DNA of 64,000 nt from Prevotella sp. E9-3 (lineage in GTDB: Bacteria; Bacteroidota; Bacteroidia; Bacteroidales; Bacteroidaceae), in assembly GCF_022024015.1 (NCBI RefSeq), contig NZ_CP091786.1, positions 3,286,001 through 3,350,000 of the forward strand. The letters are read 5' to 3'. Below are positions 1 to 64,000 of the stretch, piece after piece. The first letter of the stretch is position 1; each line of letters starts with the position of its first letter. Below the pieces are notes generated by a model, which was given only the letters and a program-made list of their open reading frames with translations, was not told where the DNA came from and ran no database searches. The translations under genes were made by a program, and so were the position numbers.

Positions 1-592
1 GAACACGTTTTTTCGGATACATTTTCTTGGTCTGCACACCTATTGCATTGATAAGGTGTGTCTTACCACATCCTGAAGGTCCAAAAATAAAGAATGGATT
101 GAAAGTTGACTTTCCGGGATGCTCAGCAATAGACAGACCTACTGTACGAGGAAGTTTATTTGAAGCACCTTCTATATAACTATCGAAAGTTTTTCGGGGA
201 TCCAACTGTGAGTTAATAGGCTGTGGCTGAGCAGCATCCAGCACTGTAGGCGCTTTATTTGCACGAGTAGTAGGCTGAACTTCAAAATCAGCAGGACGTT
301 CACCTTCTACTTCTTGAACGATGTTGTGCTCCTTATCTGTCACCAAACGATAGGTTAAACGAACGTTAGCGCCAAAACTTACGCCCATAGCCCATCCCAT
401 CAGTTGTACAAAATGTTGTTCCAGATATTCATAAACGTAAGGACTGGGAACTTGCACCAACACAGTTTTCGTGCCCTCATCGAAATTCTCGAAGACGATG
501 GGCTCGAACCATGTTTTGAAAATTTGCGCAGAAACATTCTTCTCAATTAATTTGAGGCAGTTGTTCCAAAGCGCCTTGTGATCTTGTTTCAT
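1..592 (-). CDS. dnaA: Chromosomal replication initiator DnaA (partial, C-terminal part outside window)
   Basis: DnaA binds oriC and opens it to start replication. The reverse strand from the ATG at 592 reads MKQDHKALWNNCLKLIEKN, the typical domain I start, then a long low-conservation linker, and then the AAA+ P-loop FGPSGCGKTH close to the window edge. Only the first 197 codons are present; the rest of the AAA+ domain and the DNA-binding domain IV lie left of base 1. A promoter-like pair (TTTG at 698..695, GAACTTTG at 674..667, 20-nt spacing) precedes it. The upstream operon ends in its own terminator, so dnaA is transcribed separately. No DnaA-box cluster was noticed in the 290 bp upstream. 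Confidence 0.95.
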   Translation of the reverse strand, partial: MKQDHKALWNNCLKLIEKNVSAQIFKTWFEPIVFENFDEGTKTVLVQVPSPYVYEYLEQHFVQLMGWAMGVSFGANVRLTYRLVTDKEHNIVQEVEGERPADFEVQPTTRANKAPTVLDAAQPQPINSQLDPRKTFDSYIEGASNKLPRTVGLSIAEHPGKSTFNPFFIFGPSGCGKTHLINAIGVQTKKMYPKKRV

Positions 593-666
593 CAGGCGAT
601 GGTGAAAGTTAAATAAATAATGACCTTACGTTAATACACTTTTTAGTTTAGTGTGATTTTGTGTTG

Positions 667-698
667 CAAAGTTCTGTATTTTTTTTCAAACCTACAAA
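667..698 (-). promoter_or_regulatory. Putative dnaA promoter
   Basis: On the reverse strand TTTG (698..695) and GAACTTTG (674..667) are 20 nt apart, which fits the Bacteroidetes -33/-7 pattern apart from GA instead of TA at the start of the -7 box. The leader to the dnaA ATG would be about 70 nt. Confidence 0.45.
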
Positions 699-772
699 TG
701 ATATTAAAAATGCCAGCGTGTTTACAATTTGTATAACATTCTAATTATGCGACATTTATGTTGTTTCACGAA

Positions 773-808
773 GATTTTTTAAAAAAAACTGTTGCATATC
801 AGCAACAG
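773..808 (-). terminator. Intrinsic terminator of the folB-amidase-mlaD operon
   Basis: Read on the reverse strand, CTGTTGC (808..802) pairs with GCAACAG (795..789) around a 6-nt loop and is followed by a run of eight T. It sits 72 bp after the stop of the MCE gene and before the dnaA promoter. Confidence 0.75.
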
Positions 809-879
809 TCTATATTTCAACACATTACAAAAACTCCGTCAACACATTTCATTGATTAACTATTTAGACAAAATATAAT

Positions 880-1782
880 TTAATTATTTTTTCTACCAAA
901 CAATGAAAAATGAACGTAACGCTTTGGATGCTCTTTCAGGTCAATAATCAGTTTATCCGCATTCTCCATTGTTGAGTTCAGATTATCATACAGTCCTGTA
1001 TCATGCATCAGCAGTCCCAAGGTACCTTTCTTACTGTTCAGTGCTTCGGTCATCTGCTGCACATTGGTCAATGTCTGCTCCACTTTACTCATTGTAGCGG
1101 CTACATCGATATCATTCAATTTCTTGGTCAGTTCTTCTGTATTTTCCAATATACCATTCACATTGCCCAACATTTGCGGCATCTGTCGGTTCAGCGAGGC
1201 TGTAAGTTGTTGAAGATCCTGTGATGTGCTATTCAGATTAGCAGTCAGTCCATCGACATTGTGCAAGGTATTCGCCAATGCAGGATCAGCTAAAAGTTTG
1301 TTGATACTTGTAAGAATGCTGTCCAGTTTTGGAAGCATTTTCTCAACTTGTGGCAACATGTCGGCAGCTTTGCTCATTGCCCCCGACTGCTTTCCGCCTT
1401 CTATGGTATCACCCAAGGCAAGTTGTTCTAATGGATTGGGGCCAAGTATCAAATCCAGGCGAACATTACCCAACAAGTCGCTGCTTATCTCGGCCTTAGT
1501 TCCCTTAGGCAGCACCAGTTTCTGGTCAATGGCTATAACCGCCACAATATTCTTAGGGTCATCATAGTCATAATTGATACTTTCCACTACACCCACCTTA
1601 TATCCGTAGGCATAGATGGCACTCGATGGTGTCATACCAGTCACATCTGTGAAATGCACATAATAGCGGTCGTTCGTTGAAAACAGATTCAGTCCTTTAA
1701 GATACTGAAGTCCGAAAAACAACAACACGATGGCTACTACTGCCACACTGGCTATCTTCACTTCGTTAGTCCAAAATTTCAT
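880..1782 (-). CDS. MlaD/MCE-family lipid-transport substrate-binding protein
   Basis: 300 residues. One N-terminal membrane anchor (about residues 8-27, VKIASVAVVAIVLLFFGL) is followed by an MCE domain (about 35-115) with the family signature of a V-x-G-V-V-E-S stretch and the conserved LLGNVRLDLILG end. The remainder is helical/coiled coil (about 140-280). MCE proteins form rings that carry lipids across the periplasm with an ABC transporter (MlaEF-like). No permease or ATPase gene is next to it here, so they must be elsewhere. It lies 14 bp after the amidase gene in the same leftward operon, which suggests a shared envelope role. The family assignment is firm; the lipid substrate is unknown. 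Confidence 0.88.
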   Translation of the reverse strand: MKFWTNEVKIASVAVVAIVLLFFGLQYLKGLNLFSTNDRYYVHFTDVTGMTPSSAIYAYGYKVGVVESINYDYDDPKNIVAVIAIDQKLVLPKGTKAEISSDLLGNVRLDLILGPNPLEQLALGDTIEGGKQSGAMSKAADMLPQVEKMLPKLDSILTSINKLLADPALANTLHNVDGLTANLNSTSQDLQQLTASLNRQMPQMLGNVNGILENTEELTKKLNDIDVAATMSKVEQTLTNVQQMTEALNSKKGTLGLLMHDTGLYDNLNSTMENADKLIIDLKEHPKRYVHFSLFGRKNN

Positions 1783-1796
1783 TGTTTTCCCTTTCT

Positions 1797-3080
1797 CTAT
1801 TTATGGGCACTTTTATTTAATTTAAACTCTTGGTAAGCCTTGGATGCATCTATTTTCTCGCCATTGCGAAAAGCGATGATAAAGGCTTGAGGAAACTTGT
1901 CCAGTACAGACTTACGCAACCGGTAAATCTCGTTATAGTCGGTAGAGGCCCCCAAGGTATATTTCCAAAGGCCGCCTTCCTTATAGCTATCAACATCTTT
2001 CAAGCCCTTCAACTGAGCATCATTTTTCTTCAGCGGACGACTGCTGACTAACAACTGCACCTTAAACACCGGTACATTCCCTATCACTTTCTCAGTTTCA
2101 ACTGTCTGAGGTTTTACTTTCTCACTTTCAACTGTCTGAGGTTTTACTTTCTCAGCTTCAACAGGAGTTTCTTGTATGACCTCAACAGGTGCTTCTTGTG
2201 GAGCAGTTACAGGCGCACTTGGTTGTATTTTCTCCTGAGGATTAGTATCTACAGGGGCATTTGATACCTTTTCCTGCTCATCTACTTGCAGCGGAGGTAC
2301 CGGTTTTCCAGTTTTTCTATTTTTAAATGTCACAAAGGCCTGATAGATACCACGCCCCATACGGTCAACATTCGATTTATTAGTCAGATAGGCAGCCTCA
2401 GCAGGAGTAGTTATATATCCTAACTCTACCAAACAGGCAGGCATTGATGTCTCACGCAACACCAGGAAAGCGTCCTGTCGTACCCCCTTGTTCGGTCGTC
2501 CAGCAGACTTACTGGTATATTGTTGTATCAATCGAGCCAATTCCACACTTTCAGCCATGTTCGTCTCGTTCATAATTTCGAAGATCATCATGCTCTCTGG
2601 CGAACGGGGGTCATAGCCCGAATAATGTTGACGGTAGTCTTTCTCTATCAAGATTACCTCATTCTCACGCTTGGCTGCACTCAGTTTCTCATCGCTACGG
2701 CGCATACCCATTGTATAGGTCTCCATCCCCGAAATGAGCTTTGGCTTTTTACCAGGCAGCGAATTGGTATGAATAGAGACGAACACATCGGCCTTATTTC
2801 TGTTGGCAATAGCGGCGCGTTCATGCAAGGGAATAAACACATCGGTCTTTCGAGTATAAATGACCCTCACATCAGGACAGTTCTGTTCCACATAACGTCC
2901 AAAAGCCAATGCCACGCTCAGATTGATATTTTTCTCCATTGCACGATTCGCACAAGCTCCGGCATCCTTTCCGCCGTGTCCTGCATCAATCACCAAGGTA
3001 TATTTATGTTTTCCAGCTGCAAAGATAGCCGTAAAACAACATGTTATCATTAAGAATACAAACAGGCGTTTCGTGTTCAT
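1797..3080 (-). CDS. N-acetylmuramoyl-L-alanine amidase (Amidase_3) with C-terminal SPOR-like region
   Basis: 427 residues. A signal peptide (about 1-21) precedes a zinc amidase domain (about 27-255) with the Amidase_3 motifs VIDAGHGGKDAGA, an E in the AMEKNINL stretch, the VSIHTNS motif and a late catalytic E in CLVELGYITT. The enzyme cuts the bond between MurNAc and the stem peptide of peptidoglycan. Residues 275-340 are a low-complexity linker with a 30-bp tandem repeat (about 2095-2154) coding for EKVKPQTVES-type units. The last 85 residues resemble a SPOR-like peptidoglycan-binding fold. A -7-like TAATTTTG (3092..3085) ends only 4 nt before the ATG, so the mRNA could be leaderless. Confidence 0.92.
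   Translation of the reverse strand: MNTKRLFVFLMITCCFTAIFAAGKHKYTLVIDAGHGGKDAGACANRAMEKNINLSVALAFGRYVEQNCPDVRVIYTRKTDVFIPLHERAAIANRNKADVFVSIHTNSLPGKKPKLISGMETYTMGMRRSDEKLSAAKRENEVILIEKDYRQHYSGYDPRSPESMMIFEIMNETNMAESVELARLIQQYTSKSAGRPNKGVRQDAFLVLRETSMPACLVELGYITTPAEAAYLTNKSNVDRMGRGIYQAFVTFKNRKTGKPVPPLQVDEQEKVSNAPVDTNPQEKIQPSAPVTAPQEAPVEVIQETPVEAEKVKPQTVESEKVKPQTVETEKVIGNVPVFKVQLLVSSRPLKKNDAQLKGLKDVDSYKEGGLWKYTLGASTDYNEIYRLRKSVLDKFPQAFIIAFRNGEKIDASKAYQEFKLNKSAHK
2095..2154. repeat. 30-bp tandem repeat in the amidase linker
   Basis: Two near-identical 30-bp units code for ten-residue EKVKPQTVES-like repeats in the linker between the amidase and the C-terminal domain. Copy number is likely to vary among strains. 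Confidence 0.7.
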
Positions 3081-3118
3081 GCTGCAAAATTACGGTTTTT
3101 CAATGTGAAAACCGCATT

Positions 3119-3517
3119 TCATTCTTTAGTTTTATCATTTATTAAATATATGATATCACTGGTATCACAATGCAGTTCCACTCCTGCACCATTACAGTTA
3201 GCTCCCATAGGAGGATTTTCCTTGGTCACCGTCAAGTCCAAACTTTCTATTTGAGGAAAGCTGTCAAGTACCTTCCGGGCAATTCTTCCTGCTATATGTT
3301 CAAGGAGATTCGATGGCTGTGCCATTTCCTGCTTCACCATTTCACACAGTTCAGCATAACTCAGGGTGTCGTTTACATCATCGCTTGCCATCGCGCGCGT
3401 TATATTATAATGTACACGTAAAGAGACATTAAACCATCCTCCCACTTGTTTCTCCTGGGGTAACACCCCATGAAAGGCATACACCCGCAGACCGTTTATG
3501 AATATACTCGACTTCAC
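3119..3517 (-). CDS. folB: Dihydroneopterin aldolase
   Basis: 132 residues, normal family length. FolB converts 7,8-dihydroneopterin to 6-hydroxymethyl-dihydropterin plus glycolaldehyde in folate synthesis. Visible features are the start IFINGLRVYAFHGVLPQEK, the DTLSYAELCEMV segment, LLEHIAGRIARKVL and the catalytic-lysine region TVTKENPPMG. It sits 3 bp after the upstream gene and ahead of the amidase in one leftward operon. folE (GTP cyclohydrolase I), which acts upstream in the same pathway, is at 50058-50654. Confidence 0.93.
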   Translation of the reverse strand: MKSSIFINGLRVYAFHGVLPQEKQVGGWFNVSLRVHYNITRAMASDDVNDTLSYAELCEMVKQEMAQPSNLLEHIAGRIARKVLDSFPQIESLDLTVTKENPPMGANCNGAGVELHCDTSDIIYLINDKTKE

Positions 3518-3520
3518 TAA

Positions 3521-4240
3521 TTACTCCTCACTTTCTTCTTCCGTTCCGTCGTTCACGTACTTCTTAAGAGCACGTTCCACACCGTTTTTCCAAGTATTGA
3601 TGCTCTCAGACTGCAACTGCAGCGACGACACCAGTTTTATCACATGGTCTATCGGCATTCTGTAACGCAACACACCCGAGATGAGTTTTGCATAGTTCCA
3701 ATATTCGGGATTGAATTTCTCCGACAATCCCTCCACCGTAATCTTATATCCGCGAGTATTTTCGAACTGGAAATCATAGCGCTTTGAACCATCAGCATTC
3801 ACATGCTTGATAATTTTTCCTTTTGTCACCGACTTGGGAAGAATAATACCTTCATCGTCGTCCTGCAAACCAGTGAATATCTCATAAGGATACCCATCCA
3901 GCAATCCAACCAAAGCCACCCATTTTTCCTTATTGTTCTGGAAACGCACCACATCGCACTCCAGTTCCTGCGGACGCACCTCAGTCACTTGTGGATGAAT
4001 CTCATTACCGTTTGTTCCGCCGATAGTATGTCCCAACACTTTTCGCACTTCCATAAGGAAATCGTTGGTTTCCACCGCCTCGGGTTTCAATCCCATTGCA
4101 GCAACAAGTTCATTCTCTGCCACAAGGATATCATTTTTCAACTGTTCGAAATCCATCTCTGCCTTATCTGTGCCGGCATTCTTTACATAGCTGGCCAGAC
4201 TGATGGGGCTTTTGGCTGTATTCGTTTTCTGCGGTTTCAT
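3521..4240 (-). CDS. Stand-alone protein similar to the C-terminal domain of adenosylcobalamin-dependent (class II) ribonucleotide reductase
   Basis: 239 residues. The stretches DVVRFQNNKEKWVALVGLL, PYEIFTG, YRMPIDHVIKLVSSL and the end SINTWKNGVERALKKYV match my memory of the C-terminal region of Bacteroidales NrdJ-type reductases, where they follow the catalytic barrel. The barrel itself is absent: the next gene upstream is an unrelated lipoprotein, and there is no cysteine pair at the C-terminus. It is therefore either a split-off or regulatory domain, not a full reductase. A TATCTTTG -7 box (4273..4266) precedes it, making it the first gene of the operon with folB, amidase and mlaD. The assignment rests on recognised motifs only. 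Confidence 0.6.
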   Translation of the reverse strand: MKPQKTNTAKSPISLASYVKNAGTDKAEMDFEQLKNDILVAENELVAAMGLKPEAVETNDFLMEVRKVLGHTIGGTNGNEIHPQVTEVRPQELECDVVRFQNNKEKWVALVGLLDGYPYEIFTGLQDDDEGIILPKSVTKGKIIKHVNADGSKRYDFQFENTRGYKITVEGLSEKFNPEYWNYAKLISGVLRYRMPIDHVIKLVSSLQLQSESINTWKNGVERALKKYVNDGTEEESEE

Positions 4241-4265
4241 TTTTTGTTATTACATTATCCGAGTG

Positions 4266-4273
4266 CAAAGATA
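4266..4273 (-). promoter_or_regulatory. -7 box of the leftward operon 4240-880
   Basis: TATCTTTG on the reverse strand, 26 nt before the ATG at 4240, matches the Bacteroidetes TAnnTTTG element. No clear TTTG -33 was found. Confidence 0.5.
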
Positions 4274-4330
4274 CGAAAAGTCGAGAGCAAAACAAAGGAA
4301 AACAGCTTTTTCTTTTATTCAGTCAACACA

Positions 4331-6019
4331 TCACTGCACAATCACCTTACCCTGTTCCGGCCGTTTATACCAGTTCAATGCTTTAGTACGGTCAGCCGAC
4401 CATGAATTAAACTCAGGATACGCATCTTTGACGCAGGTTGTCTCTTTAGGCCAGTTCCATTTACCAGGAATCACGATACCATGAGGATCTTGTCCTTTTG
4501 CAGCTATCGGAATGGCATAGAAATCACTTTCATACACGCCACGCATATCCTTTTCGACCCTTGCTCCGAGCACAAACGAACATTTCTGGAAATCAAAGCC
4601 TTCAGGTTTCTTCAAAGTGATGCTGACAGGTTTTGCTGAGGCGAGGCCAGTATTTACCATTGTGCCAAGACTAACATTCAACACAGCATGCAATTCCTGT
4701 TCAAACACATGAATGTAGTCATTATAGTTCTTTGCATTCTTATTTTCAAAGCCCAACCACAGTTCGCGCTTTGCTCCAAGGGCAACCAGCGTGATGTTCA
4801 AACTGTCTTTTGCCTCATTCTCCGACACCTGAATCACGCAGTCGTTCATGTCATAATCGCCGAAGTCTTTATCCTCCCAGGCATAAGTCCACACCTGAGT
4901 TTTCGGCGGTATCGGATCAGAAATTTCTTTCAAGCGCTCTGCGCCATAAGGCATCCAGAACAAACGGTCGTTATAGTCCCAATCATTTCCATCCTCACAA
5001 GCCACGATTACATAGCCATTGAGCATAAACACCTTCACGCGGGCCATATCGGGATCATCCAACAGCTCTTCGTTTCTTGCCAAACTGAACTTAATAATAT
5101 CACCTGGTGTAAAGATCATACTAATCTCATCCTCTGAATTGCGACAGTACAAATAGTGTCCGTCTATCAGATATTCATCAATGAAGGGATCCGGTTCCTT
5201 TTCTTTATCCCAACCAGTGGGATAGTTATCTTTAATCAGGAATGTCTCTCCACTCTCAGCGGGTTTCCCAATTGGGAACCATTGATAGCTCAGGTTATCA
5301 TCCACGCTACCATTACCGCCTATATAGGCCAACGGCAGACTATAAAGTCCATAAGGATTGTTAGCCACCTGCACCTTATTGGTATAGTTGTGCTTGCCCA
5401 TCACCTGACTATTGTTTTTCCCTTTCGGAAGCGCCTTTTCCACTGCTTTCAGAAAAACATAATAGTCTCTCATGGTGAACCGGGTGTACTGCGGTTCCAG
5501 GATATTCATTGCTGAAGCGCGATGCTGATTGACTTTACGTGCACTGAGCAAATTCTCGTCAACAAACGACACCGACTTATCAACCCCAGGCACAAACGGC
5601 CGTGCTATACATTTCCCATCATACGTCATACAGGCGGCATAAAGCATCCCCGCACCCTTTGGGGCACGAAACGAGAGTGTGGCCGAACCGCCTTTGTTCA
5701 TCGCCTTGGCTGCCAGACAGTAATTCTCATCTACGTATGGATTAGTATCCAGCACGGCAATCTTAACAATATAGTCAAGGTCGGCATCTGCGGTAATCTT
5801 TACGCTATACTCTTCAGTAAGCACCCAATCATGGTCCTTATCAATGCTCACACCCAGCACCTTCTCAGCATACGACACGCGTTCCTGATCTGTCACCGGA
5901 TACAGTTTCTTCTCATACTTATCACTATCGTGACTGCAACTGTTCATTCCTATCTGACCGCCCATCACCAAAACGGCAACGTACAACCATTTAGTTATTC
6001 TTTGATTCATATATCTCAT
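4331..6019 (-). CDS. LruC-domain-containing lipoprotein
   Basis: 562 residues. The N-terminus has a lipoprotein signal ending in NSCSH (Cys about residue 28). The middle is a predicted beta-rich region, and residues about 375-530 form a LruC domain, recognisable by YAWEDKDFGDYDMNDCVIQV and the later GARVEKDMRGVYESDFYAIP. LruC domains are found in surface lipoproteins of spirochaetes and Bacteroidetes; function is not established. It is the last gene of the unit that starts with the giant protein, 15 bp after the preceding lipoprotein gene, so the three products probably act together at the cell surface. Confidence 0.85.
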   Translation of the reverse strand: MRYMNQRITKWLYVAVLVMGGQIGMNSCSHDSDKYEKKLYPVTDQERVSYAEKVLGVSIDKDHDWVLTEEYSVKITADADLDYIVKIAVLDTNPYVDENYCLAAKAMNKGGSATLSFRAPKGAGMLYAACMTYDGKCIARPFVPGVDKSVSFVDENLLSARKVNQHRASAMNILEPQYTRFTMRDYYVFLKAVEKALPKGKNNSQVMGKHNYTNKVQVANNPYGLYSLPLAYIGGNGSVDDNLSYQWFPIGKPAESGETFLIKDNYPTGWDKEKEPDPFIDEYLIDGHYLYCRNSEDEISMIFTPGDIIKFSLARNEELLDDPDMARVKVFMLNGYVIVACEDGNDWDYNDRLFWMPYGAERLKEISDPIPPKTQVWTYAWEDKDFGDYDMNDCVIQVSENEAKDSLNITLVALGAKRELWLGFENKNAKNYNDYIHVFEQELHAVLNVSLGTMVNTGLASAKPVSITLKKPEGFDFQKCSFVLGARVEKDMRGVYESDFYAIPIAAKGQDPHGIVIPGKWNWPKETTCVKDAYPEFNSWSADRTKALNWYKRPEQGKVIVQ

Positions 6020-6034
6020 ACAACTATTTTAATT

Positions 6035-6796
6035 TTAAAAAGAAAGAACGATCTCCTTGCTATGTCCCACAGGCTGTGCAAAAGTATATATGGTCTTTTT
6101 CTCTGCGCTATAGTAACGCAACTGCAATTGTTCTTCTGTTGAAGTACGGAACACAGTAAACACCTTCCCTACATGTCCCACGCCACGACAAACATCTCCC
6201 ATAAAAACGCCTACCTGGTCTTCCTCATTTGGCGTAAAGGGAGCATTGTCTGGCAAACGTACCATCATGTCTTCTTGTACAGGATAATTTGAGTCGCCCT
6301 TCACCAACGGTGGCACGAAATCCTCATCAAAGCCATAGGTACGCTCTGTGAACGACTCTGTCCTTTTGATGGAGAACACCTTATGCAATCCTGCACTATA
6401 GTAACTCAATCTGACGGTAACATCAAGGTCAGAGCTATTACCCCATATTTTCAGTACGAAATAAACGCTTCCATTTTCGAAAACGTTTCGCTCTGAAGGA
6501 AGTGAGCGACATTCATCATCAAGGAACACAGCCATTCTGTCTCCATCTGTCGAATAAGGCACCAACTCCTCCTGCAACTTTACCATTGTGAACATCGAGT
6601 TCTCGTATCTTGACGGATCAGGAGCCTTCCAATCGGGGACAGCATCATTTCCTGTGAAATTCACTTTCCAAACAGGTATGCTGTCAACCACCTGGGTGCT
6701 AATACCTGATGAGTCCTCATCGTCAGATGAACAGCCCCATGCCATTATAAGGGCTGTCATCAGCATCATTATCTTTATTGCTTTCATCTTTATCAC
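6035..6796 (-). CDS. Surface lipoprotein with two beta repeats
   Basis: 253 residues; the ATG at 6787 (second methionine, MKAIKI) is an equally good start. A lipoprotein signal ends in WGCSSDDED (Cys 22). Two copies of a domain follow: residues about 85-150 (GDRMAVFLDDECR..., ending SYYSAGLHKVFSI) and about 190-250 (DQVGVFMGDVCRG..., ending RYYSAEKKTIYTF). The same pattern (D-x-V-A-x-F-x-D-x-x-C-x-G ... L-x-Y-x-S) occurs near the C-terminus of the neighbouring giant protein, suggesting a shared module. Same operon as the giant gene and the LruC gene. No enzymatic motif was seen. Confidence 0.7.
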   Translation of the reverse strand: MIKMKAIKIMMLMTALIMAWGCSSDDEDSSGISTQVVDSIPVWKVNFTGNDAVPDWKAPDPSRYENSMFTMVKLQEELVPYSTDGDRMAVFLDDECRSLPSERNVFENGSVYFVLKIWGNSSDLDVTVRLSYYSAGLHKVFSIKRTESFTERTYGFDEDFVPPLVKGDSNYPVQEDMMVRLPDNAPFTPNEEDQVGVFMGDVCRGVGHVGKVFTVFRTSTEEQLQLRYYSAEKKTIYTFAQPVGHSKEIVLSF

Positions 6797-6855
6797 CGTC
6801 TTTACTTTTTAAGTACAAACTATTATTCTGACTATCTTCTCTAAAAGAGCGTGAA

Positions 6856-9800
6856 CTACTTGATCACTTTCTTCTTGCCGTTATAGATATAAACGCCGCT
6901 CTGTTTCGGAGCCTTCGGCAGTTTAACGCCCTCAAGCGTGTACCATCCGTTTTGCGGCAACTGATCGATTCCCAAGAAGTTCAACTTCGTTGGTGCGTCA
7001 GGTCTTCCTACAACGGCATTTGCCTCATAGTTCATCACCTCACCAGTCGTTGCAATAATCTCGCCATCGCGTTCAATAGCAAACGAGAGGAGAACTGGCA
7101 GATCACCCTCAACGTTTAGGAAGAACACCGGCTGAGTCTTAGAGGAAGACAATTCTGCGCTTCCCACCTGTTCTCCTTCAGCATAAGCCACCAGTTTGTC
7201 ATTTTCCTGAATGCCTACGCCTATGGCCTCAGCCACGATATTCATGGTACATGCAAATCGTTGTGTACTCTTCTTGACAGTCTTCTTCAAGTGACTGTCA
7301 ATAAAGGTTGTACCTGGCTCATAATATGGATAGCAGAACGACACCGGATTACTATTCTTACGCATCAGCATATAGCCTTCGCCCGGTTTCATGTATTCCA
7401 AAGTGCCAAGCCATTCGCCACCCTTTTCAGCACTTCCTACGAACATGGCAAACTCATGCTGACTCTTAATCACATCACCGTCCGTTGCATGATCGTAGTA
7501 GTCGGCAAGTGCCGTCGATACCGGCAGGTTCACCATTGGTGTATAGCCAATGCTGTTCCAGCCCTTCTTCACGTTGATTGTTCGGTCTTCGGGTTTCTTG
7601 AAGCAAGTTCCCCAAAGTTCGAGCAACTGATAATTATGCACTCTCACGCGATAAGAGTATGCCTGTGACACGTTGAACTCTTTGAAATTCTTACTCTGGT
7701 TGCCTGCCCATTTTCCTTTCTTATAAGTAAGGGTCAAGTCTTGCGAATCCTCGGTCACAATATCTCCATCCTCCCATGGGAACCTACTGAGCAGCGTTTC
7801 CAGGTTATCAAAAATCTTGTTATACACATTAAACGACAGCCAGTTCCATCCTTCATAGAGTTCTATCTGTTGCAGATACAGGTCATCTGCAAACATCTTA
7901 AGGGGTTCGGCAACAGTACCCTTGATAATCTGATTACCAAAGTTCACCACTTCCGAGGTTGACAACTGCATTGTCTTTCCTGTAGCATAGTGCCACAAGC
8001 GGAAGTACAGGTGCTTAGCCACTGTCGTACTGTCATAAACAGTCATATAGACCATACTACGTCCTGTTGTCGGATCATACTTCACATTGTTAACGCCCAT
8101 GCAGCGGCCAGCTTCATCAAAGGCAGCCACAATATCATTCGGATCGGTAACCAACGTGTTTCCTACATATACCTGTCCTACGATATTCATTGAGTAGCGC
8201 TTCATGTTTGTATCTACTACCCAGTATGGGGTTTCACCCTCCATCGTCAGTTCCAGCAATAATGGCTCTGACAGTCCGTTCTCATCGGTCAGATAGATAA
8301 TCTGGTCGTAGGTTCCTACATTCACATCCTTACTGATAGAGAGTTTGATGACATCACTCTCCATTGGTTCAATTATGTCGGCAGTCTTGTTCACACTTAT
8401 CCAGCGTGGCAAGTTCTCGATGGTGTAGGTGTGTGTTGCGCCACCCGTATTGTAAATACCTATTTCAATCACATGCTCCTGACCAGCCGGCAGCGTCTGT
8501 GAAAAGCGCTTTGATTCCCATATCAACGGGTTACAGTTCACGAAGAAGCTCTCTGTAGCGGGCGAAGCCAGGAAGTTTCCGTTCTTGTCTGGAATATCGG
8601 CCACGGTCACGTAGATATTACGCTTATTCAATCGAGTATCCTTCTCGTCAATATTAATCAGCAACTGATTGTTGCGTCCCACAAAGCTGAAGTTCAGGTT
8701 ATACAACTCCTCGTAGGCCTGTACCGGGGCACTCACTGTTTTGTCTATGTGAGTAAGAACTTCACTAATAGGTTCCACGAACACACTATCTCTTTGATCG
8801 GTTGGCTTACCGTCCGCGTCATACTTCACCTTCTTGTTCATCACATAGGGTTGCAAAGCCAGTTCACCGGTTTTCTGTCTTACCTGACTTTCAAAGTCCA
8901 CATAGGTAATAAGACCTTTTTCTTCACCGCCGGGCGATTTTCGTGTATATCGTTTTATGAGGGTAAGAGGCAGTGCCTGCTCAAACAGAGTCAATCCATC
9001 AAAGTGTCCTGAAATGGCGTATTTCTCATGAATTGTCGGATCGCCAGCATCCTGCCACACCATATTACCCAGATAGAAGTTTCCATTCATGCCTCCCAGC
9101 GAATCGGTAGTGAACTGAACTTTTAAGTCATCATCCAAATAGATACTGGCCACTTTGCGCTGACGATTCACTGTCATAGCGTAGTGATGCCATGAACCGT
9201 CACAGTAGCCGCTGCCCAGTTCATACTCCATTCCATTACTACGATAACATAGTAACCGGTTTTCAAAACCTATGAAGAACTTGTTCACAGCACCTTCATC
9301 AGTACTCTGTCCAGAGCCGTTTGCCAGCAGTGCGCCATTCACATCGCCGGTCTTGAACCAGAACATCAGGGTATAGTCCTGTTCTTCATCACGTTCAAGG
9401 AGTTTAGACTGTATTTGCAGTCCTTTCTTCTTGCCTGCACTCCGGGCATCGTTCTTGTCAATCCTCAACGATATGCCACGAGGCAGAGCCCATGTAGCGC
9501 CAACGAGTTTCAAATCAGCTCCCTGTGCCAAATCGAAAGCATAGGTACCGCTACCCTCGTTCATGGGATAATAGTCGGTCAGTCCCATTTCATAGCCCGT
9601 AAGCAGTTTATTACCATAGCGGTTCAGCGTAGCCTTGTCGAGCGCCCGGTTCCACACGCGTCCTTGCAGCATACGTCCTTCGTAGTAGCGACGCTCGCCA
9701 GTAACATGATCAACAGCCGAACCGAATGTCAAAGTTCCAGAGGCATGATAGTACACACTATCCTTTACCAAATCCAATCCATCGCTGTAAAGGAACAACT

Positions 9801-12800
9801 TCGCCTGTTCACAGTCCAGCACCAGTGCTACGCGCTGGAAGTCAATGGTGTTCACAGGCGTTTTACTTTCTGCCACAAGGGTATCGTTATCAATAACTAC
9901 CGCTTTAAGACACTTTTTGTCCGTTAGCCACAACTGCAGTTCTTTACCATCGCTGCCGTGCGAGAAGATAGGCATTTCCTTAGCCACCTCGTCAGGCTTA
10001 ATCATCACCTCGATAGTAATATTCTTATCGGCAAAATTACGACGCGCCTGAGAAATGACATAGCCTTGACCGCCAAACTGAAGTGACGGAGCTTCCTGAA
10101 TCGCTGTTTCGTTGGTTTCTCCTTTCACCTCAAAGTTGGTGGTAGCCTGCAGATAGTTGTATTCTATATCCTCTGAGAAATTAAAGATAATATTATCACC
10201 AGCACCCAGTACGCCAGACTTTGGATCAGGTGTGCCAAACAGTTGCGGGCGACGCGTATCTTTCACGCCAGTCAGCACCTTCGACTCACTAGTGAGGAAT
10301 GAGTTTCCATTTCTGCAGAACAGCACAGCGCGCAGGTCATAGGCTTTTTCCATCACCTGACCGTCACCGAAGAAACGGGCTACGATATTTCCATTTTCAG
10401 GTATCATCTCTTTCGTACCGCTGGCTGCCTGGTAGATTGTTGAATCGGCATAGTAACCACACAGGTTAGTCCAGTAGTCGTCACCACGCGTACTCTCCTT
10501 GTACTGGAATTCTATATGGTCAAAGTTATGCTGGTTCTTATCAAATCCACCAATGATAACGGGCATATACCAACCTTTTCCTTTCTCGAAGGGCGCATCA
10601 CAGTTCATAATCCACTGATCGCCAGGTGTGGTGATAGAAATGGCACCTGCAGTCTGAAGATAGTGCACGTCGAACGTCACCGTACTATAGCAGTCAATAT
10701 CGTCTTGTGATATCAGACCGATTTCAAGTCCCTTATAGTCAAACTTCTCACCAGGATATACCTCAAGGGTCTTTTCAGTCACCTCGCCCGGGTGTATTTC
10801 AACGGTTCGCGAATTGCCTGTCAAAGGCATACCGTCAACCATCAGTTTGGCACCATCGGGATTCGATGTTTCCTGTTGGTACAAATCAAAATAATGATGT
10901 ACAGCTTCAGGCTGCTCACTTTCATTGGTCAAATAGATTTTGAACCGGGCAGGTTCACCGAAGGGTACACCGCTGATGCTCTGCTTGTCCAGCTTGATGA
11001 CAGGGTTCTCAATCTTCTTGGTTCGCTCATCCAGTGTAGTACCTGTTTCATAGAACAGCGTCTTACGCTCATCCTCCCACGGGCGACAAGTGGCACCGGC
11101 ACGAGTGCGATACACGAAGCTGCGTGCGTAGGTAAAGTTCTTCACATCCACTTCTTTCTTCATGTGATCGTAGTCATAGTCCACCATGTCGTAGAAGTTA
11201 TTATTGTAGAACACGTCGAGGGCATCATTAACTTTCACGTTATCGGTCTTCGTTTTCACACGATACACATCGAAATTCAGATGATTCTTCTTGTACATAG
11301 CGATAGAGAAGCTCTCAGTACGTGAGTACGACTTTGTCTCTGTATCCTTCGGAGTTACGCTGAAGCTCATGGCTGGCGATAAGCTGAAACGGAGGGTGAA
11401 GCCCACAGCATCTACCGTCACCTTCAAACCACCTTCGTCGCCATCGAGTTGTGTTTCACCCGTTGTCTTTCCTTTCGACCCTTTAAGGATGTTACCCAGA
11501 ATCTTTGCCACTACAGGGCCTACGATAGCCACGATACCCATTGCAGTATCGCCTGCGGTACTGTCAAAATAGCCGGCAGTACCTGCTGTTATGGGACTCA
11601 CGAACGAGTTCGACACAGAATATTCGCTTGTAAAGCTCTCACTATAGCTCAGCGAAGCTCCGCCATCCACATCAAAGTTCTTAACCAGATCAGTTGCCTC
11701 CAGTTTCTCTTTCTCGTTCTGGGCTATCATCTCTATCCATTTCAGCATGTTCTGCTGGTATCGGGCCACTTCATCCTCAGTATTATCTGGTGCGCCTTGG
11801 GGCACAATCATCTCATACTTTGAACCGAAGTCCTTGTCATCTTTCGGAACCAGCGACAGATAAACAGGCTTACCGGTAGCTTCTGCCTGAGCTTCTGCCT
11901 CTGCTCTCGAACCGGTGTACATCAATGAGAGGATATGCTCGGCCAGCGAAGGCAGCAACTGCTTCACGATATATTCTTGAGAATGCACGAAACTTGATTT
12001 AATCACCGGTCCGTAGGTCACAACCTCATCGCGCACCAGATGCAGTTTCTTTCCCTGATCGTCCACGCCCTCAGCAATCTCCACCGTGCGTCCTGACTTC
12101 AACTGTCCTTCAATCAGTTTATATACGCTATCCGGAATGGCACGAATGGCAGTAGCGGGTTTCACCACGATATTCTGGTCCACACCTATATAAAGGTCAG
12201 CCTTAGCACCCACCAGTTTTTTGTCGCTACTGGTTGAAATATCTTCCTTGGCCGTCATGGTGTAGTTAAAGGCTCGCTGTCCGCTACCCGACCACACCAG
12301 GTCTATGCTGGTACCAAAGGTGCTTGCTCCACCATTGTTCACACCGCCCACGGCACCGCCCCCCATCGGGGCTACTACAATACCGGTAAAGCTGTTCACG
12401 CCACTACCTATACCGATGTTAATGCCTACGCCGGCACTCCATTTCATATCCATTGTGTACGAATACTTCAGGGTCGAGCCTTTGCTCAGTGTAGCCTTTG
12501 AGGCACCTCCGGGCGGATCGCGCAGCACGTCAATCAACAGTGGCATAGAGTAGCTTATGATATCCTTGGCACCTTCCTTGGGCTTAATATTTAAAGTGTA
12601 CGCGCGTAAGGGAGTTGCTTCATAGTACGTGCCATCCATCTCGAGTGTCATTGACACCGTATGCAAGGCATCTTTACCTGTCAGCAGATAGGGTGTCTGA
12701 GCAGCCCTCAGTACATAGTTGGCCTCGCCCACACTATCCAGTTCCAGTGTATCACGATGGGTAGTACTGATCATACCGTTCTGAATGGTCACTTTACCTC

Positions 12801-15800
12801 CAGACAGACGAATCACATCAACCGTATCGCTCTTTTCATTATTATTATAATAGTATTTCTCCGTTGCCGAAATCTTCACGCCATACGACTTGTCGATACT
12901 GAACACAGGATAGCCGAAGGCATAGACTGTTTCCAGCGAATCGCGCTTGCCCTTGGGCCAGTCTTTCTTTCTCACGCCATAGGCCAGCGACAGTTTCTGC
13001 TTGGTACCGTCAACGTTTTTGAACGAGTAGTAGCGGTCACCGAAATAAGAGAAAGGATCGAAACCCTGCTGCTTATAGTCTATGATAACGGGTGAATGGT
13101 AGATACGGCTGTACTTGGCATTATACACCTCAACGGCCTTTTTCACTTCTATACCCATGTGACTCTTCCACTTACCCTCCAGCGTGTCGCGATGTACAGT
13201 CAGCGAGTCGGTAAGGTCAATCACATCACCCACCTGTCCGTCTTGGAACAATGTAGGATAGCCTTTGGCCGTTATTTGCTGAATCTTCCATTTCACCGGC
13301 GGGAGCATCACTTCGTATTCGCCGGTATGCACGTCGGGAGTTACAATCATCCGGTTCAGTGTGGTATGCACCTTGGTATGGTAATCATACTTTGAGTCAT
13401 GGGCCATTGTATGGTGGAACTCTTCGTCACGCTCTTTCTTGTTACGGTCCTGAATATCCCAAACCAGTCGTGAAGACTTGTCACCCTCGAGAGTAAAGAC
13501 CATCTGCAAGTCATCACCCAGGTTGTTCCTCGACAGTGAGTTTCCTAAAGGTATCTCGCCTTGATCCTTACCGCCGGCAATACGTCCGATGAGTTTCACA
13601 CGGGTATCGTCATAGAACATGATTCCTGCCTTGTCGGTATTGAAGCTATATGCCTTTTTCTCATCAGCATCGTCATCACTCTCATGATAGAATCCGCCAC
13701 GGAAGAACTTGTGACCATCCATCACGGCCTGAATACTGTCGTGAGCACCAGGAAGGATACGGAATGCGAACTTACCCTCAAAGTCGGTAGTCACCTTTCC
13801 GGCAGCAGTGCGCACCTCATAGCCATCGACCATGAACGACACGCCCTGTACAGGAATACTCGTACCGTTGTATTGCACATAACCAGTCAACTTTACGCTC
13901 TGTGAAATCTCAAGCACCATATTCTTCACATGGTTGCCGCCAGGACTTGTTGTGAAGGTTACGCTCTTTGGCTCAAAGCCATTATGATTGACGGTGATTT
14001 TGTAAACGGTTTCCGAACTGTTCACGTAGGGAAGACCCGTCAGACGGAAGTATCCGCTCTCGTCGGTTTTCACCTCACATTCGGTCTTGTCGGCCAGTGT
14101 TGTGCTCACCACTTTACCGGGAATACCCGTTCCATCGGGGAACTGAAGATAACCTTCTACGGTAGCTGTCTGTACGCACATACCCGGTACACGTTCAGTA
14201 TCTTCAAAGGATATGCCCTCACAACTATTCACACCGCGTACAAAATATTCGTACTGATGTACAGCCGAGGTTGTCTTGTCCTCATACTGCATCTCAGTCA
14301 GGTTTCCAACAAGGAGTACCACACTGTCCTTCGGTGTCTTCACATCGTGACGGTAAACCTCATAGTAATCCACAGGCTCATCATCCACATTGTTCCACGA
14401 CAGTACTACCGATGACTGCTGTGTTATTGCCATCAGCGATTTCTTGTCAATATGTCCCAGACTCTCATAGTAGAAAGTGGGAACGCCTGTAACCTTGCTG
14501 AGGTCTATTTCGGTCTGCATCTTATCTACAGCCTTTGGAACAACACGGCCACTTGCATCCTTCGTCCAACCGTTGCCTAAGAGCGAAACAATTTCATCGG
14601 CCGACTTACCGGTCAAATCACCGAAAGACACGCTACTGGTAATGGGCAACACCTGATTGCCGGAAACTTGCCAGTTTGAAGAGCCTAACTTCGAAGCAAG
14701 TACCGATGGCGACATATTTCCAACCACATTACCATTCATGGAAGACCAGTCATGATAACTCCAGTTGTTCGTACAGTAAAGATTATTGCCAAAGGTTGAT
14801 GTTCCGTCAAAGTTCATGTTAGTATTCCCAATGCCTGTATAAGTGCCATTCTCCAGACAGTTGCTTATTTTGTCGCGATAGTCTCCATAGCCTGCAAATG
14901 CAGCGCCATACGTTATCTTAGTACTCGTTGACACCAAGTGACCATCGAAAAGACAGTTATTGACATTATGGTAGTACAAGTATGAATATGCGAAGAATCC
15001 TGCCGATACCGATTCAGTGGAATTTATCGTAGCAGACACGCGACAGTTTTCGATATAATTATTACTCTGCGAATATCTGTCATAACCTACCAGACCTGAC
15101 ACATAGTTACGGCCGCTGACGGTTCCTGTTACGGTAAGATTCTTTATTGTATAGTTCTTGGCATAGCGGAAAGGAGCCAGATAATCATCGTCTAACGCGA
15201 TACTAACGTTCAAAGTATGTCCGTTTCCATCGAATATGCCTCTGTAATAGCGGTTAGATGATCGCCCTACGTAATTAGTAACCGTAATGTCGGCAGTCAG
15301 TATGGCATTTACATCCTTAGCGCCCATGGCTGCATCTACTTTTTCCACAAAGGCATCCCAGTCGGCAGTAGAACTGATGACGAAATAATTTTCATGCTGA
15401 TCGTCCAACTTATATTCGCGTGTGCAGTAGCAGTTGGTGATAACGATTTTTTCGGGAGTTGACGTACGCACCCAGGTCATACAGTCCTCCAGGCCTGTCT
15501 TGATGTCAAAAGGTGCAAACAAACAGTTCTCAAGCGTTATTTGCTCGTAGTTGTCGGCCCAGCCCACAAAACCGCCGTTGCGCTGAGAAGCGAGGCCTTC
15601 AATAATACCATCAAACACGCTGTTTCTGATGAGAAGCTGTTTCACGCCGATAGCAACACCTACAATGCCGCCTATACGTGAATCATCCGCCCACTTACTC
15701 TCGAGATGAACCGACGAGCGACAGTTCTCAATAGTAACTGTAGAACCACTGTTGATACAGCCAACAATACCGCCCTGTTGCCTGATAGTAGAGGTAATAT

Positions 15801-17937
15801 GACCTGCTATGGTCAGATTGCGAATGGCAGCATCAGCAACCACGCTGAAAGGAGCTGCATTCAGCCTTGTCCAAACCATATTAAAGGTCAGTTTGTGTCC
15901 ATTGCCTTCAAAGACGCCACGGTAGGGAGCATAGTCATCACCCACTCGGGTGTTTACGGTAATGTCGGCCAGCAGCATGGCATTCACATTTTTCCCGTTG
16001 GCCTCTTGTACCATCCTAACAAAAGCGGTCCAGTCATCTTCTGTGCGAATAGTCACGAAGGATGATTCTGGCGAGACGGGCGATGCGCCCGGCTCTATGG
16101 AGAATCCTATCTTATAATTGACACACGACCGTTTGAGCTGCAATACCTTTCTGCAGACTGCCATTTCATCGGCAGTAACCTCAAAGGTGGTGGTATCGAC
16201 AGCTTCACCGGCTCGGTTGGTGCTGCTAACAAGTATCTTCATTTTAGCTCGGTCGTCCCAAACGGCCCCCTCTTCGTCGGCATACTTCCAGCTCACGTTA
16301 ATGGTCTTGTCGGTTTCACTTTCCCATTTAGCGCTATAATCGGAAACACGCAACAGATGGAATAATGACAGCGGATAATCACTGCTCATCATGGCAATAT
16401 TATTTGTGAGGCCCCACAACTGCTGGGCGGTACCACGCACCACGATATATTTTACCACTGGAATGCCAGTAGTCACGTCAAACAGTTCAGGCGTCAGTGC
16501 CGAGGTCAATAATGAGTCTTTGTAAACATAAGAAGCCTGATTCTTTTCAAATGGCACCGTACCAATGTTCTCCATATCCTCTATTCTGCCTGTCAACGAG
16601 CGCAACACTAAGAACTGGTCACTTTCAATAGCATCCTTATAGTCGGCATCGGCCACATCCCATTTCAGCAACACGGCACCTGCATCGGTCAGGTTCGTTG
16701 CATTGAAGCGCAACACCTCGGAAGTCAGATGGCGGGGATTGTGCATCACGGCATCGTCCTTCACCTCATAGCCCATAATTATCAGTCCGTCCTTCAACTT
16801 CACATTCAGTCTCAGGTTGCGGTGAGCCTCAGTGGCCGGTAACTTTATAAATCCGGCATAGGTGTTCTTACCAAATGAAATGGGAGCGATGGTCTTCTCA
16901 ACACCACCCTCGCCGATATAGCTGCCACTAATCCACTCCACTGCCTGATCGCAGGAGAAAGGAATCTTCAACAGGCCTTCTTCTCCACTCTCAGAACCGG
17001 GCACCAAATCGTAGGTCTCAAAACCTACTTCCTGTGGGAATGTGCCAATGGGCACTGCCTTACCATTTACCAGCTGCCATGTGCTGGCACCTTCGGTGTT
17101 CATTTTCATCAGCACCGTGTTCTGGTCTGTAATCTTCCGGGATTCAGCCGCTACCTCACCCCAATCGTGAGCTGAGATACAGCGGTCCTGGCCCGATAAT
17201 GGAGATAGGTGACCACGATAGTTCATACCGAAATGGCCCGGACCAACATTCTTACTGTCCTCGTATTGGCAGCGGTGTTCCCACGAGCCTGATCCATTGC
17301 CTATAAAAGTGGCTAAATTATTATTGGAATTACTGGATTTCAGCGTGCCATCGTAACGACAATGTTTCATATACACTTTGGCACTTGTTGCAGTGGCACA
17401 GAATCCGCCAACATAAGTATCGGATGGGGTCTCAAGATTAGCCGACACCCACACTTTTTCAAAACTCAGAAAGGAATTATCGAAACATTGACCTACTAAA
17501 CCACCCACAAAAAGGGCTCCTGAAACACTTCCTGTGAGATGGAGGTTCTTGAAAGTGGCACTTCTTGTATATCTGAATGCGCCCTCATAATTACTGGAAG
17601 TTTTAATACTAACCTCCAGGGTATGACCGTTGCCATCGAAGATACCACGATACGGAGAATTCTCGTCACCGCAGCTAACGTTAGTACTGATGTCAGCACC
17701 CATAATAGCATTAACGTCCATCTTTCCATTGGCAGCAATCACCTTCTGCCGGAAAGTGTTCCAGTCACTGGAACTGCGCAATATATAGAAAACCTTTCCG
17801 TCAATAGAAATGGTTTCCAAGTCTGCCCAAGCTACCTGTGGCATCAACAACATCATAAGGCCTGCCATCATCACTACAACATGACGGAAGCGACCGAATA
17901 ATTCCATTGATAATGGAAAAAAATGATTTGTTTTCAT
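6856..17937 (-). CDS. Giant multidomain exported surface protein (GLUG-like, carboxypeptidase-regulatory-like, LamG/concanavalin-like domains)
   Basis: About 3693 residues. I start at the ATG at 17937 (MKTNHFFPLS...) because it gives a signal peptide ending LMPQVAWA, while the longer frame begins on top of the -7 box. Domains in order: three GLUG-like units (about 45-300, 629-830, 849-1080), each with ADI...YRGIFDGNGHTL and G-G-x-V-G; Fn3-like and carboxypeptidase-regulatory-like beta domains (to about 1400); a long unassigned middle with a Gly-rich hydrophobic stretch (about 2125-2160); two LamG-like domains (about 2620-3020); Ig-like repeats; a short tail GVYIYNGKKKVIK resembling a type IX secretion sorting end. 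Probably a PorU/PorV-exported adhesin or glycan-binding protein. It heads an operon with two lipoprotein genes. Confidence 0.85.
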   Translation of the reverse strand: MKTNHFFPLSMELFGRFRHVVVMMAGLMMLLMPQVAWADLETISIDGKVFYILRSSSDWNTFRQKVIAANGKMDVNAIMGADISTNVSCGDENSPYRGIFDGNGHTLEVSIKTSSNYEGAFRYTRSATFKNLHLTGSVSGALFVGGLVGQCFDNSFLSFEKVWVSANLETPSDTYVGGFCATATSAKVYMKHCRYDGTLKSSNSNNNLATFIGNGSGSWEHRCQYEDSKNVGPGHFGMNYRGHLSPLSGQDRCISAHDWGEVAAESRKITDQNTVLMKMNTEGASTWQLVNGKAVPIGTFPQEVGFETYDLVPGSESGEEGLLKIPFSCDQAVEWISGSYIGEGGVEKTIAPISFGKNTYAGFIKLPATEAHRNLRLNVKLKDGLIIMGYEVKDDAVMHNPRHLTSEVLRFNATNLTDAGAVLLKWDVADADYKDAIESDQFLVLRSLTGRIEDMENIGTVPFEKNQASYVYKDSLLTSALTPELFDVTTGIPVVKYIVVRGTAQQLWGLTNNIAMMSSDYPLSLFHLLRVSDYSAKWESETDKTINVSWKYADEEGAVWDDRAKMKILVSSTNRAGEAVDTTTFEVTADEMAVCRKVLQLKRSCVNYKIGFSIEPGASPVSPESSFVTIRTEDDWTAFVRMVQEANGKNVNAMLLADITVNTRVGDDYAPYRGVFEGNGHKLTFNMVWTRLNAAPFSVVADAAIRNLTIAGHITSTIRQQGGIVGCINSGSTVTIENCRSSVHLESKWADDSRIGGIVGVAIGVKQLLIRNSVFDGIIEGLASQRNGGFVGWADNYEQITLENCLFAPFDIKTGLEDCMTWVRTSTPEKIVITNCYCTREYKLDDQHENYFVISSTADWDAFVEKVDAAMGAKDVNAILTADITVTNYVGRSSNRYYRGIFDGNGHTLNVSIALDDDYLAPFRYAKNYTIKNLTVTGTVSGRNYVSGLVGYDRYSQSNNYIENCRVSATINSTESVSAGFFAYSYLYYHNVNNCLFDGHLVSTSTKITYGAAFAGYGDYRDKISNCLENGTYTGIGNTNMNFDGTSTFGNNLYCTNNWSYHDWSSMNGNVVGNMSPSVLASKLGSSNWQVSGNQVLPITSSVSFGDLTGKSADEIVSLLGNGWTKDASGRVVPKAVDKMQTEIDLSKVTGVPTFYYESLGHIDKKSLMAITQQSSVVLSWNNVDDEPVDYYEVYRHDVKTPKDSVVLLVGNLTEMQYEDKTTSAVHQYEYFVRGVNSCEGISFEDTERVPGMCVQTATVEGYLQFPDGTGIPGKVVSTTLADKTECEVKTDESGYFRLTGLPYVNSSETVYKITVNHNGFEPKSVTFTTSPGGNHVKNMVLEISQSVKLTGYVQYNGTSIPVQGVSFMVDGYEVRTAAGKVTTDFEGKFAFRILPGAHDSIQAVMDGHKFFRGGFYHESDDDADEKKAYSFNTDKAGIMFYDDTRVKLIGRIAGGKDQGEIPLGNSLSRNNLGDDLQMVFTLEGDKSSRLVWDIQDRNKKERDEEFHHTMAHDSKYDYHTKVHTTLNRMIVTPDVHTGEYEVMLPPVKWKIQQITAKGYPTLFQDGQVGDVIDLTDSLTVHRDTLEGKWKSHMGIEVKKAVEVYNAKYSRIYHSPVIIDYKQQGFDPFSYFGDRYYSFKNVDGTKQKLSLAYGVRKKDWPKGKRDSLETVYAFGYPVFSIDKSYGVKISATEKYYYNNNEKSDTVDVIRLSGGKVTIQNGMISTTHRDTLELDSVGEANYVLRAAQTPYLLTGKDALHTVSMTLEMDGTYYEATPLRAYTLNIKPKEGAKDIISYSMPLLIDVLRDPPGGASKATLSKGSTLKYSYTMDMKWSAGVGINIGIGSGVNSFTGIVVAPMGGGAVGGVNNGGASTFGTSIDLVWSGSGQRAFNYTMTAKEDISTSSDKKLVGAKADLYIGVDQNIVVKPATAIRAIPDSVYKLIEGQLKSGRTVEIAEGVDDQGKKLHLVRDEVVTYGPVIKSSFVHSQEYIVKQLLPSLAEHILSLMYTGSRAEAEAQAEATGKPVYLSLVPKDDKDFGSKYEMIVPQGAPDNTEDEVARYQQNMLKWIEMIAQNEKEKLEATDLVKNFDVDGGASLSYSESFTSEYSVSNSFVSPITAGTAGYFDSTAGDTAMGIVAIVGPVVAKILGNILKGSKGKTTGETQLDGDEGGLKVTVDAVGFTLRFSLSPAMSFSVTPKDTETKSYSRTESFSIAMYKKNHLNFDVYRVKTKTDNVKVNDALDVFYNNNFYDMVDYDYDHMKKEVDVKNFTYARSFVYRTRAGATCRPWEDERKTLFYETGTTLDERTKKIENPVIKLDKQSISGVPFGEPARFKIYLTNESEQPEAVHHYFDLYQQETSNPDGAKLMVDGMPLTGNSRTVEIHPGEVTEKTLEVYPGEKFDYKGLEIGLISQDDIDCYSTVTFDVHYLQTAGAISITTPGDQWIMNCDAPFEKGKGWYMPVIIGGFDKNQHNFDHIEFQYKESTRGDDYWTNLCGYYADSTIYQAASGTKEMIPENGNIVARFFGDGQVMEKAYDLRAVLFCRNGNSFLTSESKVLTGVKDTRRPQLFGTPDPKSGVLGAGDNIIFNFSEDIEYNYLQATTNFEVKGETNETAIQEAPSLQFGGQGYVISQARRNFADKNITIEVMIKPDEVAKEMPIFSHGSDGKELQLWLTDKKCLKAVVIDNDTLVAESKTPVNTIDFQRVALVLDCEQAKLFLYSDGLDLVKDSVYYHASGTLTFGSAVDHVTGERRYYEGRMLQGRVWNRALDKATLNRYGNKLLTGYEMGLTDYYPMNEGSGTYAFDLAQGADLKLVGATWALPRGISLRIDKNDARSAGKKKGLQIQSKLLERDEEQDYTLMFWFKTGDVNGALLANGSGQSTDEGAVNKFFIGFENRLLCYRSNGMEYELGSGYCDGSWHHYAMTVNRQRKVASIYLDDDLKVQFTTDSLGGMNGNFYLGNMVWQDAGDPTIHEKYAISGHFDGLTLFEQALPLTLIKRYTRKSPGGEEKGLITYVDFESQVRQKTGELALQPYVMNKKVKYDADGKPTDQRDSVFVEPISEVLTHIDKTVSAPVQAYEELYNLNFSFVGRNNQLLINIDEKDTRLNKRNIYVTVADIPDKNGNFLASPATESFFVNCNPLIWESKRFSQTLPAGQEHVIEIGIYNTGGATHTYTIENLPRWISVNKTADIIEPMESDVIKLSISKDVNVGTYDQIIYLTDENGLSEPLLLELTMEGETPYWVVDTNMKRYSMNIVGQVYVGNTLVTDPNDIVAAFDEAGRCMGVNNVKYDPTTGRSMVYMTVYDSTTVAKHLYFRLWHYATGKTMQLSTSEVVNFGNQIIKGTVAEPLKMFADDLYLQQIELYEGWNWLSFNVYNKIFDNLETLLSRFPWEDGDIVTEDSQDLTLTYKKGKWAGNQSKNFKEFNVSQAYSYRVRVHNYQLLELWGTCFKKPEDRTINVKKGWNSIGYTPMVNLPVSTALADYYDHATDGDVIKSQHEFAMFVGSAEKGGEWLGTLEYMKPGEGYMLMRKNSNPVSFCYPYYEPGTTFIDSHLKKTVKKSTQRFACTMNIVAEAIGVGIQENDKLVAYAEGEQVGSAELSSSKTQPVFFLNVEGDLPVLLSFAIERDGEIIATTGEVMNYEANAVVGRPDAPTKLNFLGIDQLPQNGWYTLEGVKLPKAPKQSGVYIYNGKKKVIK

Positions 17938-17982
17938 AGGCCTATTGTTATTTTTTTTGATTCGTTTGTATATAATATGGTG

Positions 17983-18012
17983 CAAAAATACAAAAAAAGA
18001 TTAATTCTCAAA
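17983..18012 (-). promoter_or_regulatory. Promoter of the giant surface-protein operon
   Basis: On the reverse strand TTTG (18012..18009) and TATTTTTG (17990..17983) are separated by 18 nt, close to the Bacteroidetes spacing. The leader is about 40 nt to the ATG at 17937. The three palindromes at 18102-18159 lie 90 bp upstream and could affect this promoter too. Confidence 0.5.
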
Positions 18013-18101
18013 AGAAAATTTAAATTTTAACGCTTCAAAATGATAATTATTGGCTGTCAACAGCAGTCAAATCACACTATAACAATTATCACCCTGCAGA
18101 A

Positions 18102-18159
18102 AATTATAGCTATAATTCTGATAATTTTAGCTATAATTCCGAAAATTATAGCTATAATT
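18102..18159. promoter_or_regulatory. Three phased 16-bp palindromic operators upstream of the Fur-family gene
   Basis: AATTATAGCTATAATT occurs perfectly at 18102-18117 and 18144-18159, and with one mismatch (AATTTTAGCTATAATT) at 18123-18138. The start-to-start distance is 21 bp both times, two helical turns, so all three sites face the same side of the helix. The last copy ends 13 bp before the -7 box TATCTTTG (18173-18180) of the Fur-family gene, covering the -33 region. An autoregulatory metal-responsive operator is the natural reading. Confidence 0.75.
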
Positions 18160-18172
18160 TGAAAGTATTATC

Positions 18173-18180
18173 TATCTTTG
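18173..18180 (+). promoter_or_regulatory. -7 box of the Fur-family gene
   Basis: TATCTTTG, 25 nt before the ATG at 18206. No TTTG -33 element at the right spacing; that position is occupied by operator copy three. Confidence 0.55.
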
Positions 18181-18205
18181 CAAGTGGAAGAAAATAAGAA
18201 CAACC

Positions 18206-18631
18206 ATGCATTTAGAGTTATCTGACGAGCAAAGTTTAATTAATTCGGGCATTCGTGTTACTGCCAACCGTCTGCTGATATGGCGAAAGGCGCGACATGG
18301 CTTTCAGGGCCCTTTCTCACTGGCCGACATGGAGGCTGCGCTGCCCACCCTCGACCGCTCGACCCTGTTCCGCACACTCACCCTATTGAGTGAGGCCCAT
18401 CTCCTGCACGATATTGACGATGGTACGGGCTCGCAGAAATACTGTGTGTGCCACGTCGATGACACGCGCCACTGCATGGGGCATGTTCATCTCACCTGCA
18501 GTATCTGTCATCAGACGGTTTGTCTCACCAACGTGCGCATCCCGCCGGTAGCACTGCCCGAAGGCTTCCAGCCCGAAGAGACCGAATATATAGTTAAAGG
18601 AATCTGCGCCAACTGCAGAAAAAGAAACTAA
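18206..18631 (+). CDS. Fur-family metal-responsive transcriptional regulator
   Basis: 141 residues, normal length. The N-terminal winged helix (about 10-80) carries the DRSTLFRTLTLLSEAHLL recognition segment. The C-terminal dimerisation domain has the paired cysteine motif CSICHQTVC and the terminal CANC, the structural zinc site of this family, and a His-rich HCMGHVHLTC metal site. Whether it senses iron (Fur), zinc (Zur) or peroxide (PerR) cannot be decided. Three phased palindromes directly upstream suggest autoregulation. Followed 39 bp later by a nitroreductase gene, probably cotranscribed. Confidence 0.88.
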   Translation: MHLELSDEQSLINSGIRVTANRLLIWRKARHGFQGPFSLADMEAALPTLDRSTLFRTLTLLSEAHLLHDIDDGTGSQKYCVCHVDDTRHCMGHVHLTCSICHQTVCLTNVRIPPVALPEGFQPEETEYIVKGICANCRKRN

Positions 18632-18633
18632 AA

Positions 18634-18661
18634 ATTCTTCATTCTTCATTCTTCATTCTTC
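18634..18661. repeat. Four tandem ATTCTTC heptads
   Basis: ATTCTTC is repeated four times without interruption in the short gap between the Fur-family and nitroreductase genes. Slippage-prone; it occupies the ribosome-binding region of the second gene. Confidence 0.85.
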
Positions 18662-18670
18662 ACTTAAACT

Positions 18671-19393
18671 ATGCATCGTACTATTCGTAAATACAGCAGT
18701 CGCGAAGTGAGCGACGAACTCCTCAACCGTCTTCTGAACGAGGCGGCACGTACCCAGACCATGGGCAACCTACAACTGTATAGTGTGGTGGTCACCCGAT
18801 CACAGGAAATGAAAGAGCGTCTTGCTCCCGCCCATTTCAATCAGCCCATGGTGAAAGGAGCACCTGTGGTACTTACTATCTGTGCCGACTTCAACCGCAC
18901 CACCAAGTGGGCCAACTGCCGCAAGGCCGACCCTGGCTATGACAACCCACTGTCGTTTCTCAACGCGGCCACCGATGCCTTGCTCTATACGCAGACGCTC
19001 TGCAACCTGATGGAGGATGAAGGACTTGGCTATTGTTTTCTGGGCACCACCATCTACATGCCTCAGCAGATTATAGATATTCTCAAGTTACCACGGCTCA
19101 CCATGCCTGTGGCCACGCTCACCGTGGGATGGCCCGACGAGAATCCACCACTCACCGACCGTTTGCCGCTGGAGAGTTTCGTGCATAACGAGACCTATCA
19201 CGACTACTCACCGGCAGACATTGACACCTACTATACACCGAAGGAGCAACTGCCTGAGAACCAGCATTTCGTAGAAATCAACAACAAGGAGACGCTCGCC
19301 CAGGTGTTCACCGACCTCCGCTATACGCGAAAGGACAACGAGGCGCTCTCACAGTCGCTCCTCGAAACTCTGAAACGGCAGGGATTCATGTAA
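18671..19393 (+). CDS. Nitroreductase-family flavoprotein
   Basis: 240 residues. The start HRTIRKYSSREVSDELLNRLL is the conserved FMN-binding opening of NfsA/FRP-like nitroreductases, with LNAATDALLYTQTLCNLMEDEG and the GLGYCFLGT segment further on. Such enzymes use NAD(P)H to reduce flavins, quinones or nitro compounds in the cytoplasm; the physiological substrate is not evident. The extended C-terminus (YYTPKEQLPENQHFV... to the end) resembles that of NADPH-flavin oxidoreductases. It follows the Fur-family gene closely, which suggests metal- or redox-linked expression. Confidence 0.88.
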   Translation: MHRTIRKYSSREVSDELLNRLLNEAARTQTMGNLQLYSVVVTRSQEMKERLAPAHFNQPMVKGAPVVLTICADFNRTTKWANCRKADPGYDNPLSFLNAATDALLYTQTLCNLMEDEGLGYCFLGTTIYMPQQIIDILKLPRLTMPVATLTVGWPDENPPLTDRLPLESFVHNETYHDYSPADIDTYYTPKEQLPENQHFVEINNKETLAQVFTDLRYTRKDNEALSQSLLETLKRQGFM

Positions 19394-19445
19394 AAACAGA
19401 AAAAACAATAGACCCACAATTACTAACATAAAGCTACTTATCATT

Positions 19446-21932
19446 ATGAGGAAATTATTCTCCATACTCCTTCTTGCTCTTTTCATGAAAGCGCAAGCCC
19501 AGGTTTCATTTGGACAAGCCACTCTGTTGAACAACGATTGGCGTTTTCTACGCATCGACACCACTCGCAACATCAACGAGTCGGCCGATATGGCCTCGCC
19601 CAACTACGATGACAGCCGTTGGCGACGACTCAACCTTCCTCACGACTGGGGAGTAGAACAGCCCATGTCGCCCGATAAAGGGTCTTGCCAGGGTTATTTG
19701 CCTGGCGGTATCGGCTGGTATCGCAAATCACTGACCATTCCAGCCTCCGAGAAAGAAAATGAATGCATTTTTCTCTATTTTGAAGGAGCATACAACCATT
19801 CAGAGGTTTATGTAAACGGACAGCTCGTGGGCCGTCGTCCTTCTGGATTCGCTTCTTTCCTATACAACATCACCCCCTATCTTCATCAAGACGGGAAGAA
19901 TACCATCGCTGTGCGGATAGACCACTCTCAGGAGTTTGACTCTCGCTGGTACACGGGTTCGGGCATCAACCGCAACGTGTGGCTTGTTACCGCCCCAGAG
20001 GTTCACTTGGCTCAATGGGGATTGGCCTACCGACTGAAGAGTATCAACAAGAAAAAGGCAATCGTTGAGGTGGATATTGAGACCACCGACGACCGTAAGG
20101 ACAAATCAGCCGAACTGAAACTCCAAGCCTTTGTAGAAATGAAAGATGCTGAAGGCAACATTGTGGCCTCGACCAAAACCACTATTGGTTCTCAGCAGAA
20201 GAAAACGGTGACCATCACCGTGAAGAATCCTCATCGCTGGAATCTTGACGACCCGTATCTCTATAGTTTAGAGTGCAGAGTGAAAAGTGGAGAGTTTGCT
20301 ACCGCTCCGCAGAACACCTCACATAAAAAGGCCAATGAAACTACCACTGCGGTAGCAAACTCTAAACTCTACACTCTAAACTCTACACTAGACAAATCAA
20401 TTGTCTCTGTGGGCTTGCGAACCCTCACGTTCTCTCCCGACAAAGGTTTCGCCCTCAACGGGCAGTGGATGAAGGTGAAAGGTGTATGCGTGCACGACGA
20501 TGCCGGTGTGCTGGGCACTGCCGTTCCGAAAGAGGTGTGGCAACGCCGACTGCAAGAGCTGAAGGCGATGGGCGTGAACGCCATCCGACTGAGTCATAAT
20601 CCTCACATGCCTGAGTTCTACGACCTGTGCGACGAGTTGGGACTGCTGGTCATGGACGAAGCTTCCGATGAATGGGAGTTTCCCAAACGTAAATGGATGA
20701 AGGGATGGAATCAGGGCAAACCGGAGTTCCAAGGCACATACACCTATTTCGAAGAATGGATAGACCGTGACGTGGCCGATATGGTGCGCCGCGACCGCAA
20801 CCACCCTTCTGTATTCCTGTGGAGCATCGGCAATGAGGTGGACTATCCCAACGACCCCTACTCTCACCCCGTGCTGAATGGCGACAAGAGCATGACTCAA
20901 CCTATCTACGGTGGCTACAAGCCCGATCAGCCTAATGCCGAACGTATCGGTCGCATCGCTCAGCGACTGGCCAAGATAGTGAAGGAGATAGACGCTTCAC
21001 GTCCTACTACTGGTGCACTGGCCGGTGTGGTGATGTCGAACGAGACTGCCTATCCATCGGCCATCGACGTGGTGGGATACAACTATACGGAAAGTCGCTA
21101 TCAGGAGGATCACGAGAAATATCCGAAACGCGTGATCTATGGCTCTGAGAACCGCCATGACTTGCCGGCATGGAAGGCAGTGAGAGACAATGAGCATATC
21201 TTCGGACAGTTCCTCTGGACAGGTATCGACTATCTGGGCGAGAGCGGTCCTTGGCCTGCACGTGGTTCATCGGCAGGACTTCTCGACCTTGCCGGACAGC
21301 GCAAGCCAATGGGCTGGTATCGTGCTGCCCTATGGAGCGAACAGCCCACATGCTATATAGGTACCGTTCCGGGAAAGTACGTACATCCCTATGCCACTGA
21401 TTTCTGGAACTATGAGGAAGGACAGCCAATACGTGTACTGTGCTATACCAATGCTACCTCTGCCCGTCTTCTGCTGAACGGGAAGCCCGTAGGTGGTGAG
21501 CCTCAACGCGATATGGATACGGACATTTTATACTGGGACATTGACTACCAGCCAGGAACCCTACGTTGCGAAGCCGACAATGGTGCCAGTTACGAGATAG
21601 AAACGTTCGGACGTCCTTACGCCTTGAAGGTCACTACCGACTCCGTAACACATATCTTTGTAGAGGTGGTAGATGAACAGGGACGAGTGGTGAAAACTGC
21701 CGACAACATGGTAACACTCTCGCTTGAAGGTGCCCGACTGCTGGGCATGGAGAACGGAAACATGACAGAGCAGCCTGCCATTATGGGACGCTCAGATCGC
21801 CGCAACCGAGGCCTTTCACTTCGTGTACACCAAGGCAGACTGGTGGCCTACTTCCGTCCCAACGCTGAAGGGAAAGCACTCAACATCCACGCCACCTCGC
21901 CCTTCCTACTCCCATTCAACACCGCGAAATAA
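19446..21932 (+). CDS. Glycoside hydrolase family 2 (beta-galactosidase-like), exported
   Basis: 828 residues with a signal peptide ending FMKAQAQ. Order: N-terminal sugar-binding domain (about 25-190), immunoglobulin-like domain (about 195-340), TIM barrel (about 345-640) with acid/base E464 in SIGNEV and probable nucleophile E568 in YGSENRHD, then C-terminal beta domains of the DUF4982/GH2 C5 type. It should remove a terminal beta-linked sugar from plant or host glycans in the periplasm or at the surface; specificity is not readable. The Ig-like domain contains an inserted segment (codons 274-315) made of a 125-bp DNA palindrome at 20265-20389, which adds about 42 low-complexity residues without breaking the frame. 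Confidence 0.9.
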   Translation: MRKLFSILLLALFMKAQAQVSFGQATLLNNDWRFLRIDTTRNINESADMASPNYDDSRWRRLNLPHDWGVEQPMSPDKGSCQGYLPGGIGWYRKSLTIPASEKENECIFLYFEGAYNHSEVYVNGQLVGRRPSGFASFLYNITPYLHQDGKNTIAVRIDHSQEFDSRWYTGSGINRNVWLVTAPEVHLAQWGLAYRLKSINKKKAIVEVDIETTDDRKDKSAELKLQAFVEMKDAEGNIVASTKTTIGSQQKKTVTITVKNPHRWNLDDPYLYSLECRVKSGEFATAPQNTSHKKANETTTAVANSKLYTLNSTLDKSIVSVGLRTLTFSPDKGFALNGQWMKVKGVCVHDDAGVLGTAVPKEVWQRRLQELKAMGVNAIRLSHNPHMPEFYDLCDELGLLVMDEASDEWEFPKRKWMKGWNQGKPEFQGTYTYFEEWIDRDVADMVRRDRNHPSVFLWSIGNEVDYPNDPYSHPVLNGDKSMTQPIYGGYKPDQPNAERIGRIAQRLAKIVKEIDASRPTTGALAGVVMSNETAYPSAIDVVGYNYTESRYQEDHEKYPKRVIYGSENRHDLPAWKAVRDNEHIFGQFLWTGIDYLGESGPWPARGSSAGLLDLAGQRKPMGWYRAALWSEQPTCYIGTVPGKYVHPYATDFWNYEEGQPIRVLCYTNATSARLLLNGKPVGGEPQRDMDTDILYWDIDYQPGTLRCEADNGASYEIETFGRPYALKVTTDSVTHIFVEVVDEQGRVVKTADNMVTLSLEGARLLGMENGNMTEQPAIMGRSDRRNRGLSLRVHQGRLVAYFRPNAEGKALNIHATSPFLLPFNTAK
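20265..20389. repeat. In-frame palindromic insertion inside the GH2 gene
   Basis: Arms 20265-20305 and 20349-20389 are 41-nt inverted repeats with 7 mismatches; the inner 15 nt (AGAGTTTGCTACCGC) pair perfectly around a 43-nt loop. The right arm is built from heptads such as AAACTCT and ACACTCT. The element encodes about 42 Ser/Thr/Asn/Lys-rich residues that have no counterpart in a normal GH2 Ig-like domain. Confidence 0.75.
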
Positions 21933-21957
21933 AGACACGTATTATTAACAAACAAAT

Positions 21958-22011
21958 CACCTGATTCTTAAAGTTCCTTGTTTTTAGAACTAAAAGAATC
22001 AGGTGTTTATT
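21958..22011. terminator. Bidirectional terminator between GH2 and blaR1 genes
   Basis: CACCTGATTCTT (21958-21969) pairs with AAGAATCAGGTG (21994-22005), extended by a partly paired inner stem, and is followed by TTTATTTT. It separates two convergent genes. Confidence 0.8.
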
Positions 22012-22043
22012 TTGATTGAGAGAGAGTTTCTTAATTCAGTCGC

Positions 22044-23273
22044 TTAATTCAGCCTAAATGATATAGGTACAGTAAACTTCACACGCACGGGCTGTCCTTT
22101 CTGCATACCAGGTTTCCATTTAGGCATGGCCTTAACCACACGAACAGCCTCGGCATCAAGGTATTTATTTACAGCATGAACGACTTTGGGTCCGCTGACG
22201 GTACCGTCCTTCTCTACAATGAACTGAACCAACACACGACCTTGAACCTTTTTCTTCAGAGCCTTCACCGGGTATTTGACGTTCGAGGCTATAAACTTCA
22301 TCAGTTCAGGGAACTCAGGCATCTGCTCCACAACGTCAAGGGGCTCGTCAGGCTCTACACTTTCTACGTTGACCACTGGTACCACAGGTGGTTTTTCATC
22401 GGTATAAACATAGTCGTTTACGGTTTCAGCATTCAGGGCTAAAGCAACGCCCACAATGGGCAGGAGTGCGAGCAATTTCAGCATGCTGGCACGGTTTGAT
22501 TTCTTATTGAGCATCATATTTATGCGGTTTTTAAGGGTACTGTGACTAATTCCGTTAACTACTGAGTACCCACAGTGAGCAACGGCTTTTTGGATAAGCA
22601 GATACTGATACTGGCGCATATTGATGCCTTGAGAGAGTACCGCTGCATCGGCTTCATACTCGTGGATGGCACGCAAATCCTGGCGCAACATCCACATAGC
22701 AGGATTGAACCATTGCAGGGCTGTAAGAGAATCAACGAGGATGAGATCAATCGAATGACGATGACGGATATGTCCCCGTTCATGGGCAAGTATGGAGGCA
22801 TCATGGGCCTCATAGTCACTTTGAGAGAGTACGATATAGTGCATCCAACTGAAAGGCGACACATCGCCTTTGGCCACACAGATCACGGTTCCGTCGGTCT
22901 GCGGATGCTGTTCACTGCGGCGTATCAGCAGCCACACCCGGAACAAGCCATACAGGGTATGACCTAAGGTGGCCATCATGCCGATAAAGAAGACCACGAT
23001 TAAGATTGTATGCCAGAGCGATAATTGATCACCATCTGCCACCATCATTTTCAGTTGACCGAGGCTTATATCAGCTTTTGAACCTTCCACAACAATTGTT
23101 TGGTGGATAGTGATCACACACAGCGGCAACAGGAAAGAAGCGATGGCCGTCATCAGCAGTACCACGCGGTTTAGGCAATGGAACGTTTCGCGACTCAGCA
23201 TCAGACGGTAGAACATGTAGAACACTGCCAACAGTGTTGCTACTTTCAAATCGTATGTCAGGAACTCTATCAT
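22044..23273 (-). CDS. BlaR1/MecR1-type M56 metallopeptidase with C-terminal TonB domain
   Basis: 409 residues. Three or four membrane segments in the first 280 residues surround an M56 zinc-protease site, HERGH in ILAHERGHIRHRHSIDL, with the downstream EYEADAAVL zinc-ligand region. The C-terminal 80 residues (KYPVKALKKKVQGRVLVQFIVEKDG ... FTVPISFRLN) are a TonB C-terminal domain, as is common in Bacteroidetes homologues, in place of a penicillin-binding sensor. BlaR1 proteins sense an envelope signal and trigger cleavage of the paired BlaI repressor, encoded 20 bp upstream. The signal here is unlikely to be a beta-lactam; no beta-lactamase gene is near. Confidence 0.9.
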   Translation of the reverse strand: MIEFLTYDLKVATLLAVFYMFYRLMLSRETFHCLNRVVLLMTAIASFLLPLCVITIHQTIVVEGSKADISLGQLKMMVADGDQLSLWHTILIVVFFIGMMATLGHTLYGLFRVWLLIRRSEQHPQTDGTVICVAKGDVSPFSWMHYIVLSQSDYEAHDASILAHERGHIRHRHSIDLILVDSLTALQWFNPAMWMLRQDLRAIHEYEADAAVLSQGINMRQYQYLLIQKAVAHCGYSVVNGISHSTLKNRINMMLNKKSNRASMLKLLALLPIVGVALALNAETVNDYVYTDEKPPVVPVVNVESVEPDEPLDVVEQMPEFPELMKFIASNVKYPVKALKKKVQGRVLVQFIVEKDGTVSGPKVVHAVNKYLDAEAVRVVKAMPKWKPGMQKGQPVRVKFTVPISFRLN

Positions 23274-23293
23274 ACCCTTTAATTATGTTCTTC

Positions 23294-23653
23294 TTATTTA
23301 TTGTTTTCTATTTTCTCAATCAGTTCACGCAATTCATCCACAGAAATTTTCTCTTCCTTGACAAAGCAGGAAACGGCGCTCAGGTAGGAATCGTCAAAAT
23401 AGTTCTTGATAATACCCGTCAGACTGCTACGGCCGTACTCTTTTTCAGTCACGGTGGGGAAATACTGGTAGGACGTGCCAAACTGCTTATGATCGAGAAA
23501 GCCTTTCTTCTCAAGGATGCGCACCGTCGTCGATAGTGTATTAAAGTGCGGACGAGGCTCGTCGTAATATTCCAAGAGCTCCTTCACGAACATAGGACCA
23601 TGCTGCCAGTAGAGGTCCATGATTTCCTTTTCTTTCGTGGTTAATCGTTTCAT
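23294..23653 (-). CDS. BlaI/MecI-family transcriptional repressor
   Basis: I start at the ATG at 23653 (MKRLTTKEKEIMDLYW), 119 residues, rather than 13 codons earlier, because homologues begin there. The winged helix spans about 1-75 (NTLSTTVRILEKKGFL is the recognition region); the C-terminus is the dimerisation and cleavage part. It is the partner of the M56 protein encoded just downstream. Two 17-bp palindromes at 23723-23762 next to its -7 box are the probable self-regulatory operator. Confidence 0.9.
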   Translation of the reverse strand: MKRLTTKEKEIMDLYWQHGPMFVKELLEYYDEPRPHFNTLSTTVRILEKKGFLDHKQFGTSYQYFPTVTEKEYGRSSLTGIIKNYFDDSYLSAVSCFVKEEKISVDELRELIEKIENNK

Positions 23654-23715
23654 TTCTTTGTTTTTAGTTAATTGTTCACTAACGCTTTCCATGCGCCAGT
23701 ATCTGTATCCGCTTG

Positions 23716-23762
23716 CAAATATAACTAAACATTTTAGTTTGATACAACTAATTCGTTTAGTT
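23716..23762 (-). promoter_or_regulatory. blaI promoter with two BlaI-type palindromic operators
   Basis: The reverse strand carries a -7 box TATATTTG (23723..23716). Directly upstream are AACTAAA-CAT-TTTAGTT (23723-23739, perfect) and AACTAAT-TCG-TTTAGTT (23746-23762, one mismatch), 23 bp apart start to start. The first overlaps the -7 box, so a bound repressor would block polymerase. A further half-site may lie near 23772-23785, towards the divergent fhs gene. Confidence 0.7.
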
Positions 23763-23841
23763 TTTAAAGAAAATTAATTAGTTTGTACGCTATTTCTTAG
23801 TTATTCACACAACATACAGGCTTCATGTGGAAAAATATTCG

Positions 23842-23849
23842 TACCTTTG
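23842..23849 (+). promoter_or_regulatory. -7 box of fhs
   Basis: TACCTTTG on the forward strand, 25 nt before the fhs ATG. No certain -33 partner. Confidence 0.55.
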
Positions 23850-23874
23850 CGCCGTCTTACCAAAATGCTAGACT

Positions 23875-25551
23875 ATGAAGACAGATATTCAGATAGCACG
23901 TGAGTGTAGCTTGAAGCACATTAACGAAATTGCCACCCAAATTGGCATCCCCCACGAAGAAATTGAACCCTATGGCCGTTACATGGCGAAGGTGCCTCTT
24001 CGATTTATTGACGAAGAGAAAGTAAAAAAGAGCCGTTTAATCCTGGTAACGGCTATCAGTCCCACGAAAGCTGGTATCGGAAAGACAACCGTCAGCATTG
24101 GCTTAGCCATGGGACTGAACAAAATAGGCAAGAAAGCTATTGTAGCCTTACGCGAACCCTCTTTGGGCCCTTGTTTTGGTATCAAAGGCGGTGCTGCCGG
24201 TGGCGGATATGCACAGGTGTTGCCAATGGAGAAAATCAACCTTCATTTCACTGGAGATTTTCACGCTGTGACCTCAGCTCACAACACAATCAGTGCCTTG
24301 CTCGACAATTATCTATACCATCACAGGAAGGATGGTTTCTCCCTACGTGAAATATATTGGAAACGTGTTCTTGACGTCAACGATCGTGCCCTGCGCAATG
24401 TGGTGACAGGACTGCGTGGCGATGGTGTCGTTTCGGAAACAGGATTCGACATCACTCCTGCCTCTGAACTGATGGCCATTCTCTGTTTAGCCACCAGCGA
24501 AGAGGACTTGCAGCGCCGTATAGAAAACATCGTTCTTGGCATCACCGCAGAAGGGAAACCTTTCAGGGTGCGCGACCTTGGCGTAGCCGGGGCTATCACC
24601 GTACTGATGCGCGATGCTCTGATGCCCAACCTCGTTCAGACTACCGAGAACACGCCTGCCTTCATTCATGGCGGACCGTTTGCCAACATTGCCCACGGCT
24701 GCAGCAGTGTGCTGGCTACAAAGATGGCAATGAGCTACGGCGACTATGTGGTGACAGAAGCTGGTTTCGGTGCCGACCTTGGAGCTGAGAAATTCTTCGA
24801 CATCAAATGCCGTAAGGCCGGACTACAGCCGCGACTGGTAGTCATTGTAGCCACCACGCAGAGTCTGAAGATGCATGGCGGCGTTGAGTTGGAACAGATC
24901 AAAGAGCCTAATATGGAGGGACTGCGTGAAGGACTGAAGAACCTGAACCGTCATATACACAACATGCAAGGCTTTGGACAACCTGTAGTGGTGACGCTGA
25001 ACCGATATGATACCGACCACGATGAGGAGATCGAAGTGGTACGCCGTAACTGTGAGGACCTGGGCGTGGGCTTTGCCGTCAACGAGGCTTTCCTGCATGG
25101 CGGCGACGGAGCTGTAGAACTCGCTCAGAAGGTTGTCGATACCATCGAACGCATTCAGCCGTTACCCATTAACTTTGTCTATCCTGAGAACGACACTATC
25201 GAAAACAAGATAGAAAAGGTGTGCAAGCGCATCTATGGTGCTGCCGCCGTAGAATTTACGAAAACCGGCAAAAAGAAGTTGGAGTCAATCCGCACGCTCT
25301 TTGCCGACGATGAAAGCATTCGCCACTACCCTATCTGCATCGCCAAGACACAATATTCATTCTCGGCCGACTCCACACGCTATGGTTCGCCTGAGGGCTT
25401 TACCATCCGCATTCGTGATGTTATTCTGAACTGTGGCAGTGAGATTGTGGTGGCCATTGCCGGCGATATGCTGCGCATGCCAGGACTGCCTACCAGTCCA
25501 CAGGCTGAGCGTATCACCATCGTCAATGGCGAGATAGAAGGTCTATCATAG
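23875..25551 (+). CDS. fhs: Formate-tetrahydrofolate ligase
   Basis: 558 residues, full family length. The enzyme joins formate to tetrahydrofolate using ATP, giving 10-formyl-THF for one-carbon metabolism. The P-loop is at residues 62-72 ([11 protein letters not shown]; many homologues have E where I is seen before the final GKTT). Other signatures are [24 protein letters not shown] in two parts, the [13 protein letters not shown] stretch and [17 protein letters not shown]. It stands alone between the blaI operator region and a strong terminator. Confidence 0.96.
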
Positions 25552-25610
25552 AATCAGCAACATTTCTACCCTATCACAAAAGGATTAGCATTCCTTCTTA
25601 CCTATCACAA

Positions 25611-25656
25611 AAGAAACAGCGGAAAATCAACGCTTTAAGATTTTCCGCTGTTTCTT
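25611..25656. terminator. Bidirectional terminator between fhs and the MFS gene
   Basis: An 18-bp stem, AAGAAACAGCGGAAAATC (25611-25628) with its complement at 25639-25656, ends two convergent genes. A 13-bp direct repeat (CCTATCACAAAAG) lies just before it at about 25570 and 25601. Confidence 0.85.
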
Positions 25657-25676
25657 TATGAATATAATATGCCCGG

Positions 25677-27125
25677 TTATTCAACAACCACGGGCTTATA
25701 CTTCGGTACGAGGGCTTTCATTATGCACCAGCCAATGAGATAGGCAACGGCACAGAACGAGAACACAATCATATAAGCAGCAGGCTTAGCTTCAAAACCA
25801 AAGAAGGTGAAAGCAGAGCCTTGAGCGGCAGCCCAGTCAAAGAACTCGCCTGAGGTAAGGTTGATGGCATAAGAGCCCAAACCACCAGCCATCGAGCCAA
25901 TACCGGTAATGGTACCAATCGTTGACTTTGGGAACATATCACCAATAGTAGAGAAGAGGTTGGCACTCCATGCCTGATGACCTGCACCCAGCAAACCGAT
26001 AAGGATAGCCGGCCACCAAGGACTGTAAGCGCCCAAAGGCTGAGCCAACAAGCCCAACAGGGGGAAGAAGGCGAAGATAAGCATAGCACGCATACGTCCC
26101 AGATAAGGGTTCATTCCACGGGTCTCAACGAAATATTTCGGCAGGTAACCGCCACCAATTGAGAGTACGGTAACAATGGCATAGAGCGTAAAGATAAGTG
26201 CGATACCCATACCCGAATCACTGGTATAGCCATACTGGTCACTGAAATAGGCTGGTGCCCAGAACAGGAAGAACCACCACACACCATCAGTCATCAGTTT
26301 ACCAATAATGAACGACCATGTCTGCTTGAATGTGAAACAACGCCAGAACGAGATAGCTTCCTCTGTCTTAGCCTCTTGCTTGTTCTGCACTTCTGCAATG
26401 TCATTATCTTGCTCAATATAGTTCAGCTCGGCCTGATTCACATGAGGACTTTGATGGGGCTTTTCATAAAGCCATATCCACAATCCCATCCAAACGAATC
26501 CTAACATACCGATAATGATAAAGGCCATTTCCCATCCCCATGCACGGGCCAGCAATGGAATAGTGGCAGGAGCAGCCAAAGCGCCTACCGATGCACCGCT
26601 GTTGAAGATAGAAGTAGAGAATGCACGGTCTTTCTTTGGAAAATACTCGGCCGTCACCTTGATAGCAGCAGGGAAGTTGCCCGCCTCACCTAATGCCAGA
26701 ATCATACGGCAACCTAAGAACAGATACATTGAGATGGTGGCCAAGGCCACAGCAGCATCGCCTGTCAGTTGTCCAAGTTCTGCTATCGACTGGTAGCCTT
26801 CCATTTCCATGGCCACCCATCCGCAACCGGCATGCATACAGGCGCCCAGCGACCACACAAAGATGGCAATCAGATAGCCTTTCTTCGTGCCCATCCAGTC
26901 GATAAACTTACCTGCAAAGAGGTTAGCAATGGCATAGAAGATAGAGAAATAGGCAGTAATCTTACCATAGTTGGCATCAGTCCAGTGAAATTCCGGAGCA
27001 ATGAAGTCTTTCCATGTCAGCGACAGCACCTGACGGTCCATGTAGTTGACCGTCGTAGCTAAAAAGAGTAATCCGCAGATAACCCAGCGAAAATTACTCA
27101 TCTTTGTAGTTTGTACAGGTGTCAT
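25677..27125 (-). CDS. MFS transporter, hexuronate (ExuT) type
   Basis: 482 residues, about 12 membrane segments. The opening RWVICGLLFLATTVNYMDRQVL and the LGEAGNFPAAIKVTAEYFPKK segment are typical of the anion:cation symporter branch that takes up hexuronates (ExuT, GudP). It probably brings galacturonate, glucuronate or an unsaturated uronate into the cytoplasm. The next gene upstream is KduI, which acts on 5-keto-4-deoxyuronate, supporting that substrate class. The methionine at residue 9 is an alternative start. Confidence 0.88.
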   Translation of the reverse strand: MTPVQTTKMSNFRWVICGLLFLATTVNYMDRQVLSLTWKDFIAPEFHWTDANYGKITAYFSIFYAIANLFAGKFIDWMGTKKGYLIAIFVWSLGACMHAGCGWVAMEMEGYQSIAELGQLTGDAAVALATISMYLFLGCRMILALGEAGNFPAAIKVTAEYFPKKDRAFSTSIFNSGASVGALAAPATIPLLARAWGWEMAFIIIGMLGFVWMGLWIWLYEKPHQSPHVNQAELNYIEQDNDIAEVQNKQEAKTEEAISFWRCFTFKQTWSFIIGKLMTDGVWWFFLFWAPAYFSDQYGYTSDSGMGIALIFTLYAIVTVLSIGGGYLPKYFVETRGMNPYLGRMRAMLIFAFFPLLGLLAQPLGAYSPWWPAILIGLLGAGHQAWSANLFSTIGDMFPKSTIGTITGIGSMAGGLGSYAINLTSGEFFDWAAAQGSAFTFFGFEAKPAAYMIVFSFCAVAYLIGWCIMKALVPKYKPVVVE

Positions 27126-27145
27126 AATCAGGAGACGTGAGTCTT

Positions 27146-28135
27146 TTACTTGATATCGATTACAGGAATTTCATCCTTGTCGTTATAATACAGGTTCTCA
27201 CCGGCCATACCCCAAATAAAGGTATAATAATAGGTACCAGCAGCAGCGTGGATGCTCCACTCAGGACTCATGATAGCCTGCTCGTTGTGCAGCCATACCA
27301 CACGGCTTTCCTCGGGCTGTCCCATAATGTGGGCAATGGTCTGTTTCTCAGGAAGATTGAAATAATAGTAGGCCTCAATGCGACGTCCATGAGTGTGAGG
27401 AGGCATCGTGTTCCAGGCAGCACCAGGATTCAACTGAGTGAGTCCTAACTGCAACTGACAGGGGCCTTCTTCCAGTACATCGTTCACAATAAGTTTATAG
27501 ACGGTGCGGTTATTACACTCCTCAGTGGTGCCTACAGGTCCCCATACTGCTGCCTTCAGCGAGCCTTTACGGCCGTCGAGGGTAATCCACTGGGTCTTAT
27601 AGTGCTGATGGGCAGTGGCAGAGTTCAGATAGAACTTTGCAGGTTTTGCCGCATCCTTCGAACGGAACAGCACCTCCTTGTTTACATCGATAGAATTTCC
27701 TTTCTTATCCTTGCCAAGATGGCCACGACCTATATAAAGTGCCTCTTTGGGTGAAAGAGCATATTCCTTGCCGTCAACAATCACTACGCCATCGCCCTCG
27801 CCGCAGTTCACCACACCGAGCTCACGGTTGTAGAGGAAATACTTATCCTTGATGGTCTTGTCAACATCGAGGCCCAATTCCAGGAAGTTCTCCAATTTCA
27901 GGGTTTTGTTCACTGGCATGGCGCCACCGAAGATAAAACGGTCGTAGTGTGAGTAGGTCAGATGAATCTTATCGGCCTCCATCACTTTCTCCATTACGAA
28001 ACGGTCACGAAGGGTCTTAGTGTCGTAGTGCTTCACATCCTCAGGATGGCAAGCAGTCTGAAACTTCACGTCCTGCTGAGCCTGGGCAGTGAATGCTGCT
28101 GCCAGCAGTGTCAAGGAAATAAATGCTTTTTTCAT
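27146..28135 (-). CDS. kduI: 5-keto-4-deoxyuronate isomerase (KduI) with an N-terminal signal peptide
   Basis: 329 residues. From about residue 25 it follows Kdu[40 protein letters not shown], and the cupin metal site [15 protein letters not shown] with the later [17 protein letters not shown]. KduI converts 4-deoxy-L-threo-5-hexosulose uronate to 3-deoxy-D-glycero-2,5-hexodiulosonate in pectin/alginate-type uronate breakdown. Ordinary KduI is about 278 residues and cytoplasmic; this one has an extra [20 protein letters not shown], a clean signal peptide, which implies a periplasmic enzyme. It lies between the IIC gene and the MFS gene, all leftward. Confidence 0.92.
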
Positions 28136-28184
28136 ATCGATAGTTTATTAGTTATTTCTGAAAAATCAAAGTTGTTGGATCTGA

Positions 28185-29546
28185 TTACATTTTATCTGCG
28201 GCAGTAATGCGCATACGGTTCCACACCAGCATGCCCAGTGTGATGACAGCCAGCACACCCATGCCTATCCATCTTAGGTACTTCACACAAGCAAAGATAA
28301 CATAGCCTAAAAGTGAAGAAGCAAAATCGAGTGCACCGCCTTCAAAGCCTTCCGGAATCTTTGCAGCCGAAGCAGTGGGGTCGGTTTTATACACCTCATT
28401 GGCAGCAAGAGTAAAGGCAGAGGCCATATCGGTCACGAAATACAGACCGACGATGAGTGCCACAAGACCAATAATCAGACTCTTCACCACATTTCCTTTT
28501 GTATAGGGCAAAATCAGTGGGAACAGATAGAACATACCTGCCAGTGAGGCCAATGGCAGGAACTGGTTGCCTGGAAGGAACACGGCAATGGCCAGAATGA
28601 CGGGAATCAGGATGACCGAGCACACCAGTGTCGTGGGATGTCCGATAACCAGCGCTGGCGACATACCGATATTTACCTGCATACCACCGAAACGTTTCTT
28701 GGCCACCTCCTGCGTTTTCTCTGCAATGGGTTTCAGTCCGTCAATGAAGAGTGAGGTGATACGGGGAATCAGTTCCATCACAGCACCCATCGTCACACCG
28801 AGGAACAGCACTTTCTTGATATCCAACTGAGCAGCCCAGCCTATCAGCGCACCAACGATAACACCCAGTACCAACGGTTCGCCCAGCACGCCAAACTTCT
28901 TCTTCAGACCTTCAGCATCAATATCGAGTTTTGAAAAACCGGGAATACGATCGAGCAGCCAGTTGATAGCAACAGCAAACAGAGTAAAGCTCTGACAGAA
29001 TGGCTGAGGGATGGAAATACCCTGCAAGTCGTAGTGTTTTTGGAACTTCTCGGCAGTGAGGTCGGCCATCACCAAAGTGATGATATAGCATACGATAGCA
29101 GCAAAATAGCCCCATAGCAAACTCTGATCCATCACAAAATAGGCCACAGCACCAATGAAAGCAAAGTGCCAGTAGTTCCAAAGGTCTATATTAATGGTTC
29201 GGGTACATTTAGTTATAAGCATCAGCAGGTTCACGCCCAGACAAATAGGAATAATCAGTGCACCTACGGCAGTACCGTAAGCCACGGCAGCAGCAGCTGG
29301 CCATCCCATGTCGAACACCTTCAGTTGCAAGTCATAAAGTTCAGAAATTGTCTTTAGCGGACTGTCGAAATTATTGGTCAGCAATGCTGTTACAATGCCC
29401 AGGCCAACGAAACCCACGCCCACGTAGAGACCGCTTTTCAGGGATTTTCCGAATTTCATGCCTATGCACAGGCCGATAATTGTAAAAAGAATGGGCATCA
29501 TGACTGACGCTCCAAGACTGATAATGTAACTAAAAACTTGTTCCAT
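28185..29546 (-). CDS. PTS galactitol-type (GatC/SgcC-like) IIC membrane protein, orphan
   Basis: 453 residues, 10 or more membrane segments. The motifs LKSGLYVGVGFVGLGIV, the GWPAAAAVAYGTAVGA stretch, IGHPTTLVCSVI and ALDFASSLLGYVIF match the IIC component of the galactitol PTS family. No IIA, IIB, HPr or EI gene is nearby, and PTS genes are generally sparse in Bacteroidales, so it may work as a PTS-independent sugar channel or permease. Being first in a unit with KduI and a hexuronate MFS, its substrate is probably a uronate or a derived polyol. Confidence 0.85.
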   Translation of the reverse strand: MEQVFSYIISLGASVMMPILFTIIGLCIGMKFGKSLKSGLYVGVGFVGLGIVTALLTNNFDSPLKTISELYDLQLKVFDMGWPAAAAVAYGTAVGALIIPICLGVNLLMLITKCTRTINIDLWNYWHFAFIGAVAYFVMDQSLLWGYFAAIVCYIITLVMADLTAEKFQKHYDLQGISIPQPFCQSFTLFAVAINWLLDRIPGFSKLDIDAEGLKKKFGVLGEPLVLGVIVGALIGWAAQLDIKKVLFLGVTMGAVMELIPRITSLFIDGLKPIAEKTQEVAKKRFGGMQVNIGMSPALVIGHPTTLVCSVILIPVILAIAVFLPGNQFLPLASLAGMFYLFPLILPYTKGNVVKSLIIGLVALIVGLYFVTDMASAFTLAANEVYKTDPTASAAKIPEGFEGGALDFASSLLGYVIFACVKYLRWIGMGVLAVITLGMLVWNRMRITAADKM

Positions 29547-29598
29547 TTTGGTTCTAATAGTATAGTAATAAATGTTTTGGCTTTAGAGTAGTGTGGTG

Positions 29599-29606
29599 CA
29601 AAAGTA
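29599..29606 (-). promoter_or_regulatory. -7 box of the IIC-kduI-MFS unit
   Basis: TACTTTTG on the reverse strand (29606..29599) with a T-rich TTTTTG at 29635..29630, spacing 23 nt, a little longer than usual. The leader is about 45 nt. Confidence 0.5.
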
Positions 29607-29702
29607 CACATTTTCTTTTAATTGGCCTACAAAAACGAGTTGCCCTTTTGTTAATAAATCCTTATTATAAAAGGCATATTTTGCCGGTCATCATTTTTTT
29701 AG

Positions 29703-29710
29703 TACTTTTG
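29703..29710 (+). promoter_or_regulatory. -7 box of tRNA-Val
   Basis: TACTTTTG, 20 nt before the tRNA-Val 5' end; a Bacteroidetes-type promoter. Confidence 0.6.
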
Positions 29711-29730
29711 CACGCGCTTTTCAAAGCCCT

Positions 29731-29804
29731 GTCGGCATAGCTCAGTTGGTTAGAGTATCACCTTGACATGGTGGGGGTCCTTGGTTCGAATCCAAGTGTC
29801 GACA
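29731..29804 (+). tRNA. tRNA-Val(GAC)
   Basis: 74 nt with a 7-bp acceptor stem (GTCGGCA with TGTCGAC), normal D-loop, anticodon loop TTGACAT with anticodon GAC at 29765-29767, and a TTCGAAT T-loop. CCA is not encoded. Confidence 0.95.
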
Positions 29805-29815
29805 CAACATAAAAC

Positions 29816-29866
29816 TGGGACAGTTCTGAATGAATTACTATTTCATTTCAAAACTGTCCCAATTCT
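29816..29866. terminator. Shared bidirectional terminator of tRNA-Val and tRNA-Leu
   Basis: TGGGACAGTT (29816-29825) pairs with AACTGTCCCA (29852-29861). A T-rich run follows on both strands, so it can end both converging tRNA transcripts. Confidence 0.75.
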
Positions 29867-29882
29867 TTTATTCGTCAACAAG

Positions 29883-29964
29883 TGCGCCTGACAGGACTCG
29901 AACCTGCACGTCGCGAGACACTAGATCCTAAGTCTAGCGCGTCTACCAATTCCGCCACAGGCGC
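29883..29964 (-). tRNA. tRNA-Leu(TAG)
   Basis: 82-nt class II tRNA on the reverse strand. Acceptor GCGCCTG pairs with CAGGCGC; anticodon loop CTTAGGA gives TAG; a short variable arm and a GGTTCGAGTCC T-arm follow. No CCA encoded. A TACCTTTG -7 box is at 30016..30009. Confidence 0.95.
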
Positions 29965-30008
29965 ATTTTAAAGAGCATTATCTGCTATTTGTTTTGACTT
30001 AGCGGCTG

Positions 30009-30016
30009 CAAAGGTA
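30009..30016 (-). promoter_or_regulatory. -7 box of tRNA-Leu
   Basis: TACCTTTG on the reverse strand, about 45 nt before the tRNA 5' end. Confidence 0.55.
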
Positions 30017-30110
30017 CAACAAAATCTTAAAACTCTCATCATATTTTGACTGAATTTTCAAAATTTTGGCCTGAATCAGTGGAATTCCGACTAAATATAG
30101 CTTCTATACT

Positions 30111-31124
30111 CTATTCCACTAAAAGTTTGCGAGCAAACTCAATAATAGTATCCTCTCCTTTTCCAAAGTCATCATCCTTCAACTGAACATGATAGTCGGG
30201 GTCAATACCAAACTCGGTACACTGCCGGTTAGCATCGTAAGAAGGCACAGCCGAGAAGCGCACCACCCATCCATTGGGCAGCGTACTGGAGAAAGGCATT
30301 CCAGCCCCACCGCCAGTATGATCGCCAACAATCTTTACATTGGGCATCTGCTTCATGAACATAGTAAACTCATTGGCCGCACTATACACATGACGGTTGG
30401 TGAGCACACACACGCCTTTCTGCCAGCGAAGACCAGACGAAGGTTCCAGATACTTGGGTTCCATATCAGAGAAGTCGCTGTGTCCGGGTCCTGTCTTGTG
30501 CTGGATATAGCCCACCAGTACTTTCTCATTACAGAAACGTGCGGCCAGCCGTTCAGCCATGGTCACCTCTCCCCCACCGTTGTCACGGATATCGATGATG
30601 AGTCCGCGGCACAACAACAGGTATGAGAAAACATCGTCCAGATTGCCATCCCCCACAGGCGAGGCGAAACTCTCATAGCGCAGGTACCCGATATTATCGT
30701 CAAGAACGCGATAGCGCAGTCCGCCGGCTATACGATAGTCAGTGCCCATATATCGACGCAACAGGGTATCGCTGATATTGGCAGGATAGTCTTCATACCA
30801 GGACCAATAGCGTGAAAAATCGTGAGTGGCAGAGAGGTTCACATGCCCGTCGCGCAGTTCAGAGAGCATGTCGGCCAACACTTCGAACAACTGGTTAGTG
30901 GTCATATTGTTGTTCACGCGTACCTTATATTTATTATATACCTGTTGCCAGTCAAGCCCTATCTCTTGCTGCTTATAGTCCAAAAAACAGTAGTGTTCGT
31001 CGATGATATGCCACAAAGCCTCGAAATTGCCTTGTGGAGTATCGTCGTATTCCTCAACATCCACACATGCCGACAAGGTCAGCAAGGCAACAAGGATGCA
31101 GATATGGGAAAAGAACTGTTTCAT
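30111..31124 (-). CDS. S41-family peptidase, lipoprotein
   Basis: 337 residues. A lipoprotein signal ends at LSACVD (Cys 20). The S41 (tail-specific protease/TSP) fold follows, with LRDGHVNL in the N-terminal part, [12 protein letters not shown], and the nucleophile region [15 protein letters not shown], where the Ser is the likely nucleophile. It is short and has no recognisable PDZ domain. It probably trims or degrades proteins in the periplasm. Its start overlaps the end of the DUF3316 gene by 4 bp, so the two are translationally coupled. Confidence 0.87.
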
Positions 31125-31957
31125 GGGCGGAAATTGATAAGTTGGAAACGCTTCACCACGCCAATCATGATGCTATTGTTGTAGATATGCTGCTTCAGAT
31201 TGTTGACCTTCGCCTGCTGATAGTCGCCTAAGAAGCCGACGGAAAGGGTGCATGAAGGCCAGACGGTGCATTGAAGTGTGAGCTGCTGGCGGAAGTTGGG
31301 CGCCGAAAGGAATGTGGTGGGTACGATGTTGTGGTCATAGTCACTGCGCACAAACATCTCATAGTAGGACTGCCCGTAGTTGGGACTAAACATCACACCG
31401 GCCAAGGGCAGATCCAGTTCGTAGCGAACGGCCCAGTTGCGTTTCAAGAAGGGGAACCGATAAGTGGCCACGCCCGAAGGCATGACGTTCAATGAAAATC
31501 GCCCTTGGGCAGGATTGTTGGAATTGTTGCGGGTGTTATAGATAAAGCCTAGTCCCAAATTGCCCAAGGCACCGGCCTGCAGACGCAGTTTTCCTCCCAT
31601 GAGCAACCACTCATGATAGCGTCCGACAAGCAGATTGTAACTGCCTTCAAGTGCCGACTCGTTGCCGGCACGGTCTTTGGCTGAAGAAAGATGCAACTGA
31701 TTTTGAATAATAGTGGACCAATGACTGTCCTCGCGCTGACGCTCACGAATGGAAAGGGCTGTAAGGCCCTGACCATAGAATTTTTCCTGAGTGAGATAGG
31801 TGTCAAGGATGTTCACGGAACCATAGCCTATCTGATAGCTCTGGGTGGTGATGAAAGGACTCTTTCGTGTATCTGCCTGCTGCGCTTTCAGTTGGAAAAC
31901 TGAAAGCAACGCAAGCAAGATTAGTATCATTTTAAGCCGTTTCATCGATATGAGCAC
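31121..31957 (-). CDS. DUF3316-family exported protein
   Basis: 278 residues; the second methionine (residue 5, [10 protein letters not shown]) may be the true start. A signal peptide ending FQLKAQ is followed by a beta-rich domain with [19 protein letters not shown] and YLLV-type strands typical of DUF3316, a Bacteroidales family of outer-membrane-barrel-like proteins of unknown role. It is encoded 3 bp after topoisomerase IV subunit A and overlaps the peptidase gene. Confidence 0.8.
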
Positions 31958-31960
31958 AGA

Positions 31961-34693
31961 TTACTCCTCGTCAGGGAACAGCCTCAACTGACCGGTCATT
32001 TCGTCGATAACCTGCTGTTCGCTTTTCCCAGAGTCCGGATCAAGATCATCCACGTCATCAACGTCATCTACAGCAGCGCCATCGATTTCTTCATCTTCAT
32101 TCTCCTCCGGGAAACGCACAGGTTCCAGTTCCTCAATACTTTCCACCTGCCAGGTAGAGAGGCGCTTACCTTTGGCCTTGAAGCCTTTCACGCCAATGAA
32201 CTGTTCGGCATCGATATTTTCTGTTCCGCGGAACTCGTCGGCTCCTCCGTAGGTCACCTTCACCAGCGGATAGACCACATCGGTGAGCAACACCAGTTTC
32301 GAGGCGGCGTTCTCGCCCAGGAAGTTCTGTTTGCGCTTGGCAGCCTCCATCTGGAAGCGTTTCATATAAGGATAGCCCTGGTTGTCGGCATCGAAGAGGA
32401 CGGCCGTCCATACCTTGTCGGCATCAAACTTCTCAATACGCAGGATATTCTCCTCGTAGTGGTTGTTCACATCGAAGTTGGTAAGGTAGAAATCGCCGTT
32501 CTGCAGTACCACGAGTATCTGGTCGTCGTCGAAGAACTCGCCGAGCAGTCGGCCGTGCTCATCATAGTTCAGACGGTTCACATCCGGATCGTACCACACC
32601 TTGCGGCCTCCGAGCGTAGAGTGGCCTTGCGATTTCAGCGTGATGCGATGCACGGGCTTTTTCGTCAGCAGGTTACCCTTTGAGCCACGTCCCTTGATGA
32701 GCACATCGGCAAACGAGCGTTCGAGGAAGATGCTCACACGCGAGTTTTTGGCCTGTACAGAGGCATCGAGGGTCACTTTGATTACTTCGGCCTCACCATT
32801 CGGATTGGAGGTGAAGTACATCACACGCGAACCTTCCGTGCCCTGGGTAAGGTCGTATTCGCGATCGCGGGTGATACCTGTGATATTGAAGCGCTTGATG
32901 TAGCACGGACCTTTCTTGCCATCGCGATACACCACATTATATATAGTACGCTTGTCGCTCTTCTTGAACACGCCAAGCCACATCACGTTCTTGCCCACAA
33001 ACAGTTTCTCGGCCACACGCACCACCTTGTACTTACCGTCCCGATAGAACAGGATGATATCGTCAATATCGGAACAGTTGCACACGAACTCGTCCTTCTT
33101 CAGTCCTGTACCGATGAAGCCTTCGTTACGGTTGATGTAGAGTTTCTGATTGGCCTCGACCACCTTTGTAGCCTCGATGGTATCGAAATTGCGTATCTCG
33201 GTGAGTCGTGGATGGTCTTTTCCGTATTTGTCTTTGAGGAACTGGAACCATTCGGCCGTCACTTCCGTCAGATTGGCCAGGTCACGGTCTATCTGCTCTA
33301 TCTCGGCCTTGATGCGGGCCATGAGTTCGTCGGCCTTTTCCTTGTTGAACTTCAGGATGCGCTGCATCTTGATTTCCAGCAGGCGGAGAATATCGTCCTT
33401 GGTCACCTCACGCACCAGCTGTGGGTAGAAAGGAGTCAGGCGGTCGTCAATATGTTCGCAAACCTTATCCACATTGGGGGCTTCCTCAAATTTCTTGTCC
33501 TTATAGATGCGTTCCTCAATGAAGATTTTCTCCAGCGACTGGAAGTGCAGTTGCTCGAGCAGTTCGTTCTTACGGATTTCCAGTTCCTGGCGAATCAAAT
33601 CCTTGGTGCGTTCGACTGAATGACGCAACACATCGCTCACAGTGAGGAACTGCGGCTTGTTGTCGGCAATCACACAGCAGTTGGGCGAAATATTGATTTC
33701 GCAATCGGTAAACGCATAGAGGGCATCAAGGGTCTTGTCGCTGCTGACGCCGGGAGCCAAGTGAATCTGAATCTCTACCTGAGCCGAAGTAAGGTCGGTC
33801 ACATTGCGAGCCTTGATCTTGCCTTTCTCAATAGCCTTGGTGATGCTTTCAATGAGGGTGTTCACCGTCTTGGAGAACGGCAACTCGCGAATGACGAGTG
33901 TCTTCTGGTCGAGTTTTTCAATCTTGGCACGCACCTTCAGCACACCGCCACGCTGACCATCGTTGTATTTTGACACATCGATAGAGCCACCAGTCTGGAA
34001 ATCAGGATAGAGGTGGAACTCTTCGCCATGCAGATAGCTGATGGCGGCATCGCAGATCTCATTAAAATTATGGGGAAGGATTTTCGACGACAGGCCTACG
34101 GCAATACCTTCTGCACCTTGTGAGAGCAGCAAGGGGAACTTCACCGGAAGGGTGATAGGCTCCTTGTTGCGACCGTCGTAACTGAGTTGCCATTCAGTGG
34201 TTTTGGGATTGAACACCGTGTCCAAAGCAAACTTAGACAGGCGGGCCTCGATATATCGGGGAGCAGCAGCACGGTCGCCAGTAAGAATGTTACCCCAGTT
34301 ACCCTGCGTATCCACCAGCAGGTCTTTCTGTCCCAACTGCACCAGGGCGTCACCGATAGAGGCATCGCCGTGAGGATGGAACTGCATGGTGTGACCCACA
34401 ATGTTGGCCACTTTGTTGTATCGGCCATCATCCATTCGCTTCATAGAGTGAAGGATGCGTCGCTGAACGGGCTTCAGTCCGTCTTCAATATGAGGAACGG
34501 CACGTTCCAGAATTACATAAGAAGCATAGTCGAGGAACCAGTTCTGATACATACCGCTCAAGTGGTGAACAACAGCGGCGTCGAAACGGTTCACGGGTTT
34601 ATAATCGGAATGGCCTTCTGGCTGGGCATCTTCAGATTCCTGACCGCCATCGGGTGTCTCCAAAATCTCGTCGTCTTTGATTTCGTCGTCCAT
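31961..34693 (-). CDS. parC: DNA topoisomerase IV subunit A (GyrA/ParC family)
   Basis: 910 residues. The breakage-reunion domain begins at about residue 45 (LSGMYQNWFLDYASYVILERA), has the RRILHSM segment and the catalytic tyrosine Y147 in AAAPRYIEARL, then a coiled-coil tower (about 390-480) and a C-terminal beta region. An acidic extension makes up both ends. It separates linked daughter chromosomes together with ParE. Bacteroidetes carry two such A subunits; the start FDAAVVHHLSGMYQNWF and the lack of a clear GyrA-box favour ParC over GyrA. Promoter TAACTTTG at 34727..34720. Confidence 0.88.
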   Translation of the reverse strand: MDDEIKDDEILETPDGGQESEDAQPEGHSDYKPVNRFDAAVVHHLSGMYQNWFLDYASYVILERAVPHIEDGLKPVQRRILHSMKRMDDGRYNKVANIVGHTMQFHPHGDASIGDALVQLGQKDLLVDTQGNWGNILTGDRAAAPRYIEARLSKFALDTVFNPKTTEWQLSYDGRNKEPITLPVKFPLLLSQGAEGIAVGLSSKILPHNFNEICDAAISYLHGEEFHLYPDFQTGGSIDVSKYNDGQRGGVLKVRAKIEKLDQKTLVIRELPFSKTVNTLIESITKAIEKGKIKARNVTDLTSAQVEIQIHLAPGVSSDKTLDALYAFTDCEINISPNCCVIADNKPQFLTVSDVLRHSVERTKDLIRQELEIRKNELLEQLHFQSLEKIFIEERIYKDKKFEEAPNVDKVCEHIDDRLTPFYPQLVREVTKDDILRLLEIKMQRILKFNKEKADELMARIKAEIEQIDRDLANLTEVTAEWFQFLKDKYGKDHPRLTEIRNFDTIEATKVVEANQKLYINRNEGFIGTGLKKDEFVCNCSDIDDIILFYRDGKYKVVRVAEKLFVGKNVMWLGVFKKSDKRTIYNVVYRDGKKGPCYIKRFNITGITRDREYDLTQGTEGSRVMYFTSNPNGEAEVIKVTLDASVQAKNSRVSIFLERSFADVLIKGRGSKGNLLTKKPVHRITLKSQGHSTLGGRKVWYDPDVNRLNYDEHGRLLGEFFDDDQILVVLQNGDFYLTNFDVNNHYEENILRIEKFDADKVWTAVLFDADNQGYPYMKRFQMEAAKRKQNFLGENAASKLVLLTDVVYPLVKVTYGGADEFRGTENIDAEQFIGVKGFKAKGKRLSTWQVESIEELEPVRFPEENEDEEIDGAAVDDVDDVDDLDPDSGKSEQQVIDEMTGQLRLFPDEE

Positions 34694-34719
34694 TATGTTT
34701 CAGGGAATATATTTTGCGC

Positions 34720-34727
34720 AAAGTTAA
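34720..34727 (-). promoter_or_regulatory. -7 box of the parC unit
   Basis: TAACTTTG on the reverse strand, about 27 nt before the parC ATG. Confidence 0.55.
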
Positions 34728-34820
34728 TAAAAAAATAGATAAATACGACTTCTATTACTTCTGATTTTGCATTATTTTAAGAAAACCGCCATTCAGACAG
34801 CATCGGAGCTGCGTAGCAAT

Positions 34821-34924
34821 AAAGATTTTGAAAACAGATTCTCCGTCAGATTTTAAGCGTAGCGTCCAAAACTATTGGTCGTCGTTTTACTCCTTAAAAT
34901 CGAACGAAAAATCAAAAAAGAAAA
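34821..34924. repeat. About 104-bp imperfect repeat, copy 1 (left of IS110)
   Basis: This segment is repeated in the same orientation at 36765-36873 with scattered differences. Each copy is itself partly palindromic (GATTTTAAGCG... against ...CTCCTnAAAATC). The two copies bracket the IS110 element. Confidence 0.75.
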
Positions 34925-35344
34925 TTTGGGTCACCTGCAGACCCCTGTGTACTATTAACCAAAACCTTCAAAACCCTTTTTGTCTGGTTGAGACTACGTC
35001 TCTGATGTCATGGATGTAGCCTTTTCCTTGTGTGCAAGCACCCAGATAAAAGACTACATCCATGCCATCAATCCTTACAGGATATCACCAGACAAAAAGT
35101 TACTATGTTTGCAGTCGGAAACACCAATAAGCCGATAGGGGATAGTCCTTAGGCAGTGAAATATTCCGCACCGTGAGGTGCAGAGAACCTCTTCGCTACG
35201 CTTCGAGGACCTCTACATCTCACGTTGCGTGAAAAGAGGCTTCGCGAGGAAAAAAGAGGCAGAAAATTTGGTACGATAATAATTGGATTGTATTTTTGTA
35301 AGTGCAAAAAACAAGATACTTTCACAATTAAATACCGTACCAGT
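34925..35344. other. Non-coding region upstream of IS110 transposase with two strong inverted-repeat structures (candidate left end and bridge RNA)
   Basis: No gene is seen. Structure 1 (34975-35097): CTTTTTGTCTGGT pairs with ACCAGACAAAAAG at the base, and inside it GATGTCATGGATGTAG pairs with CTACATCCATGCCATC (one mismatch). Structure 2 (about 35168-35232): GAGGTGCAGAG pairs with CTCTACATCTC around an inner stem-loop CCTC...GAGG. A -7-like TATTTTTG is at 35290-35297. IS110-group elements encode their bridge RNA in the non-coding left end, before the transposase, so one of these structures is the candidate. Exact ends not determined. Confidence 0.4.
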
Positions 35345-36421
35345 ATGCAAAGGAACAAAATATCTTTCAAAGGACAAAAGATTTTCGTAGGAATTGATGT
35401 CCATGCTAAAAATTGGGAGGTGGCAATAGCCCCCGAAGTAGGAATTGTAAAGAGGCATTCCCAGAAGCCTTCAGCAAAAGAGCTCTTTGACTTTTTGAAG
35501 AAGAATTACCCGGATGGTGATTATCAGGCTGTCTATGAGTCTGGCTTCAGTGGATACTCCACTTATTATGCATTGAAGGAAGTCGGTATTGGCTGTATGG
35601 TGATTCATGCAGCTGATGTTCCGACGACTCAGTATGAAGAGGTGATGAAGACAGACAGGGTGGATGCCGTAAAACTGGCGAGATCTCTGAAGGCAGGTCT
35701 GCTCAAGGGCAACTATGTTCCAGAGAAGCAGTACATTGACGATCGCTCTGTTGTCCGCATACGCAAGACAATACAGAAGCAGCTCAGCGGATACAAGTCG
35801 AGAGTCAAGCACCTGCTGCATTGTCATGGAGTAGAATTCCCTGAACGATTCTCCAGGAAGCAGACGCACTGGTCAAGGGCTTTTATCACCTGGCTGATGA
35901 ACGATGTGCGGCTGATGTCAGATACACGAGCTTCGCTTGACCTGCTCATCAGGCAGGTAGAGGTCCTTAGAGGAACATTGCTGGAGGCTACTCGCCAATT
36001 GCGCAAGATGAGCCAGACAGAACGATACAAGCACAGGCATGACCTGCTCAGGACAATCCCCGGAATCGGCATCATAGTCACGATGTGCATCCTGACAGAG
36101 GTCTGTGACGTGAAACGTTTCCACAACGAGAAAGAGTTTGCCGCCTACCTTGGACTGATCCCTACAAGCCACAGCAGTGGTGAGAAGACCGTGCATGGCG
36201 AGAAGACTTTCAGGGGGAACAAGCAACTTGGCCCCATGATTATCGAGGCTGCATGGATTACCATCGGCAAGGATGCGGGACTTGGAACGCAATATTTCCA
36301 GTACAAACAGAGGATGGAGCCACAGGAGGCGATAGTGAGGATAGCACGTAAGCTTTCCAACATCATCTTTTCCGTCCTGAAGAATGAAAAGGAATATGTA
36401 CCATACCAAACGGGTAATTGA
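35345..36421 (+). mobile_element. IS110-family transposase (DEDD recombinase)
   Basis: 358 residues from the ATG at 35345; the open frame extends 40 codons upstream into the structured non-coding region, but homologues begin at about MQRNKISFKGQKIFVGIDVH. The DEDD site is D18 (GIDVHAKNWEVA), E65 (YESGFSG), D104 and D107 (KTDRVDAVKLA). The C-terminal transposase_20 domain has LLRTIPGIGIIVTMCIL and the SHSSGEKTVHG segment with the probable catalytic serine. The reading frame is intact, so the element may be active. IS110 elements use an RNA guide to choose donor and target and leave no conventional terminal inverted repeats. Element ends were not fixed. Confidence 0.9.
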
Positions 36422-36764
36422 CATACAGATTATCAGACAACTTCACAAGACGACTCCTGCGTTTTTCTGAGGTGTAGCTTTGACTACATCCTCTTTTAAA
36501 AGATTGTTGCGTCTTACTATATATTCTGAAGAAGTAAATTGATTGGGCGGTCTTGCTTTGCCGTTTCATCTCATAGAAGTTTGTCTGGTAGGTCTGTTGT
36601 CGGTAGTCATTCTGTACCCAACGTAAGCGTTGGGGTGATAGTTACGGCTTCTTCAAAAGTCATCGTACTAATGCATTTCGCGCAAGCGATTGATAACAAA
36701 CAGTTAATAAACAATAAATATTTTCCAATTATTTGGAATGCAACATAGAAGAAAAACAGAAAAA
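36422..36764. other. Non-coding DNA after IS110 transposase (candidate right end)
   Basis: No gene seen. It contains an imperfect hairpin GAGGTGTAG...CTACATCCTC (36470-36494), whose right arm repeats the CTACATCC sequence of the upstream structure 1, and a second TTTGTCTGGT at about 36581 that matches the base of structure 1 (34979). These shared short sequences could mark the element ends or donor core. Confidence 0.3.
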
Positions 36765-36873
36765 AAAGATTTTAAAAACAGATTTTTCGGCAGATTTTAA
36801 GCGGAGCGCCCCCTAAATTCTTGGTCGTCGTTTCACTCCTCAAAATCGAACGAAAAATCAAAAAAAAGAAAAT
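36765..36873. repeat. About 104-bp imperfect repeat, copy 2 (right of IS110)
   Basis: Same orientation as 34821-34924; both contain TTGGTCGTCGTTT and AAATCGAACGAAAAATCAAA. Differences are scattered, so the copies are old relative to a recent IS-mediated duplication. Confidence 0.75.
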
Positions 36874-36990
36874 CATTCAAAAATCTTTTCTCGCGGTGAG
36901 GTTCATATTCATGCACTTTTTCTTGCCTAAGCCAAAAGCTGGATGCACCTCAGCCATCTAAAAATGTCTCTCGGTTTTCTCTGTTTTTCT

Positions 36991-37110
36991 GAGCTGTACT
37001 GCTAAGCCGCAGGCTGTTCTGAGGTATCGTTCAAGGACTGCCAAGCTGGCTTGCGCAGTCCTTGAACGATATCTTAGAACGATTGCTCGCAGAGCAAAGC
37101 AGTACAGTTC
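36991..37110. repeat. 120-bp long hairpin element
   Basis: GAGCTGTACTGCT at 36991 pairs with AGCAGTACAGTTC at 37098-37110, and GTTCTGAGGTATCGTTCAAGGACTGC pairs with the mirrored segment ending at 37080. The two arms form an almost continuous stem of about 50 bp with a short loop near 37052-37062 and one bulged region. No coding potential recognised. It could be an RNA structure, a decayed insertion end, or a DNA cruciform. Confidence 0.6.
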
Positions 37111-37217
37111 AGGGTTTTGAAGGTTTTTGTATAATGCGAAGTAAGGCAAACACTGGAATTTGCTAGTGACCCGAAAATTTTTCAAAAAACATTTTTCGCC
37201 TTGAGGTCGGTTTTTCA

Positions 37218-37247
37218 GGAACACAGGTCAGAGGGTGTTCCTTTTTT
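37218..37247 (+). terminator. Intrinsic terminator (forward)
   Basis: GGAACAC (37218-37224) pairs with GTGTTCC (37235-37241), followed by six T. No forward-strand gene ends here, so it may end a non-coding transcript from the 36770-37200 region. Confidence 0.55.
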
Positions 37248-37681
37248 CCACCATTACAGCTCCCTCATTATAACATTTCAACGCGCTCATAACTCTCACC
37301 GAAATCAGCAAGTGCAAGACTGGTCGGAAATTTGCGAGTTTTGGCGATGTTAGTTAACAGAAAATTTCCAGTATATTCGGAATTGCCGTATTTTTCGAGT
37401 AAAATAGCGAAGGAACCACCGTCAAATTGTGGCGAAAAAGGCACTTTTTTAGCTTTAACCACCATTCAATTGCTACTTAATTACCATTCAATTGCTACTT
37501 AGTTTCCATTCAGTTGCAACTTAGTTACCATTTAATTGCATTGCAATCTTTGTTTTATTGCATTAAAGCTTTCATTCAGGTGCGTTACAACATTCATAAA
37601 AATGGAACATATTCGATGAAATAGAACTAAAAAGTACCTCAAGCACCCCGTTTTTTATCAAAAAGGGGCTTGGAAGCCTGT
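37248..37681. other. Gene-poor accessory DNA
   Basis: A 65-codon reverse frame (37465-37268, MVVKAKKVPFSPQFDGGS...) is open but not recognised, and its start lies in a tandem repeat; I do not call it. The stretch otherwise holds only the 22-bp repeat array and AT-rich DNA. Confidence 0.4.
37461..37548. repeat. Four tandem 22-bp repeats
   Basis: Unit ACCATTCAATTGCTACTTAGTT at 37461, 37483 and 37505 with few changes, and a diverged fourth copy at 37527. There are no spacers, so this is a direct tandem array and not a CRISPR. Confidence 0.75.
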
Positions 37682-37808
37682 TCAAAGTCTGTTTTGAGAT
37701 ATCAAGAGGGGTATTTTTTGTTCTAGTTTGCGATTTCCTTTTGTCAAAATAATCGAATATTTGTCTAAAGAACGTGTACAATTTTAACACTTGACAGAAC
37801 ACTGAAAA
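37682..37808. repeat. 127-bp direct repeat, left copy
   Basis: Identical in length to 43878-44004 with two base differences over 127 bp. Together the copies bound a 6.07-kb accessory segment. The left copy is about 95 bp upstream of the MntA/HepT promoter. Confidence 0.9.
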
Positions 37809-37899
37809 ACAGCTTTGAAAGAGTCCAGTTTAACATTTCGCGCTCTTTGTTTTTTTGAACTTTTTTCGCAATAGTGAAAAGAAATTCGGAAAGTCTTTG

Positions 37900-37907
37900 T
37901 AACTTTG
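37900..37907 (+). promoter_or_regulatory. -7 box of the mntA-hepT pair
   Basis: TAACTTTG, 26 nt before the ATG at 37934. Confidence 0.55.
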
Positions 37908-37933
37908 CCGATGAATAATAAAACGATGCGATT

Positions 37934-38230
37934 ATGAGTACCAAGGTAATGCAGCAGACGATAGCCGACTACTTTAAGACGCAGCCAGTCTTGAAGGCAT
38001 GGATCTTCGGATCTTTCGCCCGTGGAGAGGAGTCGCCGCTGAGCGATGTAGACATACTCGTGCAGTTTGATGAAGGAGGCGTTAGCCTGCTTAAACATGC
38101 AGCAATGATTTGTGAATTGGAGCAGATTCTCGGCCGTCCCGTTGACATTGTTCCTGAGAAGATGCTCCGTCCGAGAGTACGAGAAAATGTAGACCAAGAC
38201 AAAAAGTTGATTTATGAGAGAACCCGTTAG
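37934..38230 (+). CDS. MntA-type minimal nucleotidyltransferase antitoxin
   Basis: 98 residues. The nucleotidyltransferase signature GS-x10-D-x-D is complete: G26 S27 and D38, D40 in IFGSFARGEESPLSDVDIL. In characterised MntA/HepT systems this enzyme transfers AMP to the HepT toxin and so disarms its RNase. It overlaps the start of the HepT gene by 17 bp, the usual arrangement of the pair. Confidence 0.9.
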   Translation: MSTKVMQQTIADYFKTQPVLKAWIFGSFARGEESPLSDVDILVQFDEGGVSLLKHAAMICELEQILGRPVDIVPEKMLRPRVRENVDQDKKLIYERTR

Positions 38231-38714
38231 AGACCGCGACCGTCTGGAACATATTGTTGAGGCAATAGACCGTATTCTCGGCAATACAGGCCTCAAGTCA
38301 AGGGATGAGCTTGAAGCCGACAACCTAAGATACTATGGCATAGTGAAGAGCATTGAGATTATTGGCGAGGCAGCCTATAAACTCACGCGCTCGTTCTGCC
38401 GCGAACATGCCGAAACGCCCTGGGAGTTCATCGCCAAGATGCGCCATGTCTTGGTGCATGACTATTATCAGATAGACCCCGACGCCGTATGGAAAGTCAT
38501 CCAAGAGGACTTGCCTCTACTCCGCGAGCAAGTAAGCCGTTACCTCTCCGATACCGATTGGGAAAAATGGGAACATAACGCAATGGTCATTTCCGAGTCC
38601 GCAGCCCACAAAAGCCTCGTGCAGACCGCTGAGCGAATGAAGCTGCGAGGCTACGACACCGAGGAGATTTATAAGATTACAGGATTGGGGCGCGATGAAA
38701 TAGAGGCGCTATAA
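38214..38714 (+). CDS. HepT-type HEPN RNase toxin with C-terminal extension
   Basis: 166 residues. The HEPN/DUF86 domain (about 1-115) has the R-x4-H-x-Y motif R77-H82-Y84 (RHVLVHDYY), the RNase active site, with Y84 the expected AMPylation target. Family members are usually 110-140 residues; the last 35-45 residues here (TAERMKLRGYDTEEIYKITGLGRDEIEAL at the end) resemble the small helical tail found on Rpn/PD-(D/E)XK transposase-like nucleases. It is paired with the overlapping MntA gene and is probably a defence or stabilisation module for the island. Confidence 0.87.
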   Translation: MREPVRDRDRLEHIVEAIDRILGNTGLKSRDELEADNLRYYGIVKSIEIIGEAAYKLTRSFCREHAETPWEFIAKMRHVLVHDYYQIDPDAVWKVIQEDLPLLREQVSRYLSDTDWEKWEHNAMVISESAAHKSLVQTAERMKLRGYDTEEIYKITGLGRDEIEAL

Positions 38715-38929
38715 AAGATAACAATTTCTTTTGCATTTCACTCGACTTTACTTTGGCTGCCGCCGAAGTTACTTTGTCTCGGAAATGAAAAGAAAACTAT
38801 TCACATCTTTTTATTCTGAGCTTGCTCGCCACTCACTAAACAGATTGCGGCATTTTTTGTAGCACTTGCCAGATAAGTGCGTATTAGGCTACGTCCTTCT
38901 ACCGTAATGATATGTTGCATACAGGAATC

Positions 38930-39946
38930 TTATTCACCTTCAAAAGGCAACTCACCCAAATACTTGTCAAAGTCACTCTGGAACAAACGATCCTGTACTA
39001 TGCGGTACTTTTCAAATTCTGTTTCGGCATGCTCTTTGGCCTCTTCCGCTGTTACTGAACCTGCCGTTTGCAGTACTTCATTACCTCCAGCCGCCAAGAT
39101 GGTATCAATCTGTTTGGCCCAGTCCTCCATTGTCATCGGGATGTGGCGCTTAGCCATACGTTCTGCCAATTCCAGTACACCATTCACCAACTGCCCCATG
39201 TCTGCCAGTTCCATCTCTTTTAGATAGTTCTTGGCTATCGATACATCCGTCTTGACAATCTTTCCGTCTGGTGCATTCTCCCAGGTCGTCAACCCCATGT
39301 GCTCCTGTTCAGCATCAGCACGCTCTACAATTAACTCTGCGGCAGTGCGTCCATGTACGGCATAGTGCATCTTGTTTTGCATCATTTTAAAGAAGAGTCT
39401 TGTCGTTGGCGCATCACGATTATAATCAATTGCCGTCGCATAGATGTCCGTCAGTTTCTGATAGAACCGTCGCTCAGACAGACGAATCTCACGTATCTCT
39501 GCTAACAGGTGTTCAAAATAGTCCTCATCTAAAAACGTACCATTCTCCATACGTTTCCTATCCAGCACATAACCACGAATAGCATATTCTCGCAGCACGC
39601 TCGTAGCCCATTGACGGAATTGAGTAGCCCGGATGCTATTGACACGATACCCCACGCTGATAATCGCATCAAGATTATAGAACTGCGTCATATAGTTCTT
39701 CCCATCAGAGGCAGTTGCCGAGATTTTCTCGGTAACTGAATCCTTCACCAGTTCTCCGCTTGCAAATATGTTCTTCAGGTGAAGTCCCACATTGTCCGTC
39801 GAACAGTCAAACAACATACCCATTGCCTTCTGGGTACACCACACAGTCTTGTCCTTATAGTAAACCTCTACCCCTTGTCCCTTTCCTTCTATCTGGAAGA
39901 TGAGGAACTCAGCTGTACTGTTTCTTATTTCTCTACGTTTAGCCAT
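38930..39946 (-). CDS. RhuM-family protein
   Basis: About 338 residues from the ATG at 39946 (MAKRREIRNSTAEFLIFQ), the start used by relatives; the frame is open 13 codons further. The N-terminal part (VWCTQKAMGMLFDCSTDNVGLHL, then YNLDAIISVGYRVNSIRATQFRQWAT) is the conserved RhuM core seen in Salmonella pathogenicity island 3 and in many defence or mobile islands. Its biochemical role is not established; the N-terminus looks DNA-binding. Next to it are a MntA/HepT pair and a broken YhcG gene. Confidence 0.85.
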   Translation of the reverse strand: MAKRREIRNSTAEFLIFQIEGKGQGVEVYYKDKTVWCTQKAMGMLFDCSTDNVGLHLKNIFASGELVKDSVTEKISATASDGKNYMTQFYNLDAIISVGYRVNSIRATQFRQWATSVLREYAIRGYVLDRKRMENGTFLDEDYFEHLLAEIREIRLSERRFYQKLTDIYATAIDYNRDAPTTRLFFKMMQNKMHYAVHGRTAAELIVERADAEQEHMGLTTWENAPDGKIVKTDVSIAKNYLKEMELADMGQLVNGVLELAERMAKRHIPMTMEDWAKQIDTILAAGGNEVLQTAGSVTAEEAKEHAETEFEKYRIVQDRLFQSDFDKYLGELPFEGE

Positions 39947-39991
39947 ATTTACATAACGTGTTATTCCTATTCTAATGTTTTTCAAACATAA

Positions 39992-40279
39992 TCAGCAGAA
40001 ATCCCCATGATTTAGAAAGGCATCTAATGTCTCTGAAGGTAATTCGTCCGTTGTCAATGGACGAATTTCAATATGTCCTTTGTCGCCTACAGGAATGATG
40101 CTGTTTTGTAAATCGTCCGCTGACAATGGACGATTCTCGAACATACTGCACCATGCCTCATAGAAGATACGCATACGTTTGATGCTGGTCTCAGAAAAAC
40201 CTCTTAGCCCAGGCAGCTCCTGTTGCAGCAATTCTGAGATGGTACCAATAGCATTGCTGCCCCATCTTGCATGTTTCAT
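39992..40279 (-). pseudogene. Truncated YhcG/DUF1016 PD-(D/E)XK nuclease (N-terminal-domain remnant)
   Basis: 95 residues. WGSNAIGTISELLQQELPGLRGFSETSIKRMRIFYEAW is the N-terminal-domain core of YhcG-like nucleases, but about 40 residues normally before it are missing, and the frame stops at DAFLNHGDFC just where the nuclease domain should begin. The catalytic domain is absent. It is 46 bp upstream of the RhuM gene on the same strand. Confidence 0.65.
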
Positions 40280-40369
40280 ATTCGTAATTTATCGAAATCT
40301 TCGAATCATATCATTATTGGTGCAAAGATAGAGAAAAACCACTAAATAACATAGTAATTCAACAAGAAT

Positions 40370-40963
40370 TCAATAAACGAAAAACATTTTTTTCTGAGTA
40401 TTTAAGTTCATAAATCGCTGTATGGCATCATTCATACAATATGTTGACTGATATTCACTATACATAGCCATAAAACGATTTGTTGCTTCATGGGCAACAA
40501 CAAGATCATATGAACCTATACAATTCTTACAAAGATTTTCTGGTTTAGGATTTCCAAATAAGAAATTGGATAAATATAGACCATGACACACATTAAGTGA
40601 TAGAAACAAATTGTTATTGGAAGTTTTATTTAGTTCTGATATTTTTGATATTAACTTTGGCCACGAAATATAGTTGTTAGCACAAATACCATAGCCATAG
40701 AAACATCCATGAGTGTCTATATGGAGAATAGGAATTTCATTATTTGTCTTCACTTTTGAAATAATAATATCCATAGTATTGTCCCAATCAGAAGCATTAT
40801 TTAAAACGATTCTGCACATTTGTAACAAATTTTTATTCACAGAATTAAAAAGTATATTGGAATGAGTATACTCATGTGGTTGAAGAAAGCATATTTGATA
40901 TATTATGTTATATTTGGGATAAATCATAATCTCTAAATCACAATTACAAATCAAATACCTCAA
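40370..40963 (-). CDS. Small caspase-like (CHAT/C14-type) cysteine protease candidate
   Basis: 197 residues, AT-rich. The pattern IPILHIDTHGCFYGYG (H85 in DTHG), then 41 residues later LFLSLNVCHG (C126), matches the His/Cys dyad layout of the caspase/CHAT clan: a hydrophobic strand ending in H-G, and the next strand ending in C-x-G. Helical segments in between and after (SYDLVVAHEATNRFMAMY) also fit. There is no attached sensor domain. It is the last gene of a tight four-gene leftward operon with two membrane proteins, so it may mature or activate one of them. Clan membership is my inference from motifs; no close family is recognised. Confidence 0.55.
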   Translation of the reverse strand: MRYLICNCDLEIMIYPKYNIIYQICFLQPHEYTHSNILFNSVNKNLLQMCRIVLNNASDWDNTMDIIISKVKTNNEIPILHIDTHGCFYGYGICANNYISWPKLISKISELNKTSNNNLFLSLNVCHGLYLSNFLFGNPKPENLCKNCIGSYDLVVAHEATNRFMAMYSEYQSTYCMNDAIQRFMNLNTQKKMFFVY

Positions 40964-40983
40964 AAAATGAAGACATTAAGAAT

Positions 40984-41388
40984 TTATTCTTTTTTCGTTG
41001 CTTCCTTAACAATATGAGATAGGAACTCTAACGTTTCTTTTAAATTCCTGATTTCTTGTTCAGAATAATTAACCTTAGAATATAAGGTATCAATAATTGC
41101 TTGCTGTTTTATTATTATTTCTTGCAATTGGCGATATTTTTCTTTATTACTATTCTGCCATTGGCGGATTTTTTTATATCCCCAGGGGATAAGAATTGAG
41201 GAAAAACCTAAAGGACAAAGCATTAATGCGACTGTAGAAGCTAAAGAAGATAATGCTGTAGCAGAAGTAATTGTTGCAATAGAAATACCCATTTTCCCCA
41301 AACTAGAAGAAATATCTTGCTGAGGGTTATCAATGGTCAGATCGACCGCTTTTAAGACATTTGTAAGTTCAAGATTTGTTTTTTTCAC
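40984..41388 (-). CDS. Small membrane protein with C-terminal coiled coil (paralogue of 42830-43357)
   Basis: 134 residues. Residues about 30-70 are hydrophobic and Ala/Ser/Gly-rich (SIATITSATALSSLAST, then CPLGFSSILIPWG), followed by a basic turn (YKKIRQWQ) and a coiled coil (about 78-132). The coiled coil aligns without gaps to that of the 175-residue protein encoded first in the operon (pattern E-K-x-R-x-L-x-E, S-E-x-x-I-x-x-L, V-K-E). The pair could form a mixed membrane complex. No known family recognised. It is 2 bp after the 478-residue gene and 20 bp before the caspase-like gene. Confidence 0.7.
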   Translation of the reverse strand: MKKTNLELTNVLKAVDLTIDNPQQDISSSLGKMGISIATITSATALSSLASTVALMLCPLGFSSILIPWGYKKIRQWQNSNKEKYRQLQEIIIKQQAIIDTLYSKVNYSEQEIRNLKETLEFLSHIVKEATKKE

Positions 41389-41390
41389 TT

Positions 41391-42827
41391 TTATTCAAAA
41401 TAATAATCGATTTTTCTAATTTCTTCTTCTAATGTTTTATCCAATTCTTGTTGTATGAATTGTTCTTTTACTCGTGTAATGAATCTAACATCTGCGAACA
41501 ATCTGTACAAAGTGACTAACAAGCCACCTAAATCTAACTTTTTCCATGCTGCTTCATTTCCCATATATGCACTTACACCAACATAACTCAAATTTAGGGT
41601 TGATGAGATTGCATCGGAATACAACAATATCTTCCTTGTTCGTACTTCATAATGATCCCTGCTTCCATCAATAGCAGGACGATAGAATAAGCCATGCATT
41701 AAACCAATTATCATATTTATTAGTATTGCAACTACAGCCTGACTTCCTACAATTTCGACGTCTCGCAACAAACACAAAGAATCATAATGTTCAGAATACA
41801 GTTTGCTTGCTAAATCAGGATTGAAAGTTTCAAGTAAAGGTACGGGTAATCCCCACTTTGTAAAAACATCTGATTTTAAATGTGCTGCTTGAGCAAAGAG
41901 AGCTGCTGGTAAACGGAATTTGTCTTCCAACAGACTATCATAAACTTCGTAAAACATCCTTCCCGCTGTTATCCTTTCACTCATTACAGCATTAGGGTAT
42001 GTTACTCTATAAGTACCAAACTGAAACTTTTTTGATAGTGTAATAGTGCATGTCATGATATTGGCAGTACCAAAAATCCATCCTATAATTGGATCATGGC
42101 CCAACGTATTTTGTCTATGCATACCCTTGCCACCTTCATCAAATCCTACAGGACCACCATTTTGTGCATCATAAGGACATCGTCCTGTTGTTTTTGTACC
42201 ATCTGCCTTTGGATATTGACCAAAGACAATATCTTTCCATGTCGGATATTTTTCGCTTTTAATATTATCACGATCAGAATGTTTCTTATTGTATTCGTCT
42301 TCAGCCTTCTTTTTGATTTTATCGCCTTTTTTATTATCCATTCTCTTGGACTCATCAATGGTTTGCCCCAAATCCCCAACTAATTGTTGGATTATAATCC
42401 AACGAGCAGTTTGAAGAGCTGTCGCAATTATAAGAAATGCCAAATCTGTTTTGCACAACTTTGTCTTTTGTGCAAAAAGATTGTTTATACGTTCTATATC
42501 AGCTTTGCAATATTGAATTTCTGAAGCAGAAAGAAAATCCTCAATTTCTAGCTGATATGGTATTTCTTTATTAGCATTTTCTACCAAACTTTCCCATGAT
42601 GGTATATCTGTTCTTTTAATCTTGATAGAATTTCTTGTATCATTAGGAACGAATGGTGGCATTTTCACACCAAAGGTGTCTGCAATTTTTTGGGCCTCAT
42701 CAATGAGTTTCTCAGTTTCTACTATATTCTTTTCAACTGAGGCAGATGTTGAATTTATTTTTTTACGTTGGTTTTCAAGAACTTTTAATATTTCTTTTTC
42801 ACCCTTTGTATATTTGTACTCTCCCAT
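41391..42827 (-). CDS. Unknown 478-residue protein of the caspase-like operon
   Basis: Not recognised. Residues 10-55 are a coiled coil; 128-150 are a hydrophobic helix (LAFLIIATALQTARWIIIQQLV); 165-200 are very charged; the core 214-265 is the most conserved-looking part (GRCPYDAQNGGPVGF, then HRQNTLGHDPIIGWIFGTANIMT); 360-382 is a second hydrophobic segment (VVAILINMIIGLMHGLF). The C-terminal 25 residues are charged and helical. It lies between the two paralogous membrane-protein genes with 2-bp gaps on both sides, so the three are surely expressed together. It might be a membrane-associated effector or scaffold; this is inference only. Confidence 0.75.
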   Translation of the reverse strand: MGEYKYTKGEKEILKVLENQRKKINSTSASVEKNIVETEKLIDEAQKIADTFGVKMPPFVPNDTRNSIKIKRTDIPSWESLVENANKEIPYQLEIEDFLSASEIQYCKADIERINNLFAQKTKLCKTDLAFLIIATALQTARWIIIQQLVGDLGQTIDESKRMDNKKGDKIKKKAEDEYNKKHSDRDNIKSEKYPTWKDIVFGQYPKADGTKTTGRCPYDAQNGGPVGFDEGGKGMHRQNTLGHDPIIGWIFGTANIMTCTITLSKKFQFGTYRVTYPNAVMSERITAGRMFYEVYDSLLEDKFRLPAALFAQAAHLKSDVFTKWGLPVPLLETFNPDLASKLYSEHYDSLCLLRDVEIVGSQAVVAILINMIIGLMHGLFYRPAIDGSRDHYEVRTRKILLYSDAISSTLNLSYVGVSAYMGNEAAWKKLDLGGLLVTLYRLFADVRFITRVKEQFIQQELDKTLEEEIRKIDYYFE

Positions 42828-42829
42828 TT

Positions 42830-43357
42830 TTAATTGTTTTTAAGATCTTCTTGCATCTCTTTAACCGCACGTTGCAGCAAAATAATAAGGCCTTCGAGAT
42901 ATTTTATACGTTCTTCTGAAAGAGAACTTCTATTAGCCAACTCTGCTTCTAAAGCGGCAATTTTTGCAACAGCCTCTTTTAAGAGTCTTTCTTTCTCTTG
43001 AGTTAGTTTCTTGTTTCTTATGCATCGAGCCCAATAAGCAGCCCCACCACCAACAATAGCTACAGGTGCCGCTAAAACAAAAACACCAGCCACCATACCA
43101 CCACCAACTAATGAGCCTGCTGCAGCGAGACCAGATGTTATACCTGCAGCTGATAATCCTACAGTACCTGCTCCATAAAGTGCGGCAAAAGAAATAGCTC
43201 CACCGCCAACAGCTCCTAAAGCACCTGCTATTGCATCAGGAATAGAACTATTTACTATAGTTCTGCTCTTATCCTTTATCGCTTCATTAGACTCATTGAT
43301 AACTCTCTCTACAGTCTTTAAAGAATCAATTGTTGAAAAGTTTTTCTTTTTTCCCAT
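42830..43357 (-). CDS. Glycine-rich membrane protein with C-terminal coiled coil; ISG12-like pattern
   Basis: 175 residues. Residues 41-110 are almost entirely Gly/Ala/hydrophobic, with GTVGLSAAGITSGLAAAG and LVGGGMVAGVFVLAA, a pattern like that of the eukaryotic interferon-induced 6-16/ISG12 membrane proteins. A basic segment (RCIRNKK) and a coiled coil (about 116-175) follow. The coiled coil is paralogous to the 134-residue protein of the same operon. Such Gly-zipper bundles often insert into membranes or form pores. First gene of the four-gene unit; no convincing -7 box found directly before it. Confidence 0.7.
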   Translation of the reverse strand: MGKKKNFSTIDSLKTVERVINESNEAIKDKSRTIVNSSIPDAIAGALGAVGGGAISFAALYGAGTVGLSAAGITSGLAAAGSLVGGGMVAGVFVLAAPVAIVGGGAAYWARCIRNKKLTQEKERLLKEAVAKIAALEAELANRSSLSEERIKYLEGLIILLQRAVKEMQEDLKNN

Positions 43358-43409
43358 TATTGAAATATTTTAGTTGTTAGTTTCACATTTTAGCGACAAG
43401 AAGAGAAGG

Positions 43410-43688
43410 TCACGTCCTCTCTACATACTTGCCTAGTAAGGTTCTGGAAAACCCGGTGTCACAAATATAGTAAGGCAGTCCGTGCCCTTCATCTGGGTAC
43501 AAGACTGGCTTGACTAAACTCGATTTGACTTCTATTGGGTTAAATTTTCCAGATTTAACTAGGTCAAAGCTTGTCAGCCTGTCGTGCAATATGTCAAATA
43601 GAGCGTTGCCGCTCTTCTTCTCTAAGATTGCAGGGGCTAAGATAGGGAATATTTCTGAAACGGCAAAGTATTTACTCACGTTTTTCAT
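43410..43688 (-). CDS. Small unknown protein upstream of the four-gene operon
   Basis: 92 residues, MKNVSKYFAVSEIFPILAP at the start and CDTGFSRTLLGKYVERT at the end. No family is recognised. Base composition is closer to the core genome than to the AT-rich operon downstream. It lies between a truncated gene end (43712-43900) and the operon (53 bp gap), so it may itself be a fragment. Confidence 0.4.
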   Translation of the reverse strand: MKNVSKYFAVSEIFPILAPAILEKKSGNALFDILHDRLTSFDLVKSGKFNPIEVKSSLVKPVLYPDEGHGLPYYICDTGFSRTLLGKYVERT

Positions 43689-43711
43689 ATCACGGACTGC
43701 ATTTGTTTTAA

Positions 43712-43900
43712 TTACAAACTTCCATTACCATCTTTCAGGCGGTAGATGATGTAATTGTTCATTCTGCCTACTGTATTCAGCGTACGACGATCTGCCGCAG
43801 AGAGATAAATGTGGTAATCGTTGTAAAGATGCTGGTTCAGCAGGTCGAAATCAATATCTGTAAAGGTAGGATTGCTGTCAAAGTCTGTATTGAGATATCA
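43712..43900 (-). pseudogene. C-terminal fragment of an unidentified gene, cut inside the right 127-bp repeat
   Basis: The reverse strand reads DIDFDLLNQHLYNDYHIYL and then RRTLNTVGRMNNYIIYRLKDG to a stop at 43712. It is open upstream only about 20 bp into the 127-bp repeat, where an in-frame stop appears and there is no start codon. So a gene was joined to the repeat, leaving only its last 55-60 codons. Confidence 0.5.
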
Positions 43901-44004
43901 AGAGGGGTACTTTTTGTTCTAGTTTGCGATTTCCTTTTGTCAAAATAATCGAATATTTGTCTAAAGAACGTGTACAATTTTAACACTTGACAGAACACTG
44001 AAAA
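43878..44004. repeat. 127-bp direct repeat, right copy
   Basis: Matches 37682-37808 along its whole length with two substitutions. Its first 20 bp run into the truncated gene at 43712-43900, which suggests that the right boundary was made by insertion or recombination. Confidence 0.9.
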
Positions 44005-44224
44005 TGACTCAAAAGAATAGCCTGCTGAAGGTTCTTTATTTTAAAAGGACAAACGCAGGAATTAATAGGTATGAAAAGAAATGCTTGCTTTTCTTTTGCA
44101 TTTCACTCGACTTTTCAATACCAAATTTATTTGAGTATTTTCGAACGTGAGAACTCGAACTTGTTCGCTTGGCTCGTCCAAGAACTTCGAGACATCGTCT
44201 CAAAGGTAATCATTCTTTTCTCAT
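44005..44224. other. Island edge, non-coding
   Basis: Nothing coding seen. A 23-bp segment around TTTGCATTTCACTCGACTT (44100-44113) repeats one at 38730-38748, and a CTTGTTCGCTTGGCTCGTCCAAGAA-like motif resembles those at 46647 and 62514. Confidence 0.4.
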
Positions 44225-44410
44225 AATGACGATGATTACATATCACTGACGGATATGGCTCGTAGTCAGTTGCAAGAACACATTATCTTCCGTTGGCTCA
44301 GTCTGAAAAGCACGATTGAGTACCTTGGAGAATGGGAAATGCTCTACAATCCCAATTTTAATTATACCGAATTCGGTACATTTAGAAAAAATGGCGGGCG
44401 AAGACGCTAA
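44210..44410 (+). pseudogene. KilA-N domain remnant
   Basis: The forward frame ending at 44410 reads DDDYISLTDMARSQLQEHIIF and RWLSLKSTIEYLGEWEMLYNPNFN, the core of a KilA-N DNA-binding domain found in phage and mobile-element proteins. The 5' end is missing (an in-frame stop lies at 44207) and the frame ends early at GGRRR, before the usual C-terminal half. Confidence 0.65.
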
Positions 44411-44427
44411 ATTTCAAAAACTTTTTG

Positions 44428-44435
44428 TACCTTTG
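44428..44435 (+). promoter_or_regulatory. -7 box of the clostripain gene
   Basis: TACCTTTG, 37 nt before the ATG at 44473. Confidence 0.55.
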
Positions 44436-44472
44436 CTAGCGTTATTTAAACTCTAACTAATGATTAAAAATA

Positions 44473-46356
44473 ATGAAACAGATAATGAAGAATTTAATGC
44501 AATGGGTGCTGGCCGCCGCCCTCATCTGCGGCACAAGCGTATTCACCTCGTGTTCGTCGGACGACGACGACAATTCTTCTCCTAAATCAGGAGCGAACAG
44601 CGAACTTGTTGGTCAATGGTATTCCGACGTGTCGGGGGATACTTACGCCGCCTGGACATTCGGTAAGGCATGGCAGCAGACGGAGTTCAATGCCGACGGC
44701 ACAGGAACCACCACCATCTATTACCTTAACAACGATGACGCCGTGGGCCGTGAGCGCTATTCGTTCACCTATACCGCCACGGACGGACTGCTGACGATGG
44801 ACATCGCGGAGAGGAACACCAAGACAACAGCCAGATATGCCATGAGCGACGGCAAGTTGCTGCTGATGGAGGGCGAAGACCAGACGGTCATGCAGAAGAT
44901 GGATGACGCAAAGGCTAAGGACTTTGATGCGTGGAACAGGAAGGAAAACCTGGTCAATGTGCCACAGCCTGCCCGCTACACCGTCTTTGTCTATGGCAAT
45001 GCGGGAGGCACCATGGATAAGATTATTGAGTATGGCTTCTGGGAGAAGATACAGCCGCTGCTCACGGACCACAACAACGTCCGTGTGGTCTGCTTCTACA
45101 AATATGGCAAGGAAAAGTCCGAGGATGGCAAAGACTTTACAGGTAAGTATGCCGACCCGGGTGACATCGTATGGTTCGATCTGAACGACACGACCAAACT
45201 GGAGAATATTCGTAACGGAGGACTTCGGGCGCTGGGGTATGAAAAGGAGGCCCAGGAACTGAAACTGTGCGACCCCACGACCGTCAGCGCGTTCATCCAG
45301 ATCAGCAGTCTGGTGTGTCCTGCCGAGCAGTATGTGTTCAGCATCTGGGGACATGGCAGCGGACTAAGCCCCATGGCCGATGTCCCCGGCAAATACAAAG
45401 CCCCCGCCGCTGCACCTGCTACCCGAGGGGTCATTGGCGATGAGTGGAATGAACATGAAGAGCTGGATATGTATGAACTGAGTACCGCCATCCGTTCCGC
45501 AGGCTTGAACCGGCTGAACACCATCTTCTTCCACAACTGCCTGATGGGCAACATGGAGACGCTGACCGAGCTGCGCGGCCTGTCCGACTACATTGTGGCC
45601 TCGGCACACCTGCTTGTGAGCGAGGGCGAACTGCTCACGGAATACGTCCGCGGACTGCTGGAGAAGGGGAATACCGAGGATGCCATCGCACAGATGTTTG
45701 AGCGCGTGCATCCGAAATGGGAACAGTCCTATCACGGTTTTAATGACGAAGACGATGGGAGTAAGACAGAGTACTGGTACAACGGCGACTACAAACTCAT
45801 CCGTACCGCCAAGCTCGATGCCATTATCAGTGCCGCCAAGCGCCTCGCAGACAGGCTCCTTGCACTCTACCCCACACAGAAGGATGCCATCGACAAGGCC
45901 ACCAAGGAGGTGTATCGGTTCCATACCCTCATTCTAGATTACTTGTCCCCCAATCAGCGTTCCCTGTTAACCTACGTGAATCCCTTTGTCGATCTGGCAG
46001 ACTATGCACATTGGTTGGCAAAAGAGACTGGCGACACAGAAATGGCTGCCATCTCTGCCGATCTGGACAAAGCCTTCAGCGAAGCCTTCGTCCACTATGC
46101 CGACGTCAACACGAACGAACAGCATCTGGACCACTACACACTGAGCATCTGCCTGACCAACAACAACTTTTACACGGCAGATGCCGCCGAATTGCCTCTT
46201 GTTGATTATTTTGTTCCCAATCATCTGTGCAATTTCGACCAAGGCTACGAGCAGACCACATTCCACAAACTGACGGGATGGGGCAACTGGCTACGCACCA
46301 ACCAGCAACTGCTTTGGGGCAATCCCACAAGCGACGGCGGTGGTCCGCTCAAGTGA
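44473..46356 (+). CDS. Clostripain-family (C11) cysteine peptidase, lipoprotein
   Basis: 627 residues. A lipoprotein signal ends FTSCSSDDDDN (Cys 27). Residues about 40-160 form a lipocalin-like beta domain (LVGQWYSD...). The C11 peptidase domain (about 165-600) has H294 in SIWGHGSGLSP and C356 in FFHNCLMGNMET, the catalytic pair. Clostripain-like enzymes cut after Arg or Lys and are surface virulence or nutrition factors in Bacteroidales. The G+C content is visibly higher than in the island to its left. Confidence 0.9.
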   Translation: MKQIMKNLMQWVLAAALICGTSVFTSCSSDDDDNSSPKSGANSELVGQWYSDVSGDTYAAWTFGKAWQQTEFNADGTGTTTIYYLNNDDAVGRERYSFTYTATDGLLTMDIAERNTKTTARYAMSDGKLLLMEGEDQTVMQKMDDAKAKDFDAWNRKENLVNVPQPARYTVFVYGNAGGTMDKIIEYGFWEKIQPLLTDHNNVRVVCFYKYGKEKSEDGKDFTGKYADPGDIVWFDLNDTTKLENIRNGGLRALGYEKEAQELKLCDPTTVSAFIQISSLVCPAEQYVFSIWGHGSGLSPMADVPGKYKAPAAAPATRGVIGDEWNEHEELDMYELSTAIRSAGLNRLNTIFFHNCLMGNMETLTELRGLSDYIVASAHLLVSEGELLTEYVRGLLEKGNTEDAIAQMFERVHPKWEQSYHGFNDEDDGSKTEYWYNGDYKLIRTAKLDAIISAAKRLADRLLALYPTQKDAIDKATKEVYRFHTLILDYLSPNQRSLLTYVNPFVDLADYAHWLAKETGDTEMAAISADLDKAFSEAFVHYADVNTNEQHLDHYTLSICLTNNNFYTADAAELPLVDYFVPNHLCNFDQGYEQTTFHKLTGWGNWLRTNQQLLWGNPTSDGGGPLK

Positions 46357-46450
46357 ATGTAACATAAGTACTAAAACCAATAAGCTACCGTCGGTGAGTA
46401 GGGCCTAACGCCAACGATACTAGCGTGATTGTTTTTTCCGAATTTGGTAA

Positions 46451-46489
46451 AATCCCCCGAAAATTGTGTTAATGCAGTTTCGGGGGATT
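46451..46489. promoter_or_regulatory. Palindrome next to a -7 box (operator-like)
   Basis: AATCCCCCGAAA (46451-46462) and TTTCGGGGGATT (46478-46489) are perfect 12-nt inverted arms with a 15-nt centre. A TACCTTTG -7 box begins 5 bp later at 46494, so a protein bound here would cover the -33 region. No T-run follows, so it is not a good terminator. Confidence 0.55.
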
Positions 46490-46601
46490 GTCGTACCTTT
46501 GCACTCGTAAACTCGTGCGAAATAAGAGAGAATTTTCAATTGTTCCATGCCTGAAGATTATGGTATACCTTTGCCCGCAAATTTCAAAAACTAAACAAGA
46601 C

Positions 46602-46723
46602 ATGGAAGTAATTTCAATTGAGCGCAGCACCTACGAGGTAATCGGCTTGCCGCTTCGCTCGTCGAAGAACTGCAGACGAGCTTCAACAACTTTGTTACAA
46701 AGATGAAGGAGATGGCTAAATGA
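46602..46723 (+). pseudogene. Remnant of a small gene
   Basis: Starts MEVISIERSTYEV after a good -7 box (TACCTTTG at 46566-46573); after an interrupting TGCCGCTTCGCTCG motif the frame shifts and continues as ELQTSFNNFVTKMKEMAK to a stop at 46723. The start resembles small HTH/excisionase-type proteins of Bacteroidales mobile elements; the identification is weak. Confidence 0.35.
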
Positions 46724-46925
46724 GGTTACGATTTAGAGCCCCACCTCTTGCACCAATCCGCATCAAGTTGCTTTTTCCCTTCGTCCTTTGATTCCCCATT
46801 ATTCCCCGTCTTGCCTTTTATTTACGCGCTTTCTGCGTTAATCTTCCAAAATCCGTTGTTCTTTACAACCTTTTTTCGTAACTTTGCACCCGTAAACGTC
46901 CAAAGGACGCTTACCAAACAGAATT

Positions 46926-47465
46926 ATGGATAAGTTTGAGAAGACAAACGCTCAGTTCGAAGAAGCCGTGGCCGAATGCCGCTCGCTGTTCGAGAAGAAG
47001 CTGCATGACTATGGGGCTTCATGGCGCATTCTGCGTCCTTCTTCGCTCACCGACCAGTTATTCATCAAGGCAAAACGCATACGCCAGTTGGAAACAACGG
47101 GCCTCTCGCTCGTGGGCGAAGGCATAAGGCCTGAATTTATCGGACTGGTGAACTACGGCATTGTAGGACTGATACAATTGGAGAAAGGCTGTGCCGACAC
47201 GGTGGATATTACACCGCAGGAGGCAATGAAACTATATGACGAGCACGCCCGCGAGGCATTGGAACTGATGAAGCGCAAGAACCACGACTACGACGAAGCG
47301 TGGCGCGACATGCGCGTGAGCAGTTATACCGACTTGATACTGACCAAAATTCAGCGCATCAAGGAGATGGAGGACCTGAAAGAAGGTACACTCGTCAGCG
47401 AAGGTATTGACGCCAATTATATGGACATCATCAACTATTCGGTGTTCGCACTGATCAAGCTGTAA
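46926..47465 (+). CDS. DUF1599 domain-containing protein
   Basis: 179 residues made of two similar halves: [21 protein letters not shown] in the first and [21 protein letters not shown] in the second, each followed by a G-E-G/S-E-G-I and an NY-x-I/V-x-x-L segment. This is the DUF1599 (nucleotide-modification-associated domain 1) pattern, a MazG/dUTPase-like all-helical fold of unknown activity. It is 4 bp before the DoxX gene and probably cotranscribed with it. Confidence 0.85.
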
Positions 47466-47469
47466 GAGC

Positions 47470-48618
47470 GTGGTGAAGAAAATAGCCGTCAACATCTGCC
47501 GACTGCTGCTCGCCTCAGTGTTCATATTCTCCGGCTTTACCAAGGCCATCGACCCACTGGGCACGCAATATAAGATAGAAGACTATCTGCAGGCTATGCA
47601 CTTGGGCGGACTGCTGCCTTCAATAGCCACGTTGGGCGCATCGGTACTGATGGCCGTTATAGAGTTCTGCCTGGGTATCTTCATGCTGTTTGCCATTCGC
47701 CGGCGGTTCACATCGCAGATGATGGTGCTCATGATGGCCCTGATGACTCCACTGACGCTGTGGCTGGCGCTGGCCAATCCTATCAGCGACTGCGGATGTT
47801 TTGGCGATGCAATAGTGCTGACCAATTGGCAGACGCTACTGAAGAATATAGTACTGCTGGGCGCCGCAATCGTGGTGATGTGCTGGCCGAAAGAGATGTT
47901 TCGCTTTGTGACAGAGGCCAATCAGTGGTTGGTAATCAACTACACACCACTGTTTGTCATAGGACTCTCAACGGTATGCCTGTACTACCTCCCACTGTTT
48001 GATTTCCGTCCCTACCACGTGGGAACCGACCTCAGACAGGGCTGGCAACAGATGATGGAAGGCGAAGAGTCGCCCTATGCCGACTTCTTCATAGAGCGGA
48101 CCGACGACGGGAGCGATATCACCGAAGAGGTGCTGAACGACTCGGGCTATGTGTTCCTGTTGATAGCACCCTATCTGGAAGGAGCCGACGACTCGCGACT
48201 GGACTTGTTAAACGAGCTCTACGAATATGCCCAGGAGCACAACTATCCGTTCTACGGAATGACTGCCAGTGGCGAGCGAGCCATAAACAGATGGCGCGAC
48301 ATGACGGGAGCAGAATATGACTTCTGCCAGACAGACGGCACGGTGCTGAAGACCATCATACGCAGTAACCCCGGTCTGCTGCTGCTGAAAGACGGCGTCA
48401 TCATCAGAAAATGGAGCCACAACGACCTGCCGGTAATAGAAGAGGAACAGACTGCCCTTCAACTGGAGGAGATGGAGATAGGACAGATGCCGGAAGACAG
48501 CCTACCAGGCAAGATGCTCCAGTTGCTAATGTGGTTTGTGCTGCCACTCACCATCCTCGTAGTGGCCGACCGCACATGGACACTGACTATTATTAACCCT
48601 TATAATAAAAAGAAAAAA
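47470..48618 (+). CDS. DoxX/BT_3928-type membrane protein with thioredoxin-like C-terminal region, fused in frame to TpiA
   Basis: 383 residues from the GTG at 47470 up to the tpiA ATG, without a stop between them. The first about 130 residues hold four membrane segments of the DoxX type ([33 protein letters not shown]). Residues about 200-330 resemble a thioredoxin-like domain that lacks a C-x-x-C. A last membrane helix ([20 protein letters not shown]) is followed by a Lys-rich tail that runs directly into TpiA. Such proteins are linked to redox or sulfur handling in the envelope. Whether the fusion is translated as one chain is unknown. Confidence 0.8.
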
Positions 48619-49380
48619 ATGAGAAAGAAAATTGTAGCAGGAAACTGGAAGATGAACATGAATCTCCAGGACGGTATTGCTCTTGCAAAGGAGCTGAACG
48701 AGACTCTGAAGGCTGACAAGCCCAACTGTGGTGTAGTAATCTGCACTCCATTCATCCACCTTGCTTCTATCGCACAGTTCCTCGACCAGGACATCATCGG
48801 TCTGGGTGCTGAGAACTGCGCTGACAAGGAGAAGGGCGCTTTCACCGGCGAGGTTAGCGCTGAGATGGTAAAGAGCACTGGTGCTCAGTACGTGATTCTG
48901 GGCCACTCAGAGCGTCGTGAGTACTACAAGGAGACTCCCGAGATCCTGAAAGAGAAGGTACTGCTGGCTCAGAAGAACGGTCTGAAGGTAATCTTCTGCA
49001 TCGGTGAGAGCCTGGCAGAGCGCGAGGCCGGCAAGCAGAACGAGGTAGTAAAGGCCGAGCTCGAGGGTTCAGTATTCAACCTCTCTGAAGAGGACTTCCG
49101 CAAGATCGTGATCGCCTACGAGCCAATCTGGGCTATCGGTACTGGCAAGACCGCTACCGCTGAGCAGGCTGAAGAGATTCACGCTTATATCCGCAGCATC
49201 ATCGCCGAGAAGTATGGTCAGGCTGTTGCCGACGACACAACTATCCTCTACGGTGGTTCTTGCAAGGCTTCAAACGCTCCTGAGTTGTTCGCCAAGCCCG
49301 ACATCGACGGTGGCCTCATCGGTGGTGCTTCACTGAAGTGCGCTGATTTCAAGGGCATCATCGACGCTTGGAAGAAATAA
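48619..49380 (+). CDS. tpiA: Triose-phosphate isomerase
   Basis: 253 residues from the ATG at 48619. Catalytic residues are in GNWKMN (N and K), the His of [11 protein letters not shown] and the Glu of [12 protein letters not shown]; the phosphate loop is YGGSCKASN. It interconverts DHAP and glyceraldehyde-3-phosphate in glycolysis. The codon use changes sharply at 48619 to that of a highly expressed gene, and the ATG has an A-rich upstream region, so independent initiation is likely even though the DoxX frame reads straight through. Confidence 0.95.
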
Positions 49381-49383
49381 AAT

Positions 49384-50010
49384 ATGACGAAACAATTCAT
49401 CATAACAACGCTTATAGGTTTGTGCATCGGTATTACTGCTGGTGCACAGACCTTTACCCAGCGTCTGCAGAAAACGGCGAAGGGAGAGGCCACTGTGACA
49501 GTACATCACGACGAGGCTATCGACAAACTGGTAAACGGTCCGCAGATAGTCACTCAAGCTACATCACAGAAATCTTCTGAGAAGAAGGCAACAACCGTAG
49601 TCGCTACAACGCCTGCAACAACCAAGCAACAGGACACCAACCGCCCAAAAACTGTTGATGCCCAGAGCAGCGCCACTGCACAGCACAGTGCCGGCGACAC
49701 GCATATTGCAGACACCACCTCGACCGCACAGAAAAGCGGTCACTCCTACAAAACCACCGGCTATCGCATACAGGTTTATGCCGGAGGTAACTCGCGCAAA
49801 GACCGCCAACAGGCAGAACAGATAGGCAATCAGCTGAGAATGCTGTTCCCCTTGGAAGCCGTCTATGTGCATTTCTACTCCCCACGCTGGATTTGTCGTA
49901 TGGGCAATTACCGCACCTACGAAGAAGCCCACCAGTCACTACAGGAAGTGAAGAAACTTGGCTATTCGGCAGCTACCATCGTAAAAGGAAAGATAACGTT
50001 GCAATACTGA
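49384..50010 (+). CDS. SPOR-domain exported protein
   Basis: 208 residues. A signal peptide ending TAGAQ, a Thr/Ala/Gln/Lys-rich linker (about 55-120), and a C-terminal SPOR domain (about 123-208: YRIQVYAGGNSRKDRQQAEQ, then GNYRTYEEAHQSLQEVKKLGY). SPOR domains bind denuded peptidoglycan, mostly at the division site. It begins 3 bp after tpiA and precedes folE. Confidence 0.88.
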   Translation: MTKQFIITTLIGLCIGITAGAQTFTQRLQKTAKGEATVTVHHDEAIDKLVNGPQIVTQATSQKSSEKKATTVVATTPATTKQQDTNRPKTVDAQSSATAQHSAGDTHIADTTSTAQKSGHSYKTTGYRIQVYAGGNSRKDRQQAEQIGNQLRMLFPLEAVYVHFYSPRWICRMGNYRTYEEAHQSLQEVKKLGYSAATIVKGKITLQY

Positions 50011-50057
50011 CCGGAATCACAGTTCAGTGTTTATACTAATTCAGTAATTATTTCGAA

Positions 50058-50654
50058 GTGTACATTCCAGAGAAAGAACAATTCAGAGAAGGCCTTGACG
50101 AATTGGCCACCCACTACAAGCGGGTTTTAGAGCTGCTGGGCGAAGACCCCAGCCGTGAAGGTTTGAAAAAGACTCCTATGCGTGTGGCCAAAGCCATGCA
50201 GGTACTGACACGCGGCTACGAGATGGATGCTCACAAAGTGCTTACCGACGCACTGTTCAAAGAGGACTACTCGCAGATGGTCATCGTAAAGGACATTGAT
50301 TTCTTCTCACTATGCGAACACCACATGCTGCCTTTTTATGGCAAGGTGCATGTGGCCTACATCCCTAACGGCTACATCACAGGACTGAGCAAAATAGCCC
50401 GTGTAGTAGATATCTTCAGTCATCGCCTGCAGGTGCAGGAACGCATGACCTTACAAATTAAAGAGTGTATTGAACAGACCCTCCATCCCCTTGGCGTGAT
50501 GGTGGTGGTCGAAGCCAAGCATATGTGCATGCAGATGCGCGGTGTGGAAAAGCAAAACAGCATTACCACCACCAGCGACTTCAGCGGCGCATTCAATCAG
50601 GCCAAGACCCGCCAGGAGTTCATGAACCTCATCTCACTCAACAAAAACATTTAA
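50058..50654 (+). CDS. folE: GTP cyclohydrolase I
   Basis: 198 residues. The enzyme makes 7,8-dihydroneopterin triphosphate from GTP. Zinc ligands are in [20 protein letters not shown] (Cys and His) and in the CMQMRGVEK segment (second Cys); the RVQVQERMT region is present as [12 protein letters not shown]. The start codon appears to be GTG at 50058. Confidence 0.95.
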
Positions 50655-50658
50655 ACTT

Positions 50659-51234
50659 ATGTATCAGTCTGACCGCGGAAACTACAGAAAGACAGATTCG
50701 CTTCTGAGCATTTTCCTGAACACATGCCTGGGAAAGACACTCGTCTGTGCCCTCATTCTTGGATTTATTGCACTGCTTGCCTTCATCACATGTCCTTCTG
50801 AGAACTACATGCGCTCTCAGATGAACGACAACATAGGCCAATGCTTAGGACAGGCAGACAGTGTCTATATGGACGGTATAGACAATGCCGTATCCAACCT
50901 GGGCTACATCTTTGGCAATTCTGAACTTCCGGAAGATGCCGAAATTCTGAAAGCCTTCAAAAAGCACAACCGCTTGGAATATCATAACCACGTTATCTAC
51001 TCTACCCTGTACGTCATCAACAACTTCCACTACGAAGGAGCAAGATGTGCGGTTGGATTCTTTGGACTCGTGATTCCTATGATCAATTCCAACGACTTTG
51101 TATTGCGCACCACGCCTGTACGGAGGGAATACAACTACAAGCCTGTTCAAGACACAGGCGAAGAAGATTTCTTCAAAGAAATGGATGGAGACGAAGAGTT
51201 CTTCCAGGATTTCAACGAGGAAGAGTTTGAATAA
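50659..51234 (+). CDS. Unknown single-pass membrane protein
   Basis: 191 residues, no family recognised. One membrane helix at about 28-47 (TLVCALILGFIALLAFITC) precedes an extracytoplasmic region of about 100 residues (NYMRSQMNDNIGQCLGQ...), a possible weak hydrophobic stretch and a very acidic C-terminus (EEDFFKEMDGDEEFFQDFNEEEFE). It begins 4 bp after folE, so it is probably cotranscribed. Confidence 0.65.
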   Translation: MYQSDRGNYRKTDSLLSIFLNTCLGKTLVCALILGFIALLAFITCPSENYMRSQMNDNIGQCLGQADSVYMDGIDNAVSNLGYIFGNSELPEDAEILKAFKKHNRLEYHNHVIYSTLYVINNFHYEGARCAVGFFGLVIPMINSNDFVLRTTPVRREYNYKPVQDTGEEDFFKEMDGDEEFFQDFNEEEFE

Positions 51235-51307
51235 TAAGACCTGACTTTATACAGATTAGTAAGAGAAAGGCCAAAAGAATAAAAAAAGATAAAAACAAGA
51301 AAAAATA

Positions 51308-51339
51308 TTTGGCACTTTCATAAAAATACACTACCTTTG
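51308..51339 (+). promoter_or_regulatory. Promoter of tRNA-Pro
   Basis: TTTG (51308-51311) and TACCTTTG (51332-51339) are 20 nt apart, a canonical Bacteroidetes promoter, about 36 nt before the tRNA. Confidence 0.7.
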
Positions 51340-51374
51340 CACCCGCAAATGCAGGAAACTGCAATTTAAAGGAT

Positions 51375-51450
51375 CGGGATTTAGCGCAGTTGGTAGCGCA
51401 CACGTCTGGGGGGCGCGAGGTCGCTGGTTCGAGTCCAGTAATCCCGACCA
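51375..51450 (+). tRNA. tRNA-Pro(GGG)
   Basis: 76 nt including an encoded CCA (51448-51450). Acceptor CGGGATT pairs with AATCCCG, anticodon loop CTGGGGG carries GGG at 51408-51410, T-arm CTGG-TTCGAGT-CCAG. The anticodon stem CACGT/GCGCG has one A-C mismatch. The two other tRNAs in the window lack encoded CCA. Confidence 0.92.
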
Positions 51451-51453
51451 AAG

Positions 51454-51491
51454 AAAATCCAATCAACATCACGTTGATTGGATTTTTCTTT
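51454..51491 (+). terminator. Terminator of tRNA-Pro
   Basis: AAAATCCAATCAAC (51454-51467) pairs with GTTGATTGGATTTT (51473-51486), followed by TTCTTTT. Confidence 0.85.
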
Positions 51492-51568
51492 TATTCCAAT
51501 TTGGATTTTTCTTTTATTTCCAATTTTGATGTATTCTTTTATCCTATATTATAATTGTAATAAGCCCA

Positions 51569-52039
51569 TTACTTTATCTGATCAACAGAATAGCGAACTG
51601 ATACTGTAGGAGAATAGGTGTTGAGGAGAATCAGCTCCAAACCGCCTTTGTCGCCCACCTGGAAATTGGCTTCCTTATGCAAATCGCCATCATGTTTCAT
51701 GTTTGCCCATCCATAGAGCTCGGTGAACTCCTTATGTCGTGCATTATAAATGCCTAAGGTAGAATCGTTGTAAGAAGCCTCGTAGCTCTCCAGCACGTCG
51801 CTGATGGTATCATTGTGCATGGTAATATCTACGCGCGCGTTCTCTTGATTATTGAAAAGCACATAGACGGAGTTATCGGTCAGGTTAGAATCAAGTGCAA
51901 AGCCACGCTCCAGGAGCGAGTCACACATTGCTTTGGCAGACATACCCAAAGACAGACCACGGAAATCAAGATACTCACGCTCGCCCTTACAAGCACACAG
52001 GGCAATAACTGCCATGAAGGCAAAAATCATCTTTTTCAT
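51569..52039 (-). CDS. Small lipoprotein of unknown function
   Basis: 156 residues. A lipoprotein signal ends ALCACKGE (Cys 17). The rest is a compact alpha/beta domain (YLDFRGLSLGMSAKAMCDSLL; then VSVRYSVDQIK at the end) without recognised motifs. Monocistronic, with TACTTTTG at 52127..52120 as -7 box. Confidence 0.7.
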   Translation of the reverse strand: MKKMIFAFMAVIALCACKGEREYLDFRGLSLGMSAKAMCDSLLERGFALDSNLTDNSVYVLFNNQENARVDITMHNDTISDVLESYEASYNDSTLGIYNARHKEFTELYGWANMKHDGDLHKEANFQVGDKGGLELILLNTYSPTVSVRYSVDQIK

Positions 52040-52119
52040 TCTTTCTTTATTTAAGGATTATTGTTCTATACATTATTCAATAAGAGGCACAAAAAAACGG
52101 CCACAGTAGTTAGTGGGTT

Positions 52120-52127
52120 CAAAAGTA
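52120..52127 (-). promoter_or_regulatory. -7 box of the small lipoprotein gene
   Basis: TACTTTTG on the reverse strand, 80 nt before the ATG at 52039. Confidence 0.5.
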
Positions 52128-52189
52128 CAATTCTTTTTGCAGACAAGGAAAATTCATTAGCGATTATTAACGGTATCAGGTACTTTTAT

Positions 52190-52290
52190 AAAAAAATTAA
52201 AAGAGCCACGCTTCACAGCGGAGCTCTTTTATCGTTTTAAAACTAAATTAATCAACCATAAACCTTAACCATTAAAATCTTTTTGCATGG
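52190..52290 (-). ncRNA. Candidate small RNA or leader ending in a terminator
   Basis: On the reverse strand a -7 box TATCTTTG (52298..52291) is followed by about 60 nt with no gene, and then by a terminator: AAAAGAGC (52230..52223) pairs with GCTCTTTT (52206..52199), with an inner CGCT/AGCG stem and a following run of T. The product would be about 90 nt. No -33 TTTG was found, so this is tentative. Confidence 0.35.
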
Positions 52291-52444
52291 CAAAGATACA
52301 ACATTTTCCATGAATGCGTGTCGATTTTTTGATAAAAAGGGTTTAAAAATCGCTCAAATCACGATTTTTGAACATTTTTTCACTGATTTTAGAGCCAATT
52401 GAACGTTTTTTACCAAAAAATTTCCCTATTTGGTTAATTTTTAT

Positions 52445-52452
52445 TATCTTCG
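52445..52452 (+). promoter_or_regulatory. -7-like box of the hybrid regulator gene
   Basis: TATCTTCG, a near match to TAnnTTTG, 34 nt before the ATG at 52487. It lies downstream of the TTG at 52430 and so argues against starting there. Confidence 0.4.
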
Positions 52453-52486
52453 CACCGACAAAACAAATCAAGAAATATACAAAGTA

Positions 52487-54220
52487 ATGCTAAGCAACAT
52501 TCCTTTTTCAACCCTTAACACCATATTTATAATAATAGCGGTACTCTTGGCAGCCCTTTTAGTATGGACTACAAGAGAATTGTATTTAAGAAGTGTGCGC
52601 CTACGCAACCGCGAACAGATGGAGCGCATTTTCACTAATATTGGCCACGAACTGCTTACTCCACTCACTGTTATTTCGGCTTCTGTAGAACAGATAAGAC
52701 AACAGGAACCACGATTCAAGTCGGACTATGCACTGATGGAACTGAACATCGACCGCATGGTGCGACTGCTTCAGGAAATACTTGAAACCAGCAAATCGCA
52801 GGCAGGAGAACTGCGTTTGCTCGTTTCGCGAGGCGATGTTGTTCAGCACATCACACAAACAGCACTGTGCCTTCAGCCACTCATGAGCAAACGACATATT
52901 CACTTCTCCATTGAGTGTGAGCCAAAATCCATGATGGGATGGATAGATCCTGACAAACTGGATAAAATTATCTACAACCTCCTGTCGAATGCAGCAAAAT
53001 ACACACATGAGGAGGGGCATGTTAAACTAACCATTCATACAAGTGTCAATTTCGACTCTATTATAATAAAGGTGGAAGACGATGGAATCGGTATTTCTGC
53101 AAAAAAAATGAAAAGACTGTTCCATCCTTTCTTCGACGGTGACTACCGACAGATGCACGCTATGGGAACAGGTCTGGGACTTGCGCTCACTCACGATCTT
53201 GTTTACTTGCATAGAGGTACCATTAAATGTCAGAGCAAGGAAGGGAAAGGCACAACCTTCACAGTCAGGATTCCAATCAACAAGGAAGCGTATGCCATCT
53301 CGCAGAGAGACGAAGTAAACCAGCTGATTCCCAACGAACCCCTGTCATACATCAGCGATCTGGAGGAATTGATATCACGCCAGGATATTTTCGACCAGAA
53401 AGAAACACCAGAGGCTACGGACGAGGACAACTATCATCTGCTCATCGTTGAAGACAACAACGAGCTGCTGATGGTGATGAGCACACTTTTATCCAAGCGG
53501 TATAGAATATTTACTGCCCGCAACGGTAAAGAGGCCTTAGAGGTGATACAAAAGGAAGACCTGGACCTGATTATCTCGGATGTGATGATGCCCGAGATGA
53601 ACGGTATTGAACTGACCCGTCACATCAAAGAGTCAGCCAACTTCCGTCATCTGCCCATTATCCTCATCACCGCCAAGACTACTGACGATGACGTGAAAGA
53701 AGCCATAAAGATTGGTGCCGACGCCTACATCACCAAACCCTTTAAGATAGGTGATTTGGAGTTGCGCATCAACAACATCATTGAGAACAGAAAACGAATA
53801 AAGAGTGAGTTCCAGTCACAAACCATCGAGGAGAGCCGGCAGAAAACGCCACAAACGGCTCCCAACCCCGATGAGGAATTCCTCCGCAAATCTATCGACT
53901 GTGTGTATGCTCACCTGAACGATGCCGACTTTGACCGTGATGCCTTTGCCAATGAGATGGGAGCAAGCGCTTCCACCCTTTACAACAAGCTGCGCTCTAT
54001 CACCGGCATGAACGTAACCTCCTTCATTCGTGACATCCGCATGAAAGAAGCCAAGCGTATTGTCCAAGAAGAAGACGATCTTCGCGTCAGCGATCTTGCC
54101 TATAGGGTTGGCTTCAAGGACCCGAAGTATTTTGCCACTTGTTTCAAGAAAGAATTTGGTATTCAACCCAGTGAATATATCGAACAAATGAGCAAACAAG
54201 GCTATAAGGAAATTATTTAG
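52487..54220 (+). CDS. Hybrid two-component regulator (histidine kinase + receiver + AraC HTH) lacking a periplasmic sensor
   Basis: 577 residues from the ATG at 52487. One membrane helix (about 10-32) is followed by HisKA with the phospho-His in NIGHELLTPLTV, HATPase (N-box LSNAAKYT, G1 DDGIGIS, G2 GTGLGLAL), receiver domain (about 325-440; phospho-Asp in LIISDVMMPEMNG, Lys in YITKPF), and an AraC-type HTH (about 470-570). Typical Bacteroidetes hybrid systems of this layout have a large periplasmic beta-propeller sensor; here only about 10 residues precede the helix, so the signal must come through a partner or from the membrane or cytoplasm. No polysaccharide-utilisation genes are adjacent. 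Confidence 0.9.
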   Translation: MLSNIPFSTLNTIFIIIAVLLAALLVWTTRELYLRSVRLRNREQMERIFTNIGHELLTPLTVISASVEQIRQQEPRFKSDYALMELNIDRMVRLLQEILETSKSQAGELRLLVSRGDVVQHITQTALCLQPLMSKRHIHFSIECEPKSMMGWIDPDKLDKIIYNLLSNAAKYTHEEGHVKLTIHTSVNFDSIIIKVEDDGIGISAKKMKRLFHPFFDGDYRQMHAMGTGLGLALTHDLVYLHRGTIKCQSKEGKGTTFTVRIPINKEAYAISQRDEVNQLIPNEPLSYISDLEELISRQDIFDQKETPEATDEDNYHLLIVEDNNELLMVMSTLLSKRYRIFTARNGKEALEVIQKEDLDLIISDVMMPEMNGIELTRHIKESANFRHLPIILITAKTTDDDVKEAIKIGADAYITKPFKIGDLELRINNIIENRKRIKSEFQSQTIEESRQKTPQTAPNPDEEFLRKSIDCVYAHLNDADFDRDAFANEMGASASTLYNKLRSITGMNVTSFIRDIRMKEAKRIVQEEDDLRVSDLAYRVGFKDPKYFATCFKKEFGIQPSEYIEQMSKQGYKEII

Positions 54221-54250
54221 CCTGTGAGAACAGAAAAAAAGGAGAAATAA

Positions 54251-54282
54251 TTTGTGTAAACAAGAAAAATAATATACCTTTG
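54251..54282 (+). promoter_or_regulatory. Canonical promoter of a candidate small RNA
   Basis: TTTG (54251-54254), 20 nt, TACCTTTG (54275-54282): an exact Bacteroidetes promoter in the gap between the hybrid regulator and mutY. Confidence 0.7.
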
Positions 54283-54288
54283 CAATAG

Positions 54289-54367
54289 TTGAACCAACCT
54301 ATTTATCCTTAAATTTATACTAAGAACACCCCTAAAGCGCGTTTCATTGTTGAAGCGCGCCTTTTTT
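54289..54367 (+). ncRNA. Candidate 75-80 nt small RNA
   Basis: The promoter at 54251-54282 is followed within 85 nt by an intrinsic terminator: GCGCGTTTC (54337-54345) pairs with GAAGCGCGC (54352-54360), then CTTTTTT. A small 5' hairpin GTTG-aac-CAAC begins at about 54288. No ORF and no downstream forward-strand gene, so a stand-alone RNA is the best explanation; the hairpin also ends the regulator transcript. Confidence 0.5.
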
Positions 54368-54374
54368 ATGTCTA

Positions 54375-55481
54375 TCAAGGAAGTTTTTTCAGTAACAGTT
54401 CAATCATTCTTGGCAAGGCATAACGGTCCAGCTCATCCTCTCGCACCCAAATATATTCTTCGGGCAGCAAAGGCTTTTCTTCGGCCTGCAACAGATAGAA
54501 ATCGCAAAGCAGAACACGATGAGTCAGCACATGACGGAAGCCTTTCACCACAGGCAGTGCATCTTTCAATAAATCAGAGAATTGAGAAGTTATTGCCGAT
54601 GCCTGAGCACCCACTACCTCCACAGATGTTTGAGAAGGCTTTTCTTTCACAGATATATTAGAAGGCTCATCCTTCACAGATACTTGAGCGAGATCATCTT
54701 TCACCAGCAGAAATTCCCATAGTCCTTGCCAAATATCACCAGCTCCACGCCGACGAATAGCCGTTTCGCCATTACACCTTATATATACGTACGCGAGGCG
54801 GCGCTCTTTCACTTCCAGTTTTCGCAATTTCACAGGCAGCATTTCTACCCTCCCCTCTCGGAAAGCCACACACGATTCCTGCAACGGACATTGATCACAA
54901 CGGGGCGACTGGGGCGTACATTGAATAGCTCCGAAATCCATGATGGCTTGATTGTAAGCGGCTGCCTTTGGAGCGGGAAGCAGTTGACGGGCCAAGGCTG
55001 TAAACTCTTTCTTTCCTTGTGTGGTATTAATAGGAGTATCAATGCCGAAATGCCTTGACAATACGCGATAGACATTACCATCTACCACAGCCTCTGGAAG
55101 ATTGAAGGCCAGCGAAGCTATCGCTGCTGCAGTATAGTCGCCAACCCCTTTCAAAGAACGAATCTGTTCGTAAGAAGCGGGAAAGCCGCCCATTTCAACG
55201 ATTTGCCGGGCTGCAGTATGAAGATTTCGGGCTCTGGAATAATAGCCAAGTCCCTGCCAAAGCCTCAACACCTCATCCTCACTGGCCGCAGCCAGTTGCT
55301 CAACAGTGGGCCAACGCTCCATGAAACGTTCCCAATAGGCCCATCCCTGCTGCACACGTGTCTGCTGGAGGATTATCTCACTCAGCCAAATAGCATAGGG
55401 ATCACGGGTGGACCGCCAAGGCAGTTCGCGACCGTTCTGCTGATACCACTCCAATAGTGAAAGGGAGAAATTACTATACAT
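54375..55481 (-). CDS. mutY: A/G-specific adenine glycosylase
   Basis: 368 residues from the ATG at 55481 (MYSNFSLSLLEWYQQNGRELPWR); an ATG 14 codons earlier lies upstream of the -7 box and is rejected. MutY removes adenine mispaired with 8-oxoguanine. It shows the helix-hairpin-helix LKGVGDYTAAAIA with catalytic Asp in VVDGNVYRV, and the 4Fe-4S cysteines C-x6-C-x2-C-x5-C in CTPQSPRCDQCPLQESC. The C-terminal NUDIX-like domain carries an insertion of imperfect repeats (VSVKDEPSNISVKEKPSQTSVE). A TACCTTTG -7 box (55495..55488) ends 7 nt before the ATG, so the mRNA is probably leaderless. Confidence 0.93.
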   Translation of the reverse strand: MYSNFSLSLLEWYQQNGRELPWRSTRDPYAIWLSEIILQQTRVQQGWAYWERFMERWPTVEQLAAASEDEVLRLWQGLGYYSRARNLHTAARQIVEMGGFPASYEQIRSLKGVGDYTAAAIASLAFNLPEAVVDGNVYRVLSRHFGIDTPINTTQGKKEFTALARQLLPAPKAAAYNQAIMDFGAIQCTPQSPRCDQCPLQESCVAFREGRVEMLPVKLRKLEVKERRLAYVYIRCNGETAIRRRGAGDIWQGLWEFLLVKDDLAQVSVKDEPSNISVKEKPSQTSVEVVGAQASAITSQFSDLLKDALPVVKGFRHVLTHRVLLCDFYLLQAEEKPLLPEEYIWVREDELDRYALPRMIELLLKKLP

Positions 55482-55487
55482 TGACGG

Positions 55488-55495
55488 CAAAGGTA
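55488..55495 (-). promoter_or_regulatory. -7 box of mutY, leaderless arrangement
   Basis: TACCTTTG on the reverse strand, 6-7 nt before the chosen ATG. Confidence 0.5.
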
Positions 55496-55580
55496 CACAA
55501 AAATCCCCATGCACATTATGCATCTTTCGCTTTTTTAACCAAACACAATAATATATATATTATTCCGTTATTATATCGAT

Positions 55581-58500
55581 ATGAAACAGTACGCCTTGAT
55601 CTTTATAGCCCTTCTATGTGCCCTCACAAATATTTCGGCACAAGAGTTCTTCAACCTGACAGCAAGCGATGTCAAGATTGACACACTATTGCCTGTGTTC
55701 AACCACCAGTTCGACCTGGGGACCAACTATGCCGACTCTACTTATGAAGTGGCTATAGAATATCCTGAATTCATCGACATGACGCCTACCGACGTGATGC
55801 GCTATCATCATATCAGCAACGAGAAACTGCCAGAACTGCCGGCCGTCAGCCAGTATCTAGCAGTGGACCGTAAGAAAGGTAAACTGTGCGTATCGTTCAT
55901 TCCTCTTGTAGAGCGTGAAGGAAAACTTCAGAAACTGGTTAGTTTCAAACTTGCCCTCCACGGCAAGCCCGTCAGCAAGAATCTTGCACCACGCCGTGCC
56001 AGCACAGCCAACGGGCGGTATGCAGACCACTCTGTATTGGCAAGCGGCCGATGGGTAAGAATCAGTATTCCGGAAACAGGCGTTTATCAGCTTACCAACA
56101 GTCTGATTCAACAGGCTGGTTTCTCTGACCTTTCTAAAGTAAAGGTCTATGGCTATGGCGGCGGACTACAACCTGAAGTGCTCACACAAGACTATCTCAC
56201 CACGACCGACGACCTACAGGAAGTTCCCACCTGTACCATCGATGGTCACCGACTGTTCTTTGCCGTAGGTCCAGTAAACTGGGGAACAGCAAAAGACATC
56301 CAACGACAGCGTAACAACTATTCGACAAAAGGATACTATTTCCTGACAGAGAACGACAATAATCCCCTGACTATTGACGAGGAACAGTTCCGCACTAATT
56401 TCACTGACCACCCCAACAACTATCACTCTATCATAGAGCCCGAAGAGTTTGCCTGGTATCATGGTGGACGCAACCTCTACGAGAAAGCAACCATCAGTAC
56501 GAGTGGCAACAGCTATACCTTTACTTCTCATGAGGATGTAGCATCCATAAACGTCACAATGACCTACAACGGCTATTGCTCTGCCAATGTAGCCGTCAAC
56601 GGCACTAACATCGGTTCTATTGTTGTCAATGCCACTACGGTAAGTCAGGGAGTGAGCTATTTCACGAAGTCCACCCACAGCTATGTGGCCAGCTACACCT
56701 GGAAATTCAATAGCACAAGCGTAAACAAAGGCGAAAACACCATAACGATCACCAAGACTGCGGGTACAAACACCAATATGCGTCTTGACAATATCACCGT
56801 TATCTACACTTCGCCTCGTTCTATGCCCGATATGGCTTCAATTCCCGAACCAACATTTGAGAACGAGATTACCAATCAGGACCGCCATGCCGACAAAGCT
56901 ACCGATATGGTCATTCTGATTCCAGAAAGCAATAAACTAAAAGAACAGGCAGAACGGCTCAAGACTTTCCATGAACAGAACGATGGTCTTCGCGTAAGAA
57001 TCATTCCCGTCAACGAACTTTACAACGAGTTCTCCAGCGGAACACCTGATGCCACCGCCTACCGCCGCTATCTTAAAATGCTCTACGACCGTGCGGACAG
57101 CGATGCCGACATGCCCCGATTCCTGCTGCTGATGGGCGATTGTGCCTGGGACAACCGAATGCTGATCAGTGACTGGAAATCTACCGTACCCGAAGATTTC
57201 CTGCTCTGCTATGAGAGTGAGAACTCCTTCAGTGAGGTTTACTGCTATGTAAGTGATGATTTCTTCTGTCTGCTCGATGACAACGAACGGATAGACAATT
57301 ATATGGGCAAGCCCGATATGGCAGTAGGCCGTATTCCTGCCCGTTCGGCTGCTGAGGCAGAAATCGTTGTCAACAAGATCATCAGCTATGCCACCAACGA
57401 GTATGCCGGAGCTTGGCAGAACACCCTTTGCTTCATGGGTGATGACGGCGATAACAACCAACACATGGAATGTGCTGAAGAGGCTGCCGAACTGACAAGA
57501 AGTATGCATCCGTCATTCAACATCAAGAAAGTCTATTGGGATGCCTACAATCGTGTTGTATCCGCCACAGGCAATGGCTATCCCGATGTTACCCGACTAC
57601 TGAAGCAGCAGATGCGCGACGGTGCATTGATCATGAACTATAGCGGTCATGGTGCAGCCTACTGCATGTCGCACGAGCAGGTACTCAAACTGAACGATTT
57701 CGCCGAGACCACATCTATGCGACTGCCTTTCTGGCTCACCGCCTCCTGCGATATCGCACCCTTCGACGGACAGGTAAGCAATATCGGTGAAACAGCCCTT
57801 ATGAACCCGAAAGGCGGAGCTATTGCTTTCTACGGAACGTCGCGTACGGTATTCCTCGACAAAAACAGGATTATCAACCGCATTTTCATGAAGCACGTAC
57901 TCACTATCGACAGCATAACAGGCAAGCGTGTCACCATCGGTGAGGCCAACCGTCTCACTAAAAACGAACTGATCAGTTCTAAATACGACACCACGATCAA
58001 CAAGATAAACTACTCTCTTCTGGGCGATCCTGCACTGGCACTGGCCTTCCCCACCCTGAAAGCAGTGGTTGACAGCATCAACGGACAGCCGGTATCAGCC
58101 CCAGAGCAGAAACTCAGTTCCGGCTCACTGGTGACCATCAGCGGACACATTGACGGGCATGAAGACTTCAATGGCGTTGCCACCATCACCGTTAGTGATG
58201 TGGAAGAGAAAATCGTTTGTAAGAGAAACAATGGTGAAGAAATAGCCATGACCTACCTGGACCGTCCCAGCACCATCTACAACGGTAGCGACAGCGTGGC
58301 AAACGGACGTTTCAAGTTCACCTTTGCCGTACCCCGTGACATCAGCTATAGCGAAAACAGCGGGCGCATGCTGGTATATGCTGTCAACAACACCAAGAAA
58401 CTTCTGGCCAACGGCCGACAGGAAGGCTTCATCATGAGTGGAACAGAAGAAAAAGCCAATGACGGCATTGGTCCAAATATCTACTGTTACCTGAACTCAC

Positions 58501-59120
58501 GCTCGTTTGTCAATGGCGGTGAAGTAAACAGCACCCCCTATTTCTATGCCGAACTGAGCGACAACGACGGCATCAATGCTGCCGGTAGCGGAATCGGTCA
58601 CGACCTGGAACTGATTATCGATGGTGACTTGTCGCGCACCTATATCCTGAACAACTATTTCAGATATGATTTCGGCGACTACAGCAGTGGTACCGTTGGC
58701 TATAGCCTGCCAGAGCTTGAAGATGGCAATCACAAACTGTTGTTCCGTGCCTGGGACGTATTGAACAACTCATCTACTGCCGAACTGTCGTTCAGTGTCA
58801 ATTCAAAACTCAAGCCCGTATTGCTGAACATTGTCTGCACTCGCAATCCGGCCAACAGCACAACCCGTTTCCTTATCAGTCACGACCGCACAGGCAGTCA
58901 GATGGATGTCACACTTGAGATTTTCGACACCTCAGGACGCATTCTTTGGACAAAGACAGAATCGGGTGTATCTACCGACGACACCTATGCCATAGACTGG
59001 AATCTCACCGGTAGCCATGGTGGCAGACTACGCCCAGGTGTCTATCTTTATAGAGTGCGCATTAGTTCAAATGGCAGCCAAGAGGCCACACAAGCCCAAA
59101 AGCTGATCATCACAAAATAA
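55581..59120 (+). CDS. porU: Type IX secretion sortase PorU (gingipain-like C25 peptidase)
   Basis: 1179 residues. A signal peptide ends TNISAQ. The C25 peptidase domain carries H690 in NYSGHGAAYCMSHEQ and C723 in LTASCDIAPFDG, the catalytic dyad; an Ig-like domain and a C-terminal beta domain with FDTSGRILWTKTESG and GVYLYRVRI follow. PorU cuts the C-terminal signal off T9SS cargo at the cell surface and attaches the cargo to lipopolysaccharide. The neighbouring porV supports this. The giant protein at 6856-17937 is a likely client. Confidence 0.93.
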   Translation: MKQYALIFIALLCALTNISAQEFFNLTASDVKIDTLLPVFNHQFDLGTNYADSTYEVAIEYPEFIDMTPTDVMRYHHISNEKLPELPAVSQYLAVDRKKGKLCVSFIPLVEREGKLQKLVSFKLALHGKPVSKNLAPRRASTANGRYADHSVLASGRWVRISIPETGVYQLTNSLIQQAGFSDLSKVKVYGYGGGLQPEVLTQDYLTTTDDLQEVPTCTIDGHRLFFAVGPVNWGTAKDIQRQRNNYSTKGYYFLTENDNNPLTIDEEQFRTNFTDHPNNYHSIIEPEEFAWYHGGRNLYEKATISTSGNSYTFTSHEDVASINVTMTYNGYCSANVAVNGTNIGSIVVNATTVSQGVSYFTKSTHSYVASYTWKFNSTSVNKGENTITITKTAGTNTNMRLDNITVIYTSPRSMPDMASIPEPTFENEITNQDRHADKATDMVILIPESNKLKEQAERLKTFHEQNDGLRVRIIPVNELYNEFSSGTPDATAYRRYLKMLYDRADSDADMPRFLLLMGDCAWDNRMLISDWKSTVPEDFLLCYESENSFSEVYCYVSDDFFCLLDDNERIDNYMGKPDMAVGRIPARSAAEAEIVVNKIISYATNEYAGAWQNTLCFMGDDGDNNQHMECAEEAAELTRSMHPSFNIKKVYWDAYNRVVSATGNGYPDVTRLLKQQMRDGALIMNYSGHGAAYCMSHEQVLKLNDFAETTSMRLPFWLTASCDIAPFDGQVSNIGETALMNPKGGAIAFYGTSRTVFLDKNRIINRIFMKHVLTIDSITGKRVTIGEANRLTKNELISSKYDTTINKINYSLLGDPALALAFPTLKAVVDSINGQPVSAPEQKLSSGSLVTISGHIDGHEDFNGVATITVSDVEEKIVCKRNNGEEIAMTYLDRPSTIYNGSDSVANGRFKFTFAVPRDISYSENSGRMLVYAVNNTKKLLANGRQEGFIMSGTEEKANDGIGPNIYCYLNSRSFVNGGEVNSTPYFYAELSDNDGINAAGSGIGHDLELIIDGDLSRTYILNNYFRYDFGDYSSGTVGYSLPELEDGNHKLLFRAWDVLNNSSTAELSFSVNSKLKPVLLNIVCTRNPANSTTRFLISHDRTGSQMDVTLEIFDTSGRILWTKTESGVSTDDTYAIDWNLTGSHGGRLRPGVYLYRVRISSNGSQEATQAQKLIITK

Positions 59121-59152
59121 TAATTCTGCATCTTTGCACGTTAATAAAGATA

Positions 59153-60325
59153 ATGAAAACAATATCCAAACTCTTTCTGACCATTGCTGTGGTTTTCTTT
59201 GCCCAGCTGGTCTATGCTGACGACTACAAGACCAGCACGTTCAATCCCGTTGAACACGCTGTCATCTCTCAGACCATTGCGCCTGACGCCCGTGCTGCGG
59301 GTATGGGCGATGTAGGTTGTGCCACCGACCCCGATGTCAACTCACAGGCATGGAACCTGGCAAAATATCCCTTCTGCATCAGTCGTGCAGGTATCGCACT
59401 CAACTACACCCCCTGGCTCCGCCAACTGGTAAACGATATCGACCTGGCCTATGTAGCCGGTTACTATCGCATTGGCGATCGTGGTGCGCTGTCAGGCTCA
59501 CTGCGCTATTTCTCTTTAGGTGAAGTATATACCGACATCAATGGCGAAGATGCCTCAATGACAGTAAAGCCCTATGAGATGTCGCTCGATGCCGCCTATT
59601 CTATGATGCTCAGTGAGACCTTCTCGTTTGGTGTCGGTCTGCGTTGGATCTATTCCGACCTGCGCTATGACTACAGCGAAGACTCAAAACCGGCCTCTGC
59701 CTTTGCTGCCGACATTGCCTTCTATTATAACAACTATATAATGATGGGCAATCGCGAATGCCAGTTAGGTCTCGGTCTCACCACCACCAACATTGGTAGC
59801 AAGATTTCCTATTATGGCGATGAAGAAAGCCAGTTCATTCCTGCCAACCTTCGTTTAGGTGCATCGCTGATGGTTCCTGTAGATGAGTGGAACCGTTTCT
59901 CCATAGCTGCCGATGCCAACAAGCTGCTGGTTCCCACCGTTCCTGTTCAGGGAGTAGATGAGAACAACAGTGACTATCAGGACCGTGTTCGACGTGAATA
60001 TTCCGATGTGAGCAGCATATCCGGTATTTTCAAGAGCTTTAGTGATGCTCCTGGCGGTTTCAAGGAAGAGATGGAAGAGATACAGTGGAGCGTAGGTGCC
60101 GAATATGTGTATCACGATCAGTTCTCACTCCGCGCCGGTTATCACCACGAGTCAGAATCAAAGGGCAACCGTAAGTACTTCACTGTAGGCGGCGGCTTCC
60201 GTATGAATGTATTCTCACTCGATGTAGGCTACGTCATCTCTACAGCACAGTCTAACCCTCTCGACCAAACACTTCGTTTCACCCTTGCCTTCGATATGGA
60301 CGGCATTAAAGACCTGTTTAAATGA
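59153..60325 (+). CDS. porV: Type IX secretion outer-membrane shuttle protein PorV (LptO)
   Basis: 390 residues. A signal peptide ends LVYA; a 14-strand FadL-like barrel follows, with the family motif APDARAAGMGDVGCATDPDV near the N-terminus and LDQTLRFTLAFDMDGIKDLF at the end. PorV binds cargo leaving the Sov translocon and passes it to PorU. It is 32 bp after porU and overlaps ispF by 4 bp. Confidence 0.93.
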   Translation: MKTISKLFLTIAVVFFAQLVYADDYKTSTFNPVEHAVISQTIAPDARAAGMGDVGCATDPDVNSQAWNLAKYPFCISRAGIALNYTPWLRQLVNDIDLAYVAGYYRIGDRGALSGSLRYFSLGEVYTDINGEDASMTVKPYEMSLDAAYSMMLSETFSFGVGLRWIYSDLRYDYSEDSKPASAFAADIAFYYNNYIMMGNRECQLGLGLTTTNIGSKISYYGDEESQFIPANLRLGASLMVPVDEWNRFSIAADANKLLVPTVPVQGVDENNSDYQDRVRREYSDVSSISGIFKSFSDAPGGFKEEMEEIQWSVGAEYVYHDQFSLRAGYHHESESKGNRKYFTVGGGFRMNVFSLDVGYVISTAQSNPLDQTLRFTLAFDMDGIKDLFK

Positions 60326-60801
60326 AAATAAGAGTAGGCTTTGGATTCGACGTCCATCAGTTAGTAGAAGGACGCGATCTCTGGATGGGCGGCATCAAGA
60401 TTGACCACAAACTTGGACTTTTAGGCCATAGCGATGCCGATGTATTGATTCATGCCATCTGCGATGCACTGCTGGGTGCAGCCAACATGCGCGACATAGG
60501 CTATCATTTCCCCGACACCTCTGCCGAGACCGATGGCATGGACAGTAAGATTATCCTGAAGAAGACCATCGAGCTGATAGCTACGAAAGGCTACAAACTG
60601 GGAAACATCGATGCCACCATCTGTGCCGAGCGTCCAAAGATGAACCCTCATATCCCAGCCATGAAAGAGTGCATGGCCAAGATCATCGGCTGCGACATCG
60701 ATGACATCTCCATCAAGGCTACCACCACCGAGAAACTTGGTTTCACCGGTCGCGAAGAAGGCATCTCTGCCTACGCCACCGTATTGGTCACAGCAGAATA
60801 A
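60322..60801 (+). CDS. ispF: 2-C-methyl-D-erythritol 2,4-cyclodiphosphate synthase
   Basis: 159 residues, full length. Metal-binding residues are in FGFDVHQL (D and H) and in LGHSDADVLIHAICDALLGA; the ERPKMNPH and TTTEKLGFTGREEG motifs are present. It forms the cyclodiphosphate of the MEP isoprenoid pathway. Its last 80 bp are duplicated 1.9 kb downstream (62637-62716). Confidence 0.96.
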   Translation: MKIRVGFGFDVHQLVEGRDLWMGGIKIDHKLGLLGHSDADVLIHAICDALLGAANMRDIGYHFPDTSAETDGMDSKIILKKTIELIATKGYKLGNIDATICAERPKMNPHIPAMKECMAKIIGCDIDDISIKATTTEKLGFTGREEGISAYATVLVTAE

Positions 60802-60829
60802 ACCCGAGATCTTCATTCTATCTTGTTTT

Positions 60830-60860
60830 TTTGTTTATTCGGAAACTATTCTTAATTTTG
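60830..60860 (+). promoter_or_regulatory. Promoter of antitoxin copy 1
   Basis: TTTG (60830-60833) and TAATTTTG (60853-60860), 19 nt apart. The same promoter sequence is repeated before copy 2 and again at 63134-63164. Confidence 0.65.
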
Positions 60861-60880
60861 CAGCAGATAATAATGCGACT

Positions 60881-61126
60881 ATGACTGCGACACAAATGCT
60901 TGCCGAGATTCTTCGCAATATGAGCATCATTGCTGAAGATGAAAACCTGCTGAAACGAGCAGCCAAATACCTGCGTAAGTTGGCGACAGAGAAGAAGGAT
61001 TCCTCTTTGATGACGAAAGAAGAATTCTTCGCAAAGATTGAGCGTGCCGAGAAGGATATTGCAGATGGTAAAGGCACCACCTTTACGAACAAAGATGATA
61101 TGAACGCTTGGTTAAACTCACTCTGA
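60881..61126 (+). CDS. Putative type II antitoxin (copy 1)
   Basis: 81 residues, MTATQMLAEILRNMSIIAED at the start and TTFTNKDDMNAWLNSL at the end. I know similar proteins as antitoxin-like partners of RelE/ParE toxins in Prevotella, but no named Pfam family comes to mind. The stop codon overlaps an ATG (TGATG), the arrangement expected for a following toxin gene, but that following frame is only a 30-codon fragment here. A second, 97% identical copy is at 62796-63041. Confidence 0.6.
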   Translation: MTATQMLAEILRNMSIIAEDENLLKRAAKYLRKLATEKKDSSLMTKEEFFAKIERAEKDIADGKGTTFTNKDDMNAWLNSL

Positions 61127-61159
61127 TGAAAATTACATTTGTATCTATAACTGCTTTAA

Positions 61160-61474
61160 TCATAACGTTGCCTTTTCACGTGCAACAATTTCTTCACGCG
61201 CTAATCGTATTTCCTCGTTGATTTCGTCGAGTGTGAGTTCTGGTCTGTCACTGGCAGCAACCATTTTCTTGAATTCACGGAATTCTCTTAAAGCTTGGTC
61301 TTCTACTTCTGGGAGATTTGCACTTATCTTGAAAGGAATGCTTCGTGTCCTTACTACGGCATTCGCGAAGATGTTGATAGCAGCATTTACACTCATGCCC
61401 ATACGTGCACATAGTGCGTCGAAGTTCTGTTTCAGCTGTGCGTCCATCCTTACGGTCATTGATACTTGTGCCAT
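61160..61474 (-). CDS. RelB/DinJ-family antitoxin, orphan
   Basis: 104 residues from the ATG at 61474 (MAQVSMTVRMDAQLKQNFDALCARMGMSVNAAINIF), a ribbon-helix-helix DNA-binding start. The further-upstream ATG lies on the -7 box TATATTTG (61511..61504). DinJ usually pairs with a YafQ toxin encoded next to it; none is present, so it is an orphan or has lost its partner. Confidence 0.82.
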   Translation of the reverse strand: MAQVSMTVRMDAQLKQNFDALCARMGMSVNAAINIFANAVVRTRSIPFKISANLPEVEDQALREFREFKKMVAASDRPELTLDEINEEIRLAREEIVAREKATL

Positions 61475-61596
61475 AATCTTTGTCGTTTTAATCGTTTCAC
61501 GCTGCAAATATAAGCAACATATTTCATTCTGACATCATTTTGACGTAAAATATCGTCTTTTTGAAGAAAAAAAATAATTATTCTTGGCTACCCAAC

Positions 61597-61624
61597 TCAT
61601 CACCCATACGATACTTAATGTCGT
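61597..61624. repeat. 28-bp direct repeat, left of the Abi gene
   Basis: TCATCACCCATACGATACTT followed by RATGTCGT, found again at 62485-62512 with one difference. The two copies enclose the Abi gene and its leader. Confidence 0.8.
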
Positions 61625-61662
61625 CGGATACGACAGATGTCTGGTACTTGTCACATATTCCA

Positions 61663-62325
61663 CTATTTCCATTCCATTTGGTTTCGGATTTCACGACAAA
61701 CGTGACTAAAATGTTCTTGCTCTCTAACCCATTCAGGCAAGTCGCTATTCATCCATCCAATTACCTTCAAAATTTCAGCATGTATTTCCTCTACTCGATT
61801 CAAATTCCAACAAATGGACTCATTATGAAAGATTCGGTTACGGAAACGCCTGAACAGGTTAAGTGGTGCAGAAACGTTACGTCGTTTTCGCTCCTGCCGT
61901 GGCATATATGGGAAAGCACGACGAAGTGCTTGCCATAGAGTACGTTCGTATTCGCTATTCAGCAATGACACCCAGAAGCCCAAAGTAAGTTCAGCCACAA
62001 TTTTTGAGGGTGTTATTTGTTCGTGTCGCGCAGAAATATGCTGTGCTGCTTCTGTTATATATTTGTTTAGGCTGCGTAATCCTGGCGTTGAAGGGAATAT
62101 GGCATACCAGTCTTCTCGTCCTGTCATAGTCTCCAATTCACGACATAGTGCATTCCTCAACGTTACTTCCAATACTGACAAGCTTGTGTATAATGATTCT
62201 GACAACATCAAATTGCATTCATAATGCTTAATGGCACGAGCCTCGTCATTAGGATAGAGAGCAAAATATCGCTCCATTCGTTTCGTTGAGAAAACTTTTT
62301 CAAAGAAATTCTTGTTTATTTCCAT
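61663..62325 (-). CDS. Abi_2-family (AbiF/AbiD-type) abortive-infection HEPN protein
   Basis: 220 residues. Typical Abi_2 layout: RYFALYPNDEARAIKHYECN near the start, SLSVLEVTLRNAL in the middle, and the HEPN motif R-x4-H as R162-H167 in RFRNRIFHNESI near the C-terminus. Such proteins are RNase-type toxins that stop growth on phage infection. A structured leader RNA is directly upstream on the same strand. It stands alone between an orphan RelB and a copy of the duplicated ispF end. Confidence 0.85.
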   Translation of the reverse strand: MEINKNFFEKVFSTKRMERYFALYPNDEARAIKHYECNLMLSESLYTSLSVLEVTLRNALCRELETMTGREDWYAIFPSTPGLRSLNKYITEAAQHISARHEQITPSKIVAELTLGFWVSLLNSEYERTLWQALRRAFPYMPRQERKRRNVSAPLNLFRRFRNRIFHNESICWNLNRVEEIHAEILKVIGWMNSDLPEWVREQEHFSHVCREIRNQMEWK

Positions 62326-62334
62326 AATTATTTG

Positions 62335-62410
62335 TAGCTTTGCAACGCAGTCCCGGTAGTTCCTCTCCCAGATATTAGATGCTGGTGATGAATCCGGGTT
62401 TTTTTATATC
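62335..62410 (-). ncRNA. Structured leader upstream of the Abi gene (abiF-RNA-like)
   Basis: Between the -7 box TACTTTTG (62433..62426) and the ATG at 62325 the reverse strand folds into a two-level hairpin: CCCGG (62398..62394) with CCGGG (62356..62352), and inside it CCAG with CTGG. A conserved RNA motif, abiF, has been described upstream of this gene family, and position and orientation agree. I compared from memory, not by covariance search. Confidence 0.5.
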
Positions 62411-62425
62411 CATAATTGGTTGCTG

Positions 62426-62433
62426 CAAAAGTA
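62426..62433 (-). promoter_or_regulatory. -7 box of the Abi gene and its leader RNA
   Basis: TACTTTTG on the reverse strand, about 100 nt before the Abi ATG. Confidence 0.55.
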
Positions 62434-62484
62434 CGAATATCTTTTTACTTTACGCTCTTTTTCCTACATCTTTTATTATTTAGT

Positions 62485-62512
62485 TCATCACCCATACGAT
62501 ACTTGATGTCGT
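62485..62512. repeat. 28-bp direct repeat, right of the Abi gene
   Basis: Second copy of 61597-61624 with a single A/G difference. Confidence 0.8.
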
Positions 62513-62513
62513 A

Positions 62514-62536
62514 GTTCTTCGACGAGCGAAGCGGCA
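62514..62536. repeat. 23-bp repeat shared with 46648-46670 (inverted)
   Basis: GTTCTTCGACGAGCGAAGCG plus GCA is the exact reverse complement of 46648-46670, where it interrupts the small broken gene. A dispersed short repeat of this genome. Confidence 0.75.
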
Positions 62537-62636
62537 GACCGAGCGAATGATGAAGTCGAGTTCCTTAGTATTTTGCAATAATATTAGATTATTCTGGTTT
62601 ACCTTCCTCAACCTTCAATCCAAGATGGATGATATT

Positions 62637-63046
62637 CCACCACCGAGAAACTCGGTTTCACCGGTCGCGAAGAAGGCATCTCTGCCTACGCCACCGTATT
62701 GGTCACAGCAGAATAAGCCCGAGATCTTCATTCTATCTTGTTTTTTTGTTTATTCGGAAACTATTCTTAATTTTGCAGCAGATAATAATGCGACTATGAC
62801 TGCGACACAAATGCTTGCCGAGATTCTTCGCAATATGAGCATTATTGCTGAAGATGAGAACCTGCTGAAACGAGCAGCCAAATACCTGCGCAAATTGGCG
62901 ACAGAGAAGGAAGATTCCTCTTTGATGACGAAAGAAGAATTCTTCGCAAAGATTGAGCGTGCAGAGAAGGATATTGCAGATGGTAAAGGCACCACCTTTA
63001 CGAACAAAGATGACATGAACGCTTGGTTAAACTCACTCTGATGAAA
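62637..63046. repeat. 410-bp direct duplication, copy 2
   Basis: Begins with the last 80 bp of ispF, without the rest of that gene, then the promoter and antitoxin. About 98% identical to 60722-61131, no gaps. Confidence 0.92.
62796..63041 (+). CDS. Putative type II antitoxin (copy 2) with truncated toxin
   Basis: 81 residues, nearly identical to 60881-61126. Its stop overlaps the ATG at 63041 of a frame beginning MKYAITYAPEAKEGLAR, which looks like the start of a RelE/ParE-type toxin, but after 17 codons the sequence switches to another copy of the promoter region (63130-63170), so the toxin is cut off. Confidence 0.6.
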   Translation: MTATQMLAEILRNMSIIAEDENLLKRAAKYLRKLATEKEDSSLMTKEEFFAKIERAEKDIADGKGTTFTNKDDMNAWLNSL

Positions 63047-63109
63047 TACGCCATTACCTATGCTCCTGAAGCAAAAGAGGGACTTGCCAGAGAGTGTAAT
63101 CCATTCCAT
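63041..63109 (+). pseudogene. Toxin N-terminal fragment
   Basis: MKYAITYAPEAKEGLAR resembles the opening of RelE/ParE toxins; the continuation is unrelated to that fold and leads into a promoter repeat. Confidence 0.35.
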
Positions 63110-63133
63110 GGCTTCATTCAAACGCTCATCTTT

Positions 63134-63164
63134 TTTGTTTATTCGAAAACTATTCTTAATTTTG
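63134..63164 (+). promoter_or_regulatory. Promoter of a 43-residue gene
   Basis: TTTG (63134-63137) and TAATTTTG (63157-63164), 19 nt apart; nearly the same sequence as the antitoxin promoters. Confidence 0.6.
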
Positions 63165-63190
63165 CAATTGAAATCAAATGGATTACCTTT

Positions 63191-63322
63191 ATGAGTATTA
63201 AAAAGATTACACACGAAGAGGCTTTACGTCGATGGAATCATTCGTTGGAGATCAAACGCGAATGGGAACGTAGAGTAGCTGAGCGCTGGGCTAATGAAGA
63301 CCAGCAGAAGAGTGTATCTTAG
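63191..63322 (+). CDS. Small unknown protein (43 residues)
   Basis: MSIKKITHEEALRRWNHSLE followed by a basic helix (KREWERRVAERWANEDQQ). It has its own promoter and a plausible start 27 nt after the -7 box. Charged, helical; may be an antitoxin-like or accessory peptide. No family recognised. Confidence 0.5.
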   Translation: MSIKKITHEEALRRWNHSLEIKREWERRVAERWANEDQQKSVS

Positions 63323-63837
63323 CAGCAACAAGCTTACCCTGTTTCCCAGTGATCTTCTTAGCAAAACAGTATTTGTTTCTACTTTCAAGTTATGATATTT
63401 CTCAACCAGTTCCACAAAGAAGCAACAGAGCGCAAGATGCGGAAAATAGCAGCATCGCAGCAATCGCCGATAAGCTCGAGCGAATTTGCGCAGTACATGA
63501 AGCGCAACTTGGAGATTGCTAATCAGATGTAAGCCAGTGTTTTTGAAGACAGACCATCATAAATGAATTAAAGCCGTAGGTACTCGACCAACGGCTTTAT
63601 AAATCGACGGTTGCGGAGCTTGATGTTATCGCGCCTATATGCCGCTCGGCTTGGTTAGCCAAGACGCTTGCCGAAGCAAGAACTCTCATCCAAGTGCAAA
63701 TTTAGGAACTTTTCCTGAAAGTTCCAAATCTTGGAGAAACTTTTTATTCTTCTACTTTTGTTATGCAATAGGGTGAAATAGGTACCAGTCCCTTGATGGC
63801 TCCGTCAGGCCTTAGAGCTGATAGACGATGCGGTCAA
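63323..63837. other. Gene-poor DNA with a small frame and a hairpin
   Basis: A 46-codon forward frame (63392-63532, MIFLNQFHKEATERKMRKIAA...NLEIANQM) could be the tail of a lost gene. A hairpin AAAGCCGT (63570-63577) / ACGGCTTT (63591-63598) may end transcription. Nothing else seen. Confidence 0.4.
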
Positions 63838-64000
63838 TTATACCGCTATCAATTCCTGGCCTATTTCGCGTACTGTATCAAGAATCATCGTGACCCTTGC
63901 TTCACTAGCCTTCTTCTTACCACTGATATACTGCGCCATTAGACTCTGAGAAATTCCCAAACGGCGTGCAATAGCAGAGACATTCAACTCTGGGTGAGCC
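63838..64000 (-). CDS. Partial HTH protein (HicB-antitoxin-like C-terminus)
   Basis: The reverse strand from the window edge reads HPELNVSAIARRLGISQSL, then MAQYISGKKKASEARVTMI and ends GQELIAV at the stop (63838). This is an XRE-type helix-turn-helix in the style of HicB C-terminal domains in Bacteroidales. Its N-terminal part lies beyond base 64000. Confidence 0.65.
   Translation of the reverse strand, partial: AHPELNVSAIARRLGISQSLMAQYISGKKKASEARVTMILDTVREIGQELIAV

Follow-up and report, generated by a model that had tools for sequence, protein, structure and literature searches.

A probable operon of Prevotella that joins a BnzB-family gene and two small membrane proteins to a predicted caspase-like protease

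Results

A probable four-gene operon combining Bunzi-like genes with a caspase-like gene

We analyzed a 64,000-nt stretch of the genome of the gut bacterium Prevotella sp. E9-3 (hereafter the window; the genome is a single 3.73-Mb contig) and found in it a four-gene run that encodes a BnzB-family protein, two small membrane/coiled-coil proteins and a predicted caspase-like protease. We give an even chance to the reading that this is a Bunzi-like, membrane-anchored anti-phage operon that acquired the protease. An earlier annotation of the window made from its letters (the sequence-only reading) had described four tightly packed genes on one strand, and ORF calling recovered that run: all four ORFs are on the minus strand, in the transcription order 175, 478, 134 and 197 aa, separated by 2, 2 and, if gene 4 uses a TTG start, 20 nt. 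The features in window coordinates, with the evidence for each, are as follows.

42830-43357, minus strand: gene 1, a 175-aa protein with a glycine-rich membrane hairpin and a coiled coil, a stand-alone counterpart of the BnzA membrane segment (ORF, alignment, BnzA match of a relative)
41391-42827, minus strand: gene 2, a 478-aa member of a BnzB-family side branch, not a canonical BnzB (PADLOC, alignment A5)
40984-41388, minus strand: gene 3, a 134-aa membrane and coiled-coil protein with a GTG start, the second BnzA-segment-like protein (PADLOC BnzA match)
40370-40927, minus strand (to 40963, 197 aa, if TTG is the start): gene 4, a predicted caspase-like protease of 185 aa from ATG, with H73 and C114 (fold, dyad)
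37682-37808, strand not given: left copy of a 127-nt direct repeat, 98% identical to 43878-44004
43878-44004, strand not given: right-hand partner of this repeat, also 127 nt and 98% identical to the left copy

The longest stop-free stretch in the region was 482 codons, against a maximum of 166 in 200 single-base shuffles. GC3 of the four genes was 21.0, 24.4, 24.4 and 23.7%, compared with 42.7-68.6% in the seven flanking genes measured. The 38 non-overlapping ORFs of the window with 150 aa or more averaged 51.7 (sd 11.2), three of the four operon genes being among them. The AT-rich, deviant composition proposed earlier was thus confirmed. So was the repeat-bounded island: the direct repeat pair encloses about 6.2 kb that contains the operon, MntA-like, HepT-like and RhuM genes (all three confirmed by Pfam) and a truncated DUF1016 gene. 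The right-hand flank has 20 matches in the genome, of which only the two bracketing copies reach 127 nt at 98% identity. PADLOC placed defence-candidate genes next to the operon, in support of the defence-type neighbours that the sequence-only reading had named.

No promoter-like or terminator-like match was found in the gaps between the four genes with E. coli-type patterns, which are of limited use here. A TAnnTTTG motif, which we take to be the Bacteroidota promoter type, lies 112 nt before gene 1, inside a 92-aa ORF (window 43410-43688) directly upstream of the operon that had no Pfam, PADLOC or NCBIfam match. The truncated DUF1016 gene (window 39992-40279) encodes a 95-aa N-terminal domain and is apparently the remnant of a longer gene. 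Adjoining the island is a gene for a lipoprotein-like protein of the Clostripain family (Peptidase_C11; window 44473-46356). This puts another member of the caspase clan within 4 kb, but it is of a secreted type and its gene has a higher GC.

Gene 4 encodes a predicted caspase-like protease

Because its relatives P0001 and P0002 begin there, the ATG at 40927 (185 aa, gap of 56 nt) is the better-supported start of gene 4, and the residues previously numbered H85 and C126 accordingly become H73 and C114. In clan CD, the catalytic dyad consists of a His-Gly and a Cys that follow two core strands. The 197-residue protein had been taken for a small caspase-like enzyme with these two residues, and both fold and dyad bear this out: a clan CD/CHAT-caspase fold was found, H73, G74 and C114 are invariant in 58/58 family members, and H73 and C114 directly follow strands 66-72 and 108-113. 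On this alignment and model evidence, gene 4 is a predicted caspase-like protease with a clear active site. The aligned fold spans residues 1-185 and leaves no room for a further domain. In its close clade there are two other members among 5.8 billion proteins; as the last residues of gene 4 differ from those of P0001, its C terminus may be altered. Both points weigh against our main reading. The PADLOC BovA model did not match gene 4 and weakly matched one of the 58 family members (E 0.005).

Gene 2 belongs to a side branch of the BnzB family

The 478-residue protein, formerly described as unknown, proved to be a BnzB-family member. It matched PADLOC BnzB over nearly its full length (residues 14-472, E 1.5e-25), and all 73 members of alignment A5, drawn from the window, protein databases and genomes, carried a BnzB match. 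Gene 2 scored 88 bits, however, whereas canonical BnzB reaches about 500. We found at least 1948 relatives; scanning named genomes with gene 2 yielded 134 candidate stretches; 102 of these encode relatives, and 80 were retained as loci. The predicted model of gene 2 is confident (pLDDT 89.7, pTM 0.64) and mostly helical, and had no convincing match among solved structures. Several His and Asp residues are among those invariant in the family (for example, H237, H244, D245, H316, D320 and D432), and we conjecture that they might form a metal or active site.

The searches with gene 2 also reached two loci with a full BnzA. In the clostridial locus L077, a BnzB-family gene is followed by BnzA (E 2.4e-122). 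On the Lactococcus plasmid pLLI11B (L178:3944-10364), a same-strand run opens with a WYL gene and a 205-aa gene, continues with a BnzB-like gene (E 1e-17), and then has BnzA (E 5.1e-128) followed by canonical BnzB (E 2.7e-150). Since a BnzB-like gene stands near canonical BnzB in L178, the family of gene 2 is broader than canonical BnzB, and the arrangements in L178 and L077 together indicate that gene 2 belongs to a side branch of the BnzB family. L178 itself is an enlarged Bunzi locus that has two BnzB paralogues and lies behind a WYL regulator. BnzB-family genes stand behind WYL regulators on lactococcal plasmids; on pNP40 (L177:4992-8579), a phage-resistance plasmid according to PMC8194271, three successive genes encode the WYL regulator, a BnzB-like protein and an unnamed protein of 486 aa. 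On an [Eubacterium] eligens plasmid (L179:5911-8945), a BnzB-like gene is followed by a dynamin-annotated gene that matches LeoA (E 2.4e-10). Identity is 31-35% for relatives on plasmids and 23-24% for those from two phage records.

Genes 1 and 3 resemble the membrane segment of BnzA

The description of genes 1 and 3 as membrane/coiled-coil proteins was supported. Of 38 proteins whose genes adjoin other BnzB-family genes, 24 were aligned with gene 1, to which they are 43-57% identical. The alignment has 27 invariant columns. The hydrophobic part holds 18 of them, within residues 48-98, and 9 of these 18 are Gly; the hydrophobic stretches themselves (residues 42-61 and 76-110) contain 25-26% Gly. 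A relative of gene 1 on the IMG/VR contig L155 matched BnzA positions 293-410 (E 1.2e-12), whereas gene 1 itself matched PADLOC BnzA only at E 0.066. Gene 3 matched positions 328-418 of the 544 in the BnzA model (E 4.2e-5) and is akin to small Bacteroidales proteins encoded beside BnzB-family genes.

A small membrane partner was present within two genes and on the same strand in 41/80 BnzB-family loci, and a Parabacteroides record (L004) repeats the arrangement in which BnzB stands between two membrane proteins. On the IMG/VR contigs, as read by eye, a BnzB-family gene and its membrane partner precede terminase-like genes in L154 and follow serine-recombinase-like genes in L155, the relatives in these two being 40-42% identical; in L156, a lone BnzB-family gene comes after serine-recombinase-like genes. 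Six Prevotella loci (L131, L135, L137, L138, L139 and L143) share a repeated chromosomal setting beside an MFS-like transporter (recognized by eye), in which a BnzB-family gene is accompanied by a 131-135-aa partner and a gene for a secreted-looking protein of 215-258 aa. This setting is a hint that one branch may have a role outside defence.

Relatives of the caspase sit in several kinds of defence operon

The caspase family was detected in 6/301 genomes of the taxonomic family (with a narrow profile; G298 among them looks like a chance match), 6/395 of the class and 12/398 of the genus; each count includes the window's own genome. That genome has a second copy, of 263 aa, around G000:C1:2956282-2957058. 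We read the neighbourhoods of 18 caspase loci besides the window, leaving out five other class-level loci. The catalytic His is kept at all 18, and the Cys at all except L197, which a stop codon shortens. In L149, Ser follows the His (His-Ser for His-Gly) and also occupies the N100 position, and the caspase of L200 is without the Trp. In L149 (3303-5294, the same gene as L086), the caspase-family domain is fused to a Ser/Thr protein kinase in a protein of 663 aa.

The family lies within two Hachiman operons of Prevotella. In L195 (1598-6316), HamA (E 8.3e-64) and a helicase precede a gene that weakly matches Trypsin_2 (E 2.6e-4, short of the Pfam cut-off), and the caspase comes 18 nt after it; in L196 (1130-8373), an HSP90-like ATPase, the caspase, HamA (E 9.8e-22) and a helicase follow one another, with gaps of 18 and 16 nt flanking the caspase. 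Genes for a large membrane protein, the caspase and a Schlafen/AlbA_2 protein are tightly grouped in L194, and L148 has, by eye, the same Schlafen-type layout. The caspase of L191 is in a run with a cytosine methyltransferase, and those of L147, L153 and L197 are preceded by a DNA methyltransferase-like gene (by eye) in one recurring arrangement. L152 is Gabija-like, not tight: the caspase follows a UvrD-like gene (by eye) at a distance of 313 nt, and this gene in turn comes after an OLD-TOPRIM gene. A Sel1-repeat protein precedes the caspase of L192, and a WG-repeat-like gene (by eye) that of L193. No clear defence partner was seen at 6/18 loci (L146, L150 and L198-L201), which counts against our main reading. 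Because its relatives sit inside other, unrelated defence operons, the caspase looks like a swappable protease module.

Alternative readings of the four-gene set

The pairing of caspase and BnzB was seen only at the window, and the four-gene set therefore rests on one locus. No caspase-family gene was present in any of the 80 BnzB-family loci (up to 8 kb each side, several cut by contig ends), even at E up to 10; L002 and L003, among the closest named-genome relatives of the three-gene unit, have none. Conversely, none of the 18 other caspase loci read had a BnzB-family neighbour, and among the 18 BnzB-positive and 12 caspase-positive genomes of the genus (two draws of 398) only the window's own was in both. 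The sequence-only reading had asked for conservation of the set outside this strain; this was seen for genes 1-3 and, apart from them, for the caspase family, but no second example of the whole four-gene set was found. Genes 1-3 may then be a complete Bunzi-like unit, with the caspase an unrelated orphan that happens to lie downstream. These absences favour such an account, as do the caspase loci that have no clear defence partner and the 56-nt gap before the ATG start, longer than the upstream 2-nt gaps. We nevertheless regard it as rather unlikely: gene 4 is on the same strand and shares the low GC3 of its neighbours, unlike all seven measured flanks; its family is tightly placed inside other defence operons; and the gaps between the four genes are free of promoter-like and terminator-like matches as far as E. 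coli-type patterns go. Shared composition, close spacing and the family's habit of joining other defence operons thus support the joint set, although AT-rich genes of separate origin could share a low GC3 by chance.

Two further readings concern what the membrane proteins do. If the pair of BnzB-family gene and membrane protein were a housekeeping module for envelope or stress functions, the caspase would be a regulatory protease. The six MFS-adjoining Prevotella loci fit this idea, and the fact that several BnzB-family pairs of the genus occupy a repeated chromosomal setting, not islands, counts against our main reading; other relatives, however, are on IMG/VR contigs, on plasmids and in two phage records, and the copy in the window is AT-rich DNA in a repeat-bracketed stretch, so that we consider a housekeeping role quite improbable. 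In bacterial gasdermin systems, a protease is encoded beside membrane-acting proteins. By a similar logic, gene 4 would cut gene 1 or gene 3, and the freed hairpins would assemble into a pore. The earlier comparison with such systems stands as an analogy, in that a protease lies beside two membrane proteins, one of which has strongly conserved glycine-rich helices. It goes no further than that: as had been noted, none of the four proteins looks like a gasdermin (no match in Pfam or PADLOC), and the membrane proteins here are helical hairpins that are conserved also at loci in which we detected no caspase, which means that cleavage by a caspase cannot be what triggers them in general. To a gasdermin-like mechanism we assign a small probability.

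Discussion

Our preferred reading, a Bunzi-like operon with an acquired protease, implies a mechanism that we infer from the gene content. The BnzB-family protein of gene 2 and the membrane/coiled-coil proteins of genes 1 and 3 would form an inner-membrane complex that responds to infection. Gene 4 would be kept inactive until this complex is triggered, and would then cleave a partner or proteins of the host, with growth stop or death of the infected cell as the outcome. The three-gene unit would act as a membrane-based abortive-infection module, and gene 4 as an added protease released on sensing.

The view that no described system resembles this set was not supported by the comparison with Bunzi, since gene 2 is a BnzB-family member, the two small proteins are similar to the membrane/coiled-coil part of BnzA, and relatives occur in mobile settings. 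The operon differs from Bunzi in that it has partial matches in place of a full-length BnzA (544 positions in the PADLOC model), two separate small membrane proteins, an extra caspase-like gene and a BnzB match far below the canonical score. Shango and Bunzi are listed with TerB, function N/A, in the review PMC10952713, whose passage on them gives no Bunzi mechanism and whose domain table has 'bunzi' and the other matched term ('caspase' or 'antiphage') in separate entries. No TerB match was found by Pfam in the four operon proteins. In the literature searched, no report of Bunzi paired with a caspase was found among the matches listed; 'hachiman', 'caspase' and 'bacteroid' occur together in one paper, PMC10924106.

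According to passages of PMC12799240, proteases have been acquired by several defence systems: these describe pairs of a trypsin and a nuclease in Hachiman, AVAST, Lamassu and DRT, along with caspase-nuclease defence loci (Canu) made up of an MBL-fold pro-nuclease and a caspase with an Ig-like domain. The word 'bunzi' is absent from the main text of that paper. Canu and the nuclease-protease modules of Hachiman and AVAST likewise represent a protease gene added to different defence operons, and the caspase family described here lies within the Hachiman operons L195 and L196. The operon differs from Canu in that the partner of its protease is a BnzB/membrane unit; Pfam found no nuclease or Ig-like domain in the four proteins, the model of gene 2 is mostly helical, and the caspase fold fills all of gene 4. 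From the CHAT proteases (SAVED-CHAT, TPR-CHAT/Craspase and Borvo BovA), gene 4 differs as a stand-alone protein of 185 residues without SAVED or TPR.

The spread of the caspase family over defence operons is the most interesting part of these findings. We suggest tentatively, at somewhat less than an even chance, that this family, which has no clear Pfam or PADLOC model, is an interchangeable immunity module of Bacteroidota that serves Hachiman, Schlafen/AlbA, restriction-type and Bunzi-like membrane operons, offering one chemistry to unrelated infection sensors and here controlling a membrane-embedded effector without a gasdermin. A Bunzi-like version without TerB, with a split membrane part and an added protease whose predicted active site is clear, would provide a handle on proteolysis in the response. 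The occurrence of the family within Hachiman operons extends the trading of proteases among defence systems, as described in passages of PMC12799240, to what may be another protease family and to a membrane-type partner.
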